From Alloalcanivorax xenomutans (GTDB lineage Bacteria > Pseudomonadota > Gammaproteobacteria > Pseudomonadales > Alcanivoracaceae), in the NCBI RefSeq assembly GCF_900217905.1, contig NZ_OBMO01000003.1, positions 124,001-188,000 on the forward strand: DNA of 64,000 bases, read 5' to 3'. Position 1 is the stretch's first letter. Every line of letters begins with the position of its first letter. Shown here piece by piece: positions 1-64,000 of the stretch. Made by a program: the position numbers and the translations under genes. The notes under the pieces are model-generated. The model made no database searches. It saw only the letters and a program-made list of their open reading frames with translations, and was not told where the DNA came from.

Positions 1-2
1 TA

Positions 3-2906
3 AAGCACCGCATCGAGGACGAAAAGCGTCAGGAACAGATCAAAACCCGGCTCTCCCAACTGGGGGATCTGATGCGTGGCGACATGGCCATCGACAAGCT
101 CGGCAGCAATCTGCTGGGCTATGTAATTCCCACTTTAAACGCTCAGATCGGTGCCTTTTATACCTTCGATGTGGAGCGCGAGCGCCTGTACATGCGGGCG
201 GCCTATGCCATGCAGCGCCGCAAGCATCTGGCCAATGATTTTGCTTTGGGTGAGTCACTGGTGGGGCAATGCGGGCTCGAAGGCAAGCCGATCATTCTTG
301 AGGAGGTTCCCGAGGATTACATCCTGGTGTCCTCGGGCACCGGTAACGCGGTGCCCCGTAATCTGATGGTGATTCCCATCTTCCATGAGGAAGAACTCAA
401 GGGGGTGCTTGAGATCGGCTCGTTCCGGCGCTTCGGAGAGGATGACCTGACTTTCCTCGAACAGGGAGTGGAACTGATCGGGGTGGCGCTGCATAGCGCG
501 CAGAGCCGGCTGCGTTTGGGGGAAATGCTGACCCGTACCCAGGAGCAGGCCAAGGAATTGAGCCTGCAGAAGGAGGAGATGGCCCGGGCCAACCAGGATC
601 TGGAACGCCAGGCTTCCGAGCTGGCGGCGTCCGAATCGCGCCTGCAGCAGCAGCAGGAAGAGCTCAAGGCCATCAACGAGGAGCTGGAGTCGCAAACCCA
701 GGCATTACGGGCGTCGGAGGAGTCGCTGCAGGCGCAGCAGGAAGAACTGCGGGTGACCAATGAGGAACTGGAAGCCCAGGCGCGCATGCTCAGTGAGCAA
801 AAGGGGGAGATGTCGCGCAAGAATACCGAGTTGGAGACACTCCATGAGGAGCTGGAGGACAAGGTCAAGGAGTTGGAGCTGTCGTCCAAGTACAAGTCCG
901 AGTTTCTCTCCACCATGTCCCACGAGTTGCGTACACCGCTGAACTCGATTCTGATTCTGTCCAACGCCCTGGGGCAGAACAAGAAAGGCAATCTGGACGA
1001 GAAGCAGGTGGAGCACGCCCAGGTGATTCATTCCGCCGGCTCGGATCTGCTGTCTCTGATCAACGACATCCTCGATATCTCCAAGATCGAGGAAGGCAAG
1101 ATGGACGTGGTCATCGATGAGATCACGCCTCAGGACGTCTCTGATTACTTCCAGCGTCATTTCACCCATGTGGCTGAAAACAAGGGTGTGGGCTTCAATG
1201 TGGTGATTGAGGAGGGCGTGCCGTTGCATTTTTATACCGACAAGCAGCGGCTGGAACAGATCGTCAAGAATTTGCTCTCCAATGCTCTCAAATTCACTGA
1301 CGAGGGCAGCGTGACATTGACCATTGCCCGGCCGGCCGAGGATGAGCGCATTCCAGGGAGGGTCCTGGAACGCGACAGCACCTTGTGCTTTGCCGTCACC
1401 GATACCGGTGTGGGTATTGCCGAGGATAAGCAGAAGCTGATCTTCGAAGCCTTCCAGCAGGCCGATGGCACCACCAGCCGCAAGTATGGCGGCACCGGAC
1501 TGGGGCTGACCATTTCCAGGGAACTGGCCCGTCTGCTGGGCGGGGAAATCGGCCTGCGCAGTGATGGTCTGGGGCAGGGCGCGACGTTCACGCTGTACTT
1601 GCCGGAAGGCGAGGCGCTGGGAGCCGAGGCCGCATTGGAGGAGAGCATGGACGTGGGCGCCAACGCCGAAGCGCACACTGCTCCCACCGCGCCCCTCGCC
1701 GTGGAGCCGTCAGCGGAAGAGTATGTGGTCCGTGAGAAGACCGTGCTGGTGGTGGAGGACGATCGTGAGTTCGCCAATGTGCTGGTGGATTTGGCCGCGG
1801 ACTACGGGCTGGAGAGCCATATCTGTGTTGACGGCGAAAGCGGTCTGGAATACGCCAGCCGTTATCGTCCCAGTGCCATCATTCTGGACATCGGCCTGCC
1901 GGGTATCGACGGCTGGGAGGTGATGGAACGTCTCAAGGCGGATCCGCGTACCCAGGATATTCCTGTACATTTCCTGTCCGGCAAGGATGAGCGTAAGAAA
2001 GCGCTGGACTTGGGCGCCATCGACTTCCTTACCAAGCCGGTCAGCCAGGAGCAGATGCTGTCCGCGTTCGGCACCATCGAGCAGGCCATCGAAAAGAATG
2101 TCCGCCGCTTGTTAGTGGTTGAAGACAGCGAGGCTCAGCACGCCAGCATCCGCGAGCTGTTCGACCAGAAGGGTGTTGAGATTACCGCGGTGACCAGCGG
2201 TGAGGAGGCCTTGTCGGCATTGGGAGAACGGGTCTATGACTGCATGATTCTGGATCTGACCCTGCCGGATATGACCGGCTTCGAATTGCTGGAGCGTCTG
2301 CACGAAGGCGACGAGAACGAGGCCCTGCCGGTGGTGATCTACACTGGCAAGGATCTGACCCGGGAAGAAGAGGCCAAGCTGCGCAAGTACGCGGACCGCA
2401 TCATCCTCAAGACGGAGCGTTCCCACGAGCGGCTGCTTAATGAGGCCTCGCTGTTCCTGCACTGGCTGGAATCCACTCTGCCCAGCCATCGGCGCGGCAA
2501 TCCGGAACTGATCGAGCACCGCGATGACATTTTCGAAGGCAAGCGGCTGCTGTTGGTGGACGACGATATGCGCAACATCTACGCACTGTCCGCCCAATTG
2601 GAGGAACTGGGCTTCGATATCGAGATCGCCAATAACGGCCGTGAAGCCATTGAAGCCCTGGAAGCATCCCCACAAACGGATATCGTGCTGATGGACATCA
2701 TGATGCCGGAAATGGACGGCTATCAGGCGATGGGGCACATCCGGCAGCAGCCTCGGTTCGCCACGCTGCCGATCCTGGCTCTCACCGCCAAGGCGATGAA
2801 GGATGACCGGTCCAAATGTCTGGAGGCGGGTGCCAATGACTACTGCTCCAAACCCATCGACATGAGCAAGCTGACCTCGCTGATGCGGGTCTGGCTGCAC
2901 CGCTAG
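3..2906 (+). CDS. Hybrid sensor histidine kinase, GAF-HisKA-HATPase-REC-REC-REC (5' partial)
   Basis: The frame is open from base 3, so the gene starts upstream of the window; the ATG at base 72 is internal. Counting from that ATG: a GAF domain (about 1-146), a long Glu/Gln-rich coiled coil (about 150-275), the H box with phospho-acceptor His at codon 921-923 (SHELRTPLN), an ATPase domain with GGTGLGL, then three receiver domains with phospho-accepting Asp codons at 1887, 2253 and 2694. This is a cytoplasmic signal-integrating kinase, and sensor or membrane parts may lie upstream. It is followed after 11 bases by a CheR-type gene, giving a kinase/CheR/CheB cluster without CheA, CheW or a chemoreceptor in view. 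Family assignment is secure; the signal is unknown. Confidence 0.93.
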   Translation, partial: KHRIEDEKRQEQIKTRLSQLGDLMRGDMAIDKLGSNLLGYVIPTLNAQIGAFYTFDVERERLYMRAAYAMQRRKHLANDFALGESLVGQCGLEGKPIILEEVPEDYILVSSGTGNAVPRNLMVIPIFHEEELKGVLEIGSFRRFGEDDLTFLEQGVELIGVALHSAQSRLRLGEMLTRTQEQAKELSLQKEEMARANQDLERQASELAASESRLQQQQEELKAINEELESQTQALRASEESLQAQQEELRVTNEELEAQARMLSEQKGEMSRKNTELETLHEELEDKVKELELSSKYKSEFLSTMSHELRTPLNSILILSNALGQNKKGNLDEKQVEHAQVIHSAGSDLLSLINDILDISKIEEGKMDVVIDEITPQDVSDYFQRHFTHVAENKGVGFNVVIEEGVPLHFYTDKQRLEQIVKNLLSNALKFTDEGSVTLTIARPAEDERIPGRVLERDSTLCFAVTDTGVGIAEDKQKLIFEAFQQADGTTSRKYGGTGLGLTISRELARLLGGEIGLRSDGLGQGATFTLYLPEGEALGAEAALEESMDVGANAEAHTAPTAPLAVEPSAEEYVVREKTVLVVEDDREFANVLVDLAADYGLESHICVDGESGLEYASRYRPSAIILDIGLPGIDGWEVMERLKADPRTQDIPVHFLSGKDERKKALDLGAIDFLTKPVSQEQMLSAFGTIEQAIEKNVRRLLVVEDSEAQHASIRELFDQKGVEITAVTSGEEALSALGERVYDCMILDLTLPDMTGFELLERLHEGDENEALPVVIYTGKDLTREEEAKLRKYADRIILKTERSHERLLNEASLFLHWLESTLPSHRRGNPELIEHRDDIFEGKRLLLVDDDMRNIYALSAQLEELGFDIEIANNGREAIEALEASPQTDIVLMDIMMPEMDGYQAMGHIRQQPRFATLPILALTAKAMKDDRSKCLEAGANDYCSKPIDMSKLTSLMRVWLHR

Positions 2907-2917
2907 GAGGCTCTCTC

Positions 2918-3784
2918 GTGCAGCAGTCCATGGACGTGATCGACGACGATCAGATTCAAATCGAGGATATCGAGATCCGCTTGCTGCTGGAGGCGATCTA
3001 CCAGCTCTATGGCTATGATTTTCGCGCCTACAGCCGGGCCTCCATGCGCCGCCGGGTGATGCATCGCCTGACCATGTCCGGCTTCCCTTCGGTGATGCAA
3101 ATGACCGAACGGGTGCTGCGGGATCGTCAGTTTTTCGTCACGCTGCTCAATGATCTGACCGTCAACGTGACGGAAATGTACCGGGATCCAGAGTTTTATC
3201 GCGCCTTCCGCGAGGAGGTAATCCCGGTATTGAAGACCTTTCCGTTCATCAAGATTTGGCACGCCGGCTGCTCCACCGGTGAGGAAATTTATTCCATGGC
3301 CATTCTGCTGGAGGAAGAGGGGCTGTACGACCGGGCCATGTTGTACGCCACCGACATTGACAAGAATGTACTGGTGGCGGCTAAGAAAGGGATCTATCCC
3401 ATCGATGCCTTCAAGCAGTATACCGAGAACTACCGCCGGGCCGGTGGCCGCAAATCGCTGTCGGAGTACGCCACGGCGCGTTACGACAGCGTGATCATGG
3501 AGCAACGGCTAAAGCGCAATATCGTTTTTGCCGATCATGATCTGGCCACGGACCAGGTGTTCGGCGAGATGCACGTGATCTTGTGCCGGAATGTACTGAT
3601 CTACTTTGACCGGCCGTTACAGGAACGGGTGATCCGCCTGTTCGACGACAGCCTGGATCTGGGTGGTTTCCTTTGCCTGGGGACCAAGGAAAGCCTGCGT
3701 TTCAGTGGGAACGAAGACGCTTTCGATGTAATCAACAAGTCACTGCGCATCTTCCGTAAGCGACAGATCCCACATAACGCCTAA
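2918..3784 (+). CDS. CheR-type protein-glutamate O-methyltransferase
   Basis: This 288-residue protein has the CheR layout: an N-terminal helical domain with an Arg-rich patch (RRRVMHRL), then a Rossmann methyltransferase domain with the SAM motif HAGCSTGEE and the C-terminal NVLIYF motif. CheR enzymes methylate receptor glutamates using S-adenosylmethionine. The GTG start at 2918 has a perfect AGGAGG seven bases upstream, overlapping the stop of the kinase gene; an ATG at 2930 is an alternative. No chemoreceptor gene is nearby, so the substrate may be the coiled coil of the neighbouring kinase or a receptor elsewhere (inference). Confidence 0.92.
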   Translation: MQQSMDVIDDDQIQIEDIEIRLLLEAIYQLYGYDFRAYSRASMRRRVMHRLTMSGFPSVMQMTERVLRDRQFFVTLLNDLTVNVTEMYRDPEFYRAFREEVIPVLKTFPFIKIWHAGCSTGEEIYSMAILLEEEGLYDRAMLYATDIDKNVLVAAKKGIYPIDAFKQYTENYRRAGGRKSLSEYATARYDSVIMEQRLKRNIVFADHDLATDQVFGEMHVILCRNVLIYFDRPLQERVIRLFDDSLDLGGFLCLGTKESLRFSGNEDAFDVINKSLRIFRKRQIPHNA

Positions 3785-3797
3785 ACCGAGAAGAACG

Positions 3798-4289
3798 ATG
3801 ATCGAGCAGAAGCTGCTTTTGGTCGATGACCAACCCGCCAATCTGGTGTCTCTGGAAGCCATTCTGGAGGAGGAAGGACGCGTGTTGCTCAAGGCCGAGT
3901 CCGGTCAGGCCGCCTTGAGAATCATGCTCAGGGAGGACATTTCGCTGGTGCTGCTGGATGTGCAGATGCCGGGCATGGACGGTTTCGAAGTGGCGGAACT
4001 GATGCGTCAGCGCAAGGATACCCAGACCATTCCGATTATTTTCGTGACGGCTATCTCCAAAGAGAAAAAGTATGTGTTCAAGGGTTATCAGGCCGGCGCC
4101 GTGGATTACCTGTTCAAACCTCTGGATCCATTGATTCTGAAAAGCAAAGTCAACTTCTTCCTGGAGCTGGACCGGCAACGCCGGGACCTGCTTGCCAAGC
4201 TGAAGGAAGCCCAGGCCCACCGCGCCGCCTATGAGGCGGAGAAGGCCCGTATGCAACGGGAACGGGGAGGCGGCTCCGGTACGGCCTGA
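3798..4289 (+). CDS. Single-domain response regulator with coiled-coil tail
   Basis: A receiver domain fills the first ~120 residues: acidic pair D10-D11, phospho-acceptor D54 (LLDVQMPGMDG), and the conserved Lys in YLFKP. A charged helical tail (about 125-160) ends in a Gly-rich stretch. There is no DNA-binding or enzymatic output domain, so it probably acts by protein contact or as a phosphate relay or sink. Its receiver is clearly paralogous to that of the REC-PAS-PilZ protein two genes downstream; both carry FVTAISK and [15 protein letters not shown]. It starts 13 bases after the cheR-like gene in the same operon. Confidence 0.9.
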   Translation: MIEQKLLLVDDQPANLVSLEAILEEEGRVLLKAESGQAALRIMLREDISLVLLDVQMPGMDGFEVAELMRQRKDTQTIPIIFVTAISKEKKYVFKGYQAGAVDYLFKPLDPLILKSKVNFFLELDRQRRDLLAKLKEAQAHRAAYEAEKARMQRERGGGSGTA

Positions 4290-4376
4290 AGACGATAGGG
4301 CGGGGAGCAGGAGCGAAAGGGAGCGGATGGCAATGACACAACACCGGCAAGCCAGTAGGCGCGCCGGCCGGGCGCC

Positions 4377-4952
4377 ATGCGCAGGGCGGTGAAAGCGGTG
4401 GTAATGGGGGCGTCCTGGGGGGGATTGAACGCCTTCTCCACGATTCTCGCCGCTTTACCGGCGCGGTTTCCGGCCGCGGTGCTGCTGGTCCAGCATCAGC
4501 ATGCCAGCGCCGACAACCGGTTGGCGTGGTTGTTGTCCCGCTATAGCGCCTTGCCGGTGCGGGCTCCGGAGGACAAAGAGGAGATTCTGCCCGGTCACGT
4601 ATATGTGGCGCCGCCGGGGTACCACATGCTGGTCAATGAGGACGACACCGTGGCACTTTCCACCTATCGGCCGGTGCATTTTTCCCGGCCGTCCATTGAT
4701 GAGCTGTTCTTCTCCGCGGGTCATGCCTATGGCGCGGCACTGGTCGGCGTATTGTTGACCGGCGCCAACGACGACGGTTCCGACGGTCTCGATTATATCC
4801 GTCGGCGCGGCGGCCATACTCTGGTGCAGTCACCGCAAAGCAGCGAGGCGCCGGTGATGCCCGAAGCGGCGATAATAAAAGGCGCGGCGCGAGAGGTGCT
4901 CGATCTGGAACGGATCGGGCCGTACCTGGCGGACTATTTGGTTGGGTTGTGA
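4377..4952 (+). CDS. CheB-type protein-glutamate methylesterase (catalytic domain only)
   Basis: The 191 residues correspond to the CheB catalytic domain with no attached receiver. The expected catalytic triad is visible: Ser13 in GASWGG, His40 in LVQHQH, and an Asp around 133 in LLTGANDDGSDG. CheB hydrolyses methyl-glutamates or deamidates glutamines made by CheR-type enzymes. Without its own receiver, regulation would have to come from one of the flanking separate receiver proteins (inference). The start follows an 87-base gap that shows no other gene, and the stop lies one base before the next ATG. Confidence 0.9.
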   Translation: MRRAVKAVVMGASWGGLNAFSTILAALPARFPAAVLLVQHQHASADNRLAWLLSRYSALPVRAPEDKEEILPGHVYVAPPGYHMLVNEDDTVALSTYRPVHFSRPSIDELFFSAGHAYGAALVGVLLTGANDDGSDGLDYIRRRGGHTLVQSPQSSEAPVMPEAAIIKGAAREVLDLERIGPYLADYLVGL

Positions 4953-4953
4953 C

Positions 4954-6087
4954 ATGAAAAAACAGAATATTCTCGTTGTGGACGACCGTCAGGAGAACCT
5001 GGTCGCCATGGAAGCGGTGCTGGAGGGGGAGGACCGTAATCTGATCATGGCGAAGTCCGGTGATGAAGCCCTGGCGCGGGCGCTCAAGTATGATCTTGCC
5101 CTGATTCTGCTCGACGTGCAGATGCCGGACATGGATGGCTTCGAGGTGGCCACGCTGTTACGGCAGAACCGCCGTACCCGGCACATTCCGATCATTTTCG
5201 TCACCGCCATTTCCAAGGATCAGAGCTACGTCTTCAAGGGTTATCAGCACGGCGCGGTGGACTACCTGTTCAAACCGGTGGATGAACAGATTCTGGAAGC
5301 CAAGGTCAATGTCTTCCTGGAGCTGGACCGTCAGCGCTGGCGCTTACGGCAGGCGGTGGTGCAGATGAAGCGGCTCAAGGACGAGAACGAGCGCTTGCTG
5401 CAGGCGCTGGGGGATGCAGTCCTCGGCACCGACGCGGATGGCGTGGTCAGCTTCTGCAACGCGTCCGCCTGTGCATTACTGGACCGCGAACGGGATTCGC
5501 TGCTGAGCCGGCCGATCACGCAAGTCCTGCCTATCGTTGCAGGTGACGACAGCAACGCAAGCTGGCAGGATAGCCCCATATTCGCCCGTTGCTCGCAAGG
5601 GGAAGCCTGGGAAGGCGATTTGACCCTGGAAAGCGGCAGCGAGGAAGCGCCTCAATACCTGCGGGTTCATGCCAATCCGGTGTGTCGTCAGGACGATCCG
5701 TTCACCGGGACGGTCTTCGTGCTGCGGCCGCGCCATGGCGAGGAACCGATGCGCGGACCGGAACGCCGCAAGCATTCCCGTAAACAGATGTTTCGGGAAT
5801 TGGTGGTGTTTGATCGTGGCACCGGTGGTAATGTGGGCAGGCTGACCAATCTGAGCCTGGGCGGGTTCCGGCTGGCCATGCGCCGTGATGCGGCGCCTGG
5901 CGAGCACTGGGAACTGGGCATGGTGCTTCCGGATCGAATCGGAGACGTGAACACCATGAGCTTCGATGCCCGGGTGGTGTGGAGTGAGCAGGGAACCGGT
6001 CCTTCGGAATATCACGGGGGGTTCCAGTTCCTGGATCTCTCGGAGGCGAATCGGGAGATTGTGGAGACGTTAATGAACAGGTATTGA
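4954..6087 (+). CDS. REC-PAS-PilZ response regulator (predicted c-di-GMP effector)
   Basis: The ATG at 4954 is chosen over an in-frame TTG 12 bases upstream that lies inside cheB. The 377 residues split into a receiver (D54 in [11 protein letters not shown]), a helical linker, a PAS-like segment (about 145-260), and a C-terminal PilZ domain (about 270-377) with the two c-di-GMP contacts of the family, RKHSR (RxxxR) and NLSLGG (D/NxSxxG). It should therefore couple phosphorylation from the upstream kinase to c-di-GMP binding. Its stop is two bases from the gspE ATG, so it is probably co-transcribed with the secretion operon. Domain calls are strong; its target is inferred. Confidence 0.9.
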
Positions 6088-6089
6088 CC

Positions 6090-7619
6090 ATGAGCGAAGC
6101 AGTCCTGGAAGGCACCGAAGAACGGCAATCGGCCGATATGGAAGAAGTGCAGGATGGCCCCTTGCTGTTACCCTATGGTTTCGCGCGCCGCTTCGGCGTG
6201 CTGCTGAGGGAGAAAGAAGGGCGCCAGGAGTTATGCTGCCGCCGTGGCGCGAATCTGTCCGCGCTGTCCGAGGTGCAACGCTGGCTGGGCGCATTGCCGC
6301 CAGTGGTGACATTGGACGAGGGCGCTTTCAATACCGCCATGGCGCTGACCTATGAGCAGCAGCGTGGTGCCGCGGCGGAAGCCGCCGACAACCTGGAAGG
6401 CCTGGACCTGGCCAGCCTGGCGGATTCTCTGCCGGAAACCTCCGATCTGCTGGAGCAGGAAGACGATGCTCCGATCATTCGCCTGATCAATGCCCTGTTT
6501 CAGGAAGCGATCCGCGAGAACGCTTCCGATATCCATATCGAAACCTTTGAACGTCGCCTGGTGGTGCGCATGCGCGTGGACGGTGTGCTGCGCGAAGTGC
6601 TGACACCGAAACGGGAACTTGCGCCGCTGCTGGTCTCCCGGATCAAGGTCATGGCGCGTATGGACATCGCCGAGAAACGGGTTCCCCAGGACGGCCGTAT
6701 TTCCCTGCGGCTCGGCGGCCGCGATGTGGACGTGCGGGTATCGACCATGCCCTCCAGCAACGGTGAACGGGTGGTGCTGCGTCTGCTGGATAAACAGGCG
6801 GGGCGGCTGCAAGTCTCCCATCTGGGCATGGGCAAAGAGTGCGATTCGCGCATGCGCGAGTTGATCCATAAACCCCACGGCATCATTCTGGTTACCGGCC
6901 CCACCGGCTCCGGTAAAACCACCACTCTGTACGCTTCCCTGACCGAACTGAACGAATCCACCCGTAATATCCTGACCGTGGAAGACCCGATCGAATATCA
7001 GCTCGAGGGAATCGGCCAAACCCAGGTCAATTCCAAGGTGGACATGACCTTCGCCCGTGGTTTGCGGGCGATTCTCCGTCAGGACCCGGACGTGGTGATG
7101 GTGGGGGAGATTCGCGACCTGGAAACCGCCGAAATCGCGGTACAGGCGTCACTGACCGGGCACCTGGTGCTGTCCACCTTGCACACCAACACCGCGGTGG
7201 GCGCGGTGACCCGTTTGCAGGACATGGGCATCGAACCCTTCCTGCTCTCCAGTTCCCTGCTTGGAGCCCTGGCGCAACGGCTGGTGAGAGTGCTTTGCGA
7301 TGACTGCAAGGAAGGCCATGAGCCCACCGAAAGCGAGCGCCAGTTAATGGGGCTGGCCCCGGACCAGGAAGCCACTTTGTATCGTCCGGTGGGCTGTGAA
7401 AAGTGTAATCATCAAGGCTACCGCGGGCGTACCGGCATTTATGAGCTGGTGATTATTGATGAGCCCATGCGTCAGCTGATTCATGACCGTGCCGGTGAGC
7501 TGAAACTGGCCCGCCATGCCCGCACGCTGACGCCGAGTATCCGTGATGACGGCTGGCGCAAGGTGCTGGCCGGAGAAACCACCATCGAGGAAGTGCTGCG
7601 AGTCACTCGGGAAGACTGA
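6090..7619 (+). CDS. gspE: Type II secretion ATPase GspE
   Basis: GspE is the cytoplasmic hexameric ATPase that drives pseudopilus assembly in type II secretion. The 509-residue protein has an N-terminal T2SSE domain (about 20-140), a Walker A motif GPTGSGKTT (Lys276), the Asp-rich and Walker B regions ([22 protein letters not shown]), and the four-Cys zinc-binding C-terminal motif (CDDC...CEKC). The ATG at 6090 follows the PilZ gene by two bases; an in-frame TTG at 6084 overlaps that gene and is less likely. No MshE-type c-di-GMP motif was seen in the N-terminus. Confidence 0.97.
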
Positions 7620-7786
7620 TTCGCCGCTTTCAATAAGACGCCGGAAAGGCGCATGGAGAAATGTCGTGAAGTATGGAATTCGAGCAATCGGAGATGGCCG
7701 GCAAGCGTCTGTCATTCAACGGTCATGGTTTACGGTGACAGTGCCCCCACTTTGCGCCTCTGGGCAAGCAGTAACAGGCCGCCATC

Positions 7787-9007
7787 ATGCCCGCGTTTGA
7801 ATACCGTTCCCTGGATCACCGGGGCAAAGTTAAAAAAGGCACCGCCGAGGCCGACAGCGCCCGCCAGGTCCGCCAACAGCTGCGGGACAAAGGCTGGGTG
7901 CCGCTGGAAGTGGTGGAAACCCGCGACCGGGGCGGGCAGGGCGGACTGCGCCTCTCTGGCGGCTCCAACAAACTCAAGGGTGGCGAGCAGGCGCTGGTGA
8001 CGCGCCAGCTGGCGACACTGCTCAAATCCGGTTTGCCGGTGGAGCAGGCACTCTCCGCGGTGGCCAAGCAGGCCGCCAACCCGCGTGTCGAACGGATCAT
8101 GATGGCGGTTCGCGCCAAGGTTCTCGAGGGCTTCAGTCTGGCCCGCGCCCTGGCGGAGTTCCCCCGTGCCTTTCCGGAAATGTATCGGGCCACGGTGGCG
8201 GCCGGTGAACAGAGCGGCCATCTGGAGCAGGTGCTCGAGCAACTGGCCGATTACCTGGAAACCCGCCATGACACCGGTCGTTCGGTATCGCAGGCGATGA
8301 TTTACCCGGCCTTTATCATGGTCTTCTCCATGGTGCTGATCGCCTTCCTGATGACTTTCGTGGTGCCGAAAATGGTGGCGGTATTTGAAAACCGCGATCA
8401 GAAACTGCCCACTATCACGGAAGTGGTGATCTGGCTCAGTGACTTTTCCCGCGACTGGGGCTGGTTGGTGGTGCTGGTTCTGATCGGCGCCATCGCGTTG
8501 TTTGCCCGGGCCCTGCGTGAACCCGGGTTTCGCCTGCGCGTGCATCGGCGTTTGGTCAATATCCCCCTGGTGGGTACCATGTTGCGCGCCTCGGATAGCG
8601 CCCGTCTGGCCAGCACCCTGGGCATTCTCGGGCGCTCCGGCGTACCTTTGGTGGACGCTCTGTTCATTGCTGCCCAGGTGGTCGGCAACCTGGCTATCCG
8701 CGAGGCGGTCAAGAACGCGGCGGCACGGGTGCGCGAGGGCGGCAACCTAAGCCGCGCGCTGGACAAGAGCGGTTTTTTCCCGCCCATGCTGGTGCAGATG
8801 ATCGCCAGTGGCGAAACCTCCGGCGAGCTGGATCATATGCTCACCCGGGCGGCGGATTACCAGGAACGGGAGCTCAATAGTACGGTCAGTACTCTTGTGG
8901 GGCTGCTGGGGCCGATCATGCTGCTGGTGATGGCGGGATTCGTGATTATGATTGTCCTGGCGGTGATGCTGCCGATCATGCAGATGAACAATTTCATGGC
9001 GGGATAA
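7787..9007 (+). CDS. gspF: Type II secretion inner-membrane platform protein GspF
   Basis: The 406 residues match GspF in length and layout: two homologous T2SSF domains, each followed by hydrophobic segments (around 170-225 and 375-400), plus the typical start MPAFEYRSLDHRGK. GspF forms the polytopic platform contacting GspE and GspL. A 167-base gap separates it from gspE, the largest gap inside this operon. I see no other convincing gene there; short reading frames crossing the gap run into gspF in the wrong frame. An internal promoter in the gap is possible but I cannot point to one. Confidence 0.96.
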   Translation: MPAFEYRSLDHRGKVKKGTAEADSARQVRQQLRDKGWVPLEVVETRDRGGQGGLRLSGGSNKLKGGEQALVTRQLATLLKSGLPVEQALSAVAKQAANPRVERIMMAVRAKVLEGFSLARALAEFPRAFPEMYRATVAAGEQSGHLEQVLEQLADYLETRHDTGRSVSQAMIYPAFIMVFSMVLIAFLMTFVVPKMVAVFENRDQKLPTITEVVIWLSDFSRDWGWLVVLVLIGAIALFARALREPGFRLRVHRRLVNIPLVGTMLRASDSARLASTLGILGRSGVPLVDALFIAAQVVGNLAIREAVKNAAARVREGGNLSRALDKSGFFPPMLVQMIASGETSGELDHMLTRAADYQERELNSTVSTLVGLLGPIMLLVMAGFVIMIVLAVMLPIMQMNNFMAG

Positions 9008-9052
9008 CCCCCCTTTTTCTTAGGTGCTCGATAACGTAAAGAAGGTGAACAA

Positions 9053-9484
9053 ATGAAAACCAAGCGACGGAACCAGCGCGGTTTTACCCTCCTGGAAATC
9101 ATGGTGGTGGTGGCGATTCTCGGCCTGCTGGCGGCGATGATCGTGCCCAATGTGATCGGTCAGGGCGAACAGGCCAAGGTCGATATCGCCAAGACCAACA
9201 TGTCCCGCATTGTCCAGCAGTTGGATATGTACAAGTTCAACAATGGCCGCTATCCGAGCACCGAGGAAGGTATCCGGGCTTTGGTGGAGCGCCCGGCGTC
9301 GGCGAAGAAATGGCCCGAGGGAGGCTACCTGCCGCAGATTCCCCAGGACCCCTGGGGTAATGACTATGTCTATCTGAGCCCGGGCGTGGATGGTCCTTTC
9401 GATCTTTACTCCCTGGGAGCGGACGGTGCTGAAGGCGGCACCGGTGTGGACGCGGACATCAGCTGGCGCGACAGCAGCAACTGA
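9053..9484 (+). CDS. gspG: Major pseudopilin GspG
   Basis: GspG is the main subunit of the type II secretion pseudopilus. The short basic leader ends at the prepilin peptidase site RG|FTLLEIMVVVAILG with the conserved Glu at +5. The rest matches GspG, including YKFNNGRYPSTEEG and the calcium-site region PWGNDYVYLSPG and D/Y-LYSLGADG near the C-terminus. At 143 residues it has the usual length. A good ribosome site (AAGAAGG) precedes the ATG. It follows gspF after 45 bases. Confidence 0.98.
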   Translation: MKTKRRNQRGFTLLEIMVVVAILGLLAAMIVPNVIGQGEQAKVDIAKTNMSRIVQQLDMYKFNNGRYPSTEEGIRALVERPASAKKWPEGGYLPQIPQDPWGNDYVYLSPGVDGPFDLYSLGADGAEGGTGVDADISWRDSSN

Positions 9485-9515
9485 CGCTGGCGACTGACGA
9501 CCGGAAGGATCTGCC

Positions 9516-10235
9516 ATGCGGATGCAGCGCGGTTTCACCCTGCTGGAAATTCTGGTGGTTATCGGCCTGATGGCGCTGCTGTCCTTGGCCGTGCTGGTGG
9601 TGCCGGTGTGGACCGATGACGGCCGTCAGTTGGACACTAATGTAGCCAAGCTCACAGACCAACTGGTACTGCTCAATGAGCAAAGCCTGTTTTCTGGCCG
9701 GCTGATGGCGATGCGTTTCACCGAGCGCGGCTGGACCCCGGTGGAATACGATGTGGGAGCGCGGGTATTCCGCCCGGCGGAGGGGAACGGCCTCAGCGCC
9801 GAGTCCTTGCCGGAAGGCATTGAGTTGCTGTGGGAAGTGGAGGAGTTGGAGCGCGATGAGGATGACCGGGTGACACCGGTGAACCTCGGTGACGTGGCCA
9901 AAAGGCTGGTGGACGACAGCAAGTTTTCCGGAGGCATAGGATTGCTGGACAAAGAGCAGTCGGAGAAAGATGAGCAGGCCCGCTCCGGGCCCTTGCCCCA
10001 GGTATTTTTCTTCCCCAGTGGTGAAACCACGCCGGTGTTGCTCACGCTCCGCTCCATCAATGAGCCGGACCTGGAAGTCCGCCGGCGTCTCACCGCTCTT
10101 GGCCAGATTCGCGATCCGGATGATGCGGAGGCCGTGCGCGAAGAGGAAGAGCGTAGTCAAACCATCCGCGAGATGCGCACCCGGACCAGCGAGGACCCCG
10201 GCAGTCTGTTCAACCTGAAGCGGGACGAGCAATGA
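9516..10235 (+). CDS. gspH: Minor pseudopilin GspH, unusually long
   Basis: A prepilin-type leader (RG|FTLLEILVVIGLMALL) and position between gspG and gspI identify this as GspH. At 239 residues it is longer than the roughly 170 usual for the family. The extra length is highly charged: an acidic, Lys/Glu/Asp-rich segment near 105-155 and a C-terminal Arg/Glu tail after about 195. GspH sits in the tip complex with GspI, J and K. The ribosome site GGAAGGA lies just upstream. Its stop overlaps the gspI start (ATGA). Confidence 0.92.
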   Translation: MRMQRGFTLLEILVVIGLMALLSLAVLVVPVWTDDGRQLDTNVAKLTDQLVLLNEQSLFSGRLMAMRFTERGWTPVEYDVGARVFRPAEGNGLSAESLPEGIELLWEVEELERDEDDRVTPVNLGDVAKRLVDDSKFSGGIGLLDKEQSEKDEQARSGPLPQVFFFPSGETTPVLLTLRSINEPDLEVRRRLTALGQIRDPDDAEAVREEEERSQTIREMRTRTSEDPGSLFNLKRDEQ

Positions 10236-10663
10236 AAACGCAGAGCGGGTTTACCCTGGTGGAAGTGCTGCTGGCCCTGGCTGTTCTGTCCCTGGCGATG
10301 ATCGCGCTCGGGCAGACCCTGGGCGCCAGCGCCGTGGCCTACCGCAATATTGACGACACCCGTCTGGCTTACATGGTGGCGGCGGACAAGCTGGTGGAGA
10401 TGCAAACCTTCCAGCTTTGGCCGGAAAACGGGGAACAGGATGACCGGGTCAAATATGGCGAGCGCGAATGGTGGGTGCAAACCAAAATCAGCGATGGACC
10501 GTATCCGGATACTCGCCGGGTGGATATCGATGTGGGGCCGTTGATCGACGATGAGGAAATGGGGTTGGCATACAGTCTCGCCAGTCTGATCGGCAAACCC
10601 GCTGCCGCCATGGGCGAGAACGGCAACGGCCCGAATAACAACCCGAACAACCCGGGGGGATAA
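10232..10663 (+). CDS. gspI: Minor pseudopilin GspI
   Basis: This 143-residue minor pseudopilin has the leader SG|FTLVEVLLALAVLSLAMIAL with Glu at +5 and the GspI-type features RN--DTRLAYMVAADKL and Y-V---ISD-PYPDTRRVDI. It overlaps gspH by four bases (ATGA) and abuts gspJ (TAATG), which indicates translational coupling. The C-terminus ends in an Asn/Pro/Gly-rich tail. GspI nucleates the pseudopilus tip with GspJ and GspK. Confidence 0.95.
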   Translation: MKTQSGFTLVEVLLALAVLSLAMIALGQTLGASAVAYRNIDDTRLAYMVAADKLVEMQTFQLWPENGEQDDRVKYGEREWWVQTKISDGPYPDTRRVDIDVGPLIDDEEMGLAYSLASLIGKPAAAMGENGNGPNNNPNNPGG

Positions 10664-11286
10664 TGCGCCAGCGTGGCTTTACCTTGCTGGAAATGCTGGT
10701 GGTGATCGGCATCTTCGCCATGATGTACATAGTGGCGGTGGAGTTTCTCAGCAATGCGTTGGACAGCCGGGAGCAACTGGCCGAAGGCGCCACTGAGATG
10801 GAAAACAGCCAGCGCGCGGTGACCTATCTCACCCTTGACTTCGAGCAGCTTATCTCCCGCCCCGTACGGGATGGCTATGGCGACTACCAGCCGGCCATGA
10901 TCGGCACCGAGCAATACGTGGAATTCACTCGCCTGGGCTGGTCCAATCCCTTTCAACTGCGCCGCCGCAGTGAGATGCAGAGGGTCATCTATGTTTTCGA
11001 GAATGGCACTTTGTACCGTCGCTACTGGCCGGTGCTCGATACCACCGTGGCCACAGAATATCAGGAAGACGTTCTGATCGATAACGTCAAACGCTTCACC
11101 GTGCGCTACCTGGACCAGAACGATCAAGGGGAGTGGCAGTGGCTGGAATTCTGGCCCGAGCCGAATGTGGCGACCCAGCCGGTGTGGCTGCAACGGCTGC
11201 CACGCAGCGTCGAAATCAGCGTTGAACTGGACAATGGCGATGTTCTGCACCGCTTCTTCCGCACGGTGGTGAACCCATGGGCGTGA
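10663..11286 (+). CDS. gspJ: Minor pseudopilin GspJ
   Basis: The 207-residue protein starts with the prepilin signal RG|FTLLEMLVVIGIFAMMY and continues with GspJ-type sequence (LDFEQLISRPVRD, FTRLGWSNP, a YRRYWPVLDT motif). It lies between gspI and gspK, sharing the A of TAATG with gspI and overlapping gspK by ten bases. GspJ is part of the tip complex that caps the growing pseudopilus. Confidence 0.96.
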   Translation: MRQRGFTLLEMLVVIGIFAMMYIVAVEFLSNALDSREQLAEGATEMENSQRAVTYLTLDFEQLISRPVRDGYGDYQPAMIGTEQYVEFTRLGWSNPFQLRRRSEMQRVIYVFENGTLYRRYWPVLDTTVATEYQEDVLIDNVKRFTVRYLDQNDQGEWQWLEFWPEPNVATQPVWLQRLPRSVEISVELDNGDVLHRFFRTVVNPWA

Positions 11287-12368
11287 CCGTGATGCGCCCG
11301 CGCCGCCAGCGTGGTATGGCCCTGATCATCGTTTTGATGCTGTTCGCCATCCTTGCCGCGGTGGCCACGGAGGTGATGTTCCGCCAGGACCGCTTCCGCA
11401 CGCGCGCCGACAACCTGCTGCAATGGGACAAGCGCTATCAATACGCCATGGCGGTGGAAGTGGTGGCCACTCAGGGCCTGATCGACGATCTGGAAGACGA
11501 CAAGCGTAATAACGCCATGGTGGACGATTGCGTGGAAGAGCAATGGGCGGTGGAATTGCCCGCCACGCCCTATGAAGACGCCATTCTCAGTGCGTCGGTG
11601 CAGGATTTGCAGGGCCGGTTCAACCTCAACTGGCTGGGTACCGCCAGTGGTCCCGGATTTGAACGTAATGAGGAAAACCGGGAGCGCCTGCGAAGACTGC
11701 TGGAACAGGTGCTGCCGGAGCCGAACAAGGCCTCCTTACTGTCCAATGAGATGGCGGACTGGATTGATACCAACAACATCGTCGACAACGTGGAAGGGGC
11801 GGAGGACACTGAGTATCGCTCCCGCCGCACGCCGAATATGGCGGTGGCTCACGAAACCGAATTGCGCGCGCTGCGTAGCTTCACCGTCGAGGATCTGTTT
11901 CCGGACATGATGATGTGGGGGCTGTTCACCGCGCTGCCATCGGGCTCCAAGCTGAATGTCAACACGGCACCGCAGCCGGTGCTGGACGCGGTGCTGGGGA
12001 CCATGGCGGGCAACGATGCCGCCGAGGCGGTGATGGCGTTGCGCGAAGAAGGGCCGATCGTCAATGTCGATGACGTCATGGCCCTGGCCCCGTTTACGTC
12101 TCTGGATGACGAGCAAAAACAGAACCTGGCGGGCATGCTGACGGTGGGCAGCGAATATTTCCAGATCATGGTGGATGTGGAAGTGGACGGGCAGGTCAGC
12201 CGTCTGGTCAGCCGGCTACGCCGCTCCTCCCAGGGCGGGCCGGACGGCACTCGGGTGTTCAGCCGGCAGGTAACGCCTCTGTTGAGCCCCCTCGAACCGG
12301 CCTGCAATCCCTTCTACAATGCGGAAAATGAAAGCAATAATACCGTGGAACTGAATCCGAACGGCTGA
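11277..12368 (+). CDS. gspK: Minor pseudopilin GspK (tip protein)
   Basis: GspK is the largest minor pseudopilin and caps the tip; family members lack the +5 Glu. Here the leader RRQRG|MALIIVLMLFAILAAVA has a hydrophobic residue at that place, as expected. The 363 residues include the helical insertion domain (RLLEQVLPEPNKASLLSNEMADWIDTN region) and the NVNTAP motif characteristic of GspK. The ATG at 11277 overlaps gspJ; an in-frame ATG at 11292 is an alternative start with a shorter leader. Confidence 0.96.
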   Translation: MGVTVMRPRRQRGMALIIVLMLFAILAAVATEVMFRQDRFRTRADNLLQWDKRYQYAMAVEVVATQGLIDDLEDDKRNNAMVDDCVEEQWAVELPATPYEDAILSASVQDLQGRFNLNWLGTASGPGFERNEENRERLRRLLEQVLPEPNKASLLSNEMADWIDTNNIVDNVEGAEDTEYRSRRTPNMAVAHETELRALRSFTVEDLFPDMMMWGLFTALPSGSKLNVNTAPQPVLDAVLGTMAGNDAAEAVMALREEGPIVNVDDVMALAPFTSLDDEQKQNLAGMLTVGSEYFQIMVDVEVDGQVSRLVSRLRRSSQGGPDGTRVFSRQVTPLLSPLEPACNPFYNAENESNNTVELNPNG

Positions 12369-12409
12369 GCCCGTTGCGGCGGTTAAATAAACGGAAAAGG
12401 ACGAAATTT

Positions 12410-13612
12410 GTGGCCACAGCACTGATTTATCTGGCCCCGGGGGCATTCCGTAACGGACTCGCCGAAAGCCCGGCGCTGTACCAGGAATCGCCGGCGGACC
12501 CGGTGAGCGAGGGCAGTCTGTCACAGGCTCTGGAGGTCCTGCATGGGAGCAGTGCACGGATCGTCATTAGCGGCGCCGATGCCCTGTGCACCCATGTCAA
12601 TCTGTCGCGGAAGCAGGCACGTCATCTGCAAAGGGTGTTGCCGTTTCTGCTGGAGGAGCAATTGCTGGATGCTCCCGAGCGGCTTTGGTTCGCCGCCGGC
12701 AAGGGTGACCACGGCCGCTATCCGGTCACCGTGGTGGACCGGGAAGCCGTGGACGCGCTGCTGACCTTGTCCAGGGATGCGCAGGTGCACATCACCAGCA
12801 TTAAATCCTTGGGGGACGTGCTGGCCCACGGCGCGCCCGTGGCGGTGGCGGTACCTGGCTGCCAGACACTGGTGCTGGATCGGGAGCGGGCCCTCGGCTA
12901 CGCGGACGAAGCCCAACTGAACTCGCTGATGGCACTGTGCGCGACTCCGGAATCGGAGGGGTTCGAGATCACCGGGGAGCCGGCCCCAAACGACCCGGAA
13001 CAGCCCCTGGCTCGCGTGGAGTCCCCCACCGCCCTGTTTCAGCAGCTTCGGGATGGCCTCAGTGACTCCAGCGCCGTGGAGATCCTGCAGGGGGCCCTGG
13101 CACCACGCCAGAATCGCCGCGGCGGCCCCTCGCCCTGGACGCCGTGGAAACCGGTGCTGGGATTGGCCGCGGCGGTGTTCGTCTTGTCCCTGGTCGCCTT
13201 GGGCGTCCAGACCTGGCGCTACGAACGGGCCGCGGACCAGGCTCTCGCCGACGCCGGCAAACTCTACCAAAGCCTGTTCCCGGGGGATCGGGCCACCGCC
13301 GGTTTGCGGCGGCAATTCGAAGCCCGGCTGGCCCGCCTTTCCAGCGGCGGTGGCGCCACCGGCAATGCCAGGTTGTTCCAGGTGCTGCCCTCGGTGGCGG
13401 CGGTGCTTTCCGCCAGCGAAGTGGAACCCAAACGGCTGCAGTTCGATGAGCGTCAGGGTAATCTGCTGCTGGATCTGGGCGCCAAGGAATACGCCGACCT
13501 GGAGAAACTGCAAACCGCATTACGGGAAAAGGGCGTCAATGCGTCCATCGCCAACTATCGCAATGGGCCCAATGGGGTCACCGCGCGTATTCGGGTGGAG
13601 CAGGCCGGATGA
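12410..13612 (+). CDS. gspL: Type II secretion inner-membrane protein GspL
   Basis: I place the start at GTG 12410 (protein begins MATALIYLAPG), preceded by GGAAAAGGA; an upstream in-frame TTG at 12374 would add an atypical basic leader. The 400 residues comprise a cytoplasmic actin-like domain (about 1-240) that binds GspE, one transmembrane segment (about 248-270), and a periplasmic ferredoxin-like domain that pairs with GspM. It follows gspK after 41 bases and its stop overlaps the gspM ATG (ATGA). Confidence 0.93.
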   Translation: MATALIYLAPGAFRNGLAESPALYQESPADPVSEGSLSQALEVLHGSSARIVISGADALCTHVNLSRKQARHLQRVLPFLLEEQLLDAPERLWFAAGKGDHGRYPVTVVDREAVDALLTLSRDAQVHITSIKSLGDVLAHGAPVAVAVPGCQTLVLDRERALGYADEAQLNSLMALCATPESEGFEITGEPAPNDPEQPLARVESPTALFQQLRDGLSDSSAVEILQGALAPRQNRRGGPSPWTPWKPVLGLAAAVFVLSLVALGVQTWRYERAADQALADAGKLYQSLFPGDRATAGLRRQFEARLARLSSGGGATGNARLFQVLPSVAAVLSASEVEPKRLQFDERQGNLLLDLGAKEYADLEKLQTALREKGVNASIANYRNGPNGVTARIRVEQAG

Positions 13613-14139
13613 AACAGCAATTAGAGCAAGCCCGAAGCCAATTGAACAAGCGGTTGCAGCCCGCCTTTGAATGGTACGCCTCCAGGGAACCCCGGGAGCA
13701 AACCATTCTGCAGTTGCTCGCCGCGGTCATCGTGTTGTTCCTGATTTACGCACTGATCTGGCAGCCAATCTGGAACGCACGGGAATCCGCCCGCCAGCGT
13801 TACGTCGCCAATGAGCAAACCCGTCAGTGGATCGAACTGAATGCGCCGGCGGTACGCGCAGCCCGGGGCCAAAGCGACAATCGCGACAAGGCCAGCGCCT
13901 TCGGCGATAGCTGGGTTAGCGAGATCAGTCGTTCGGCGCAGAACCACGGCCTTACCCTGCAAGGGTTCACTCCCGACGGTGACCGCTCGGTGAGGATTCA
14001 GTTGGAAGACCAGCCCGCCAACGCCGTGCTGATCTGGCTGCATTTCCTCGAAGAGCAGGGCCTCAACCTGGGCACCCTGGAACTGGGGCCGGGCAACGAG
14101 TCCGGCACCGCCACGCTACGTGCGTCTCTGAGCCGCTAG
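13609..14139 (+). CDS. gspM: Type II secretion inner-membrane protein GspM
   Basis: A 176-residue bitopic protein with a cytoplasmic N-terminus, one membrane segment (about 36-52, LLAAVIVLFLIYALIW) and a periplasmic domain, as in GspM. The conserved YASREPREQ and the position after gspL support the call. It stabilises GspL in the assembly platform. gspN, gspO, gspC and gspD are not in this window. The next gene begins three bases after the stop, so the operon does not end here. Confidence 0.94.
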   Translation: MKQQLEQARSQLNKRLQPAFEWYASREPREQTILQLLAAVIVLFLIYALIWQPIWNARESARQRYVANEQTRQWIELNAPAVRAARGQSDNRDKASAFGDSWVSEISRSAQNHGLTLQGFTPDGDRSVRIQLEDQPANAVLIWLHFLEEQGLNLGTLELGPGNESGTATLRASLSR

Positions 14140-14142
14140 TCG

Positions 14143-14883
14143 ATGAAGGGGCGCGTTGGTGGCGCCGCCGCCCTGGCGGCCTGGTGGCTGTATACCCTCA
14201 ACGCCATGGTCCTGGCGCTTGGCGTCAGTTGGGGATTCTATAGCCTGTGCGACTATGGCTACTCGTTCTGGTATCCAACCCTGGATATTGAGGAGCACAT
14301 CCAGGAATACGGTCCTCAGAACCGATACCGTAGAGACTTCGAACGGCTCGAGGCGGAGCAATATCAGGCGCTGTTCCACCAAATCCGCAATGCCGTTCAC
14401 AACAACGGCGAGGGGTTGGAAGACATCCACTATCCCAATCGCCTGGAACAACCCGTTCCGCTGCTGCGGCAGGCGGAAATCCTGCACCTCAGGGATGTGG
14501 CTCATCTTATCCGTATGGGAACGGTGATCACGTTGATTGCCGCCTGTCTCTGGTGGCCGTTGGCCCTATGGGTGCGGTGTCAGCACCGCCCGCCCGCTGG
14601 CAGTCGCCTGATTGCCCTGGCCGCGCCGTTGCTGGGACTGGCGGGTTGGCTGCTGGTGGCCGGCCCGGAGGCGGTGTTTTACCAGTTTCATATCTGGCTC
14701 TTTCCACCCGAACATGAATGGTTTTTCTACTGGCAGGATTCACTCATGAGCACATTGATGAAAGCGCCAGTGCTGTTCGGCGGTATCGCTCTGGTGCTGT
14801 CCGTCGGAGTTGCCATACTGACACCCGTGATTTATTTCACCGGTCTGCGGCTGGCGGGACGGGGGAGTCCTGCCAGCGCATGA
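14143..14883 (+). CDS. DUF1461 integral membrane protein (Lit-like lipoprotein transacylase family)
   Basis: The 246 residues show four hydrophobic segments (about 12-35, 125-145, 155-178, 205-235). The family signature is visible: an EILHLRDV motif with His115, and FYQFHIWLF followed by EWFF and a run to LMKAP with His183. These resemble the two essential histidines of Enterococcus Lit (remembered as His85 and His157), at similar spacing. Lit moves an acyl chain within bacterial lipoproteins to make the lyso form. The gene starts three bases after gspM and overlaps the next gene by ATGA, so it belongs to the secretion operon. Family assignment is fairly confident; the activity in this bacterium is inferred. 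Confidence 0.75.
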   Translation: MKGRVGGAAALAAWWLYTLNAMVLALGVSWGFYSLCDYGYSFWYPTLDIEEHIQEYGPQNRYRRDFERLEAEQYQALFHQIRNAVHNNGEGLEDIHYPNRLEQPVPLLRQAEILHLRDVAHLIRMGTVITLIAACLWWPLALWVRCQHRPPAGSRLIALAAPLLGLAGWLLVAGPEAVFYQFHIWLFPPEHEWFFYWQDSLMSTLMKAPVLFGGIALVLSVGVAILTPVIYFTGLRLAGRGSPASA

Positions 14884-16931
14884 GTGGTATCGAAGTACTG
14901 GGTCCGGACGCCAGCGGGGCCGAGAATGTTCAGCGCTGGGCGGCATCAGGGTTGCCGATACCACCGAGCTGGCGGGTCAGCCGGGAGGCGGTGCTGGCAT
15001 TGCAGGTGGATGATCTCGCCCACCGCCTGCGTGCTTTACCGCGCATGTTCGGTCGACAACGTCGCTGGGTGCTGCATCACGGTGTGATGAATCCCCGCTC
15101 CAGACGGGAAAGCCTGCTGAAGCTGGACAGTGACCAGGCGCTGGCCCGCGCCCTTCATCAGTTGTTCGAACACCGCCCCGGCCCGGATCACGCCATAATC
15201 CAGGCATTGCCGAATTTGCAGGCCGCCGGAGTTCTGTTTACCCGCCATCCGTTGCGCCAGGATCTGTCCCACATGGTGGTGGAGGGCGTTCGCGCCGGAG
15301 CAGGGCAGCGGCAGCGGCTGGTGTTCGACGCGGATGGACGGTTGGTACATCGTGGTGACGGCTCCCCGGCTCTGGACCGGATCGTACCCGCGGAAGCTCT
15401 GGTGACCCTGGGACAGATGCTGCGCAACCGGTTTGATCATCCGCAGGCCGGCGAGTGGGTATATGACGGCGAGCGGATCTGGCTGTTGCAGAGCCTGCCC
15501 GTGGGTTCACTACCAGTGCCCGAGGAAGCCTGGAACCGTCGGGCCGGCGGTGCCTTGTTCAATCAGGCTCTGACCCCCCTGTGGTATACCCTGGAGGGGC
15601 GCTGGCTGAAAACCGCCTTTTGGTGGCCTCTGGCTCGCCGTCACGGTTGGAAGGAACTGGAGAACGTCGAGCCTTACCGGCGTCAGCACAGCCATTTGTA
15701 CAGTAACGGGCTTTACTTCCGGCGCCTGGCGGAAACCTGGCCGGCGGCCTGGCTACAGGTGCCACCCGCCTGGCAGCCACCGGAGTCTCTGGACGATGCA
15801 ACCACCCGCCGTCGGCTTTCACCGCCACGCCGGCGCTGGCGGTGGGCTCTGGCGGTACTGGAGCACCGCCAGAAACAGCTCCAGCTGAAACATGAGCGGG
15901 CCGTGGGCGACCGGGATGCCCTCTGGCACCAGCTTATCGAACTGGATCGCATTGGCGAACGCCTGGCCCGCCTGGAAGGCCGTTTGTGTTATCTGTGGTT
16001 GCCGGAATTGTCGCATTACCATGCCCAGCCCTTTCCACTCACATCACTGCTGACGGCCTCTGAATTGCGGGCTCTGGATCAGGCCCTTAATTTGAAAATG
16101 GGGGATCGGGGAAAGAGGGATGAAGGGGACACAGGAGAGGGCGCGGAGCTGGCGACGCTGCGCCCGGGCGATGATCCGGTGCACGCATCCGTTCAGGACA
16201 GTCCTTCCCTGAAAGCGGTATTGGAGGCAGCCGGGGAACGGCGGCGGCGTCATGATCCTGGCGACCGGTTGGATACGGAGATAGCCGCCTGGTTGTCGGT
16301 GGCAAAGCGGGCGCGGGCATTGCGCCAGAAACTGGCGGAACAACTGCGGGGATGGCTGGTTCATGCCGCCCGCGAACTGGTATCGCAGGAGTTACTGGCC
16401 CATCCGGACGATATCCATTTTCTATACTTCGATGAGCTGTGGATCTTGTGGATGCAGCGCCGTATTCCCAAATCCGCCGCCGGGCGCATCATCGCCCAAC
16501 GCAAGGTCCGCTATTTGGAAGACGCTCTGGTCGGCGCGCCGGACTGGAAAATGGATCGCATCGGCTATGGTTTCGGGGGCAGCCCCTCCGAACCTTTATT
16601 GCTCGGACTGCCATTGGTGGCGGGTCGGGTGGAGGGACCGGTACGCCGAATCTGCAGTGCCTGGGCACTGAACAACATCCGGCCCGGGGACGTGCTGGTG
16701 CTGGACGAAGCGGACGCCGCCTGGACCCCCTGGCTGGCCCGCGCCAGCGCCTTGATCCTGAGCCGCCGGGACCCGGCCAACCCCGCCGCCAGCCTGGCCC
16801 GGGCCTGCGGCATCCCGGCGGTGTGGGGGTTGGCCGATGCCTTGCACGGCGTGCGCGACGAGGAGTGGGTGGCCCTGGACGGCGCGGCGGGCACCGTGGC
16901 CCGGAACGCGCCGCCTGGGCCGGGCGGCTAG
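14880..16931 (+). CDS. PEP synthase / rifampin-phosphotransferase-like protein, catalytic His missing
   Basis: The ATG at 14880 overlaps the previous stop (ATGA); earlier in-frame starts lie inside the DUF1461 gene. The 683 residues follow the order of the dikinase/rifampin phosphotransferase family: a shortened ATP-grasp part (GVLFTRHPL at 117-125, EWVYDG...WLLQSLP at 192-207), a middle domain beginning FNQALTPLW, and a C-terminal swivelling domain ([33 protein letters not shown]). Where the family has T-C/S-H-A-A, this protein reads NPAAS, with Pro635 in place of the phosphorylated His; the Arg-Ser-Ser ATP motif is also absent. It is probably a non-catalytic or repurposed homologue. Its stop overlaps the convergent metH stop. 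Confidence 0.8.
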
Positions 16932-19900
16932 TCCTCGTCGATATAGCCGAGCAGGTGAGGAACCATCTTCTCGATTTCCTTTCGGCTCATCCCCTTACGG
17001 GCGGCGTAGTCGTCCATTTGATCCTTGCCGAGCTTTCCAGTACCGAAGTACTTGGCTTCCGGGTGAGAGAAGTACCAACCGGATACCGCCGCCGCAGGGA
17101 ACATGGCGTAGTGATCGGTAAGCGTCATGCCGGCGTTTTTTTCCGGCTCAAGCAGCTCCCACAGCAAGGCTTTCTCGGTGTGATCCGGGCAGGCCGGGTA
17201 ACCGGGGGCGGGGCGAATGCCCCGGTATTGCTCGGAAATCAGAGCGTCATTATCCAGAGTCTCGTCCGCGGCGTATCCCCAGAACTCCTTGCGCACCCGT
17301 TCATGCAGGCGTTCGGCGAACGCCTCGGCAAGCCGGTCCGCCAAGGCCTTGAGCATGATCGCGGAATAATCGTCATGGTCCGCCTCGAAGCGCGCCACAT
17401 GCTCATCGATACCAATGCCGGTAGTAACCGCGAAGCCGCCCAGCCAGTCCTGTTTGCCGCTGTCTTTCGGCGCGATGAAATCACTCAGGCAATAATCCGG
17501 TTTATCGTTCTTTTCCCGGTCCAGTTGCTGGCGCAGGTGATGCAGCGTCATGAACGGCTCGGCATCGCCAGGCTGTCGGAACAGTTGAATATCGTCCATG
17601 TCCGATTGCGCTGGCCAGAAGCCGATCACGCCCCGCGCGGTGAGCCATTTTTCCTTGAGCAGGCGGTCCAGCATGGCGCGCGCGTCCTGGTAAAGCCGGG
17701 TGGCTTCCTCGCCCACCACTTCGTCCTCGAGAATACGGGGGAAGCGGCCGGCCAGTTCCCAGGAGCGGAAAAACGGCGTCCAGTCGATGCGCTCCACCAG
17801 CTCTTCCAGAGGATAATCGTCAAACACCTTGAGGCCCTTGATCTTCGGCTCCGGCGGTGTGTAGTTACTCCAGTCCGGCTGGAACCGGTGTTGCCGGGCC
17901 TTGTCGATGCTCACCAGGGAGCGGTCCACCTGCTGTTGCTTGCGTCGTTCGCGCAGCTCCTGGTAGGTGGCCTTGGTCTCTTCCACGTAACCGTCTTTCT
18001 GAGTATCGGACAGTAACCGGGAAACCACGCCAACGGCGCGGGAAGCGTCCGCCACATGGACCACGGCATGGCGATAGTTGGGGTCGATCTTTACCGCGGT
18101 GTGGATGCGGCTGGTGGTGGCGCCGCCGATCATCAATGGCAGATCCATCTCCAGGCGTTCCATTTCACTGGCCACATGGACCATTTCGTCCAGGGATGGG
18201 GTGATCAAGCCGGACAGACCGATGATGTCCACCTTTTCCGCACGGGCGGTTTCAAGGATTTTATCGCAGGGAACCATGACACCGAGGTCGATGACCTCGT
18301 AGCCGTTGCACTGCAGCACCACGCCAACGATGTTCTTGCCGATGTCGTGAACATCCCCCTTCACCGTGGCCATCAGAATGCGCCCGTTGGACTCATCCTG
18401 AGTGCCCATTTCCTCTTTTTCCTTTTCCATGAACGGCAGCAAATAGGCCACCGCCTTTTTCATTACCCGGGCGGATTTCACCACCTGGGGCAGGAACATC
18501 TTGCCGGCGCCGAAAAGGTCGCCGACCACGTTCATGCCGTCCATCAGCGGGCCTTCGATCACGTGCAGAGGGCGCTCCGCCCGAAGCCGGGCCTCCTCGG
18601 TATCGCTTTCCACATGGTCGGTGATGCCTTTGACCAGGGCGTGCTCGAGCCGCTTCTCCACCGGCCAGGAGCGCCATTCCTGATCTTCCTTCTTGGTTTC
18701 CTTATCGCCGCTGTCACGGTATTTTTCGGCCAGATCGAGAAGACGTTCAGTGCCATCTTCCCGGCGATTCAGTACCACGTCTTCCACCGCGTCGCGCAGT
18801 TCCGCCGGAATGTCCGCGTAAATCGCCAATTGCGACGGGTTGACGATCCCCATGTCCATGCCATTTTGGATGGCGTGGTATAAAAACACCGCGTGAATCG
18901 CCTCGCGCACCGGGTTGTTGCCCCGGAACGAGAAACTCACGTTGGAGACACCGCCGGAAATCAGGGCGTGGGGCAGGGTGCGTTTGATCTCCGCCACGGC
19001 CTCGATGAAGTCCACCGCGTAATTGTTGTGTTCCTCGATGCCGGTGGCGATGGCGAAGATGTTCGGGTCAAAGATAATGTCTTCCGGCGGGAAGCCCACC
19101 TCTTCGGTCAACAGCTTGTAGGCGCGGCTGCAGATCGCCACCTTCTGCTCACGGGTTTCCGCCTGGCCGTCCTCATCGAACGCCATCACCACGGTGGCGG
19201 CGCCGTAGCGGCGGATCAGCCGAGCCTGATTCAGGAACGCCTCTTCACCTTCCTTGAGGGAGATGGAGTTCACCACCCCCTTGCCCTGAATGCATTTCAG
19301 GCCGGCTTCGATCACCTCCCACTTGGAGGAATCGATCATGATCGGCACTTTGGAAATTTCCGGTTCCGAGGCCACCAGATTGAGGAACCGGACCATGCAC
19401 TCGAGCGAATCGAGCATGCCCTCGTCCATGTTGATATCGATGATCTGGGCGCCGTTTTCCACCTGGTCCCGGGCCACATCCAGGGCGGTATCGTAGTCGC
19501 CTTCCTTGATCAGGCGCAGAAAGCGTTTGGAACCGGTGACATTGGTGCGCTCGCCCACGTTCACGAACAGGGAATCGGGTGCGATGCTGCATGGCTCCAG
19601 GCCGGACAGGCGGCATTGCACAGGGATCGCGGGCAGGGCACGGGGGGCACAGTCCCGCACCGCCGCCGCCATGGCGGCGATGTGTTCCGGGGTGGTGCCA
19701 CAGCAGCCGCCGATAATGTTAAGAAAGCCTTTTTGTGCCCAACCACGGATTTCCTTCGCCATGGTGTCCGGATCCAGGTCGTACTCGCCCATTTCGTTGG
19801 GCAGTCCGGCATTGGGGTGGGCGGAGACGTGGAATTCGGAAATGCGCGACAGCTCTTCGATGTAAGGGCGCAGCTCCATGGGGCCCAAAGCGCAGTTCAG

Positions 19901-20629
19901 GCCGATGGAAATCGGTCTGGCATGGCGCAGCGAATTATAGAAAGCCTCGGTGGTCTGCCCGGTAAGCGTACGGCCGGAGGCATCGGTAATGGTGCCGGAA
20001 ATCATTACCGGCAGATCGAGGCCTCGCTCGTAACAGTACTGATCCACCGCGAACACCGCGGCCTTGGCGTTCAAAGTATCGAAGATGGTTTCGATCAGAA
20101 TCAGATCCGAACCACCCTGGACCAGACCGTCCACGGCTTCCAGATACGCTTCCACCAAGGTGTCGAAGTTGACGTTGCGGTAGCTGGGGTCGTTCACATC
20201 CGGGCTGATACTGGCGGTGCGGTTGGTGGGGCCAAGAACCCCGGCGACGAACCGCGGCCGTTCCGGCGTGGCCACCGCGTCGGCGGCGCGACGGGCCACC
20301 TCGGCGGAGGCCTTGTTCAATTCATGGGCCAGCGCCTGCATGTCGTAGTCCGCCATGGCGATGGCGGTACTGTTGAAAGAGTTGGTCTCGATGATATCAG
20401 CGCCGGCTTCCAGGTAGGCGCGATGCAACGCCTCGATTTTTTCCGGCTGAGTAATGGACAGAAGGTCGTTATTGCCCTTCAGATCGCAGTGCCAGTCCGC
20501 GTACTGAGCGCCCCGGTAGTCTTCTTCGCTGAGCTTGAGGCGCTGGATCATGGTGCCCATGCCCCCGTCCAGGATGACGATGCGATCCTGCAGAAGAGAG
20601 GCGAGCTGCGCGCGGCGTTGGTTGGACAT
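16928..20629 (-). CDS. metH: Cobalamin-dependent methionine synthase MetH
   Basis: MetH transfers a methyl group from 5-methyltetrahydrofolate to homocysteine through cobalamin. At 1233 residues it is full length. In order: the homocysteine domain with zinc cysteines (GLNCALG and [11 protein letters not shown]), the pterin-binding domain ([14 protein letters not shown]...DINMDEGML), the cobalamin cap and Rossmann domains with the B12 lower-ligand motif DVHDIGKN, and the AdoMet reactivation domain at the C-terminus ([12 protein letters not shown]). The start ATG has GGAG upstream. It is monocistronic and has its own promoter; no cobalamin riboswitch fits in its short leader. Confidence 0.98.
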
Positions 20630-20658
20630 GAACTGCTCCGTTGAGTGACCGGGGGCGC

Positions 20659-20687
20659 ATTATAGCGGCTGGGACGGTGTTGCCCAA
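20659..20687 (-). promoter_or_regulatory. Predicted sigma-70 promoter of metH
   Basis: On the minus strand there is a perfect -10 hexamer TATAAT (20664-20659) and a TTGGGC -35 (20687-20682) with 17 bases between. Transcription would start near 20652, leaving a leader of only about 20 bases before the metH ATG. The spacing and position support it; there is no experimental evidence. Confidence 0.65.
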
Positions 20688-20908
20688 CGCACCCGAGTGC
20701 CCGCTATACTGAGCGCCGTTGCCATGATCTTACTCATGGTGCTTTCGGCGAGAGCCGGATTGTGACCGGTTGATAGCCATATTGTAAAAAAAACCGCCAA
20801 TGCACTGTATACGGTGGGGCAGGCGCGCGCGTTTGCGCATAATGCGCCCTTTTACCGTCAATGGCCCCGGAACGGGCTTTGAATCATCAACATAGCGTAG
20901 GAGGCATG

Positions 20909-21685
20909 ATGCGCAAACAATGCTTGGTCCTGGCATGCGCCCTGGCGGCGGGGCCAACCCTGAGTCACGCCCAGGAGTCGGAAGAAGCCGCCAAACCGCG
21001 TGGCTGGGACATCGAACTGGAAGGCTCGTACCTTCTGAAGTCCGGCAACACCCGCTCCCAGAACCTCGCCGCCGCGGCAAATCTGACCCACGATGGCCGG
21101 GTGTGGCGCCATACCGGCAAAATGGAAGCGGTCAATGAGATGTCTCGCAATGACGACACCCGCGAGGATGAGCGCACCGCCGAACGCTATTACGGTTCCT
21201 ACAAGCTGGATCGCAAGTTCGGAGACCTTGGCCGGAACTACATCTTCAATATCGTGACCTACGATAAAGATAACTTCTCCGGCTACCATTACCAGGCCAG
21301 CTATGCCATTGGTCTTGGCCGCCGTTTCCTGGATACGGAAACCCACACTCTGGACCTGGAAGCCGGTCCCGGTTACCGCGTGGACTGCCTCGATCCCTCT
21401 GATTCCTACACCAGCTGCGAGGATACCGAGGAGAGTCTGATCGGCCGTTTCGCCGCCAAATACGAGTGGAAGATCTCCGAAACCGCTTCCTTCAAGGAAG
21501 ATTTCACCACCGAAGTGGGCGATGAGAACACCGTGGTGCGGGCGGAAACCTCGCTGACGTCCAAGATCAACGATCATTTCTCGCTACGGCTCAGCCATCT
21601 GCTGAAGCGTAACTCCAAGGTGCCGGATGACGGCAGCCACCGCAGCGACCAGGAAACCCGGGTCTCCGTGGTCTACACTTTCTGA
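20909..21685 (+). CDS. DUF481 (YdiY-like) outer-membrane protein
   Basis: A signal peptide (MRKQCLVLACALAAGPTLSHA) is followed by a beta-strand-rich sequence with alternating hydrophobic residues and an aromatic C-terminus (VVYTF), typical of the DUF481 family of outer-membrane beta-barrels, sometimes called salt-induced or YdiY-like proteins. Two adjacent ATGs (20906 and 20909) follow AGGAGG; 20909 gives better spacing. The mature protein has about 235 residues. The gene is alone, between metH (divergent) and a strong terminator. Its biological role is not known to me. Confidence 0.83.
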   Translation: MRKQCLVLACALAAGPTLSHAQESEEAAKPRGWDIELEGSYLLKSGNTRSQNLAAAANLTHDGRVWRHTGKMEAVNEMSRNDDTREDERTAERYYGSYKLDRKFGDLGRNYIFNIVTYDKDNFSGYHYQASYAIGLGRRFLDTETHTLDLEAGPGYRVDCLDPSDSYTSCEDTEESLIGRFAAKYEWKISETASFKEDFTTEVGDENTVVRAETSLTSKINDHFSLRLSHLLKRNSKVPDDGSHRSDQETRVSVVYTF

Positions 21686-21692
21686 TCGACAT

Positions 21693-21724
21693 AAAAAAAG
21701 CCGGCCCGAGGGCCGGCTTTTTTT
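21693..21724. terminator. Bidirectional rho-independent terminator
   Basis: A near-perfect hairpin, AGCCGGCC / GGCCGGCT with a four-base loop, is flanked by A7 on the left and T7 on the right. It can stop transcription from the DUF481 gene (+) and from the tRNA-Pro gene (-). Confidence 0.9.
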
Positions 21725-21727
21725 ATT

Positions 21728-21804
21728 TGGTCGGAGTAGCAGGATTCGAACCTGCGACCCCTACGTCCCGAACGTAGTGCTCTACCAGGCTGAGCTATAC
21801 TCCG
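21728..21804 (-). tRNA. tRNA-Pro (anticodon CGG)
   Basis: The minus strand folds as a 77-base tRNA: acceptor 5' arm CGGAGTA, D-arm AGCTCAGCCTGGTAGAGC, anticodon stem CTACG/CGTAG around the loop TTCGGGA with anticodon CGG (reads CCG), T-loop GGTTCGAATCC, and an encoded 3' CCA (complement of TGG at 21728-21730). It closely resembles the E. coli tRNA-Pro(CGG). Confidence 0.97.
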
Positions 21805-21936
21805 AATGTGGGGGCGTATTCTAGCAGCGAATTTTCAGAATGCTACTGTTTTGCAACGGGAATTTATCCGGTTGTCCATATTCTGCTCAATTCCCCGTAC
21901 AATGCGCCTTCCCAGCCCTGCCTGATAGCGGTTTTG

Positions 21937-23061
21937 ATGCCCGAATTACCTGAACAACTGGACGATCTGTGCCTGCGACGCTGGCCCCGCCGGCGCGATG
22001 AGCGCCTGCAAGCCTGGGACGCGGCGGACCGGTATTTGCTCAAGACCTTGCAAGAGCAGGGGGCGGGGCCGGCCACACTGGTGGTAAACGACCAATGCGG
22101 CGCCTTGTGGTTGACGGCGCTGCGGCGTGGCCCTGCATGCAGCCACGGTGATTCCTGGCTGGCCTGGCGCGCGGCGGTGGCCAACGCCACCGACAACGCC
22201 ATGACATTACCGGAAGCCGGCTGGTCGTGGCCTTGGCAAGAGCCTTCGATCCGGCCTGACCAGGTACTGATGCGGGTTCCCAAGGAATTGTCGCTGCTGC
22301 AGGCGCAACTGGCCTGGCTGGCGCGGATTCTTCCGGAAGGCACACCGGTCTGGCTTGCCGGGATGGACAAGCACCTGCCGCCGAACCTGGTGCCTTTGAT
22401 GGAGACTTATCTGGGCAATGGCCGGGCGGAGTTGGGCTGGAAAAAGGCGCGCCGATTCTCGGCTGTTGCCCCGGGCAAGACCCTTGAGCCGGCACCGGAA
22501 GCGGCGTTGGTCAGCGTGCCGGAGCGTGGCTGGAAACTGCATACCGGCGCCGGCGTCTTCGGGCGCCAGCATCTGGATATCGGCGCGCGCTTCCTGCTGG
22601 ACCATCTGCCCCGGCAGGTGGAAGGGGAGATCGCGGATCTGGGGTGCGGTAATGGCGTGCTGGGCCTGACGCTGGCGGCGGACAATCCCCGGGCCCGGGT
22701 GACGTTCTGCGATGAGTCCTTTCTCGCGGTGGAAAGCGCACGTCGTAACGCGGCCCTTTATATTCCCGACCCAGACCGTTGCCGATTCCATCTCGGCAAC
22801 GGTCTGGACGGCCTGGAGCAACGGTTTGACCTGATTGTGCTGAACCCGCCGTTCCACCGGGGCCATGCCGTCGACGATCGGGTGGCGTTGACGCTGTTTC
22901 GTCATGCCCGGCGGCATTTGGCGGATGCAGGGGCGTTGTGGGTAGTGGCGAATCGGCATTTGCCTTATCGCCCGCCGTTGCGGCGGGCATTCGCTCAAGT
23001 GGATGTGGTGGACGGCAACGCCAAATTCATCATCTACCGGTGTCAGAGCTCGATGTCGTAA
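21937..23061 (+). CDS. rlmG: 23S rRNA (guanine-1835-N2)-methyltransferase RlmG
   Basis: RlmG methylates G1835 of 23S rRNA using SAM. The 374 residues carry a degenerate N-terminal methyltransferase half beginning with the RlmG motif LQAWDAADRYLL, and a catalytic C-terminal half with motif I (ADLGCGNGVLGL) and motif IV NPPFHRGHAVDD; the Gly/His after NPPFH favours RlmG over RsmC. The conserved ANRHL near the C-terminus also fits. The ATG at 21937 matches the family start; the open frame upstream reaches back toward the tRNA but is not family sequence. Its 3' end overlaps mtnC on the other strand by 19 bases. Confidence 0.93.
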   Translation: MPELPEQLDDLCLRRWPRRRDERLQAWDAADRYLLKTLQEQGAGPATLVVNDQCGALWLTALRRGPACSHGDSWLAWRAAVANATDNAMTLPEAGWSWPWQEPSIRPDQVLMRVPKELSLLQAQLAWLARILPEGTPVWLAGMDKHLPPNLVPLMETYLGNGRAELGWKKARRFSAVAPGKTLEPAPEAALVSVPERGWKLHTGAGVFGRQHLDIGARFLLDHLPRQVEGEIADLGCGNGVLGLTLAADNPRARVTFCDESFLAVESARRNAALYIPDPDRCRFHLGNGLDGLEQRFDLIVLNPPFHRGHAVDDRVALTLFRHARRHLADAGALWVVANRHLPYRPPLRRAFAQVDVVDGNAKFIIYRCQSSMS

Positions 23062-23720
23062 AAGGTTTCGGCGCGGGCATGCGGGGAGTTCCACAGAACC
23101 TTCTCGCGGTCCAGCAAGGTGGTGTTCAAGCCGGCCTCCCGCGCCGCGTCCAGTTCCGCTTCCACGTCGGAGAGAAACAACACCCGCTCAGGAGCCACGC
23201 CGATGTCGGCGGTGATACCCCGGTAGCTGTCGGCGTCTTTCTTGCCGCCGCTGGTGGTGTCGTAATAGCCGCTGAACAACGGTGTCAGGTCACCGGCCAC
23301 ACTGTGACCGAAGAACAACTTCTGGGCTGCAATGGAGCCGGACGAATACACGTACAGCTTCAACCCCCGGGCCTGCCACTGCCGGAGCCGTTCCACCGCG
23401 TCGGAATACATGTGGGCCTGGTAGTCGCCGTTCTCATAGCCCGTTTGCCAGATCATGCCCTGCAACGTTTTCAGAGATGTGATCTTGCGATCCTCGGCAA
23501 TCCAGCCCCGGAACAAGGCCGCGGCTTGCTCCGGTGACGCCAGCGGCTGGCCGCTCTCCGCACGGGCCTGGGCCACGCATTCCGCCACGGCGGGCCGCTC
23601 CCAATGCGTCCGCAGGAAAGCCTCCATTTCCCGGTCCGCATAGGGAAACAGCACCTCCTTGACGAAGGAGATGCTGCTGGTGGTGCCTTCGATGTCGGTG
23701 AGAATGACCTCGATCGCCAT
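23043..23720 (-). CDS. mtnC: Enolase-phosphatase MtnC (methionine salvage)
   Basis: MtnC is a HAD-family enzyme that enolises and dephosphorylates 2,3-diketo-5-methylthiopentyl-1-phosphate to the acireductone. The 225 residues begin MAIEVILTDIEGTTSSISFV, the characteristic HAD motif I of this family, and contain the motif II Ser/Thr (YVYSSGS) and the motif III/IV region (ADIGVAPERVLFLSDVEAEL). It is the last gene of the mtnA-B-D-C operon, four bases after mtnD. Confidence 0.97.
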   Translation of the reverse strand: MAIEVILTDIEGTTSSISFVKEVLFPYADREMEAFLRTHWERPAVAECVAQARAESGQPLASPEQAAALFRGWIAEDRKITSLKTLQGMIWQTGYENGDYQAHMYSDAVERLRQWQARGLKLYVYSSGSIAAQKLFFGHSVAGDLTPLFSGYYDTTSGGKKDADSYRGITADIGVAPERVLFLSDVEAELDAAREAGLNTTLLDREKVLWNSPHARAETFYDIEL

Positions 23721-23724
23721 CGTC

Positions 23725-24270
23725 TCAGTTCTCCAGGCGGCTGAACCGGCCGGCGATATCGCTGCCAGTGAAGTTGGCCACCCAGCCTTCCGGATTATTG
23801 AACAACCGGATGGCCACGAAATGCGGATTCGGGCCCATGTCGAACCAGTGCGCGGTATTGGCTGGCACGGAGATCAGGTCGCCTTTGGTGCACAACACTT
23901 CATAAACCTGATCCTCGATGTGCAAGGTAAACAGCCCCTGACCCTCGACGAAGAAGCGAACCTCGTCTTCCGAGTGGCGGTGCTCGTCCAGGAACTTTTC
24001 CCGGAACGCCGCTTTGTCCGGATGATCCGGTTGCATGCTGACCACGTCCACCGTCTGGTAGCCTTCCTCGCGCTTCAGGCGGTCGATGTCCTCGGCATAG
24101 GCTTCCAGCACTTCTTCCTGGGATGGGCTGGCCGTCAACGGCTTGGTTGCCTCCCATTGTTCATAACGGATCCCGACCTTGGCCAGTTCCACCGCCATGG
24201 CGGCTTTGCTATCCACCACCAGTTGCGGATTATCCGGCTCACCGTCGCGGAAAATTTTCAGATTACTCAT
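23725..24270 (-). CDS. mtnD: Acireductone dioxygenase MtnD
   Basis: A 181-residue cupin metalloenzyme that oxidises the acireductone to the keto acid precursor of methionine (Fe form), or off-pathway with Ni. The metal ligands are visible in HRHSEDEVRFFVEG (two His and Glu) and VPANTAHWFDMG (third His). The start MSNLKIF at 24270 follows a suitable ribosome site (GAGGATCACC region); the frame open further upstream crosses the intergenic repeat and is not used. Confidence 0.96.
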   Translation of the reverse strand: MSNLKIFRDGEPDNPQLVVDSKAAMAVELAKVGIRYEQWEATKPLTASPSQEEVLEAYAEDIDRLKREEGYQTVDVVSMQPDHPDKAAFREKFLDEHRHSEDEVRFFVEGQGLFTLHIEDQVYEVLCTKGDLISVPANTAHWFDMGPNPHFVAIRLFNNPEGWVANFTGSDIAGRFSRLEN

Positions 24271-24284
24271 GGGGTGATCCTCGT

Positions 24285-24320
24285 TAAGAGCCTGTTCACG
24301 ATCTTTACGCCGGTGGGGCG
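24285..24320. repeat. Intergenic copy of a dispersed repeat (half of the 44112-44172 palindrome)
   Basis: Between mtnB and mtnD, AGAGCCTGTTCACGATC followed by TTTACGCC matches one arm of the long palindrome at 44112-44172 (AGAGCCTGTTTATAGTC then TTTACGCC), with four differences over the 25-base core. The matching right arm is missing here. It lies inside the mtn operon, in the only sizeable gap (53 bases). Confidence 0.6.
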
Positions 24321-24323
24321 GGG

Positions 24324-24953
24324 TCAACCCAGCCGGCGACGATCCAGTTCAATGGCCAGCAGCGTTTCCAACGCTTCCAACTGGCGGTAACAAGTGGCCA
24401 TATCCGCGGCCCATGTGTACAGACCATGGCCGCGAATCAGGTAAGCATGGCGGGCAAGGCCCTGGTCCATGGCCTGATCCACGCGTGCCGACAGCCCGGC
24501 GATATCCTGCGTATTGTCGAACACGGGCAAGGTGACCCGGGTATCGTGGGTGGTGATGCCCTCCAGCGCTTTCAACAGCTCATACCCTTCCAGGGTAAGG
24601 TGATCCGCCGGCCAATGCATGGTCAACACGGTGGACGCATGGCTGTGGGTATGCAGCACCGCGCCGACCTGGTCATAACGCTGGTAGAGCTGGGTATGCA
24701 AGAGGGTTTCCGCCGAGGGCTTGCCATCACCCACCGGGCGGCCCCGCAAATCCACCACCATGATATCGGTTTCCTCCAGCAGCCCCTTGTCCTTGCCAGA
24801 ACAGGTAATGGCGGCGTGTCCGGCGTTCAACCGTATTGAGTAATTGCTGCTGGTGGCGGGGGACCAGCCGTGTTGATACAGACGGTGGCCAGTGGCCGCC
24901 AGGGTGCGGGCGGCTTCACGAAAAGCGGAGATGGAGTAGGGGCGCTGGCTCAT
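24324..24953 (-). CDS. mtnB: Methylthioribulose-1-phosphate dehydratase MtnB
   Basis: MtnB dehydrates 5-methylthioribulose-1-phosphate to the diketo phosphate. The 209 residues show the class II aldolase fold signature: SSNYSIRL near the N-terminus, zinc-binding HTHSH, a conserved GKDKG, and a third His in RGHGLYTW. The mtnB start overlaps the mtnA stop by four bases, so the two are coupled. Confidence 0.96.
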   Translation of the reverse strand: MSQRPYSISAFREAARTLAATGHRLYQHGWSPATSSNYSIRLNAGHAAITCSGKDKGLLEETDIMVVDLRGRPVGDGKPSAETLLHTQLYQRYDQVGAVLHTHSHASTVLTMHWPADHLTLEGYELLKALEGITTHDTRVTLPVFDNTQDIAGLSARVDQAMDQGLARHAYLIRGHGLYTWAADMATCYRQLEALETLLAIELDRRRLG

Positions 24954-25987
24954 GAGGCACTCCGGGCAAAATACGCCGCCATGGCGGTTGGGTCGGGGGA
25001 CGGGATAACCCCGTTTTCGGTAACGATGGCGCTGATCAAGGCGGCCGGCGTCACATCAAAGGCGGGGTTATAGACCGGGCAGTCCGCCGGGGCGCAGGGC
25101 CGCCCCGCTACCTGCCGGACTTCCTCCGCAGGGCGTTGCTCGATGACGATACCGGAACCGTCCTGCATCGCCGCGTCCAGAGTGGAATCCGGCGCCGCGA
25201 CAATAAAGGGGATGCCATGGTGACGGGCCAGCACGGCCAGGGAATAGGTGCCGATCTTATTGGCGGTATCGCCGTTGGCGGCGATACGGTCGGCGCCGAC
25301 GATCACCACATCCACCTCGCCCTGGGCCATCAGCATGGCGGCGCAACTGTCCGCCACCAGGGTGACGGGAATGCCGTCCTGCATCAGTTCCCAACTGGTC
25401 AGACGAGCCCCTTGCAGCCAGGGGCGGGTCTCGCCGGCATATACCGACCTCAATTGGCCTGCTTCCCAGGCGGAACGGATGATGCCAAGGGCTGTGCCGT
25501 GGCCACCGGTGGCCAGAGCGCCGGTGTTGCAGTGGGTATAAACCCGGGCCTCCGGGGGTAGCAGAGACAGACCGGCCTCACCGAGACGCCGGTTGGCGGC
25601 CAGATCGTCCCGGTGCAGGCGCTCGGCCTGCTCACTCAGGTGCCGGGCGAGAGCCGCGCCGCTGAGATCGCCGGCGGCCTCACGCATCCGGTCCAGCGCC
25701 CAGAACAAATTCACCGCGGTGGGGCGGCTCTCGGCGAGCACCTCGAAGGCCGGCGCCAGCGCCGCCAGGGACGCTTGGTCGCCAAGCCGCTGGGCTTCCA
25801 GCGCCAGGCCATAGCCGGCGGTGATGCCGATGGCGGGCGCCCCGCGCACTACCATCTCGCGGATGGCATGAGCGGCTTCCCGCGCGTTGGTGATGCGCAG
25901 CCAGATAGTGTCGGCGGGCAGGGCGCGCTGATCGAGCAGATCAAGTGCGGTGTCGTGCCAGCGGATCGCGAGACTCGCCAGGGCCAT
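24950..25987 (-). CDS. mtnA: Methylthioribose-1-phosphate isomerase MtnA
   Basis: MtnA isomerises methylthioribose-1-phosphate to the ribulose form, the first step here after MTA phosphorolysis. The 345 residues contain RGAPAIG, the catalytic Cys in THCNTGALAT and the catalytic Asp in GADRIAANGDTANKIGTY. The ATG at 25987 with GGAG upstream is preferred to an adjacent TTG. No mtnP, mtnK or mtnE lies in the window, so the pathway must be completed elsewhere. Confidence 0.96.
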   Translation of the reverse strand: MALASLAIRWHDTALDLLDQRALPADTIWLRITNAREAAHAIREMVVRGAPAIGITAGYGLALEAQRLGDQASLAALAPAFEVLAESRPTAVNLFWALDRMREAAGDLSGAALARHLSEQAERLHRDDLAANRRLGEAGLSLLPPEARVYTHCNTGALATGGHGTALGIIRSAWEAGQLRSVYAGETRPWLQGARLTSWELMQDGIPVTLVADSCAAMLMAQGEVDVVIVGADRIAANGDTANKIGTYSLAVLARHHGIPFIVAAPDSTLDAAMQDGSGIVIEQRPAEEVRQVAGRPCAPADCPVYNPAFDVTPAALISAIVTENGVIPSPDPTAMAAYFARSAS

Positions 25988-26104
25988 CAATGTCTCCGTG
26001 AAAGTAGCGAAAGCGTCACCCGGTCCGGGCCGGGGCGGTTATTCTACAACAGCCATCCGTTACGGAGGCATCTCTTGGGAAGGCCTCTTTTATGGAGGCC
26101 TCGT

Positions 26105-26530
26105 TCACGGAGGATAGTGCAGCGGTTCCCGCCGCCGGCGACGACGAATCCAGTTGACCGCCCGGAACACACTGTGTTGACGGATAATGGCCCTTTCCAG
26201 ACGGTATTTGCCCGGAAAAGTGCTGACCATGACCGCGATCAGCATGGTCAAAAGGCCTTGTCCGGGCAGAACCAGCATCAGCAGACCCGCCACCAACAAC
26301 ACCACCGCAAGAGCATTGCGCAACGCCCACAACACCCAATGCCCCGGGTGCCGATAGTGAGTGGGGCGCCGCTCGGCGGTGAAATAATCCGCCGGCATGC
26401 GAATCACCAGCCATGGAATGGCCAGGGTGGAAATGACCGCCATCAGCAGCCCGATCAAGGTGAGAGTGGGGAACCACGGTTCCAGGGTTTGTCCCAGTTG
26501 ATGCAGCCAGGGGGGCAGGCTCAGCGTCAC
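26105..26530 (-). CDS. PGPGW-family inner-membrane protein
   Basis: I choose a GTG start at 26530 because GAGGAG lies nine bases upstream and the resulting N-terminus (MTLSLPPWLHQL) resembles relatives; an in-frame ATG further upstream would add a proline-rich, non-conserved leader. The 141 residues have two to three membrane segments (about 20-43, 70-95) with IRMPADYF between them and a PGPGW-like turn (LPGQGLLTML), then a basic C-terminus. Function unknown. Confidence 0.68.
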   Translation of the reverse strand: MTLSLPPWLHQLGQTLEPWFPTLTLIGLLMAVISTLAIPWLVIRMPADYFTAERRPTHYRHPGHWVLWALRNALAVVLLVAGLLMLVLPGQGLLTMLIAVMVSTFPGKYRLERAIIRQHSVFRAVNWIRRRRRREPLHYPP

Positions 26531-26887
26531 TGCTTGGCTCTCCTCAAATTGTCCTTGCATGGCCTTGGCGTCTGGCACCATCGCCCGAGCATCGCCAGAC
26601 GGGGCGGGTTGGACGTCTGGCCGGTTGAACCGGTATGTTGCGCTTCGCATGGGGGGTGCCGTGCCGCCTCAAGGACCGGCCCATGACGAGTGAGCCGCCG
26701 GCCATGGGACAAGATCGGCGACCCACCCGGCGCAATATGAGACCGGCGATGATGATTTGCAATGCGCCGTCGTACAGCCCATGCGCCGCCGTATAACATG
26801 GGACCGTCGGAACGGCCAACCGTGCCGCCGTGGCGGTCCGGTGAGTCGAAAGTAAGCAACGAAGACAGGTGAACCAGGAGAACCTTT
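26531..26887. other. Intergenic region without a supported gene
   Basis: This stretch lies between the divergent PGPGW gene and the DUF2489 gene. Reading frames across it on both strands give proline/arginine-rich translations with no family resemblance. I see a short GC-rich inverted repeat (GTGCCGCCGTGGCGG area near 26820-26840) and a good ribosome site (AGGAG) for the DUF2489 gene at its right edge, but no convincing promoter. Confidence 0.5.
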
Positions 26888-27361
26888 ATGGGGATGGCCG
26901 CGCAATTGGCCCTGGCAATCGGGATCGGTCTGCTGATCGGTGTGCTGTTGGGCCTGCTGATCTGGCGCTGGATGTCACGGCGCCGTGAGGCCACCCTTGA
27001 GCGGCATCGCCACGCCCAGGTGCTGGAAAGCCTGGAGGTGCTCAGCCGCGCTTATATGCAAGGTCAGGTGGATGCCGGTGAAGCCAGTCTGAGGATGGCG
27101 GCGCTATTGGACTGTTTGCCAGCGCGGGTCGCGCCGAAAGTGGATCTGGCGGCGATCCACCAGTTGGCCAGCGACTGCGAGAACTTTCACCGGGGCGATG
27201 CGCGCAAGGCGCTGACCCCGGCTCAACGTAACCGGGAGGATCTTGATCGCCTGCGTCTGGAAGATGAGCAGGCGGAGGCGTTCATGCAGGCCACCGAGCG
27301 GCTTGCCGGTGTGCTGGTGCAATGGCGGCAACAACTTTGTCCGCGCCGGCGGACTGACTGA
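26888..27361 (+). CDS. DUF2489 family membrane-anchored protein
   Basis: The 157 residues start with one strong membrane anchor (about 5-27) followed by a basic stop-transfer (RRREATLERHRH) and a soluble helical domain (AYMQGQVDAGEASLRMAALLD). The pattern matches DUF2489 proteins known from pseudomonads, whose function is unknown. AGGAG seven bases before the ATG supports the start. Confidence 0.65.
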   Translation: MGMAAQLALAIGIGLLIGVLLGLLIWRWMSRRREATLERHRHAQVLESLEVLSRAYMQGQVDAGEASLRMAALLDCLPARVAPKVDLAAIHQLASDCENFHRGDARKALTPAQRNREDLDRLRLEDEQAEAFMQATERLAGVLVQWRQQLCPRRRTD

Positions 27362-27476
27362 AAAGACACTCGACTCAGGCGTCACGGCTGCGGGCGCCTT
27401 GTATACCATTGGGTATGATCGGCGCTTTCCATTGTTTGCAATCACCTTATCAGTCATTGGAAGCCGAGTTCAGATT

Positions 27477-28145
27477 ATGAGTGACACCTTGTACGTGGCC
27501 TTTCCCGCCAGCGAAACACTGTGCCAGCGTATCGATGCCTTTCTTGCCAAGATGCGGGATGACCCGTCTGGCAACCATGCCGCGGACTTGGATGGCATCA
27601 CCGATCCTTTCATCGACGAAGTCCTGCATACCTACTTCACCGGCCCGATCGAAGCGGTCAATGCGCGCGGCACCGCGGTGAACATGATCATGGGGGCCAT
27701 GAAGGTGATCCAGAAGGCCGCCCACGGACTGGCCGGCCGTTTGATGCGCAAAGCCAGTGTCGAGGAGCAACAGGCTCTGGCTCAACATTTCAGTTCCTTG
27801 CGGCTGGAGAAGGATGGCGGCGTCTTCGTCGGCTACCCGTTGCCAGCGGATCTGGCGGAGCGTGCCAATCAGGTTTTCGAATCCTTCGCCAACGGGGAAG
27901 GGGAGATGGCGCAGTTGGTGGAAGTGATGCACGGCATCACCGACGGAGCGATCGAAAACTATCTGGATAAGACTCTGGGCAGCCTGAAACTCGGCGCCAT
28001 CAACCGCGGCCTGGTGTCCACCGCCCGCGCCACCATCAACAAGGCTTCCGCATCCGCCGTGGACAAGGGGTTGCCCGCCATGGAACGCAGTCACCGCAAG
28101 CCGGTGGTGGCGTACTATCAGAGCCTGCTGCATCGATTCGGCTGA
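27477..28145 (+). CDS. Hypothetical soluble helical protein
   Basis: I do not recognise this 222-residue protein. The ATG at 27477 gives MSDTLYVAF; the frame open upstream has no family or coding support. The sequence is predominantly helical, without signal peptide or membrane segment, and has a hydrophobic-glycine stretch (NMIMGAMKVIQKAAHGLAG) and a C-terminal Ala/Ser/Lys-rich region. It stands alone between DUF2489 (same strand) and the convergent AlgP-like gene. Confidence 0.7.
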   Translation: MSDTLYVAFPASETLCQRIDAFLAKMRDDPSGNHAADLDGITDPFIDEVLHTYFTGPIEAVNARGTAVNMIMGAMKVIQKAAHGLAGRLMRKASVEEQQALAQHFSSLRLEKDGGVFVGYPLPADLAERANQVFESFANGEGEMAQLVEVMHGITDGAIENYLDKTLGSLKLGAINRGLVSTARATINKASASAVDKGLPAMERSHRKPVVAYYQSLLHRFG

Positions 28146-28191
28146 ACAGGCTCTAACCGCGCCGGCGGCATTACCGCCGACGCGGCTCGGC

Positions 28192-28836
28192 TCAGGAGGC
28201 GTCTTCCTGGGTCGGGGTGGATGAAGTGGATGTGTCTGGAGCACTCTCGGCCCGGGTGGCGGCTTTCTTACGGGTGGCCGCCTTTTTCTTTGCCGGCGTC
28301 TTTTTCACCGTGGTTTTTTTCTTGGCGGCGGCCTTCTTCCGGGGCGTGGCGGCTTTCTTCTTCACCGCGGCCTTTTTGGGTTTAGGTGCCGCTTTCGGCG
28401 TATCACCGCCAACGCGCTTTTCAATTTCCTTGGCACGCTTTTCCAGATCCTTCTGGTACTGACCGATGACTTTGGCCAGACTGTTGGCTTGCTTGGCGGT
28501 GGCCTTGAGCACTTTGACCTCGGTTTCCAGGAAACGCTTGCGGGCTTCCGATTCGTCCACCCGGGAGCGCGCCTCGTCCACTGCCTTGCGGGCGCGATCC
28601 AGTTGCCGCTTGACGGTGGCATTGGCTTTCTTCCGGTATTCCGCCTGCAGCTTCTCCAATCGATTGAGCGTATCACGGCGCCGCTCAACCTCCTGATTAA
28701 GCCGCTGGCGAGCCTTTTCCAGCTGTTTTTCCAGTTGCGCGATCTGTTTATCCCTTTCGTTATCGAAACGTTCCGCCAGCTTGCGGATCTGTGCCTGCAG
28801 ATCGTCAAGGCGGCTTCGTACTGTATTCGCGGCCAT
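28192..28836 (-). CDS. AlgP-like / histone H1-like basic protein
   Basis: The 214 residues have two parts. Residues 1-140 form a long charged coiled coil (LDDLQAQIRKLAERFDNERDKQ and similar). Residues about 145-200 are Lys/Ala/Pro-rich repeats (KKAA, KKKAAT, KTPAKKK) like the C-terminal tail of Pseudomonas AlgP (AlgR3) and eukaryotic histone H1. Such proteins are thought to bind DNA non-specifically. The tail ends in an acidic Ser/Thr-rich segment. Low-complexity tails evolve quickly, so one-to-one equivalence with AlgP is uncertain. Confidence 0.75.
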   Translation of the reverse strand: MAANTVRSRLDDLQAQIRKLAERFDNERDKQIAQLEKQLEKARQRLNQEVERRRDTLNRLEKLQAEYRKKANATVKRQLDRARKAVDEARSRVDESEARKRFLETEVKVLKATAKQANSLAKVIGQYQKDLEKRAKEIEKRVGGDTPKAAPKPKKAAVKKKAATPRKKAAAKKKTTVKKTPAKKKAATRKKAATRAESAPDTSTSSTPTQEDAS

Positions 28837-29041
28837 GGATGACTCCCTTTCCCCGGATGGATGTGTGTGAGGGCGTTGATCAGCACCGGGTTGGAATCCT
28901 CCGCGGTGCCACTGAAACTTTATGTCACATCCTGGAGCTGGACAACAGCGCAGCGCCGATGATTCACGTCATTCCGGCAATGCCATTGAGCTTTGCCGGG
29001 CCAGCGGAGATACTGCCCGCAGCATAACGGGATAAACGGAT

Positions 29042-29956
29042 ATGGCGATTTCCTTTGACGGCAAGCTGGTGGTGGCGATCAGTTCGCGGGCGCTGTTCGA
29101 TCTCAGCGACAGCCACAAGGTGTACGAAGAGGAAGGGCTGGACGCATTTCAGGAGTACCAGACCGCCCATGAGGACGACATCCTCAAGCCCGGTGACGCC
29201 TTTCCTCTGGTGACCAAACTGTTGGCGATCAATCAGTTGGAGCAGGGCCGCGATCGGGTGGAAGTGATTTTGTTGTCTCGCAACAGCTCGGATACCGGCT
29301 TGCGCGTATTCAATTCCATAGAGCATTACGGCCTCCCCATCACCCGGGCGGCTTTTGCCGGTGGGCAAAGTCCGCATCGTTATGTCTCGGCTTTTGGCGC
29401 CCACCTGTTCCTTTCCACCAGCCCGGATGACGTTCGTCAGGTGCTGGATGCCGGCTTCGCCGCCGCCAATATCCTTTCCGGCGGACCTCTGGAACAACAG
29501 GACGATCTCCTTCGTATCGCCTTCGATGGCGACGCGGTGTTGTTTTCCGACGAATCCGAGCGGGTTTTCCAGAGCGCCGGCCTGGAGGCGTTCGCGGAGA
29601 GCGAAAAGGCCGCTGCCTGGCAGCCCCTCAGCGACGGGCCGTTCAAGCCTTTTCTGGAGGCGCTGCATCAGATCCAGAAGGCCTTCCCAATGGAGCAATG
29701 CCCGATTCGCACCGCTCTGGTCACCGCGCGTTCGGCGCCGGCCCATGAAAGGGTCGTGCGTACCCTGCGGGCCTGGGGGATTCGCCTGGACGAAAGTCTG
29801 TTCCTGGGCGGACTGCCGAAAGGGCCGTTTCTACGCGCCTTCGGCGCCGATGTGTTTTTCGATGATCAACAGGGCCACTGCGAATCCGCCCGTGAGCATG
29901 TGGCCGCCGGCCATGTTCCGCATGGCATCGCCAATGCGCCGCCGGCGGATCCCTAA
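29042..29956 (+). CDS. 5'-nucleotidase (NT5C1 family)
   Basis: The 304 residues match the bacterial members of the cytosolic 5'-nucleotidase family related to eukaryotic NT5C1: N-terminal VVAISSRALFDL, AFAGGQSPHRYVSAFGAHLFLS, and the internal HAD-like AFDGDAVLFSDESE. These enzymes dephosphorylate nucleoside monophosphates. The gene is single, between the AlgP-like gene (divergent) and cysB. Substrate preference cannot be judged. Confidence 0.85.
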   Translation: MAISFDGKLVVAISSRALFDLSDSHKVYEEEGLDAFQEYQTAHEDDILKPGDAFPLVTKLLAINQLEQGRDRVEVILLSRNSSDTGLRVFNSIEHYGLPITRAAFAGGQSPHRYVSAFGAHLFLSTSPDDVRQVLDAGFAAANILSGGPLEQQDDLLRIAFDGDAVLFSDESERVFQSAGLEAFAESEKAAAWQPLSDGPFKPFLEALHQIQKAFPMEQCPIRTALVTARSAPAHERVVRTLRAWGIRLDESLFLGGLPKGPFLRAFGADVFFDDQQGHCESAREHVAAGHVPHGIANAPPADP

Positions 29957-30016
29957 GAGCCTGGGGGCCGGTTCACGCGCCTGGTGGAAAAAACGCCGCC
30001 CCCTATGCTTTCTCTG

Positions 30017-31041
<1,025 letters not shown>

Positions 31042-31206
31042 GCGCCGGTTCAGGGGCTCCGATCCCCGCCAGCGCGTTGCAAAGCGGCCAGGGCGCGGCT
31101 ACATTGTGCCGGCCCGGAGACGCCGGGTGGTGCCGGCCCGGAGCCGCCGGGACCGCCGTTCGCGGCCAACCACCGTCATCTTCATTCAACCCCAAGGGGG
31201 ATCAAC

Positions 31207-31824
31207 GTGGAATTGTTATGTCTTGATCTGGAAGGGGTGCTGATCCCCGAGATCTGGATCAACTTCGCCGAGCGCACCGGAATCGAGGAACTGCGGGCCA
31301 CCACCCGGGACATCCCCGATTACGACGAACTGATGCGAATGCGGCTGGGGCTGCTTGACCAGCACGGCTATGGTCTGCCGGATATCCAGGCGGTGATCGA
31401 CACCCTGGAACCGCTGGACGGCGCCCGGGCCTTCGTCGATTGGGCGCGGGAGCATTTCCAACTGATCATCCTTTCCGATACCTTTTACGAGTTTGCCTTG
31501 CCCCTGATGCGCAAGCTGGGTCAGCCGACGCTGTTCTGTCACCGTCTGGAAGTGGACGGTAACGGCCGCATCATCGACTACGTGCTGCGCCAGCAGGATC
31601 CCAAGCGAGCCTCGGTCAAGGCACTGCACAGCCTGAACTACCGGGTCATCGCCGCGGGTGACTCCTACAACGACACCACCATGCTGTCCGAGGCGGAGCA
31701 GGGCATTCTGTTTCACGCTCCGGACAATGTGATCGCGGAATTTCCTCAGTTCCCGGCGGTACACAGCTACGAGGACCTGAAGAAGGAAATCGTCAAGGCC
31801 AGTGAGCGGGATATTCCGCTGTAG
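31207..31824 (+). CDS. thrH: ThrH, phosphoserine phosphatase / homoserine phosphotransferase
   Basis: ThrH is a HAD enzyme of Pseudomonas that dephosphorylates phosphoserine and can move the phosphate to homoserine. The 205 residues are very close to it throughout: CLDLEGVLIPEIWI at the N-terminus (nucleophile Asp7), ATTRDIPDYD, LSDTFYEFA, and AAGDSYNDTTML. The start is GTG at 31207 behind AAGGGGG. A terminator follows. Confidence 0.96.
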   Translation: MELLCLDLEGVLIPEIWINFAERTGIEELRATTRDIPDYDELMRMRLGLLDQHGYGLPDIQAVIDTLEPLDGARAFVDWAREHFQLIILSDTFYEFALPLMRKLGQPTLFCHRLEVDGNGRIIDYVLRQQDPKRASVKALHSLNYRVIAAGDSYNDTTMLSEAEQGILFHAPDNVIAEFPQFPAVHSYEDLKKEIVKASERDIPL

Positions 31825-31860
31825 GCCGTGCTGACGGCACTTGCCTCGCCATGACACGGC

Positions 31861-31893
31861 GAAAAAAGCCCGACCAGCAAGTCGGGCTTTTTA
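31861..31893. terminator. Bidirectional rho-independent terminator between thrH and nhaB
   Basis: The hairpin AAAAGCCCGAC / GTCGGGCTTTT with a six-base loop (CAGCAA) has an A-run on the left and T-run on the right, so it can end transcription of both convergent genes. Confidence 0.9.
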
Positions 31894-31914
31894 GTGTGAG
31901 AGCGGGGGACGGCT

Positions 31915-33507
31915 TCAGTGTTGGGCGCCGGGCTCACTATCGGACAATTCCGCGGCGCTGTGATGTTCAATCCAGCCGTTCTGGTACATCCATTCGGTGG
32001 CGGGCTCCAGCGCCATCACCGTCATCAGCAAGCCGGTAAGACTCATGGTGATGGTGTAGGGCAGAGCCATCATAACCATGCGTCCGTAGGATAACCGCAC
32101 CAGCGGCGCGAGAGCCGAGGTAAGCAGGAACAGAAATGCGGCCTGACCGTTGGGCGTGGCCACGGAGGGGATATTGGTTCCGGTGTTGATGGCCACGGCC
32201 AGCAAATCAAAGGTGTCCCGATTGATCTCGTTGAGGCGCAGCGCCTGGGCCACCTCATCCACGTAGACTGTGGCCACGAAAACATTGTCGGAGACCGCTG
32301 ACAGCACACCATTGGCCACATAGAAGGCGGGACCCTGGATATGCTCATCCAGGGTCAGCACGTATTCGATCACCGGCGCGAACAACTGTTGGTCGGCAAT
32401 GACGGCCACTACCGCGAAGAACACCGTCAACAGGGCGGTGAACGGTAAGGCTTCCTCGAAGGCCTGTCCCAGCCGGTGCTCCTCGATAATGCCGCAGAAG
32501 GCGGTGGCGAGGATGATCACGCTGAGTCCCACCAGCCCCACCGAAGCCGCATGGGTCGCCAGTCCCACTACCAGCCAGACGGCTATCAGCCCCTGCACCA
32601 CCAGATTGACCTTGTCCCGGGTGGTGCGGCGCTGGTCCTGCTCAAGCGCGTGCTGACGCATGATGGAGCGCACCTTTTCAGGAATGTCCTCGCCATAGCC
32701 GAAGCTGCCACTGACCTCCAGAAACAGGCAGGTGAGCAGGCCGACCACCAGCACCGGCAGGCTGATCGGCGCCATGCGCAGGAAGAATTCACCAAACTCC
32801 CAGTCCGCGCGAGTGGCGATCAACAGATTCTGGGGTTCACCCACCAGGGTGCAGACACCGCCCAGGGCGGTCCCCACGGCGGCATGCATGAGCAGGCTGC
32901 GCAGGAAAGCCCGGAAGCGGCGCAAATCTTCCCGGTGCAAATCTTCCACGCTGGTGTCATCGCCATGGTCATGTTTCTGCTGGAACGTCTTGCCGGAGGC
33001 CACCTTGTGATAAATACCGTAGAAGCCGGTACAGACGGCGATGACCACGGCGGTCACGGTCAGCGCGTCGAGGAAGGCCGACAACAAAGCGGCGGCGAAG
33101 CAGAACAGCAGGCTCAGGCGTACCTTGGAGCGCACGCCGAGCAAAATCCGGGTAAAGGTGTAAAGCAGTAAATCCTTAAGGAAAAAGATGCCGGCCACCA
33201 TGAAAATCAACAGCAGCAGCACCTCCAGATTACCTTCCACCTTATGCAGCACCGTGGCGGGAGAGGCGAGTCCGATCAGCAGTGCCTCGATGGCCAGCAA
33301 GCCGCCTGGCTGCAGCGGATAACACTTCAGCGCCATGGCCAGTGTAAAGATGAACTCCGCCAGCAGTAACCAGCCGGCCGCTTCCGGCCCGAGCACCCAG
33401 GCCACCAGGGGGTTGATGAGCAAAAAGACGACAATGGTGTATTTGTACCAGGCGGGGGCTTGCCCCAGGAAATTCTGGCCGAGGGCACGGCCGATTCGGG
33501 CGGACAT
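31915..33507 (-). CDS. nhaB: Na+/H+ antiporter NhaB
   Basis: The 530 residues and about 12 hydrophobic segments fit NhaB, which exports sodium in exchange for protons. Diagnostic parts are the N-terminal [41 protein letters not shown], and the C-terminal [26 protein letters not shown] sodium antiporter suits a marine lifestyle, though many non-marine gammaproteobacteria also have one. Confidence 0.96.
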
Positions 33508-33803
33508 GACGACGTTTTCCTACAGATTTCGGATCGGATCGGATGGGCGCGGCAATCATAAGCAGTTCAATTCTCACGGTACAGTCAACTAAAGTGCCAT
33601 GGCGGGCCAAGGCGCGGATTTCCGCTGTGCCCTGGTTAACAATACGCAGACAAATCAGTTGTTTAGCCTCGAAAGTTGACGCACTGTTTAAGCAGTGACA
33701 AAGTGAAAATTATTTCGCTCTCGCTACGGAGCCCATGCTGGGTTGGGTTGCCCGCCAGGCCCGTGGCATCAAGACAAAACCAAAACAAGCGAGTGGGTTG
33801 CCC

Positions 33804-35468
33804 ATGGTCGCGATCACCAATACCACCTCCTTGACCTTTCTCAAGGAAGCCATCGACACCACCCTCGGCGAATCGGAATCCAGCCTGGAAGCCTTCGCCG
33901 AGAACCAGGCCGAGGGGGCGGCTCTGGAGCGGTGCATCGATGCCTTCCAGCAGTTGCGCGGCATCTGTCAGATGCTGGAGCTGGATGCCGCCACCGTGAT
34001 GGCGGAGGACATGGTGCTCACCGCCCGGGAGGTTCAGCGGCGCCCCGAGCCCCCCCTGATCCAGGCCCTGGGCAACGCCATCGTGTTGCTCGGCCACTAC
34101 CTGGAGTATGTTCAACTCAGCGGCAGTCCGCTGCCCGAGGTTCTGGTGGCCGGCATCAACGAATTGCGCCAGGCCGCCGGCCGCGCGCCGTTACCGGAAA
34201 GCCAGTTTTTCCAGGTGGACGAGAGCCTGCCGCGTACGCCACCGGGGTCGTCAGCCGATGTGGATGGTCTGGCCCGGCAAAGCCGCCGCCTGCGCCACAT
34301 GTACCAGGTGGGGCTGCTGGGCTTGCTGCGGGGGCAGGACCGGCGGACTCATCTGCGTCTGATGCTGCGGGCCATGGAGCGTATTGACCGGCTTGCCGGT
34401 GGCAAACGCTGGTGGTTGGCTCGGGCGGCACTGGAGTCCCTGCTGCACGACGATATGACGCTGACGGCGGCCCGGCGCGCCTTGTTGGCACGCTATGACC
34501 GACAGCTGAAGGCCCTGGTATACGACGGGGCCGGCGCTCTTGAGCGGGAGCCGCCGGCGGAGCTGCTGCGCGAATGTCTGTACCTCTCTGCTTTAGGCAG
34601 CGGAAAGGGCGACGCCGCCACCGAGGTGCGCTCCGCATTCGGGCTGCGGGAGCGCCCCGCCGACGCCGATCTGCAGCGTGAACTGGCATTGATGACCGGC
34701 TCCAAGGGCTCCGTGATCCGCTCCGTGGCCGGCGCCTTGAAAGAGGAAATCAACCAGATCAAGGACACCCTGGACATGGCCGCCCAGGGCGTGGCCGATA
34801 CCGACTATGGCGCCGTGGCCGAAGGTCTTGGACGCATCGCCAGCACCCTGGACATGATTGGCGAAAACGAAGCTGCTCAGGGGTTGCGGCGCCGTGCCGA
34901 GGATGTCGCCGGCTGGCGTCCCGGCGGCGAAGTGGACAGCGATGCCTTCCACGCCCTGGTGGACGACCTGCTCGCCGCGGAGAACACCATCGCCACTTTG
35001 GAGCGCAGTCTGGCACCCGCGGATGACGTTCGCCGCGAGGTCAACAACGATCGCATTTCCCGTTACCAGCTGGATGAGGCGCGCATGACGGTGGTGGGCG
35101 AGTGCCGGGCCGGCCTGGCGCTGGCAAAACGATCGTTGGCCTCCTATATGGAGCAACAGTGGGATACCATGCATCTCAGTAATCTTCCGGGCACTTTCGC
35201 TTCGGTGGTGGGAGGGCTGACCTTCCTCGATCTGGAGCGGGCCTGCGCCGTAACCAACGCCTGTCGGTGTTATATCGAGAAGGAGTTGATCGGTGGCAGC
35301 GAGGCACCCACGGTCACCGCCATGGAGACCCTGGCGGATGCCCTGACCGCCATCGATTACTATCTTGAGAGCATGGAAGAACAGAAACCGATCGGAGAAG
35401 GCGTTCTGGATGTGGCGGAGCAGGCCGTGGGTGCCCTTGGCTATCCCACAGGCGGAGCGACATCGTGA
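33804..35468 (+). CDS. fimL: FimL-like protein (ChpA N-terminus-like, no phosphotransfer His)
   Basis: FimL is a Pseudomonas protein resembling the N-terminal part of the ChpA kinase, and it promotes cAMP signalling and twitching motility. The ATG at 33804 (MVAITNTTSLTFLKEAI) gives 554 residues, close to FimL; the ATG at 33735 would add a leader of no family resemblance. The N-terminal module (LEAFAENQ...QQLRGICQMLELDAATVMAEDM) has the HPt-like helical pattern without the phosphorylated His motif. Overlap with nudC (GTGA) reproduces the fimL-nudC order of P. aeruginosa. About 300 bases upstream are gene-free, with no clear promoter. Confidence 0.85.
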   Translation: MVAITNTTSLTFLKEAIDTTLGESESSLEAFAENQAEGAALERCIDAFQQLRGICQMLELDAATVMAEDMVLTAREVQRRPEPPLIQALGNAIVLLGHYLEYVQLSGSPLPEVLVAGINELRQAAGRAPLPESQFFQVDESLPRTPPGSSADVDGLARQSRRLRHMYQVGLLGLLRGQDRRTHLRLMLRAMERIDRLAGGKRWWLARAALESLLHDDMTLTAARRALLARYDRQLKALVYDGAGALEREPPAELLRECLYLSALGSGKGDAATEVRSAFGLRERPADADLQRELALMTGSKGSVIRSVAGALKEEINQIKDTLDMAAQGVADTDYGAVAEGLGRIASTLDMIGENEAAQGLRRRAEDVAGWRPGGEVDSDAFHALVDDLLAAENTIATLERSLAPADDVRREVNNDRISRYQLDEARMTVVGECRAGLALAKRSLASYMEQQWDTMHLSNLPGTFASVVGGLTFLDLERACAVTNACRCYIEKELIGGSEAPTVTAMETLADALTAIDYYLESMEEQKPIGEGVLDVAEQAVGALGYPTGGATS

Positions 35469-36289
35469 ACCATTTCTTTTCCCTGGACCTGTCCTCGGCG
35501 GAGCCGAGAGACGCGGACGAAGCCTGGTGTTTCGTGGTCCAAGAACAAAACCTGTACATCGATTTCGCCCAGCAGCCCGGCGACCTGGGCATTCCCAGGC
35601 TGCCGGCCTTCCTGCTGCGCCAACACCCGAATTACCGCTACATCGGCGTACTGCACGGCCAGCCCTGTTACGTGTGCGATGAAGGCGAGCATGAACTGGC
35701 CGACCAGCGCCTGCACCCGACCCCGTTGCGGCAGATCATCGGCCAGTTGGATGACGACACTTTCACCATGGTGGCGCGGGCCCTGCAGGTAATGAGCTGG
35801 AGACACAACCACCGTTTCTGCAGCCGCTGCGGCTCACCCACCGTACCCCATGAACGTGAGCTGGCCATGATCTGCCCGGCTTGCGACTATCGCCAGTATC
35901 CTCGCATCACGCCCTGCGTCATCGCCCTGATCAGCGATGGCGAATACGCTTTGCTGGGCCGCTCCGCGCGCTTTCCATCGGGATTCTACTCCTGCCTCGC
36001 TGGATTCATGGAGGCCGGAGAAACCGCTGAGCAGGCGGTACGCCGGGAAGTCATGGAGGAAACCGGTATCCAGGTTGGCGATCTACGCTACGCGCGCAGC
36101 CAGTCCTGGCCCTTCCCGCACTCCCTGATGCTCGGCTTCCATGGCGATTATGCCGGCGGCGACATCGTCATCGATGACGATGAAATCGTTGATGCCGGCT
36201 GGTACCGCCACGACCAATTGCCGCGCACGCCACCACCGGGCAGCATTGCCCACACCCTGATTGAACAATGGCGCGCGCCTTACCGGTAG
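35465..36289 (+). CDS. nudC: NAD+/NADH pyrophosphatase NudC
   Basis: NudC hydrolyses NAD(H) and can remove NAD caps from RNA. The 274 residues contain the zinc ribbon (CSRCG...CPACD), the Nudix box GFMEAGETAEQAVRREVMEETGI-type (key Glu residues present) and the NADH-specific SQSWPFPHS motif. The start is GTG, overlapping the fimL stop by four bases. Confidence 0.96.
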   Translation: MNHFFSLDLSSAEPRDADEAWCFVVQEQNLYIDFAQQPGDLGIPRLPAFLLRQHPNYRYIGVLHGQPCYVCDEGEHELADQRLHPTPLRQIIGQLDDDTFTMVARALQVMSWRHNHRFCSRCGSPTVPHERELAMICPACDYRQYPRITPCVIALISDGEYALLGRSARFPSGFYSCLAGFMEAGETAEQAVRREVMEETGIQVGDLRYARSQSWPFPHSLMLGFHGDYAGGDIVIDDDEIVDAGWYRHDQLPRTPPPGSIAHTLIEQWRAPYR

Positions 36290-36325
36290 CGCCCTGACAC
36301 AGCCTTCCATGATGATGGAGTCCCG

Positions 36326-36973
36326 ATGAGCTTTTCGTTCGCCCCGCTTTTGATTATGGTCATTGGCTTGGTTCTGGTGCTGATCGGAGCCTGGATCCTG
36401 TTGCGTCAGAAGTGGCTGTGGCAATGGCTCAAGGGCACGTTCGGACTGCTGATGGTGGCCGGCGCCATCTATCTGGTACTGGTGGCGGTGAGTCTGTATA
36501 GCTACCACGAACTGAGCGCCGAATCACCGGTGGCCACCATCAGCTTCCGGGCCACCGATGACCAGGCTTACATCGCCACGGTCACTGGCCGCGATGGCCG
36601 CACCCGGGACTTCCGGCTGGCCGGCGATCAATGGCAACTGGACGCCAGAATCATCAAATGGAAGACCCCTTTCACTTTGCTGGGGCTGAAGCCGGCCTAT
36701 CAGTTGGATCGCCTCCAGGGGCGCTACTTCGCCCTGGAAGATGAGCGCTCACGGGAACGCACCGTGTATAGTCTCCATGATGAGCCGCCAGTGTTGGATG
36801 TCTGGCGCCAGGCCCGGGAGGGGTGGAGTTTTCTTGTCGATGCGCGCTATGGTAGCGCCGCCTATCTGCCAATGGCCGACGGGGCGATTTTTGAAGTAAC
36901 GGTTTCCCCCACTGGCCTGGTGGGCCGGCCTCTCAACGGCAGCGCGCAGCAAGCGGTCTCCGGCTGGCAATAG
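36326..36973 (+). CDS. Membrane protein of unknown function (two N-terminal TM segments)
   Basis: The 215 residues begin with two membrane helices (about 7-27 and 36-58), followed by a 155-residue domain predicted on the exported side, rich in beta-type alternation with several Trp and Asp. A similar gene follows nudC in pseudomonads as I recall, but its function is unknown to me. It starts 36 bases after nudC. Confidence 0.72.
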   Translation: MSFSFAPLLIMVIGLVLVLIGAWILLRQKWLWQWLKGTFGLLMVAGAIYLVLVAVSLYSYHELSAESPVATISFRATDDQAYIATVTGRDGRTRDFRLAGDQWQLDARIIKWKTPFTLLGLKPAYQLDRLQGRYFALEDERSRERTVYSLHDEPPVLDVWRQAREGWSFLVDARYGSAAYLPMADGAIFEVTVSPTGLVGRPLNGSAQQAVSGWQ

Positions 36974-37034
36974 GCGGCATTCGGCGCGAGCGGGGCAGGC
37001 GATTCAACCCATAAATACAGGTGAGCAAGACACG

Positions 37035-38090
37035 GTGATCATCGATTTAATTTCAGAATACGGCATGTTTCTCGCCAAAGTCGCCACCCTCGTGGTGGCG
37101 ATTTTGTTTGTGATCGGCGGGATCGCCACTGCCGCGGCGCGCAATCGCCAGCGTAGCGGCCGTGATGGCGAACTGCGCGTCAAATACCTCAATGAGGAGT
37201 TCGACGATCTGCGCGAGAGCATCATTGATGAAGTGTGGCCGGAGCAACGCCGCAAGGCCGAGGCCAAGAAAAAGCGCAAGGAAGAAAAGGCGCGGGCCAA
37301 GCAGCGCAAAAAAGCCGGCGGCGAGGACAAGGCACCACCGCGCCTGTTCGTGCTGGATTTCAATGGCGACCTTCAAGCCAGCGATGTGGAAACCCTGCGC
37401 CGGGAGATCAGTGCCATCCTGGAGGTGGCGGAGGCCGATGACGAAGTCTTGCTGCGGCTGGAAAGCCCTGGCGGGCTGGTGCACAGCTACGGGCTGGCCG
37501 CATCGCAACTGAAACGCCTGCGCGGACGCGGTTTGAAACTCACCGTGGCGGTGGACCAGGTGGCCGCCAGCGGCGGATATATGATGGCCTGTATTGGTGA
37601 CCGTATTCTCAGCGCTCCCTTCGCGGTAATCGGTTCCATCGGCGTGGTGGCGCAAATTCCCAATGTTCATCGCCTGCTGAAAAAACACGATGTGGATGTG
37701 GAATTGATGACCGCCGGCGAATACAAACGCACCCTGACCATGCTCGGCGAAAACACCGACAAGGCTCGCGCCAAGTTCCAGGAAGAGCTGGAGGAAACCC
37801 ATCAGCTGTTCAAGAGTTTTGTCCGCGAGCATCGCCGCGGCCTGGATATCGACGCCGTCGCCACCGGGGAACACTGGTTTGGCAGCCGGGCCAAGGAACT
37901 GGGGCTGGTGGACGACATCATGACCAGTGATGAATACTTGCAGGGGCGCAAGGCCCAGGTGGATATCTATCAGATCACCTGGGAAGAGAAGCGCAAGCTC
38001 GCCGACCGGCTGAGCCTGTCCCTGGCGGCCGCCGCCCGGCGCGTGGTGGACCGTTTCTGGCAGCGCGGCTCGCACCGGCCATTCCAGTAA
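37035..38090 (+). CDS. sohB: SohB-type signal-peptide-peptidase-like protease (S49)
   Basis: SohB is an inner-membrane serine protease of the SppA family. The 351 residues have an N-terminal membrane anchor (about 12-33), a very basic, Lys/Arg-rich linker (about 72-98), and the S49 core with nucleophile Ser in VAASGGYMMAC and general-base Lys in AGEYKRTLTM. The start is a GTG at 37035. The gene lies between a membrane protein and a quinone oxidoreductase on the same strand. Confidence 0.93.
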   Translation: MIIDLISEYGMFLAKVATLVVAILFVIGGIATAAARNRQRSGRDGELRVKYLNEEFDDLRESIIDEVWPEQRRKAEAKKKRKEEKARAKQRKKAGGEDKAPPRLFVLDFNGDLQASDVETLRREISAILEVAEADDEVLLRLESPGGLVHSYGLAASQLKRLRGRGLKLTVAVDQVAASGGYMMACIGDRILSAPFAVIGSIGVVAQIPNVHRLLKKHDVDVELMTAGEYKRTLTMLGENTDKARAKFQEELEETHQLFKSFVREHRRGLDIDAVATGEHWFGSRAKELGLVDDIMTSDEYLQGRKAQVDIYQITWEEKRKLADRLSLSLAAAARRVVDRFWQRGSHRPFQ

Positions 38091-38147
38091 CGCTCTTTCC
38101 AATAAAAAATGGCAATACCCGACGGACAACAGCAAACGGAGCTCGCA

Positions 38148-39140
38148 ATGACATTCACGGCCCTGATCACCGAAAACACCGACAATGGTTACCAAAGCCG
38201 GGTAGGGGAGCGCGAGCTGGGCGACCTGCCGGAAGGCGAGGTCCTGGTGAAGGTGGCCTGGTCTTCCCTGAATTACAAGGATGCGCTCAGCGCCAGCGGC
38301 AATAAGGGGGTTACCCGGCAGTATCCGCACACGCCGGGCATCGACGCCGTCGGTGTGGTGGAAGAAGCGGAGCAGGGCCCCTTCAGCCCCGGTGACGCGG
38401 TAATCTGCACCGGTTATGACCTGGGCATGAACACCGCTGGCGGTTATGGCGACTACATTCGCGTGCCGGCGGACTGGCTGGTGCCTTTGCCGGATGGCAT
38501 GGACCCGCGCTCCGCCATGGTGCTGGGCACCGCCGGGCTCACCGCCGCCTTGTGCGTGGAGGCCTTGCTGGATACCGGCCTGCAAGAGGACCAGGGCGAT
38601 GTTCTGGTTACCGGCGCCACCGGCGGTGTCGGCTGCGTGGCGGTCTCGATCCTGTCCCGGCTGGGATTCCGGGTGGTGGCCGTTACCGGTAAAAGTGATG
38701 CCCATGACTGGCTGAAAACCCTGGGAGCGGCGGACATCATCTCCCGCGAGGAAGCTCTGGCGGATGCCAATAAGCCGATGTTGAAGCCGCGCTGGGCCGG
38801 GGTGGTGGATTGTGTCGGCGGCGACATGCTGGTGAACGCGCTGAAAAGCCTGCAATACGGCGCCAGTGCCGCTTGCTGCGGCCTGGTGGGCTCACCGCAG
38901 CTCAATAATGCCACGGTGCTTCCGTTTATCCTGCGTGGCGTCAACCTGCTTGGCGTGGACAGCGTGGAACTGCCGCGCGAAGTGAAGCAGCAGATCTGGC
39001 AACTGCTGGCCTCGGACTGGACCCCGGATCTGGCCGCGCTGGAAGCGGCGGAAATCACCCGGGAACAACTGCCGGAATGGTTCGAGCGGATCCTCGCCGG
39101 CGGAGTGCGCGGCCGCGTGGTGGTCAAGGTCGGCGGCTGA
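38148..39140 (+). CDS. YhdH/AcuI family NADPH-dependent acrylyl-CoA reductase
   Basis: The ATG at 38148 (MTFTALITENTDNGY) has GGAG upstream; an earlier in-frame ATG is less likely. The 330 residues are a zinc-free medium-chain dehydrogenase: the motif SSLNYKDALS, the NADPH site GATGGVGCVAVSILS, and YDLGMNTAGGYGDYIRVP specific for YhdH/AcuI. AcuI reduces acryloyl-CoA and in marine bacteria protects against acrylate from DMSP breakdown; E. coli YhdH does the same. The physiological role here is inferred. Confidence 0.9.
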   Translation: MTFTALITENTDNGYQSRVGERELGDLPEGEVLVKVAWSSLNYKDALSASGNKGVTRQYPHTPGIDAVGVVEEAEQGPFSPGDAVICTGYDLGMNTAGGYGDYIRVPADWLVPLPDGMDPRSAMVLGTAGLTAALCVEALLDTGLQEDQGDVLVTGATGGVGCVAVSILSRLGFRVVAVTGKSDAHDWLKTLGAADIISREEALADANKPMLKPRWAGVVDCVGGDMLVNALKSLQYGASAACCGLVGSPQLNNATVLPFILRGVNLLGVDSVELPREVKQQIWQLLASDWTPDLAALEAAEITREQLPEWFERILAGGVRGRVVVKVGG

Positions 39141-39180
39141 TCCCGGCACCCTCCAACAGGCCGCGGATACGGGAGACACC

Positions 39181-40143
39181 ATGACTGACCCGGGATGGCT
39201 GAAATTCGCACTGCGCCTGGACGGCAAGGGTGGCGCGGCACCCTTCGAGCCGCAGCTGTCCGCCGGCGACCACAGCACCCGCTGGATTCATCTGGATTAC
39301 ACCTGCCCGGAAAGCCGGGATTGGCTGGAAGCGCGGGCGGATATCCCGATGGTGGTCAGCGAAGCGCTGTTGACACCGGAGACCCGCCCGCGAGTCAGCG
39401 ACGTGGGCGGAGGATTGCTGGTCTATCTCAGGGGCGTGAACCTGTCTCCGGACGCCCGGCCAGAGGATATGATCGCGGTGCGGCTGTGGATCCGGGATGG
39501 CCTGGTAATCAGCACGCAAAAGCGCACATTGAAGTCCCTTACCGAGCTGGTTGACGCTTTGCATGCCGGAGAAGGGCCGGCGACCCCGTCGGAACTGCTG
39601 GCCGGCCTGGTGGACGGGCTTGTCTGGCGCATGGAAGAGGTGATCGAGCAGATCGAGGATCAAGTGGCGGACTTTTCCGAACGGCTGGAAGGCGGGTCAG
39701 GCAACCGCGATCAGACCCGCCGGATCGGCGCATTGCGGCGCCGGGCGATTACCCTTCGACGTTACATGGCTCCGGAACGGGACGCCCTGGCCAAACTGCA
39801 TGGCGACAGCCGTATTCGCAGTGGTGACGCGGAGATCATTCGTGAAGCCACGGATCGTCTGCAACGCCTGCTGGAAGATCTGGACGCGGCCCGCGAGCAC
39901 GCCACCCTGCTGCAAGAGGAGGTCTTTTCCGCCCAGAATGAGACCATCAACGACCGCATGTACCTGCTGGCCATCATCAGCGCAACCTTTCTGCCGCTGG
40001 GTTTTTTGACCGGTCTGTTCGGTATCAATGTGGGCGGTTTGCCCTGGCTGGAAAACCCTAACGGCTTCTGGTGGTTTACCGGCATGCTTGTTATCACCGG
40101 CACCGGCATTTTATTGTGGATGATTCGACGACGCTGGGTGTGA
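39181..40143 (+). CDS. zntB: CorA-family zinc transporter ZntB
   Basis: The 320 residues have a large soluble funnel domain, the long stalk helix (about 215-260) and two C-terminal membrane helices. The loop between them reads LTGLFGINVGGLPW, with the GIN motif of ZntB in place of the GMN of CorA. ZntB moves zinc across the inner membrane. The gene starts 40 bases after acuI/yhdH and is followed by a REP-like inverted repeat. Confidence 0.9.
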   Translation: MTDPGWLKFALRLDGKGGAAPFEPQLSAGDHSTRWIHLDYTCPESRDWLEARADIPMVVSEALLTPETRPRVSDVGGGLLVYLRGVNLSPDARPEDMIAVRLWIRDGLVISTQKRTLKSLTELVDALHAGEGPATPSELLAGLVDGLVWRMEEVIEQIEDQVADFSERLEGGSGNRDQTRRIGALRRRAITLRRYMAPERDALAKLHGDSRIRSGDAEIIREATDRLQRLLEDLDAAREHATLLQEEVFSAQNETINDRMYLLAIISATFLPLGFLTGLFGINVGGLPWLENPNGFWWFTGMLVITGTGILLWMIRRRWV

Positions 40144-40161
40144 ATCGGGATAAGACGGCCA

Positions 40162-40218
40162 CTGTAGGAGCTTGCCCTGCGGGCGAATAGCAGGATCGCG
40201 CGGGGCAAGCTCTTACAG
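40162..40218. repeat. REP/REPIN-type inverted repeat (GTAGGAG family)
   Basis: CTGTAGGAGCTTGCCCTGCG faces CGCGGGGCAAGCTCTTACAG across about 17 bases. This resembles the GTAG-type REP elements of pseudomonads. A second copy is at 44904-44970. The element sits between the convergent zntB and DUF934-cysI units, a usual place for such repeats. Confidence 0.8.
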
Positions 40219-40226
40219 CACGGAGA

Positions 40227-40730
40227 TCAGGCTGACTGACGGCGATAAATCGGGCGCTCGTCATGGACATCGCCCTGGTAGGTCACCGAGAACGGACGCA
40301 GCCCGTTCAGGGCTTCCTCGATGTCACGGTCGGCACGCACCTCGAAGGCATTGAAACCGACCCGGTGCATGTAGAACAACTGATCCTGCAGCACATCGCC
40401 CACCGCCCGGACTTCACCTTCAAAGCCATAGCGGGTACGCAACTCACGGGCGTAGGAATAGCCACGGCCATCCTTGAAAGCAGGGAAATTGACCGCCACC
40501 AGGGGCAGGGCGGGCAGGTCCGCGGCCAGGTCCGCCGGCTCCTCGCCGGGTTCCAGGCACACCCCCACCGGCGCGGCGCGCTCCAGCAGGGCATCACGAT
40601 GGGCCAGCCAATAGGCCAGCGGCACGATCACCGCGCCTTCCGCCGGAACGTCTTGCTGCTCCAGTTCCTCGGAGGTCAGCCGTCGCCAGGTGTTCTCGAC
40701 GATTTCGCCGTTGACGATCACCTTAGCCAT
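40227..40730 (-). CDS. DUF934 protein, sulfite-reduction partner
   Basis: The 167 residues match the DUF934 family: N-terminal MAKVIVNGEIVENTW, LPLVAVNFPAFKDGRGYSYARELR, VGDVLQDQLFYMHRVGFNAFE and a C-terminal FSVTYQGDVHD. Members lie almost always beside cysI-type sulfite reductase genes and are thought to help it; the biochemistry is not settled. The start overlaps the cysI 3' end by eight bases, which fits co-translation. Confidence 0.9.
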   Translation of the reverse strand: MAKVIVNGEIVENTWRRLTSEELEQQDVPAEGAVIVPLAYWLAHRDALLERAAPVGVCLEPGEEPADLAADLPALPLVAVNFPAFKDGRGYSYARELRTRYGFEGEVRAVGDVLQDQLFYMHRVGFNAFEVRADRDIEEALNGLRPFSVTYQGDVHDERPIYRRQSA

Positions 40731-42372
40731 ATACCACCTCCTTGAACGGGTCCATGCCGATACGCTCGTACGTGCTGATGAAAGGCTCGTTTTCCAGACG
40801 GTTGTCCAGGTACACGCGAATGATCTTGCCGATCACCCCGGTAACCTCGTGGGACTCGAAGGACGGCCCCATTTTTTCGCCAATGCGGGATTGGCGGTCA
40901 CCGCGACCACCCAGGGTGATCTGGTAGAACTCCTTGCCTTTCTTGTCCACGCCGAGAATACCGATATGGCCAATATGGTGATGACCGCAGGCGTTCATGC
41001 AGCCAGAAATATTGACGTCCAGCGGCCCCAGATCATGAACGAAATCCAGGTCGTCGAACTGACGCTGTATGCCCTCGGCGATCGGCACGGACTTGGCGTT
41101 GGCCAGGGCGCACAGGTCACCGCCGGGGCAGGACACGATGTCGGTGATCAGCCCCAGGTTCGGAGTGGCGAACCCGAGCGCATCCAGTTGCCGCCAGAGA
41201 TCATACAGCTCGTCCTCGGCGACATCGGCCAGAACCATGTTTTGCTGGTGCGTGGTGCGCACTTCGGAGAACGCATAACGGTCCGCCAGGTCGGCCACCG
41301 CTTCCAGCTGTTCATCGGTAATGTCACCGGGGATCCGGCCCGTCTTCTTCAACGTCAGAGTCACTGACCGATAGCCGTCCTTTTTATGGGCACGGGTATT
41401 GGTGTGGTACCAGCGGTTGAAAGCGCGATGCTGATCCAGCGCGTTGCGCAGGGCGGCGGTGTCCACATCGGTGCGGTAATCCGGATCCACGAAGCAGGCC
41501 TTGATTCGAGCCACCTCTTCCCGGGTCAGCGTCATCGCACCGCCTTTCAGTTCGGCGAATTCGGCTTCCGCAAGCTCACGGAATTTATCCGCGCCCAGAG
41601 CTTTCACCAGAATCTTGATGCGGGCTTTGTACTTGTTGTCACGATTACCGTACTTGTTGTACACCCGCAGAATCGCTTCCAGATAGGCAAGCAGATCCGG
41701 CCAGGCGACAAACTCGCCGATGACTTCGCCGGTCATCGGGGTGCGGCCGAGACCACCGCCCGCCCAGACCTGGAAGCCGGTTTCGCCGTTGTGGTCGTGC
41801 ACGATCTGCACGCCAATATCGTGCACGCCGATCAAGGCCGGATCCGCGTCCGGCACCGCGTTCACGGCGATCTTGAATTTGCGTGGCAGATAGGCGAATT
41901 CCGGGTTGAAGGTGGCCCACTGGCGGATCACTTCACACCAGGGGCGCGGGTCTTCGATTTCACGCGGATTAACGCCGGCGTACTCGTCGGTGGTGATGTT
42001 GCGAATGCAGTTGCCGCTGGTTTGAATGGCGTGCATTTGCACGCTGGCCAGCTCGGCGAGGATGTCGGGAGTGTCCGCCACTTCCGGCCAGTTCAACTGG
42101 ATGTTTTGACGGGTACTGACGTGGCAGAAGCCCTTGTCGTAATCACGGGTAATGGACGCCAGCTTGCGTACCTGGGTGGTATTGAGCATGCCGTAAGGTA
42201 CGGAGATACGCATCATCGGCGCATAGCGCTGGATGTAGAGCCCGTTCTGCAGCCGCAGGGCGAGGAATTCGTCCTCGCTCAGTTGGCCCGCCAGGTAACG
42301 CCGGGTCTGGTCACGGTACTGTGCCACCCGCTCTTCCAGAAGCCGTTGGTCATAGTCCTGATATACGTACAT
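40723..42372 (-). CDS. cysI: CysI-type sulfite reductase hemoprotein
   Basis: The enzyme reduces sulfite to sulfide using a siroheme-[4Fe-4S] centre. The 549 residues (start ATG 42372, MYVYQDYDQRLL) contain the two nitrite/sulfite reductase half-domains with THQQN and STRQNIQLNW substrate-binding arginines, and the Cys ligands C-x5-C (CPGGDLC) and C-x3-C (CMNAC). No cysJ flavoprotein is adjacent, and the partner is DUF934, as in pseudomonads, so the electron donor may be ferredoxin or another reductase. Confidence 0.93.
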   Translation of the reverse strand: MYVYQDYDQRLLEERVAQYRDQTRRYLAGQLSEDEFLALRLQNGLYIQRYAPMMRISVPYGMLNTTQVRKLASITRDYDKGFCHVSTRQNIQLNWPEVADTPDILAELASVQMHAIQTSGNCIRNITTDEYAGVNPREIEDPRPWCEVIRQWATFNPEFAYLPRKFKIAVNAVPDADPALIGVHDIGVQIVHDHNGETGFQVWAGGGLGRTPMTGEVIGEFVAWPDLLAYLEAILRVYNKYGNRDNKYKARIKILVKALGADKFRELAEAEFAELKGGAMTLTREEVARIKACFVDPDYRTDVDTAALRNALDQHRAFNRWYHTNTRAHKKDGYRSVTLTLKKTGRIPGDITDEQLEAVADLADRYAFSEVRTTHQQNMVLADVAEDELYDLWRQLDALGFATPNLGLITDIVSCPGGDLCALANAKSVPIAEGIQRQFDDLDFVHDLGPLDVNISGCMNACGHHHIGHIGILGVDKKGKEFYQITLGGRGDRQSRIGEKMGPSFESHEVTGVIGKIIRVYLDNRLENEPFISTYERIGMDPFKEVVYG

Positions 42373-42439
42373 TGCTGTGTCGCGCCGTGTTAATTCGTTG
42401 ATTTGCAAGCCGTTTGGCGGCTTACAATTCCGAGTGGCG

Positions 42440-42500
42440 CGAACTTTAGCAAAGGGTTTTTATACTTAAAAGAAATATATCGCTATATCCCTAGTGTGTT
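42440..42500 (-). promoter_or_regulatory. AT-rich promoter region of cysI, candidate CysB site
   Basis: The region upstream of cysI is markedly AT-rich (ATATTTCTTTTAAGTATA and neighbouring ATATAGCGATATA on the minus strand) in an otherwise GC-rich context. CysB activates cys promoters from such sites. It shares a TTCTTT...TATAA pattern with the block upstream of cysB. This is inference from composition and neighbours. Confidence 0.4.
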
Positions 42501-42503
42501 CCG

Positions 42504-42728
42504 CTATGATCCCGCGGCACTGAGAACCATTTTCACTACCACGAAAACACCGATCACCAGAGCCAGCACCAGGATCACATAAACGCCGATATAATCGCCG
42601 GGATTGCCTTTGTTAAAATCCCGCTCGCGGTTGGCGTGGCTCTGCACGCCAAACAGTCCGGCAAGAATGCTTTTCAACACTTGCAGGAAGTTGGGGCGGT
42701 CCGAGCCGGAATTGTTCTGATCGCTCAT
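42504..42728 (-). CDS. DUF2970 small membrane protein
   Basis: The 74 residues contain LQVLKSILAGLFGVQSHANRERDF, the DUF2970 signature, and one C-terminal membrane helix (about 48-68). Function is unknown; such proteins are common in gammaproteobacteria. GAGG lies five bases before the ATG at 42728. It begins ten bases after the MATE gene stop, so the two are probably co-transcribed. Confidence 0.82.
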   Translation of the reverse strand: MSDQNNSGSDRPNFLQVLKSILAGLFGVQSHANRERDFNKGNPGDYIGVYVILVLALVIGVFVVVKMVLSAAGS

Positions 42729-42738
42729 GAAGACCTCA

Positions 42739-44100
42739 TCATAATTGAATGTGAGCCCAGCTCCGGCGAACCCACAGCCCTCCCAGCAGGGAGGAGGTCA
42801 CCAGCCGTTGCAGGGCCTGGGCCAGCCAGATACCGAGCAGGCCGAATCCCAGCCAGGGGCCAATGATATAGGCCAACGGCAGGAACAGGCACCATTGTAC
42901 TACAAGGGTGACCATCATTACCGACCGGGATGCGCCGGCCCCCAGCAAAGCCTGGGTGAAAATAATGGCCGCGCCGTCCAGGCAGATCGCCAGTCCGGTG
43001 ATCATCAGCGGCACCCGTCCGAGCGCCACCAGATCCGGCTGATGCAGGAACAAACCCAGAATCCACTCCGGCACCAGCCACATAGGCAGCGCGGTGACGA
43101 ACAGCATCAGCACCGCCAGCCAGGTGACGTCCCAGCCCCAGCGATAAGCGTCGGCGGCATCCCGGCGTCCCAGCGCCTGACCCACCAGCGACGCGGCGGC
43201 CAGCCCGAGACCGATGGCCGGCAGAATCAGCAGGAGAATCAAGGTGATCAGCACGTGGGCCACCGCCACTTCATCGGCACCGACCATGCCGATGATCCAG
43301 AACAGCACGGTAAGACCGGCGGAGAAGAAGAACTGCTGCACTGAGTTGGGAATACTGACCCTGGCGATGCTGCGCAGGGTGTAGGCGGAGGGCCAGGCGG
43401 TCATGAAACCGTGCTCGCGCCCCAGTTTCCAGGTTTGCAGTAAATAAAGCAGGCTGCCGAGATACAGGGACAAGGTGGTGCCGAGGCCAGCGCCGGCGGC
43501 GCCCATTTCCGGCAGGCCGAGACGGCCAAAGATCAGGCCGTAGCTGAGCACCACGTTGGCCACATGGGTGGTGATCAGGGTGCGCATGTACACCGCGGAG
43601 CGGCTGATGCCGTTCCAATAGCCGCGATAGCAAAAATTCATCGCCACCGCCCAGATGCCCAGCAGGCGCATGTCAAAGTAGCCCTCCGCCAGTCCGGCCA
43701 CCGGCGCATTGGGGGCAAGAAAATGCATCATCGGCCCGCTGATCGCCAAGAACAGGGCGGTCAGCGGCAATGACAGCACCAGTCCCACCAGCAATCCGGC
43801 GTTCAAGGGCAAGGCATATTGACGCTCGTCGCCTTCCCCTTTGCGCCGCGCCACCATGGCCTGAACCCCTGCGCCGAGCCCGATCACCACGCTAATCGAC
43901 AGGAAGGCGGCATAGCCGCCCAGGCCGACGCCGGCCAGGGCATCACCGCCGAGCCGCCCGACCAGAGCGGCGTCGACCAGATTCAGCAGGCTCTGGCTTA
44001 TCATGGCCGCCATGATGGGCAGCCCCAGGGCAAGGACGCGACGGCTTCGATGCAGTGGAGGCACGGTGATTTCTGGCTTTTTGACGAAAGCGGCAACCAT
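42739..44100 (-). CDS. MATE family multidrug/Na+ efflux transporter
   Basis: About 12 membrane helices in 453 residues and the pattern LALGLPIMAAMISQSLLNLVDAALVGRLGGDALAGVG are typical of NorM-like MATE exporters, which expel cationic drugs using Na+ or H+. The ATG at 44100 (MVAAFVKKPEI) is chosen; the frame open further upstream runs through the 44112-44172 palindrome and would translate repeat sequence. Substrates cannot be predicted. Confidence 0.88.
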   Translation of the reverse strand: MVAAFVKKPEITVPPLHRSRRVLALGLPIMAAMISQSLLNLVDAALVGRLGGDALAGVGLGGYAAFLSISVVIGLGAGVQAMVARRKGEGDERQYALPLNAGLLVGLVLSLPLTALFLAISGPMMHFLAPNAPVAGLAEGYFDMRLLGIWAVAMNFCYRGYWNGISRSAVYMRTLITTHVANVVLSYGLIFGRLGLPEMGAAGAGLGTTLSLYLGSLLYLLQTWKLGREHGFMTAWPSAYTLRSIARVSIPNSVQQFFFSAGLTVLFWIIGMVGADEVAVAHVLITLILLLILPAIGLGLAAASLVGQALGRRDAADAYRWGWDVTWLAVLMLFVTALPMWLVPEWILGLFLHQPDLVALGRVPLMITGLAICLDGAAIIFTQALLGAGASRSVMMVTLVVQWCLFLPLAYIIGPWLGFGLLGIWLAQALQRLVTSSLLGGLWVRRSWAHIQL

Positions 44101-44111
44101 ACCAGAAAGTC

Positions 44112-44172
44112 CCAGAGCCTGTTTATAGTCTTTACGCCACCGCGGCGGCGTAAAGACTATAAACAGGCTCTC
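44112..44172. repeat. Long near-perfect palindrome, dispersed repeat
   Basis: Arms of 29 bases face each other with essentially no loop: AGAGCCTGTTTATAGTC-TTTACGCC... and its complement, with a single mismatch near the centre (GCCACCG versus GCCGCCG). A related half-copy is at 24285-24320, and its outer end (AACAGGCTCT) recurs at 28145-28154. There is no T-run, so it is not a standard terminator. Location is between divergent mate and nfuA. Confidence 0.85.
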
Positions 44173-44209
44173 AGCCCCCAGGATCAACCCGGAGAAAAAC
44201 GTCTCCCCA

Positions 44210-44247
44210 TTGCAACCACGCAGTACCTGACTAAAATAGTCAGGAAA
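44210..44247 (+). promoter_or_regulatory. nfuA promoter overlapped by an IscR type 1-like operator
   Basis: The palindrome CCTGACTAAAATAGTCAGG (inside 44223-44247) agrees with the remembered E. coli IscR type 1 consensus (ATASYYGACTRWWWYAGTC...) at about 22 of 25 positions. It overlaps a possible -10 TAAAAT (44232-44237) that has TTGCAA (44210-44215) 16 bases upstream. nfuA starts at 44268. IscR with its cluster would repress such a promoter. Confidence 0.75.
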
Positions 44248-44267
44248 TACCCCAACCGGAAACCGGA

Positions 44268-44861
44268 ATGAGCGAAGAACTGATCCGCATCACCGACAGC
44301 GCCCAGGATTACCTCCGCGACCTGCTTTCCAAGCAGGACCAGGAGGGCATGGGTGTGCGCATCTTCGTCGAACGCCCCGGCACTCCCCATGCCGAATGCT
44401 GCATGGCGTATTGCCCGCCGGATGAGCAGGAAGACGGGGACGTGCGCTATGACTACGAAGGCTTTCATGCCTGGATCGAGGGCAAGAGCGTACGCTACCT
44501 CGAGGACGCGGTGATCGATTACAAGAAGGACAGCATGGGCGGCCAGCTGACCTTCCGCGCGCCCAAGTCCCGGGTCCCCGACATAAGCCCGGATGCCAGT
44601 CTGGAAGAACGCATCAACTATGTGCTGTACGCCGAGATCAACCCGAATCTGGCGGCTCACGGTGGCAGTGTGCAGTTGCTGGAATTGACCGAGGACAATG
44701 TGGCAGTGCTGGAATTCGGCGGCGGCTGCCAGGGCTGCTCCGTGGTGGATGTCACTCTGCGTGACGGCGTGGAGCGCACCCTCAAGGAGCGCCTGCCGGA
44801 ACTGACTGGCGTGCGGGACAAGACCGACCACAGCGTTACCGACAACGCCTACTACAGCTGA
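44268..44861 (+). CDS. nfuA: Fe-S cluster carrier NfuA
   Basis: NfuA delivers [4Fe-4S] clusters to apoproteins under stress. The 197 residues join a degenerate A-type domain (about 1-100) to the Nfu domain, whose cluster-binding CxxC reads GGGCQGCSVVDVTL. Length and INPNLAAHGG match NfuA. rimO, encoded in this window, belongs to a class of proteins that need such clusters. Regulation by IscR is suggested by the upstream site. Confidence 0.97.
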   Translation: MSEELIRITDSAQDYLRDLLSKQDQEGMGVRIFVERPGTPHAECCMAYCPPDEQEDGDVRYDYEGFHAWIEGKSVRYLEDAVIDYKKDSMGGQLTFRAPKSRVPDISPDASLEERINYVLYAEINPNLAAHGGSVQLLELTEDNVAVLEFGGGCQGCSVVDVTLRDGVERTLKERLPELTGVRDKTDHSVTDNAYYS

Positions 44862-44903
44862 TCACTTAAGGCCGCTTCCCACAGACCGATCTACGAAGCC
44901 GCT

Positions 44904-44970
44904 GTAGGAGCTTGCCCTGCAAGCGAATTGTCCCGCGGTCAGCACATTCGCTCGCAGGGCAAGCTCCTAC
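44904..44970. repeat. REPIN-type inverted repeat (GTAGGAG family), second copy
   Basis: GTAGGAGCTTGCCCTGC and AGCGAAT form one 24-25 base arm; its complement ends at 44970 with a single mismatch and an 18-base loop between. It is better conserved than the copy at 40162-40218. It lies between nfuA and the convergent M48 gene. Confidence 0.88.
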
Positions 44971-45013
44971 CGAGACCTGAGCGGGCCCCGGAGCGTGATC
45001 GATGCCTTCCCGA

Positions 45014-45799
45014 TTAACCGCAGTTGGGCCGCTTGCCCGCCGCGCGGGCCTGTTGATACAACGGCAGAGCCTCGGGCATGCTGGCCTCCAGGTCCTCGAT
45101 ACGGGTGCCGCTGGAGGGGTGAGTGGAAAGCAGTTCCGGTGGGCTGCCGTTGCTGGCCGCCGCCATGTTTTTCCACAGCTGCACACTCTGACGCGGGTCG
45201 AATCCGGCTCGGGCCATCATCTGCAAGCCGATGATGTCGGCCTCGGATTCATGCTTGCGGCTGAAGGGCAGCGTCACGCCCACCTGAGTACCCAGCCCCA
45301 GGGCCGCCATCAGGCCTTGCTGGGCAGCGCCACCGCTGTCCCCGGCCAGGGCCGCCAGCAATTGCGTGCCGGTTTCCGTGGCGTATTGAATCGACATGCG
45401 CTCATTGGAATGCTGAGCCAGCACATGGCCCACTTCATGGCCCAGCACCGCGGCCAGTTGATCCTGGGTCTTGGCTACTTTCAGCAAGCCGGTGTAGACC
45501 CCGATTTTGCCGCCGGGCAGAGCAAAGGCGTTGGCGGCGGGATCGTCGAACAGGGTCACTTCCCACTGTTCATCACTGCCGGATTCGGCGGTGACCGCAT
45601 CGGCCACGCATTGCACATACCGTTTTTGCTGACTGTTGGTGCTGATCTTCTGTTCCGTCTTCATCTGATCATAGGCAGCCACTCCCATCTGATCCATCTG
45701 GTCCGCCGGCATCAGCAGGAACTGGCTGCGCCCCAGCGGTGAGGTGGCACAAGCCGTCAGCGCCAGGGCGGTCAGCACGGGCAGGGCGATTCTTTTCAT
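45014..45799 (-). CDS. M48 family lipoprotein metalloprotease
   Basis: The start ATG 45799 gives MKRIALPVLTALALTAC, a lipoprotein signal with lipidation at Cys17. The next residue is Ala, so outer-membrane sorting is likely. The zinc motif HEVGH and the downstream ligand region (RKHESEADIIGLQMMARAGFDP) identify a peptidase M48 of the LoiP/YcaL type, involved in envelope quality control. The 261 residues have the usual length. Confidence 0.9.
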   Translation of the reverse strand: MKRIALPVLTALALTACATSPLGRSQFLLMPADQMDQMGVAAYDQMKTEQKISTNSQQKRYVQCVADAVTAESGSDEQWEVTLFDDPAANAFALPGGKIGVYTGLLKVAKTQDQLAAVLGHEVGHVLAQHSNERMSIQYATETGTQLLAALAGDSGGAAQQGLMAALGLGTQVGVTLPFSRKHESEADIIGLQMMARAGFDPRQSVQLWKNMAAASNGSPPELLSTHPSSGTRIEDLEASMPEALPLYQQARAAGKRPNCG

Positions 45800-45813
45800 C
45801 AAGGCATTCCTCC

Positions 45814-47478
45814 TTATTCCCACTCACGCAAATGGCGGCGGGCTATCCATAGCAACCATGTGGACCACAATCCACACGCCAATAATACCAGCACTCCGGG
45901 CACGGAAAGATCCCAAATTGTCGGCGGCACCCGCCCGGCGAGCAGTAAAGCGCCGGTAATCATCGATGCGCACACCAAAAGTGTTTGTATCTGCCGGTAT
46001 TGGCCACGCTCCAGGCGGCTTACCAAGCGCTCCAGATGGCGTGGATCGACACCACCGTCGGTGCGGCCATTGGCCAGTGTCGACGGTGGCGGCGGAGCAT
46101 AGAGCCGATCGACCACATCCAAGGCCCGCAGCCCGAGACTGCGCACCAGTCGCTTGGGACCATAACGCTGCCGCAGCAATCGGTGCATCAGAGGCTCCGC
46201 TTCGCGAATCAGATCGAAGCGTGGGTTCAGCAGCCGACCAAACCCTTCCAGGGTGATCAAGGCCTTGATCAACAACGCGATATCGCTGGGCAGGATCAGA
46301 CCGTGATTGCGGATCAGAGCGGTGATGTCGCCGAGCAGGGCGGGCAGGTCCAGCTCCGCCAGCGGCAGGCCATAGTAGCGGGATACCACGTCCTCCACAT
46401 CCGCCACCAGCTGATCGAAGTTGAGTGGCTGGCCGTCGGACCAGCCGGTCAAAACCGCCGCGGCGTGCTCCGACTCCCGGGTTATGATGGCGCGCACCAA
46501 CTGCACAATCTGCTCACGCCGGCCATCGGTGAGCTTGCCGACCATGCCGAAGTCCAGCAGGCCGATGCGGTTGTTGCTCAGGATCAGCACATTGCCCGGA
46601 TGGGGGTCGGCATGGAAAAAGCCATCTTCCAGAGCCATTTTCCAGGCCACCATGGCGCCGCGTCTTGCCACCAGCGGGCGATCAACGCCAAGTGCGTCGA
46701 GACGGGCCAGATCCCTCGCGGGTGTGCCATTGAGGCGCTGTTGCACCTGCAGAGTGGCGGAGCTGAGACGGGTATGGACTTTCGGGATCATCACCCAGCG
46801 CAGGCTTTTGACGTTCTGGCGGATGCGCTCGGCGTTGCGTGCCTCGATGGTGAAGTCCAGTTCCCGGCTCAGTGAGCGGTGAAACTCGCGCACCAGCTCC
46901 ACCGGGCGGTAGCGGCGCAGTTCCTGGGAATTGTCGGAGGCCAGCTTGGCCAATTGATCCAGCAGCCGCAGATCGGACTGGATTTTGGCCTCGATGCCAG
47001 GCTTTCTCACCTTGATGACCACTCGATCACCGGAGCGGGTCACCGCCGCGTGCACCTGGCCGATGGAGGCCACGCCCAGCGGGTGCTCATCCACCGAGGC
47101 GAACACCTGATCCAGAGGCCGGCCCAGCGCCGCTTCCACCGTCGGTGCCAGGCTGGCGAAGGGCACTGGACGGGCCCGGTCCTGCAGCCTTTCGAACTGC
47201 TCGATCCACTCCGGAGAAAACAGATCCACCCGGGTCGCCAGCACCTGACCGAGCTTGACGAAGGTTGGCCCCATTTCCTCCATCGCATGACGCAGACGCT
47301 CGGCACTGCCCATGTGCAGGAAGCGGGGATCCAGCCCGCTGCGCAGCAAACGCCCTGCATGCTCTATCATCGGCGCCAGTCCCAGCCGGCGCAGCATGTC
47401 AGCAAATCCGTATTTCAGCAGGATCGCCGCCAGTTCATTGAGGCGGCGCAGATCCTGGCCAGTGTGCAGCAGGTTCAT
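45814..47478 (-). CDS. UbiB/ABC1 (AarF) atypical kinase family protein, membrane-anchored
   Basis: The 554 residues show the KxGQ motif (FVKLGQVLATRVDLFSPEW), the A-rich loop (PLGVASIGQVHAA), the catalytic D-P-x-x-G-N segment (FFHADPHPGNVLI) and DFG (LLDFGMVG), then two C-terminal membrane helices. UbiB-type proteins support ubiquinone synthesis or lipid export, but this is not in a ubiE-ubiJ operon, so it may be a paralogue. It ends 14 bases before the M48 start. Confidence 0.85.
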   Translation of the reverse strand: MNLLHTGQDLRRLNELAAILLKYGFADMLRRLGLAPMIEHAGRLLRSGLDPRFLHMGSAERLRHAMEEMGPTFVKLGQVLATRVDLFSPEWIEQFERLQDRARPVPFASLAPTVEAALGRPLDQVFASVDEHPLGVASIGQVHAAVTRSGDRVVIKVRKPGIEAKIQSDLRLLDQLAKLASDNSQELRRYRPVELVREFHRSLSRELDFTIEARNAERIRQNVKSLRWVMIPKVHTRLSSATLQVQQRLNGTPARDLARLDALGVDRPLVARRGAMVAWKMALEDGFFHADPHPGNVLILSNNRIGLLDFGMVGKLTDGRREQIVQLVRAIITRESEHAAAVLTGWSDGQPLNFDQLVADVEDVVSRYYGLPLAELDLPALLGDITALIRNHGLILPSDIALLIKALITLEGFGRLLNPRFDLIREAEPLMHRLLRQRYGPKRLVRSLGLRALDVVDRLYAPPPPSTLANGRTDGGVDPRHLERLVSRLERGQYRQIQTLLVCASMITGALLLAGRVPPTIWDLSVPGVLVLLACGLWSTWLLWIARRHLREWE

Positions 47479-47515
47479 GATGTCCGGGCTTCCTTTGAAC
47501 AGACCCTCACCGCGC

Positions 47516-48457
47516 TCATCGCGGATTCGCCAAGCGTACCTGGAACCACTGATCCAGAGAATCGGCGATCACCGACGGGTTGTCTTCCGGCACAAAGTGC
47601 AGCCCCGGGCCGGCATGCACCACATCCAGGTATTTCAACCGTTGTTTGAACCAGGGAATCCGTTGTTCGGGCAATACCGCGCCAGGGCGAAAGTGCAGCA
47701 TCAGCATCGGCTGGTCCATCTCCGGCAGACGCTTCTCGATTTCCTCGATCGCTCGCCAGGTTTCCCCCTGACGATCATCAATCGGCAACTCCGCGGGCAG
47801 GGCGCGGATCGCCCGGCGGCTGTCGCGGTCGGGGAAAGCCGCGCGATAAACATTCATGACGCTGCGAGGCAGACGCCGCAAGGTGCCCATGGGCAATACC
47901 GTATTGACGAAAAGATTATGCCGCTGCAGCAGCCAGGAACTCAGGGCCGGCCGGCGAAAGGCGAAATACAGCGGACGGGCAATAAGCGGAAACTCCTGCC
48001 AGTCGAAGGTGAAAGGGAAGGTCTCCATGAACACCAGAGCGCGTACCCGTTGCGGCTGCTGCTGAGCCAGTCTGAAACCAAGCGGACCACCCCAATCGTG
48101 CAGCACCAGTGTCACCGGCTCAAGCGCCAGCTGTTCCAGGAAACCGGAAAAGAAATGGTGGAGAGTGCATAGCCGGTAATCCAGATCCGGCTTGGCGCTG
48201 CGGCCGAAACCGGGAAGGTCCAGTGCGACGCAGCGATAACGATGGCAGAGAAGCTTGATCACGTTCCGCCACAGATAACTGCTGGTGGGATTGCCATGCA
48301 CGAACAACAGGGTGGGACCGGAGCCTTCATCCAGATAATGCAGCCGTTGCCCATGCACCGATACGTATCGGGATCGGAAAGGACAGTCCGCGAAGCCCAT
48401 GCCATGCGTCCAGGTAGCTTTTCTGGCAAGATGCCACGCTGACGATAACAACTGCAA
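47516..48457 (-). CDS. Haloalkane dehalogenase-like alpha/beta hydrolase (HLD-II type)
   Basis: The 313 residues carry the haloalkane dehalogenase features: HGNPTSSYLWRNVI with halide-binding Asn56, the nucleophile elbow LVLHDWGGPLG with Asp121 and Trp122, acid Glu145 (FMETF) as in subfamily II, and base His287 in GLHFVPEDNP. These enzymes turn haloalkanes into alcohols, halide and protons. The catalytic set is complete, but related hydrolases exist, so activity is inferred. It follows the UbiB-like gene's promoter region and diverges from the SET gene. Confidence 0.75.
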   Translation of the reverse strand: MQLLSSAWHLARKATWTHGMGFADCPFRSRYVSVHGQRLHYLDEGSGPTLLFVHGNPTSSYLWRNVIKLLCHRYRCVALDLPGFGRSAKPDLDYRLCTLHHFFSGFLEQLALEPVTLVLHDWGGPLGFRLAQQQPQRVRALVFMETFPFTFDWQEFPLIARPLYFAFRRPALSSWLLQRHNLFVNTVLPMGTLRRLPRSVMNVYRAAFPDRDSRRAIRALPAELPIDDRQGETWRAIEEIEKRLPEMDQPMLMLHFRPGAVLPEQRIPWFKQRLKYLDVVHAGPGLHFVPEDNPSVIADSLDQWFQVRLANPR

Positions 48458-48468
48458 GCACGGTGCCC

Positions 48469-48789
48469 ATGAAACCCTATGTACGTCACGACCTGGTTTC
48501 GGTCCAGACCAGTGATATCCATGGCAAGGGGCTGTTCGCCCGCAAACGTCTTCCCGCCGGCACCGTCCTCGGCGTGTTGAAAACCAAGCCCGCTCGCCGC
48601 AACGGCCCCTATGTGTTGTGGCTGGATGATGACGGTGAAGAACGGCACCGGGTTTTATGCGAATTGCGTTACATCAACCACGGGCGGCCGGCCAATGTGG
48701 CCTACTATGACGACCTTACCGTGGTGACGCTGAAAGCGGTGAAAGCAGGGCAGGAGTTGTTGCACGATTACGGTGAGGACTGGGAGTAG
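48469..48789 (+). CDS. SET-domain lysine methyltransferase-like protein
   Basis: The 106 residues from ATG 48469 consist of one small SET domain: GKGLFARKRLPAGTVLG at the N-terminus, the NH motif in ELRYINHGRPANVAYY and the C-terminal ELLHDYG (motif ELxxDY). SET proteins methylate lysines with SAM. Its short length and position between the dehalogenase-like gene and rluA give no clue to its substrate. A GTG six bases upstream is an alternative start. Confidence 0.85.
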   Translation: MKPYVRHDLVSVQTSDIHGKGLFARKRLPAGTVLGVLKTKPARRNGPYVLWLDDDGEERHRVLCELRYINHGRPANVAYYDDLTVVTLKAVKAGQELLHDYGEDWE

Positions 48790-48803
48790 TCCAAGAGCCG
48801 GTT

Positions 48804-49517
48804 TTAAAAGGGCACCGGCGAAACGAACTCACTCCACAGACCGGTGTGAGGATGATTGAAGGCGAGCCGATGGGCGTGCAACAGCAATCGCTCGCTGGCG
48901 GCCAGCACCGCCTCCGGCGCATAGAGATCACAGCCGAGAATCGGATGGCCCAGCTCCCGGCAGTGAATGCGCAACTGATGACTGCGCCCGGTCACTGGCC
49001 GTAACCGCAACCGGGTACGGCTTCGGACGGCATCCCGTTCCAGCACTTTCCAATGGGTGAGGGCCGCCTTGCCCGTTTCAAAGCAGACTTTCTGCAACGG
49101 CCGATTGGGCCAGTCGGCGATCAGGGGCAAGTCCACGGCGCCGTCTCCGTATTCCACCAGGCCATCCACCACGGCCTGATACTCCTTGAACACCCGACGC
49201 TGCTGGAAGGCCCGGCTCAGTTGGCTCTGCGCTTCGCGGGTCAGAGCGAACACCATGATGCCGGAGGTGTCCAGATCAAGCCGGTGCACCAGCCGTATTT
49301 CGGGAAAATCCAGCGCCAGACGGCGGATCACGCAGTCCTTGTTCTCCGGCGCCCGGCCCGGCACGCTGAGCAGGAAGGCCGGTTTATTCACCACCAGAAG
49401 GTGATCATCCCGGTGCAGGATGACCACCTCCTCATGGCAACGGGGCACGATATAGTGCTCGGGCTGCCTGGCTCGCGGCAATCGCACCGGGCTATCCCCA
49501 GATGGCGTCATGGACAT
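48804..49517 (-). CDS. rluA: Pseudouridine synthase RluA (23S rRNA/tRNA)
   Basis: RluA makes pseudouridine at 23S rRNA position 746 and tRNA position 32. The 237 residues contain the catalytic HRLDLDTSG, DDHLLVVNKPAFLLSVPGR, DLPLIADWPNRPLQKVC and TGRSHQLRIHC, all close to E. coli RluA. Its start lies inside the 3' end of lon (26-base overlap). Confidence 0.95.
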   Translation of the reverse strand: MSMTPSGDSPVRLPRARQPEHYIVPRCHEEVVILHRDDHLLVVNKPAFLLSVPGRAPENKDCVIRRLALDFPEIRLVHRLDLDTSGIMVFALTREAQSQLSRAFQQRRVFKEYQAVVDGLVEYGDGAVDLPLIADWPNRPLQKVCFETGKAALTHWKVLERDAVRSRTRLRLRPVTGRSHQLRIHCRELGHPILGCDLYAPEAVLAASERLLLHAHRLAFNHPHTGLWSEFVSPVPF

Positions 49518-51870
49518 CCTGATAACGCTCGGCGAAGTGCACCGTCAGCCCCTTTTTAAGGTGCTCCGGCAGTTCCTTGTAATCGCGCTCGCAGGCCTTC
49601 GGCAGAATGATTTCACGAATGCCAACGCGGCGGGCGGCGGTGATCTTCTCGCGAATACCGCCCACGGCCAGCACCTGTCCGGTCAGCGTCAGCTCGCCAG
49701 TCATGGCCAGCTTGCGCGGCAGCCTCTTGCCGGTGGCCAGGGAGATCAGTGCCGTGGCCATGGTGATGCCAGCGCTGGGCCCATCCTTGGGAGTGGCGCC
49801 CTCCGGTACATGCAAATGGACGAAGGACTGGTCAAACCAGTCGCCGTCGCCGCCATAGGCCGGCAGATTGCTGGCCACGTAGCTGTAGGCGATCTCGGCG
49901 GACTCTTTCATCACGTCGCCCAGTTGCCCGGTCTGTTTGAAACCACGTTGCTGCACATGCACCTGAGTGGCCTCGATGGACAGCGTGGCGCCGCCCATGG
50001 AAGTCCAGGCCAGACCGGTAACGACGCCGATGCCACGCTGGGTTTTTTCCCGCTGAAAATAGGGCTGGCCGAGAAACTCCTCGAGATTCTTGCTGGTGAC
50101 GCTGATTTTTTTCTCGCCGGAAAGCAGCCGAACCGCCGCCTTGCGAATAATTTTGTTGAGCTGCTTCTCCAGGTTGCGCACACCGGCCTCTCGCGCATAG
50201 CCCTCCGCCACCTGACGCAAGGCGCTGGCGTTGATGGTGAGCTGCCCGGGCTTGACCCCCGCCCGTTCCAGAGAACGTGGCCACAGATGCCGTTTGGCGA
50301 TTTCCACCTTTTCCTCGGTGATGTAACCGCTCAGACGAATCATTTCCATACGGTCGAGCAGGGGAGCGGGGATCGAGTCCAGGGTATTGGCGGTACAGAT
50401 GAACAAGCAGTGACTCAGATCCAGACGCTCGTCCAGATAGTGATCGAGAAAGTCCTGGTTCTGTTCCGGATCCAGCACTTCCAACAGGGCGGAGGCCGGA
50501 TCACCCTGGAACGAAGTGCCGAGCTTGTCGATTTCATCGAGCATGATCACCGGATTGCTGGTGCCGGACTCTTTCAGTGCCTGGATCAGCTTCCCCGGCA
50601 TGGCGCCGATATAGGTGCGCCGGTGGCCTTTGATTTCCGCCTCGTCGCGCATGCCGCCGAGGCTGAGGCGGTAAAAACGGCGGTCCAGGGCTTCGGCGAT
50701 GGCGCGGCCAACGCTGGTCTTGCCCACCCCTGGAGGCCCCACCAACAGCAGGATCGAGCCTTTGACTTCGCCGCGCATGGCGCCCACCGCGAGGAACTCA
50801 ACGATGCGGTCCTTGACGTCATCCAGGCCGCTGTGGTGCGCGCTCAGAGTATCGCGCGCGTGCGTGAGGTCCAGATTGTCCTCGGAGAAGCGGCCCCAGG
50901 GCACGGACGTGAGCCAGTCGAGATAGTTGCGGGTCACCGCGTACTCCGGCGAGCCGCTTTCCAGCACGCCCAGTTTGCGTACTTCCTCTTCAAAGCGCTT
51001 GGCCACCGCCTCCGGCGGGGTCAGCGATTCCATGCGGGCACGGAATTCGTCCACATCGGCGGTGCGGTCATCTTTTTCCAGACCCAGCTCGCGTTGGATC
51101 ACCTTGAGCTGTTCCTTAAGGAAAAACTCACGCTGATGCCGGGAGATCTTTTCGTTGACCTCCTCGCTGATCTCGTTCTGCAGGCGCGCCACTTCCACTT
51201 CCTTGCGCACCAGCGTCAGCACTTTTTCCATGCGCGGCTTCAGCGGCACGGTTTCCAGAATATCCTGGAGATCATCCCCGTTGGCACTGGTCAACGCGGC
51301 GGCGAAGTCAGTCAGCGGAGAAGGATCCCGTGGCGAAAAGTTCTGCAGATAGTGCTTGAGCCCTTCGTTGTAGAGCGGGTTCAGCGGCAACAACTCGCGG
51401 ATGGTATTGATGATCGCCATGGCATAGGCACGCAGGGCGTCGGTGAGCTCGTCCTTGGGCTCCGGGTATTCCACTTCCGCCATGAAGGGCCGTTTGCGGT
51501 TGGTGTAGCCGGAGACGCGGAAACGGGCCAGCCCCTGGGCCACCACCTGCAGATGATCATCTTCCTGATTGACGGCGTGAATTTTCACCAGGCAACCGTA
51601 TTCCGGAAAGTCCTCCACCGAGACCTCGTCCGGGTTACGATCGCCCACATAGATCAGACCCAGGGCATGGTGCGGCGTCTGACTGACCCGCTCCAGGGTG
51701 GATTGCCACAGTTCCCGATTCAGCAGAACCGGCTGCACCAGCCCAGGCATGAAGGGGCGGTGACGCACTGGTATCAGATAAACCCGTTGTGGCAAATGAT
51801 GATCCGGCAAAGCCAGGGCGCCCTGGGGGGTGGGCTGTTCGATGGTGGTTTCCTGCTCGTCTTGGTTCAT
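49492..51870 (-). CDS. lon: ATP-dependent protease Lon
   Basis: The 792 residues (ATG 51870, preferred to a GTG nine bases upstream) have the LonA order: N-terminal substrate domain (about 20-220), a helical region, AAA+ module with Walker A GPPGVGKTSVGRAIA and Walker B IMLDEIDKL, and the proteolytic domain with the Ser-Lys dyad (KDGPSAGITMATALIS). Lon degrades misfolded and regulatory proteins. It is a stand-alone gene, not next to clpX in this window, and may be a second Lon copy. Confidence 0.96.
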   Translation of the reverse strand: MNQDEQETTIEQPTPQGALALPDHHLPQRVYLIPVRHRPFMPGLVQPVLLNRELWQSTLERVSQTPHHALGLIYVGDRNPDEVSVEDFPEYGCLVKIHAVNQEDDHLQVVAQGLARFRVSGYTNRKRPFMAEVEYPEPKDELTDALRAYAMAIINTIRELLPLNPLYNEGLKHYLQNFSPRDPSPLTDFAAALTSANGDDLQDILETVPLKPRMEKVLTLVRKEVEVARLQNEISEEVNEKISRHQREFFLKEQLKVIQRELGLEKDDRTADVDEFRARMESLTPPEAVAKRFEEEVRKLGVLESGSPEYAVTRNYLDWLTSVPWGRFSEDNLDLTHARDTLSAHHSGLDDVKDRIVEFLAVGAMRGEVKGSILLLVGPPGVGKTSVGRAIAEALDRRFYRLSLGGMRDEAEIKGHRRTYIGAMPGKLIQALKESGTSNPVIMLDEIDKLGTSFQGDPASALLEVLDPEQNQDFLDHYLDERLDLSHCLFICTANTLDSIPAPLLDRMEMIRLSGYITEEKVEIAKRHLWPRSLERAGVKPGQLTINASALRQVAEGYAREAGVRNLEKQLNKIIRKAAVRLLSGEKKISVTSKNLEEFLGQPYFQREKTQRGIGVVTGLAWTSMGGATLSIEATQVHVQQRGFKQTGQLGDVMKESAEIAYSYVASNLPAYGGDGDWFDQSFVHLHVPEGATPKDGPSAGITMATALISLATGKRLPRKLAMTGELTLTGQVLAVGGIREKITAARRVGIREIILPKACERDYKELPEHLKKGLTVHFAERYQDVHDAIWG

Positions 51871-51980
51871 GATATCCACTCGTCATAAACGGGAAGCGTC
51901 GCCGTTGACATTACGACAGGACGGCGACGCGCGACCAGTTATCAGAATGGAGTCTCCGAACCGGTTTTCAATAGCCGGAT

Positions 51981-52646
51981 TCAGCGCGGGCCGTCGATGA
52001 TCAAAAGATCGGCGCTGAGCTCGCGGGGCGTCCGCGTACGCCGCTCCACCAACCGGGCGTCGAATTTTTGTTCACACCGCTCGGCCAGGGCGTAGAACGG
52101 CGATCGTCCGGGGTCGGCGATAATGATCCGCCGCACCCGCTGATTCAAGGCACGGCGAATCAGATTGAACAGCACCGGCGTGAGCTCATCCCAAAAGCAG
52201 ATGTCGGCGCCGGTAATGACATCCACATCAGCCAGCAGCGCCTTGGTCAGGTTCTCAAAGCGTTTTTGCAGTGTCGTCACCGAGGTTTTATTGATGGCCG
52301 CATGCAATTCCAGATAGGGGAACACATCCTCGTCCGCGTCCACGGCGGTAACCCGGCAGCCAAGGCGTTTGGCGGCGAATATGGACAGCGGGCCCCAGCC
52401 ACAGCCTATGTCCATCAAATGGGTATCCGGGCCCAGGGACAGCGCCCGGCGGTCGCGGGTCAACTGGTCCATGATCAGAAAACTGGAGTTCCACACTTTG
52501 TTGCCGTGGATCGAGGGCACGTGATTGGCGCGTTTCAGGCGCCGCACTTCACGGTGGCCGGAGCGCAGCAGGGTAATGCCCCGGGTATGGATGGTATGGG
52601 CTTCGCCCCGTTGGATTTTGGGAATGGGGGTCTCGGATAAGGTCAT
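51981..52646 (-). CDS. Class I SAM-dependent methyltransferase (nicotinamide/ETF-lysine methyltransferase-like)
   Basis: The 221 residues (ATG 52646, MTLSETPIPKIQRG) contain SAM motif I (LMDIGCGWGPLSIFAAKRLGC), the acidic post-I residue (VTAVDAD) and a later motif (GADICFWDELTPVLFNLI) like the ETFBKMT group. A family of this kind methylates lysines or small molecules; substrate unknown. An in-frame start 57 bases earlier would add a basic leader without family match. Confidence 0.7.
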   Translation of the reverse strand: MTLSETPIPKIQRGEAHTIHTRGITLLRSGHREVRRLKRANHVPSIHGNKVWNSSFLIMDQLTRDRRALSLGPDTHLMDIGCGWGPLSIFAAKRLGCRVTAVDADEDVFPYLELHAAINKTSVTTLQKRFENLTKALLADVDVITGADICFWDELTPVLFNLIRRALNQRVRRIIIADPGRSPFYALAERCEQKFDARLVERRTRTPRELSADLLIIDGPR

Positions 52647-52730
52647 GGCCGGCCGGCGCCTTGAAAAAGGAAAGACCTTACGGGCGCCGGCGGCTTTGTT
52701 CAAGGTTGGGATGATTCAAGGCGGGGATGA

Positions 52731-53699
52731 TCAGTCCGGGCGTTCAGGGACCTGGCTCCAGAAAACCCGGAAGACCTCGGCGCTTTGTCCCGCCGCCTCG
52801 GCCATCGGCACATGGCCAACACCATCAAGGATTACCGCCCGGGCATTGGGCAAGGTGCGGGTGAAGACCGCGACGTTATCGATTCCCAAAAGCCGGTCTT
52901 CGCGCCCCCACAAAACCAGTGTCGGGGTATTGATCGAGAGCAGCACATCACTCTGTCCCAGCTGCATCGCTGGATCGCCCTCGATATCCGCCCAGACTTT
53001 TTCCGCCACCTTCGCATTGGCGGCTTTCTCGGCACCCATCAGGGTGATGGCGAAGTCGGGCATGCCCACCGAGCGTTCGGCGGCCCAGTCCAGCGTGGTG
53101 TGGAAGTCCTCGGCCCGCTGAGGAATCAGAGGATTGCCCGGCGATTGCGCCAGCACATCGCGGAATTCCTGTGTTTGCAGGGTAACCCCGGCGGCGTCCA
53201 CCAACCCCAGGGAGATCAGGCGGCCTGGGTGTTGTCGGGCCATTTCAATGGCGATGGCGCCGCCCATGGAATTACCCGCCACATGAAAGCGCTCGGCTCC
53301 CAACTGATTGAGCAGGTCAAACAGGCGGTCAGCCTGTTTGCTCACGCGGTAGTCCATCGATGTGGTCAGGGGGAGGGTGTCGCCGTGACCAGGAAGATCG
53401 GGAATGATAAAGCGGTACTCGCCTTCCAGCTGATTGGCGAAACGCACCCAGTTACGTGCATCGGCGCCGAAGCCATGGATCAGCAGTACCACCGGGGCCT
53501 CCTCGCCGCCTTTGGACTGCAGCAAATGCCAGTCCAGGCCATCCTCGGTGGATACTCTCAGGGCCTCGAGGCCTGCCCGCCATTGCTCGAACGCGATGCC
53601 TTGGTGGTAGGCCCAACGCCGGGTGTCTTCACACCCGCCCAGCAGCGCGGCACCCAGAACGGCTACCGCCAGAATCAACCCCACACGACGCCATGCCAT
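52731..53699 (-). CDS. Lipoprotein alpha/beta hydrolase (esterase/lipase-like)
   Basis: A lipoprotein signal ends at Cys23 (LLGGC). The 322 residues have the alpha/beta hydrolase pattern: oxyanion HGFGADARNW, nucleophile Ser in AGNSMGG, acid Asp in LWGREDRLLG and His in LDGVGHVPM. It is probably an envelope-attached esterase. A neighbouring type II secretion system may be unrelated, since the gene lies 39 kb away. Confidence 0.82.
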   Translation of the reverse strand: MAWRRVGLILAVAVLGAALLGGCEDTRRWAYHQGIAFEQWRAGLEALRVSTEDGLDWHLLQSKGGEEAPVVLLIHGFGADARNWVRFANQLEGEYRFIIPDLPGHGDTLPLTTSMDYRVSKQADRLFDLLNQLGAERFHVAGNSMGGAIAIEMARQHPGRLISLGLVDAAGVTLQTQEFRDVLAQSPGNPLIPQRAEDFHTTLDWAAERSVGMPDFAITLMGAEKAANAKVAEKVWADIEGDPAMQLGQSDVLLSINTPTLVLWGREDRLLGIDNVAVFTRTLPNARAVILDGVGHVPMAEAAGQSAEVFRVFWSQVPERPD

Positions 53700-53795
53700 C
53701 CTTCTTCCCTCCGGTTGTTATTCTTTCCTCGTGGAAAGCCACCGTAGAGGATCGGCGTGGCGGATGGCACCGCCGGAGAGGTCAATATTGCGCAA

Positions 53796-54644
53796 TCACC
53801 GTGATTTCAGGTTCCAGATACCGGCACCGATAATCAACAAGGTGCCCAGATAGGTGCTAAGGGCCAGCGCCTCGCCCCAGAACAGCCAGCCAAGAATCGC
53901 CGCCCACACCACCGCGGAGTAGTTGTAAACGCCGACCTGGCCGGGGCGGGCCACCTGATAGGCGGTGGTCATGGCGAACTGTCCGGCGATGGCGAACAGG
54001 GCGATCCCCAGCATCCAGAGCATTTCCACACCGTTGGGCCATTGCTCGACGCTGGGTAACAGCAAAGCGGAAAGCAGGGTGGCGAACAGCGAGAAATAGA
54101 ACACCACCCGGTGCGCCGGCTCACTCACCGCCATACGACGGATACTGACCTTGGCCACGCTCATGATGGCGGCGCCGCCAAGTGCCACCCACATTACTGG
54201 ATCCACCTGGCCCTGATCGGCACGTAGAATCACCGCGACGCCAACAAAACCCAGAGCGATCGCCATCCAGGTGCGCAGCGATACCCGGTCGCCCAGCCAG
54301 ACCCAGGCCACCAGCGGCAGGAAGAAGGGGACCGTCATCTTGACCAGCACCGCCTCCGCCAAAGTGATATGGCCGATGGCGTAAAAGAAGCAGAACATGG
54401 CGGCGACGCCGGTGAAGCCGCGGATAAAATGCAGGCCGAGATGGCGGGTACCCAGGTCGCGAATGCCACCACTGATCATCAGCACCGGCAGCAATACCAG
54501 CAGGCCGACGAAGTTGCGCGCGAACACGATCAGTTCGGTGGAAAGCGTGTCCGAAAGATGCTTGATCAGGGCCGCCATGATCGCCAGCAACCCTTCACCC
54601 AGAATCAGCAACAAGGCGCCCTTCAGAGGCTGGTCGTTATTCAC
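53796..54644 (-). CDS. EamA/DMT family transporter
   Basis: The 282 residues with ten hydrophobic segments and two EamA repeats (about 5-130 and 145-280) are typical of drug/metabolite exporters, many of unknown substrate. I place the start at GTG 54644, where GTGA overlaps the rimO stop; a GTG 18 bases upstream is also open. Transcription follows rimO. Confidence 0.85.
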
Positions 54645-55957
54645 GCGACCGGCCGGGCCCACAGGTCGTGATCATCGGCGTCCTCGACGGTCACCCGCAG
54701 GCGCTGGCCGGGTTTTACCGGCGCGTCGTCGGGCAGATACACCAAGCCGTCGATCTCCGGAGCATCCGCCTGAGAGCGGGCCACCACGCCGTCTTCACCA
54801 ACCTCGTCCACCAGCACTTCCAGGGTCTGACCGATCTTGCGTTGCAGTTTCGCGGCGCTGATCCGCGCCTGGACATTCATGAAGCGTTCCTGGCGTTCGC
54901 GCGCCACCTCTTCGTCGACATGGTCAGGCAGGGCGTTGGCGGGGGCACCGTCCACCGGTGAATAGGTGAAACAGCCAACCCGATCCAACTGCGCCTCTTC
55001 CAGCCAATCCAGCAGCATCTCGAAATCATCGTCGGTTTCGCCAGGGAAGCCGACGATGAACGTGCTGCGCAGGGTGATGTCCGGGCAGATCTCGCGCCAG
55101 CGGCGAATCCGCTCCAGAGTGTTTTCCGCGTGAGCCGGACGCTTCATCGCCTTGAGCACCGACGGGCTGGCGTGCTGGAACGGAATATCCAGGTACGGCA
55201 GGATGTGGCCGGCGGCCATCATCGGAATGATCTCGTCCACGTGCGGATAGGGATAGACGTAGTGCAGGCGCACCCAGGCACCCAGCTGCCCGAGCGCCTG
55301 ACACAGCTCCAGCATGCGGGTTTTCACTGGCATACCCTGCCAGAAGCCGGTCTGGTACTTACGATCCACACCGTAGGCGCTGGTGTCCTGGCTGATCACC
55401 AGCAGCTCCTGTACGCCCGCCTTCACCAGCCGTTCCGCCTCATCGAGCACGTCGCCCACCGGCCGGGAATCGAGCTTGCCACGCATACTTGGGATAATGC
55501 AGAAGCTGCACTTGTGGTTGCAGCCCTCCGAGATCTTCAAATAGGCGTAGTGGCGCGGGGTCAGCTTGATGCCCTGAGGCGGCACCAGATCGGTGAAGGG
55601 GTTGTGGTCGGCGCGAGGGGGCACCACCTGATGCACGGCACTGACCACCTGCTCGTACTGCTGGGGTCCGGTGACCGACAGCACCGCCGGATGCACTTTG
55701 CGGATAGTGTCTTCTTCCACACCCATGCAGCCGGTGACAATGACCTTGCCGTTCTCGGTCAGGGCCTCGCCAATGGCTTCCAGGGACTCGGCCTTGGCAT
55801 CATCGATGAACCCGCAGGTGTTTACCACCACCACATCGGCATCATCGTAGCTGGGCGTCACCTGGTACCCTTCGGTGCGCAGCTGGGTAAGAATGCGCTC
55901 GGAATCCACCAGGGCCTTGGGGCAACCCAGGCTGATAAATCCAACCTTACCGGACAT
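54641..55957 (-). CDS. rimO: Ribosomal protein uS12 methylthiotransferase RimO
   Basis: RimO adds a methylthio group to Asp88/89 of ribosomal protein S12. The 438 residues show the N-terminal UPF0004 domain with Cys ligands ([31 protein letters not shown]), the radical SAM motif CNHKCSFC, and a C-terminal TRAM domain. It needs two [4Fe-4S] clusters, so it depends on carriers such as NfuA. AGGTGG precedes the ATG. Confidence 0.97.
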
Positions 55958-56044
55958 AAACCACCTCGCAGTCAGCGGGGCGGCATTCTACTATTAACCT
56001 GGCGTGAATGCCTATTGGGTTGGCGGTGCAGGGAGAAAACACCC

Positions 56045-56602
56045 ATGCGTTGTTTCATCGGACTGCCGGTGCCGGAGGAGGCCGGTCGCGCTCTGTTGAG
56101 GGGCGTTCCGGAAGGTGTTGGGCGGCAATTGCCGTTAGCGGATCTGCATCTGACTCTGGCGTTCCTCGGGGAGCGGGAGCTTTGCTGGACGCAGGCACTC
56201 TGCCGGCAACTGGAAGCGATCCTGGGGGGAGTACAGCCACTGAGCCTGAAACTTACTCGTGGCGGCCCCTTTCCACCGAATGGAAGTTCACCCAAAGGAA
56301 GCCCTTCCCGCGGCGGCCGGCTATGGGCGGCGAGGGCTTTGCCATCGCCAGCGCTGATGGCACTGCATGAGCGTATTTGGCGGCTTCTGGAAGATCTAGG
56401 CGTGGCACGTGACGAACGCGCCTTTCAGCCCCATGTGACCCTGGCTCGCGGCCGCCACCGGCTCACCGCGAAAATGGCAAACGAGAGCGAGAAAAGTCCA
56501 CCTGGAGACCATATCGAATTTGATGTCCACGAAATTGTTCTCTACGAGAGCCGACAAGGCTATCGGCCGCGCTGGCGGCAATCGCTGAAAAGCCAGCTCT
56601 GA
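56045..56602 (+). CDS. thpR: RNA 2',3'-cyclic phosphodiesterase ThpR (2H family)
   Basis: The 185 residues start MRCFIGLPVPEEAG and have the two HxT motifs of the 2H superfamily, HLTLAF and HVTLAR. ThpR opens cyclic phosphates, and related enzymes ligate tRNA halves. A much longer frame is open upstream of the ATG at 56045, but it is the antisense shadow of rimO. Between the two motifs is an unusual Gly/Ser/Pro-rich loop (PPNGSSPKGSPSRGGR). Confidence 0.88.
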   Translation: MRCFIGLPVPEEAGRALLRGVPEGVGRQLPLADLHLTLAFLGERELCWTQALCRQLEAILGGVQPLSLKLTRGGPFPPNGSSPKGSPSRGGRLWAARALPSPALMALHERIWRLLEDLGVARDERAFQPHVTLARGRHRLTAKMANESEKSPPGDHIEFDVHEIVLYESRQGYRPRWRQSLKSQL

Positions 56603-56643
56603 GCCCCGGCACATAACTCCGGAACCCAGAGCCACTCAACGGG

Positions 56644-56874
56644 TTACTGCTGGCCTTCGCCGTAACCGCCCGCGCCTCCGGCGGAACCGCCGCCAGCGGG
56701 GTCTCCACCGTTCTGCATGCCCGGCTGAGAGGGCTGCTGCGGGTCGCCTGGTCCCGGCGAATCCGGCTGCTTGGGATCGCAAGCGGCCAGCACCGACCCC
56801 ATCAGCAACAAGGCCAGAGTGCCGGCCACGCCTCTTTTCAATCCGCGTCCTGGTTCCATTTTTCCGTCTTTCAT
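56644..56874 (-). CDS. Small low-complexity lipoprotein
   Basis: The ATG at 56874 with GGGAGGA six to seven bases upstream gives 76 residues. The signal peptide ends at the lipidated Cys32 (GSVLAAC). The next residue is Asp, which in E. coli directs inner-membrane retention. The mature part is only Pro, Gly, Gln, Asp and Asn (PDSPGPGDPQQPSQPG) and ends in a Gly-rich stretch. It lies downstream of the divergent secreted gene, so the ECF-type promoter at 57323 may drive both. No family recognised. Confidence 0.72.
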   Translation of the reverse strand: MKDGKMEPGRGLKRGVAGTLALLLMGSVLAACDPKQPDSPGPGDPQQPSQPGMQNGGDPAGGGSAGGAGGYGEGQQ

Positions 56875-56929
56875 GGTTTTTCCTCCCATTAAGTCGCTGT
56901 GCGCGGGCGGCGTCGGGCCGCCCGAATAA

Positions 56930-57241
56930 TCAGGGTCGATCGAGGTCGTCACCCCGGGTGTCGTCGCCGCCATCGCGATCCTCTCCGGTGGGCCAGCCAC
57001 GGTCGTCGGGCCGCCCCATATCCCCGGAGTCTCCCTCCAGGCCACCGGGGTTGCCGTAAGCAGGCTGCCCGGGCCGATCCGGATCCGCTGGTGGGCCGGG
57101 CTGGGCCGGCAGGGTACGCTGATAGTCGGGGTGGTCTTGTGCCGGGCGATCGCCATCATTCGCGGTAGCGGTAACGGAAGCGCCGAGAAAGGCGACGCCG
57201 AGGATCAGCAATAGAGTTTTGCGAACGGTCATTACATACAT
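56930..57241 (-). CDS. Small exported acidic protein, Pro/Gly/Asp-rich
   Basis: ATG 57241 (MYVMTVRKTLLLIL) has GGGAGG seven bases upstream. The first 24-28 residues are a signal peptide ending near ATAND. The mature ~75 residues are disordered, with DRP, PGQP and repeated GDD, DRDGGDD runs and very few hydrophobics. I recognise no family. The mirror-image ECF promoter (57323-57350, minus strand) lies about 75 bases upstream. Confidence 0.7.
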   Translation of the reverse strand: MYVMTVRKTLLLILGVAFLGASVTATANDGDRPAQDHPDYQRTLPAQPGPPADPDRPGQPAYGNPGGLEGDSGDMGRPDDRGWPTGEDRDGGDDTRGDDLDRP

Positions 57242-57322
57242 GTCATTACCTCCCGATCCATCGGGTGACTTCAGTGGGCGGGGTGCCGTCAAAAGGTCCG
57301 GATTACCGCCGCCTCACTACTG

Positions 57323-57396
57323 TCTACAGGCCAGGATCAGGTTTGGTTCCATGACGAAGTGTTTTTTGGGAACCAAACCACACCCCCGGCTGTAAG
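57323..57396. promoter_or_regulatory. Two mirrored ECF-type promoters driving sigma factor and exported-protein genes
   Basis: On the plus strand GGAACCAAACC (57369-57379) is followed, 16 bases after GGAACC, by TGTAAG (57391-57396). On the minus strand GGAACC (57350-57345) with the same AAACC extension is followed, 16 bases later, by TGTAGA (57328-57323). The identical element, spacing and orientation suggest one ECF sigma factor driving both directions, presumably the product of 57440-57955. GGAAC is a typical ECF -35 core. Confidence 0.7.
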
Positions 57397-57439
57397 TACT
57401 AATGAAGGCCTTAAGGTCGGCCGGAAAGGAACCGCCGGA

Positions 57440-57955
57440 GTGAGTTTTGAACGCCGGATCTGCGACCAGATCCCGCACCTGCAACGCTACGCCCGGGCCC
57501 TGTGTGACAACCCGGGACAGGCGGAGGATCTGGTGCAGGATTGTCTGGAACGGGCGCTGCGCAAGCGCCACTTGTGGATGCCCGGGCGTTCGGTACGGCC
57601 CTGGCTGTTCAGAATGCTGTACCGGCTGTACCTGAACGATCGCGCCAGTGCCCGACGGCGGTGGGAATCGTTGGCTCCGGATGCCGGGCTGGAGCGGCCT
57701 CAGGAAGCACGGCAGGAGCCCTTTCTGGCCTGCCACGAAGCAATAGAGGCGATGCGGGCATTACCCCCGGAGCAGCGGGCGGCGTTGCTGTTGATGGTGC
57801 TGGAAAGTCCTGGTTACGCCGAGGCAGCCCGCATTCTCGGCATCAAGGTGGGGACGCTGCGCTCACGTCTCTCCAGAGCCCGCGAGACACTGCGGCAGGT
57901 GCTCGACGGTCCGGTTCGGGGTGGCGGGCGCCCCCGGTTGAGGAGGGTGAAATGA
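57440..57955 (+). CDS. ECF RNA polymerase sigma factor
   Basis: The start is GTG 57440, with AAGGA nine bases upstream; an ATG at 57359 would lie inside the promoter. The 171 residues contain sigma region 2 (LQRYARALCDNPGQAEDLVQDCL) and region 4 (LPPEQRAALLLMVLESPGYAEAARILGI), separated by a linker. Such factors respond to envelope or other stress. The anti-sigma partner follows and overlaps by ATGA. Confidence 0.9.
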   Translation: MSFERRICDQIPHLQRYARALCDNPGQAEDLVQDCLERALRKRHLWMPGRSVRPWLFRMLYRLYLNDRASARRRWESLAPDAGLERPQEARQEPFLACHEAIEAMRALPPEQRAALLLMVLESPGYAEAARILGIKVGTLRSRLSRARETLRQVLDGPVRGGGRPRLRRVK

Positions 57956-58776
57956 GCTGGCGGGAGCAGGGTTTATTGTATCGCGAGATGGTTTCCGAAG
58001 AAGAATTGAACGCCTTCGCCGACGGCGAGCTGCCACGCCGGCGTGCCCGCCGGGTGGCCGCCGGAATCCGGCGGCAACCGGCCTACGCGGATCGTGTGCG
58101 TGACTACTGGCGTCATGACGAAACACTGTGGCGCGCACTCAAGGACGATAGCACCGCGGCACCATTGTCCTCTCCGGTCCAGGCGCCAGGCGCTGCCCCC
58201 CGGCGCCACTGGCTTGCCGCCGGAGGACTCGGCACGCTGGTGGCGGCAGGCGTGATAATGGCGGTGTGGTGGCAAACACCGCCTCCCGATCCGGCCACCG
58301 CGCGCCCTTCCGTCGACCTGACCCAGGCCATCGTCCATGCCTTCAGCAATCCAGTGGCGTTACCCGATACCACGCCGGCCCCGGCATTGCCACTGGATCG
58401 CCTGGGTCTGGTTTCCTCTGGCCAGCAGCCGCTGCTGGTTTCCGGACAGCATATTCAAGAGTACCGTTTCGAGAACGCCGAAGGGCAGCGGGTGGCGCTG
58501 TATGAAACAGGGCAGGGCGGATCCGGCGATAACTGGTTGCACGTGCTGACCCAGTCGCCGGTAACCCTGGTGCGCTGGAGCCAGAACGGACGCGGTTACG
58601 TACTGGCCGCGGACAGCGCGCCGCTGGAACTTACCCGGCTGGCGTTGGGCATCCACGATGCCCTGTCCATGGCGGCGGGCGCCACACCGGGGGCCGCCAT
58701 GCCATCGACAGCCCATGGCCCCGGCGGGCCGGCGGCCAATACGGCCACGGCGAGGGGCGATATCAGCGAGATGTAG
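57952..58776 (+). CDS. Anti-sigma factor, membrane-anchored, without zinc Cys/His
   Basis: The ATG at 57952 overlaps the sigma factor stop and has AGGAGG upstream. The 274 residues begin with an anti-sigma-type domain (about 14-65; LNAFADGELPRRRARRV, YADRVRDYWRHDETLW), a membrane segment near 85-105 and an extracytoplasmic domain of about 165 residues. The His/Cys pattern of zinc-binding anti-sigma factors is absent. A long frame upstream of the ATG is a shadow of the sigma gene. Confidence 0.82.
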   Translation: MSWREQGLLYREMVSEEELNAFADGELPRRRARRVAAGIRRQPAYADRVRDYWRHDETLWRALKDDSTAAPLSSPVQAPGAAPRRHWLAAGGLGTLVAAGVIMAVWWQTPPPDPATARPSVDLTQAIVHAFSNPVALPDTTPAPALPLDRLGLVSSGQQPLLVSGQHIQEYRFENAEGQRVALYETGQGGSGDNWLHVLTQSPVTLVRWSQNGRGYVLAADSAPLELTRLALGIHDALSMAAGATPGAAMPSTAHGPGGPAANTATARGDISEM

Positions 58777-58798
58777 CCGCGAGAAACAGCCCAATACG

Positions 58799-58824
58799 AA
58801 AAAGCCCGCGAAAGCGGGCTTTTT
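58799..58824. terminator. Bidirectional rho-independent terminator
   Basis: AAAAAGCCCGC / GCGGGCTTTTT with a GAAA tetraloop. It can end both the sigma/anti-sigma transcript (+) and the pnt operon (-). Confidence 0.92.
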
Positions 58825-58854
58825 CGTTGAAGCGGGCTTGAAGAAATGCGGCGA

Positions 58855-60237
58855 TCAGCCTTCCTTCAGAGCGGCGGTGATGTCCACCACCGCACCCTTG
58901 CCATCGCCAAACAACATCAGGGTGTTGTCCTTGGCGAACAGCGGGTTGGGCAGACCGGCGAAACCGGCACTCAGGGAGCGTTTCACCACCACCACGGTCT
59001 TGGCCTTGTCGACGTTGAGGATCGGCATGCCGTAGATCGGGCTGCCTTTGTCTTCGCGGGCCATCGGGTTGGTGACGTCGTTCGCGCCGAGTACGATCGC
59101 CACGTCGGTTTGTTCGAAGGTGGGGTTGATGGTGTCCATATCCTTGAGCTTGTCATAGGACACTTCCGCCTCCGCCAGCAGCACGTTCATGTGGCCGGGC
59201 ATACGGCCCGCCACCGGGTGAATGGCGTACTCCACTTCGACGCCGTTGGCTTCGAGGGTGTCAGCCAGTTCGCGCACGGCGTGCTGAGCCTGAGCCATGG
59301 CAAGACCGAAGCCGGGCACGATCACCACGCGCTGCGCGGTTTCCAGCAGCATGGCCACTTCGTCCGCGGAAGTGGATTTGATCTTGCCGGCGTAGACCTC
59401 ATCCTGATCAATGGTTTCGCCGCCTTCCGCCATCACACCAAACAGCACGTTGGTGAGAGAACGGTTCATGGCTTTACACATGATCTGGGTCAGAATCAGG
59501 CCGGAGGCGCCCACCAGGGAACCGGTAATGATCAGCGCGCTGTTGCCCATGACGAAACCGGCGGCGGACGCGGCCACACCGGAGTAGGAGTTCAGCAGCG
59601 CGATCACCACCGGCATGTCGGCACCGCCGATCGGCATCACCAGCAGGATGCCCAGCACGGCGGCGGCGATGGCCAGCCCCCAGAATACCGTTGGTGAACC
59701 GGGGTTGGAGACCAAGTAGGCAATCGCCACGATGGAGCCGAGCAGCAACACGGCGTTCGCCGCTTTCATGCCCGGGAAGCCCATCGGTTTGCCGTCGATC
59801 AGTTCCTGCAGTTTGGCGAACGCCACGAAGGAACCGGTGAAAGTCACCGCACCGATCAGTACCGCGGCCCCGGTGGCGATGATGCCCACCGTGTCCGGAT
59901 GGCCACCACGGAAGAACTCGGCCGCCGCCACGGAGAAGGAAGCGCCGCCACCAAAGCCGTTAAGCAGCGCCACCAGCTGCGGCATGGCGGTCATTTGTAC
60001 TTTCTTCGCCAGCAGCACACCAATGATGCCGCCGACCAGGATGCCGGCGATGATGATTTCATAGCTGACGATGTCCCGGTGCAGCAAGGTCACCACACAG
60101 GCCACCGCCATGCCCGCGCCGGCCAGCATATTGCCGCGCACCGCGGTTTTCGGTTTGGTCAGGCCCTTGATGCCGAGCACGAACAGCACGGCGGCGATCA
60201 AATAGGCGATATCGATCCAGTTCTGGGAAATCTGCAT
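58855..60237 (-). CDS. pntB: NAD(P) transhydrogenase subunit beta PntB
   Basis: PntB carries the NADP(H)-binding domain and membrane helices of the proton-pumping transhydrogenase. The 460 residues have eight or more membrane segments, then the NADP domain with VIVPGFGLAMAQAQHAV, GRMPGHMNVLLAEA and GANDVTNP motifs. It is the last gene of pntAA-pntAB-pntB, three bases after pntAB. Confidence 0.97.
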   Translation of the reverse strand: MQISQNWIDIAYLIAAVLFVLGIKGLTKPKTAVRGNMLAGAGMAVACVVTLLHRDIVSYEIIIAGILVGGIIGVLLAKKVQMTAMPQLVALLNGFGGGASFSVAAAEFFRGGHPDTVGIIATGAAVLIGAVTFTGSFVAFAKLQELIDGKPMGFPGMKAANAVLLLGSIVAIAYLVSNPGSPTVFWGLAIAAAVLGILLVMPIGGADMPVVIALLNSYSGVAASAAGFVMGNSALIITGSLVGASGLILTQIMCKAMNRSLTNVLFGVMAEGGETIDQDEVYAGKIKSTSADEVAMLLETAQRVVIVPGFGLAMAQAQHAVRELADTLEANGVEVEYAIHPVAGRMPGHMNVLLAEAEVSYDKLKDMDTINPTFEQTDVAIVLGANDVTNPMAREDKGSPIYGMPILNVDKAKTVVVVKRSLSAGFAGLPNPLFAKDNTLMLFGDGKGAVVDITAALKEG

Positions 60238-60240
60238 TGC

Positions 60241-60516
60241 TTACTTCCTCTTGAACATCGCCAGCATTCGATTGGTCACCATGAAGCCGCCAATCACGTT
60301 GATGGTGGCCAGTACCACGGCGATGAAACCCAGCACCTTAACCAGCATGCCGGCGTCGGAGCCGGCGGCGATCAGCGCGCCCACCAGCGTAATGCCGGAA
60401 ATGGCATTGGAACCCGACATCAGCGGGGTGTGCAGGGTGGGGGGAACCTTTGTGATCAGTTCCACGCCGAGAAAGATGGCCAGCACGAAAAGCGTTAGTT
60501 CGGCTACGAAGTCCAT
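60241..60516 (-). CDS. pntAB: NAD(P) transhydrogenase subunit PntAB (split alpha, membrane part)
   Basis: The 91 residues are the membrane part of the alpha subunit: three helices with TPLMSGSNAISGITLVGAL. In E. coli it is fused to the NAD domain; here the alpha subunit is split, as in many alphaproteobacteria and pseudomonads. Its ATG overlaps the pntAA stop by one base (TAATG). Confidence 0.96.
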   Translation of the reverse strand: MDFVAELTLFVLAIFLGVELITKVPPTLHTPLMSGSNAISGITLVGALIAAGSDAGMLVKVLGFIAVVLATINVIGGFMVTNRMLAMFKRK

Positions 60517-61730
60517 TACTTCTCCTCCTTCCCGTTGTCGGCGTCCGCCGCCTCGGGTTCCGGTTTCTCCAGCGCGGGCAGGCCAAGCAGCTCACGCAGG
60601 CGTGTGTGCGGCACGTCGCCGTTGTGGCTGATAACGGTGTCCGCCACGATCTGATCCTCGAAGTCCAGCGCCAACTCACCCTGGTCGTTGAGCAGCAGGT
60701 TGAGCAGGTTCTCCATGTTCTTGCCGAACATCTGGCTGGCATGGTGCGGCACGGAGGAAGGAACGTTTTCCGGGCCGATGATGGTCACGCCATGCTCGAC
60801 CACGGTCTTGCCGGACTGGGTCAACTCACAGTTGCCACCCCGTTCGGCGGCCAGGTCGACGATCACCGATCCCTGTTTCATCGCCTTGACCATGTCGGCG
60901 GTGACCAGGATAGGACTTTTGGCGCCAGGGACAGCGGCGGTGGTGATCACCACGTCCATGTCCTTGATCACGTCGGTCATCAGCTCGCGCTGACGCTTGA
61001 GGAAGTCCTCGCCCTGGGCCTTGGCGTAACCGCCGCTGCCTTCCGCTTCACCGGTATCCAGATCCAGTTCCACCGGCTTGGCGCCAACGGAAAGGATTTG
61101 TTCACGGGCCGCGGGACGAACGTCATAGGCCTCCACCACGGCGCCGAGGCGCTTGGCGGTGGCACAGGCCTGCAGACCTGCCACACCGGCGCCCATGACA
61201 AACACCCGCGAGGCGTTCAGCGTGCCGGCGGCGGTCATGTTCATGGGGAACATGCGGTTGGCGGTGGTGGCGGCAAGCAGAACGCACTTGTAGCCAGCGA
61301 TCATGGCCATGGAGGACAGCACGTCCATGGCCTGGGCCCGGGTAATCCGCGGCACCAGTTCCAGAGCGATGCCGGTGACATTGCTTTGCGCCAGTTGCTG
61401 GGCGAAACCCGGATTGGCCAGAGGATCGGTCATGCCGATGAGGAACTGTCCGCTCTTCATCTTGTCCAAATCGTCCTGGCCATTGGTCGTATTGCTGCCT
61501 GGCGTTTGCACCTGCAGGATAACCTGGGCGCTGGAGAAGATTTGATCCCGGTCAGCAAGCTTGGCACCGGCGGCTTCATACTGACCGTCGGTAAAACCGG
61601 CGGCGACGCCGGCACCCGTTTCAACGAGGATTTGAACATCGTGCTTCTTTAATAAAGCCGCGATATTGGCGGGCGTCAGGGCGACGCGCTCCTCGCCGGG
61701 GCGAATTTCCTTGGGAACACCGATAATCAC
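60516..61730 (-). CDS. pntAA: NAD(P) transhydrogenase subunit PntAA (split alpha, NAD-binding part)
   Basis: The 404 residues form the NAD(H)-binding alpha-1 part, starting MIIGVPKEIRPGEERVALTP, with the dinucleotide site VMGAGVAGLQACATAKRLGA and RPAAREQI. The C-terminus is a charged linker (EKPEPEAADADNGKEE). It begins the pnt operon, which makes NADPH at the expense of the proton gradient. No clear promoter is seen in the 79 bases before the start. Confidence 0.96.
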   Translation of the reverse strand: MIIGVPKEIRPGEERVALTPANIAALLKKHDVQILVETGAGVAAGFTDGQYEAAGAKLADRDQIFSSAQVILQVQTPGSNTTNGQDDLDKMKSGQFLIGMTDPLANPGFAQQLAQSNVTGIALELVPRITRAQAMDVLSSMAMIAGYKCVLLAATTANRMFPMNMTAAGTLNASRVFVMGAGVAGLQACATAKRLGAVVEAYDVRPAAREQILSVGAKPVELDLDTGEAEGSGGYAKAQGEDFLKRQRELMTDVIKDMDVVITTAAVPGAKSPILVTADMVKAMKQGSVIVDLAAERGGNCELTQSGKTVVEHGVTIIGPENVPSSVPHHASQMFGKNMENLLNLLLNDQGELALDFEDQIVADTVISHNGDVPHTRLRELLGLPALEKPEPEAADADNGKEEK

Positions 61731-61809
61731 CTGCGTTACCCCCGTTTATATGGTTTGTTGGGCCGCCCCCATGCCACGGCAATAGCCGGAAATGCACAGG
61801 GGCCCTCAC

Positions 61810-61836
61810 AAAAAGGCCGGTTTAAGAAAACCGGCC
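61810..61836 (-). terminator. Rho-independent terminator of the UbiB-family gene
   Basis: On the minus strand, GGCCGGTTT / AAACCGGCC with a four-base loop is followed by a T-run (A-run at 61810-61814 on the plus strand). It ends transcription of the gene at 61932-63362 before the pnt promoter region. Confidence 0.85.
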
Positions 61837-61931
61837 GTCGAGCAGGCTGCTAACCTTATTGTGGAGTGGCGAGCTTGGCAAACAAGAAATCGCGGTTTGA
61901 CGGATAGATGGTTAGATTTTGATCATAAAGA

Positions 61932-63362
61932 TCATGATTTCTTCGCACTTTCGCTCAATTGTTGATCAACACGGGCCTTGTCATCATCTTCATGCATATG
62001 GATGAAAGGACCCAGAATGGTGTCGCCACGTACCTGCGCCTTGATTACATGCAAAAAAGTGTAAGCCCCAAGCAACTTCCTGAGCAGAAAGATAAATTCC
62101 TTTGGCGGTACGTCGAAGTGCACGGACAGGGCATTGCGACTGGCGCGATTCAGCACCCGGCTGGGCAGATTGCTCTCCCCCCATAGGTATTCCCCTTTCT
62201 CATTGACCACCGACGCCGGCGGCGGAAAGCGGTCCGGGTCCTGCAGGGCCTCAATGGCCTCGAAACAGAGGCCGGCGAAATCCTCCTGTACCCGGCGAGG
62301 AGGGTCACCGGAAAGGAAATGCAGCGCCTTCATCGCCCGCACCAGGCGCTCCGTATCGTGGTGCCAGGCACCGCGAATCATCTCCCGGCCGGGGCCCAGC
62401 ACCTGGTCATCGAAATCGCGGATGGCGCCAAAGTCCAGCAGCACGATACGGTCGTGACCTTCCTCATCGATTTGCAGCAGATAATTGCCGAAATTCGGGT
62501 CGGTCTGCATCTTGTTCCACTCGAATACCTCGCGACAGCACAGCTCCATGATGGCGCGCCCCAGGAAATTACGGCGTTCCTGGCTCAGTGCGACCACCTT
62601 CGGGTCGCTGATGTGCAATCCCTTCTCGAAGGAAAGGCACAGAATGTTGTGGGAGGAGTACTCGGAAAACACCTCAGGAACAATGAAGCGGGGGTCCTCG
62701 CTCAACACTTCACGGAAATGGCGGGTGGTATGGGCCTCGAGATCGTAGTCCACCTCCCGGCCGAGCATGGCGCGCACTTCGTCCAGCCATTGATTGAACT
62801 GGTCGGTGATCGGCACCAGACGGCTCAGCTTGAGCAGCCGCACCAAGGCGCGCATGTCCGAATCTATGGCATCGGCGACACCGGGGTACTGCACCTTGAG
62901 CACCAGCTCACGACCGTCCTTCTTACGCCGGGCACGGTGAACCTGCCCCAGGCTGGCGGCGCCGAGCGGTTCTGGATCCACCTCCAGTTCCGCCAGTTTC
63001 ACGGTGCCCAATTGCTGTTTAAGATGGCGCTCCATGGCCGGCCACTCGAGCGCGGCGGTGTCGTTTTCCAGCGTATGCAAGGCGGCGGTGACTTCTTCGG
63101 GCAGAAAATGCTCTCCGAACAGGGCCATCATTTGTCCGATTTTCACCACCGAACCTTTCAATTCGCCCAACTCGGCCACCAATTCCTCGGCCCGTTGAGA
63201 GAGAATGGCCTTCCGTCTTTCCTCGCGCTTGTCCGGGGCGGAGAACAGGGTACCGGCGCTGGCGGTGGCGTAGCGGGCACCAGCGAGAAAGCCGGCGCGG
63301 GCAAGGGTAAATCGCCGTTCCAAAGAACCGGTTTTAACCCTCTTGACGGTTTTTCGTGCCAT
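61932..63362 (-). CDS. UbiB/ABC1 (AarF) atypical kinase family protein, second copy
   Basis: The start is ATG 63362 (MARKTVKRVK). The 476 residues have a basic N-terminus, the KxGQ motif (SVVKIGQMMALFGEHFLP), the A-rich loop (PLGAASLGQVHRA), a catalytic D-P-N-F-G-N segment (TDPNFGNYLLQ), and DFG (LLDFGAIRD). It lacks the C-terminal membrane helices of the first copy at 45814-47478, so it belongs to a different subgroup of the family. The substrate is unknown. Confidence 0.85.
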   Translation of the reverse strand: MARKTVKRVKTGSLERRFTLARAGFLAGARYATASAGTLFSAPDKREERRKAILSQRAEELVAELGELKGSVVKIGQMMALFGEHFLPEEVTAALHTLENDTAALEWPAMERHLKQQLGTVKLAELEVDPEPLGAASLGQVHRARRKKDGRELVLKVQYPGVADAIDSDMRALVRLLKLSRLVPITDQFNQWLDEVRAMLGREVDYDLEAHTTRHFREVLSEDPRFIVPEVFSEYSSHNILCLSFEKGLHISDPKVVALSQERRNFLGRAIMELCCREVFEWNKMQTDPNFGNYLLQIDEEGHDRIVLLDFGAIRDFDDQVLGPGREMIRGAWHHDTERLVRAMKALHFLSGDPPRRVQEDFAGLCFEAIEALQDPDRFPPPASVVNEKGEYLWGESNLPSRVLNRASRNALSVHFDVPPKEFIFLLRKLLGAYTFLHVIKAQVRGDTILGPFIHMHEDDDKARVDQQLSESAKKS

Positions 63363-63578
63363 ATTTGCGCGCACTCCAAGATCTGCTAAGGCGATGGCAT
63401 CAACCACGGGCGGCGGAACGCCATAAACCGCGGTTCACAGAGGGCAGTGTAGCCCGGCTCCGATGCTAGTGGTATGGCGGCACCGGCAACAAGGTGATGC
63501 CGGTGCGCCAGGAGCAGGGAAAATCAAATGGAATCTGGTGCCGGCATTGGCGCCACGGCTGGGGAGAACCGAAACTTT

Positions 63579-64000
63579 ATGACCACTACATGGATTCTGC
63601 TGCGCGGACTGATACGCGAGCAGGCCCACTGGCAGGGCTTTGATCGCCGTTTGGCGGAGGTGCTGGGGGAGGGGAATGAGGTGCGCTGCGTGGATCTTCC
63701 CGGTAATGGGCGGCGTCACCATGAGCGCAGCCCCTGCACCGTGGCGGCGATGGTCGATGCCGCCCGTGCCGAGTTGGGAGACCAGGTGCTGAGCCGACGG
63801 CCCAGGCTGGTGGCTCTGTCTCTCGGCGGCATGGTGGGAATGGACTGGCTTCGGCGTTTTCCTGGCGAACTCGGTGGCGCCGCCCTGATCAACAGCAGTA
63901 CCGCGCGCTTCAGTCCGTTTTACCAGCGTTTGCAGATAGGTAATTACCCGCGTTTGCTGAGCGATGTGCTGCTAAGCCGGGATACTGAAGGCAAGGAGCG
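63579..64000 (+). CDS. Alpha/beta hydrolase (3' partial)
   Basis: The frame is open from ATG 63579 (MTTTWILLRGLIREQAHWQG) to the window end. Features visible are an oxyanion-type start (LLRGLIREQAHW), CVDLPGNGRR, and the nucleophile elbow LSLGGMVGMDW. Acid and His lie outside the window. GGGGAG is 12 bases upstream. Esterase-like function is inferred; the product cannot be named. Confidence 0.7.
   Translation, partial: MTTTWILLRGLIREQAHWQGFDRRLAEVLGEGNEVRCVDLPGNGRRHHERSPCTVAAMVDAARAELGDQVLSRRPRLVALSLGGMVGMDWLRRFPGELGGAALINSSTARFSPFYQRLQIGNYPRLLSDVLLSRDTEGKE

Follow-up and report, generated by a model that had tools for sequence, protein, structure and literature searches.

Back-to-back ECF-type promoters, predicted to be read by the adjacent sigma factor, and their changing exported cargo in Alloalcanivorax xenomutans and relatives

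Two opposed copies of the motif GGAACCAAACC-N10-CTGTA, located at 57369-57394 on the plus strand and at 57350-57325 on the minus strand of a 64-kb window of the A. xenomutans genome (the window being the whole 64,000-nucleotide stretch analyzed here), are very probably back-to-back promoters of the ECF type that are read by the sigma factor encoded at 57440. This sigma factor would activate its own sigma/anti-sigma operon and, in the opposite direction, an operon that encodes an exported protein and a lipoprotein. The elements and genes of the locus are as follows.

56644-56874, minus strand: gene for a small lipoprotein of 76 aa, the second in the target unit; lipobox LAAC; intact in L020, L021, and L024.
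56930-57241, minus strand: gene for an exported Asp/Pro-rich protein (103 aa), first downstream of the minus promoter; hydrophobic signal segment; GGAGG ribosome site; truncated in L024.
57325-57329, minus strand: -10 element CTGTA of the target promoter; invariant in 4/4 close genomes; CTGTT in the sister clade.
57340-57350, minus strand: -35 element of the target promoter, exact match to GGAACCAAACC; core GGAACC at 57350-57345; invariant in 4/4 close genomes.
57351-57368, no strand: gap of 18 bases between the -35 hexamers; six-T run at 57362-57367; T/A run retained in most relatives.
57369-57379, plus strand: -35 element of the sigma-operon promoter, exact match to GGAACCAAACC; core GGAACC at 57369-57374; invariant in 4/4 close genomes; GGAACC retained in the sister clade.
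57390-57394, plus strand: -10 element CTGTA of the sigma-operon promoter; invariant in 4/4 close genomes; CTGTT or TTGTT in the sister clade.
57440-57955, plus strand: gene for a 171-aa ECF sigma factor, with GTG as start codon; product matches the Pfam models of sigma-70 regions 2 and 4 above cut-off.
57952-58776, plus strand: gene for a putative membrane anti-sigma factor (274 aa); its start overlaps the sigma stop codon; hydrophobic segment at about 87-107.

A preliminary description of this DNA had called attention to two identical, opposed 11-base -35 elements lying at the same distance from TGTA, and both statements hold exactly. In each copy the 11-mer is followed by 11 bases and then by TGTA (57391-57394 on the plus strand, 57328-57325 on the minus strand), so that GGAACC and TGTA are 16 bases apart; the -10 core common to both copies is CTGTA. 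The six-T run between the hexamers may serve as a UP-type element, and no housekeeping-type promoter was found in the region around the pair. The sigma gene starts about 45 bases past the plus copy, and its small product, which consists only of sigma-70 regions 2 and 4 (Sigma70_r2, Sigma70_r4_2, and TIGR02937 above cut-off), has the domain composition of an ECF (group 4) sigma factor. Self-activation is predicted from the conserved promoter preceding this operon, which is like that of the target unit. The protein encoded next to the sigma factor gave no family match above threshold in Pfam, and its predicted structure, a low-confidence model, has four N-terminal helices; its layout, with an overlapping ORF and a hydrophobic segment, fits the anti-sigma factors of the ECF26 type, in which an N-terminal anti-sigma domain and one membrane helix precede a periplasmic C-terminus, and its homolog in L042 has a weak zf-HC2 match. 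On the divergent side, where an exported-protein gene had been proposed as target, there is a two-gene unit: the lipoprotein gene begins 55 bases beyond the end of the gene for the Asp/Pro-rich protein, which has no Pfam family match, and it is the better conserved of the two.

The 11-mer on its own is unremarkable relative to chance, since with at most one mismatch it occurs twice in the window against 1.03 expected. Nor are inverted pairs rare, since the window contains 38 with 11 bases or more, but only the motif pair bears an identical tetramer at an equal offset on both sides, an arrangement seen in none of 20 windows simulated with a first-order Markov model. A genome scan with the motif had been proposed, and the pattern GGAACCAAACC-N10..12-TGTA indeed gave exactly two matches in the 4.35-Mb genome, both at the motif pair, and none for the reversed-pattern control. 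A chance likeness of two unrelated stretches, to which the near-random frequency of the 11-mer with one mismatch might lend some credit, is therefore extremely improbable, because the full pattern occurs nowhere else in the genome, the motif is conserved over drifting spacers, and similar pairs exist in three gammaproteobacterial families, as described below. When two mismatches were allowed, nine places were found against four in the control, and the seven beyond the motif pair are at about chance level; convincing context was not found for the three genome sites with one mismatch. The looser pattern GGAACC-N14..18-TGTA was not enriched in the genome, where it matched 19 sites and its reversed control 46. 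The DUF4168 gene of this genome was considered as a second target and rejected, as a GGAACC promoter is absent upstream of it (L087). Because the scans yield no further target, the simplest reading is that the regulon appears to consist of one locus. The exported-protein gene, previously regarded as the "first" outside target, is supported as a divergent target, and no further target emerged from the genome scan.

The pair is also conserved in close genomes; the closest named relatives are Alloalcanivorax balearicus and Alcanivorax sp. 24. The sigma gene is present in seven of the 46 family genomes, all of one genus, and the exact motif occurs in four of the 46, the only ones whose sigma gene is of the close form; it is absent from 42/42 family genomes without that form. 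In the four aligned intergenic regions, all 32 motif columns are invariant, compared with 6 of 20 columns in the -35/-10 spacers and 19 of the 38 remaining columns of the span. A fixed motif over drifting spacers is the footprint expected of two working promoters. It might be argued that the promoters are real but are read, alone or additionally, by another ECF sigma factor, given that further ECF candidates are present in the genome and that cross-recognition has a precedent in RpoE1 and RpoE4 of Sinorhizobium meliloti (PMC6180224). This is improbable, as the motif is missing from all family genomes that lack this sigma gene in its close form, and the -10 of both promoters changes along with this sigma factor.

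This joint change is seen in three congeners (L026, L027, and L028), whose sigma factor is 65-70% identical to that of the window. Compared with window positions 56040-60240, their sigma/anti-sigma cassette has the opposite orientation between unchanged neighbors, a 2'-5' RNA ligase-like gene and pntB, and both promoters persist despite the inversion. In this sister clade the promoter toward the sigma gene reads GGAACCAAACC-N11-TGTTGG and that toward the target GGAACC[GG/AA]T...-TGTTGG; the distance from GGAACC to TGTT is 16 bases in both, and both -10 elements have become TGTTGG in place of TGTA. Such a joint difference is expected if one sigma factor reads both promoters. The AAACC extension of the -35 element is missing on the target side of the sister clade, so the recognition unit would be GGAACC; the 11-base -35 element reported earlier is exact in the window, but what is recognized is probably the shorter GGAACC...CTGTA. 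Pairs of this kind were found across three gammaproteobacterial families, one genome of another family (G186) having GGAACT on one side and GGAACC on the other, each 15 bases from TGTT, and one of a third family (G572) having GGAACC-N16-TGTT on both sides. The same comparisons bear on the idea that the inverted 11-base repeat is the operator of a transcription factor that binds as a dimer, or a hairpin in the RNA, rather than two -35 elements. The two arms do match perfectly over 11 bases, with 18 bases between them, and repeats of such size are common in the window, but the gap between the hexamers in nine relatives is 18, 18, 18, 19, 24, 11, 25, 66, and 9 bases, which argues against a dimer operator with its fixed half-site spacing. 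Moreover, the AAACC part is not retained on the target side of the sister clade, whereas TGTA or TGTT, which lies outside the repeat, stays 15-16 bases from GGAACC. We rejected the dimer operator because of the variable gap and consider it highly unlikely. The earlier proposal of a self-regulated ECF pair with an exported-protein target, on the other hand, gains support from the constancy of the motif, the joint change of the -10 elements, and the restriction to four of 46 genomes.

The DNA itself shows the promoter elements, how well they are conserved, that they change jointly in relatives, and that the pair is unique in the genome. What the following scheme adds by inference is that transcription depends on the sigma factor, that an envelope signal releases this factor, and that the promoters compete. 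An envelope signal would free the sigma factor from its putative membrane anti-sigma partner (57952), and the sigma holoenzyme would then fire both promoters. In the plus direction, sigma and anti-sigma factors would be amplified together, giving self-activation with a built-in shut-off; in the minus direction, the short operon for the exported protein and the small lipoprotein would be transcribed. The hexamers are separated by 18 bases (9-66 in relatives), probably too few for two polymerases to occupy both promoters fully at once, and the two directions may therefore compete for polymerase. Sulfite, the known signal for S. meliloti RpoE1 and RpoE4 (PMC3511301), serves only as a precedent for the inducing signal here.

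The locus shares features with several known systems. Escherichia coli RpoE (sigma-E) recognizes a GGAAC-type -35 element about 16 bases from the -10 element and has an Arg-Ser-Arg recognition helix. The window sigma factor is like RpoE in all three respects, but the sequence similarity is only weak (1or7 chain, E 3e-6), and RpoE has a different -10 element, a large regulon, and RseA as its partner. The general stress sigma factors of alphaproteobacteria (ECF15/EcfG) also share the -35 element GGAACC, as in the S. meliloti rpoE5 promoter (PMC6180224), and the best Pfam match of region 2 of the window sigma factor is the PhyR sigma2 domain; their -10 element is different, however, and the window genome is gammaproteobacterial. 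EcfG uses a NepR/PhyR partner switch (PMC4814048), not a membrane anti-sigma factor.

The locus also resembles group ECF26. As with S. meliloti RpoE1, RpoE3, RpoE4, and RpoE6 (PMC6180224, PMC3511301), the sigma gene is followed by a membrane anti-sigma gene, here a putative one, and the ECF26 regulons are small. The operons of RpoE1, RpoE4, and RpoE6 are each activated by the factor they encode, and RpoE6 in addition switches on its divergent neighbor SMa0142 (PMC6180224). RpoE6, whose overall identity with the window sigma factor is 37%, has a closely similar region 4.2 helix and likewise a divergent neighbor gene, in its case one for a serine protease. A divergent exported-protein gene, there a serine protease gene, is described as widely conserved in ECF26 (PMC6180224), and one is found in the window and its relatives, though it does not encode a protease. 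The published rpoE6 and SMa0142 promoters on pSymA (L085:8850-9020) overlap head-on, versus the back-to-back arrangement here. The ECF26 consensus is GGAATA at -35 with GT in the -10 element (PMC6180224). The window and all close relatives have GGAACC instead, with TGTA or TGTT, which does contain GT, against CGTC or CGTT, and the helix carries Arg instead of Met. Because of the deviating -35 element we do not claim ECF26 membership; as judged from sequence alone, the locus resembles an ECF26-type cassette in the way it would work.

Relatives of the Pseudomonas type, with 36-43% sigma identity, mostly have back-to-back GGAATA-N15/16-CGTC pairs (L043, L045-L051, L053, and L055). They show the same layout, in which both sides carry identical elements and the gap is short, but they differ in the -35 and -10 elements, and their GGAATA equals the published ECF26 -35 consensus (PMC6180224). 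The divergent gene of L043 is catalase-related (Pfam Catalase, 105.6 bits), and the divergent sides of L045 and L050 resemble that of L043 by eye. In the more distant L066 (G510), the ECF gene is preceded by GGAATA-N15-TGTA on each strand, and the divergent gene codes for an exported protein of the cytochrome c' type. In relatives with an assignable promoter, GGAACC accompanies the helix GTLRSRLS and GGAATA the helix GTVMSRLx, and the Arg-bearing sigma proteins form one group in the tree, which suggests that the Arg/GGAACC switch may have been a single event. The exceptions are L068 and L083, which have Arg with no GGAACC pair seen upstream, and L072, which has a GGAACC site though its helix carries Met; the link between helix and -35 element is for this reason put forward only as a hypothesis. 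L083 (G572:C7) is a second ECF homolog in G572, with one in-frame TGA within the match and no recognizable GGAAC or GGAAT promoter upstream. We tentatively propose, with rather less than even confidence, that a sister clade of ECF26-like sigma factors switched its -35 element from GGAATA to GGAACC along with Met to Arg, and later its -10 element from TGTT to TGTA, and that it kept the back-to-back bidirectional promoter, whose directions compete for polymerase, as a fixed unit for exchanged, unrelated exported genes (DUF4168, lipoprotein, Asp/Pro-rich protein, and helical protein).

The cargo on the divergent side does differ between relatives, which makes the promoter pair more stable than the genes it drives. 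The window clade has the Asp/Pro-rich exported protein and the lipoprotein; L027 has, at the same place, a lipoprotein alone, similar to that of the window; L026, L028, and L042 have a DUF4168 protein (the domain was tested on L026 and L042); and L056 has a helical exported protein without a family match. At L024:1201-1374 (G019), only a short ORF is left of the first exported gene, but the lipoprotein gene that follows is intact, and the lipoprotein seems the better candidate for the conserved output of the window clade. A DUF4168 gene is present in every searched genome of the genus. Our literature search found no paper mentioning DUF4168 and none linking Alcanivorax with ECF sigma factors.

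The circuit is of a known type and fairly ordinary: an ECF sigma/anti-sigma cassette with interchangeable exported cargo is a well-supported reading of these sequences. Its main interest is that relatives retain the promoter signals while the exported genes are swapped. The sigma/promoter pairs of the relatives also form a natural series, their -35 and -10 elements shifting jointly with the protein, so that small hypotheses on ECF promoter choice would be directly testable. For the Alloalcanivorax-like bacterium itself, the locus would represent a compact, bidirectional, single-locus sigma switch and may offer a first handle on two uncharacterized exported proteins.
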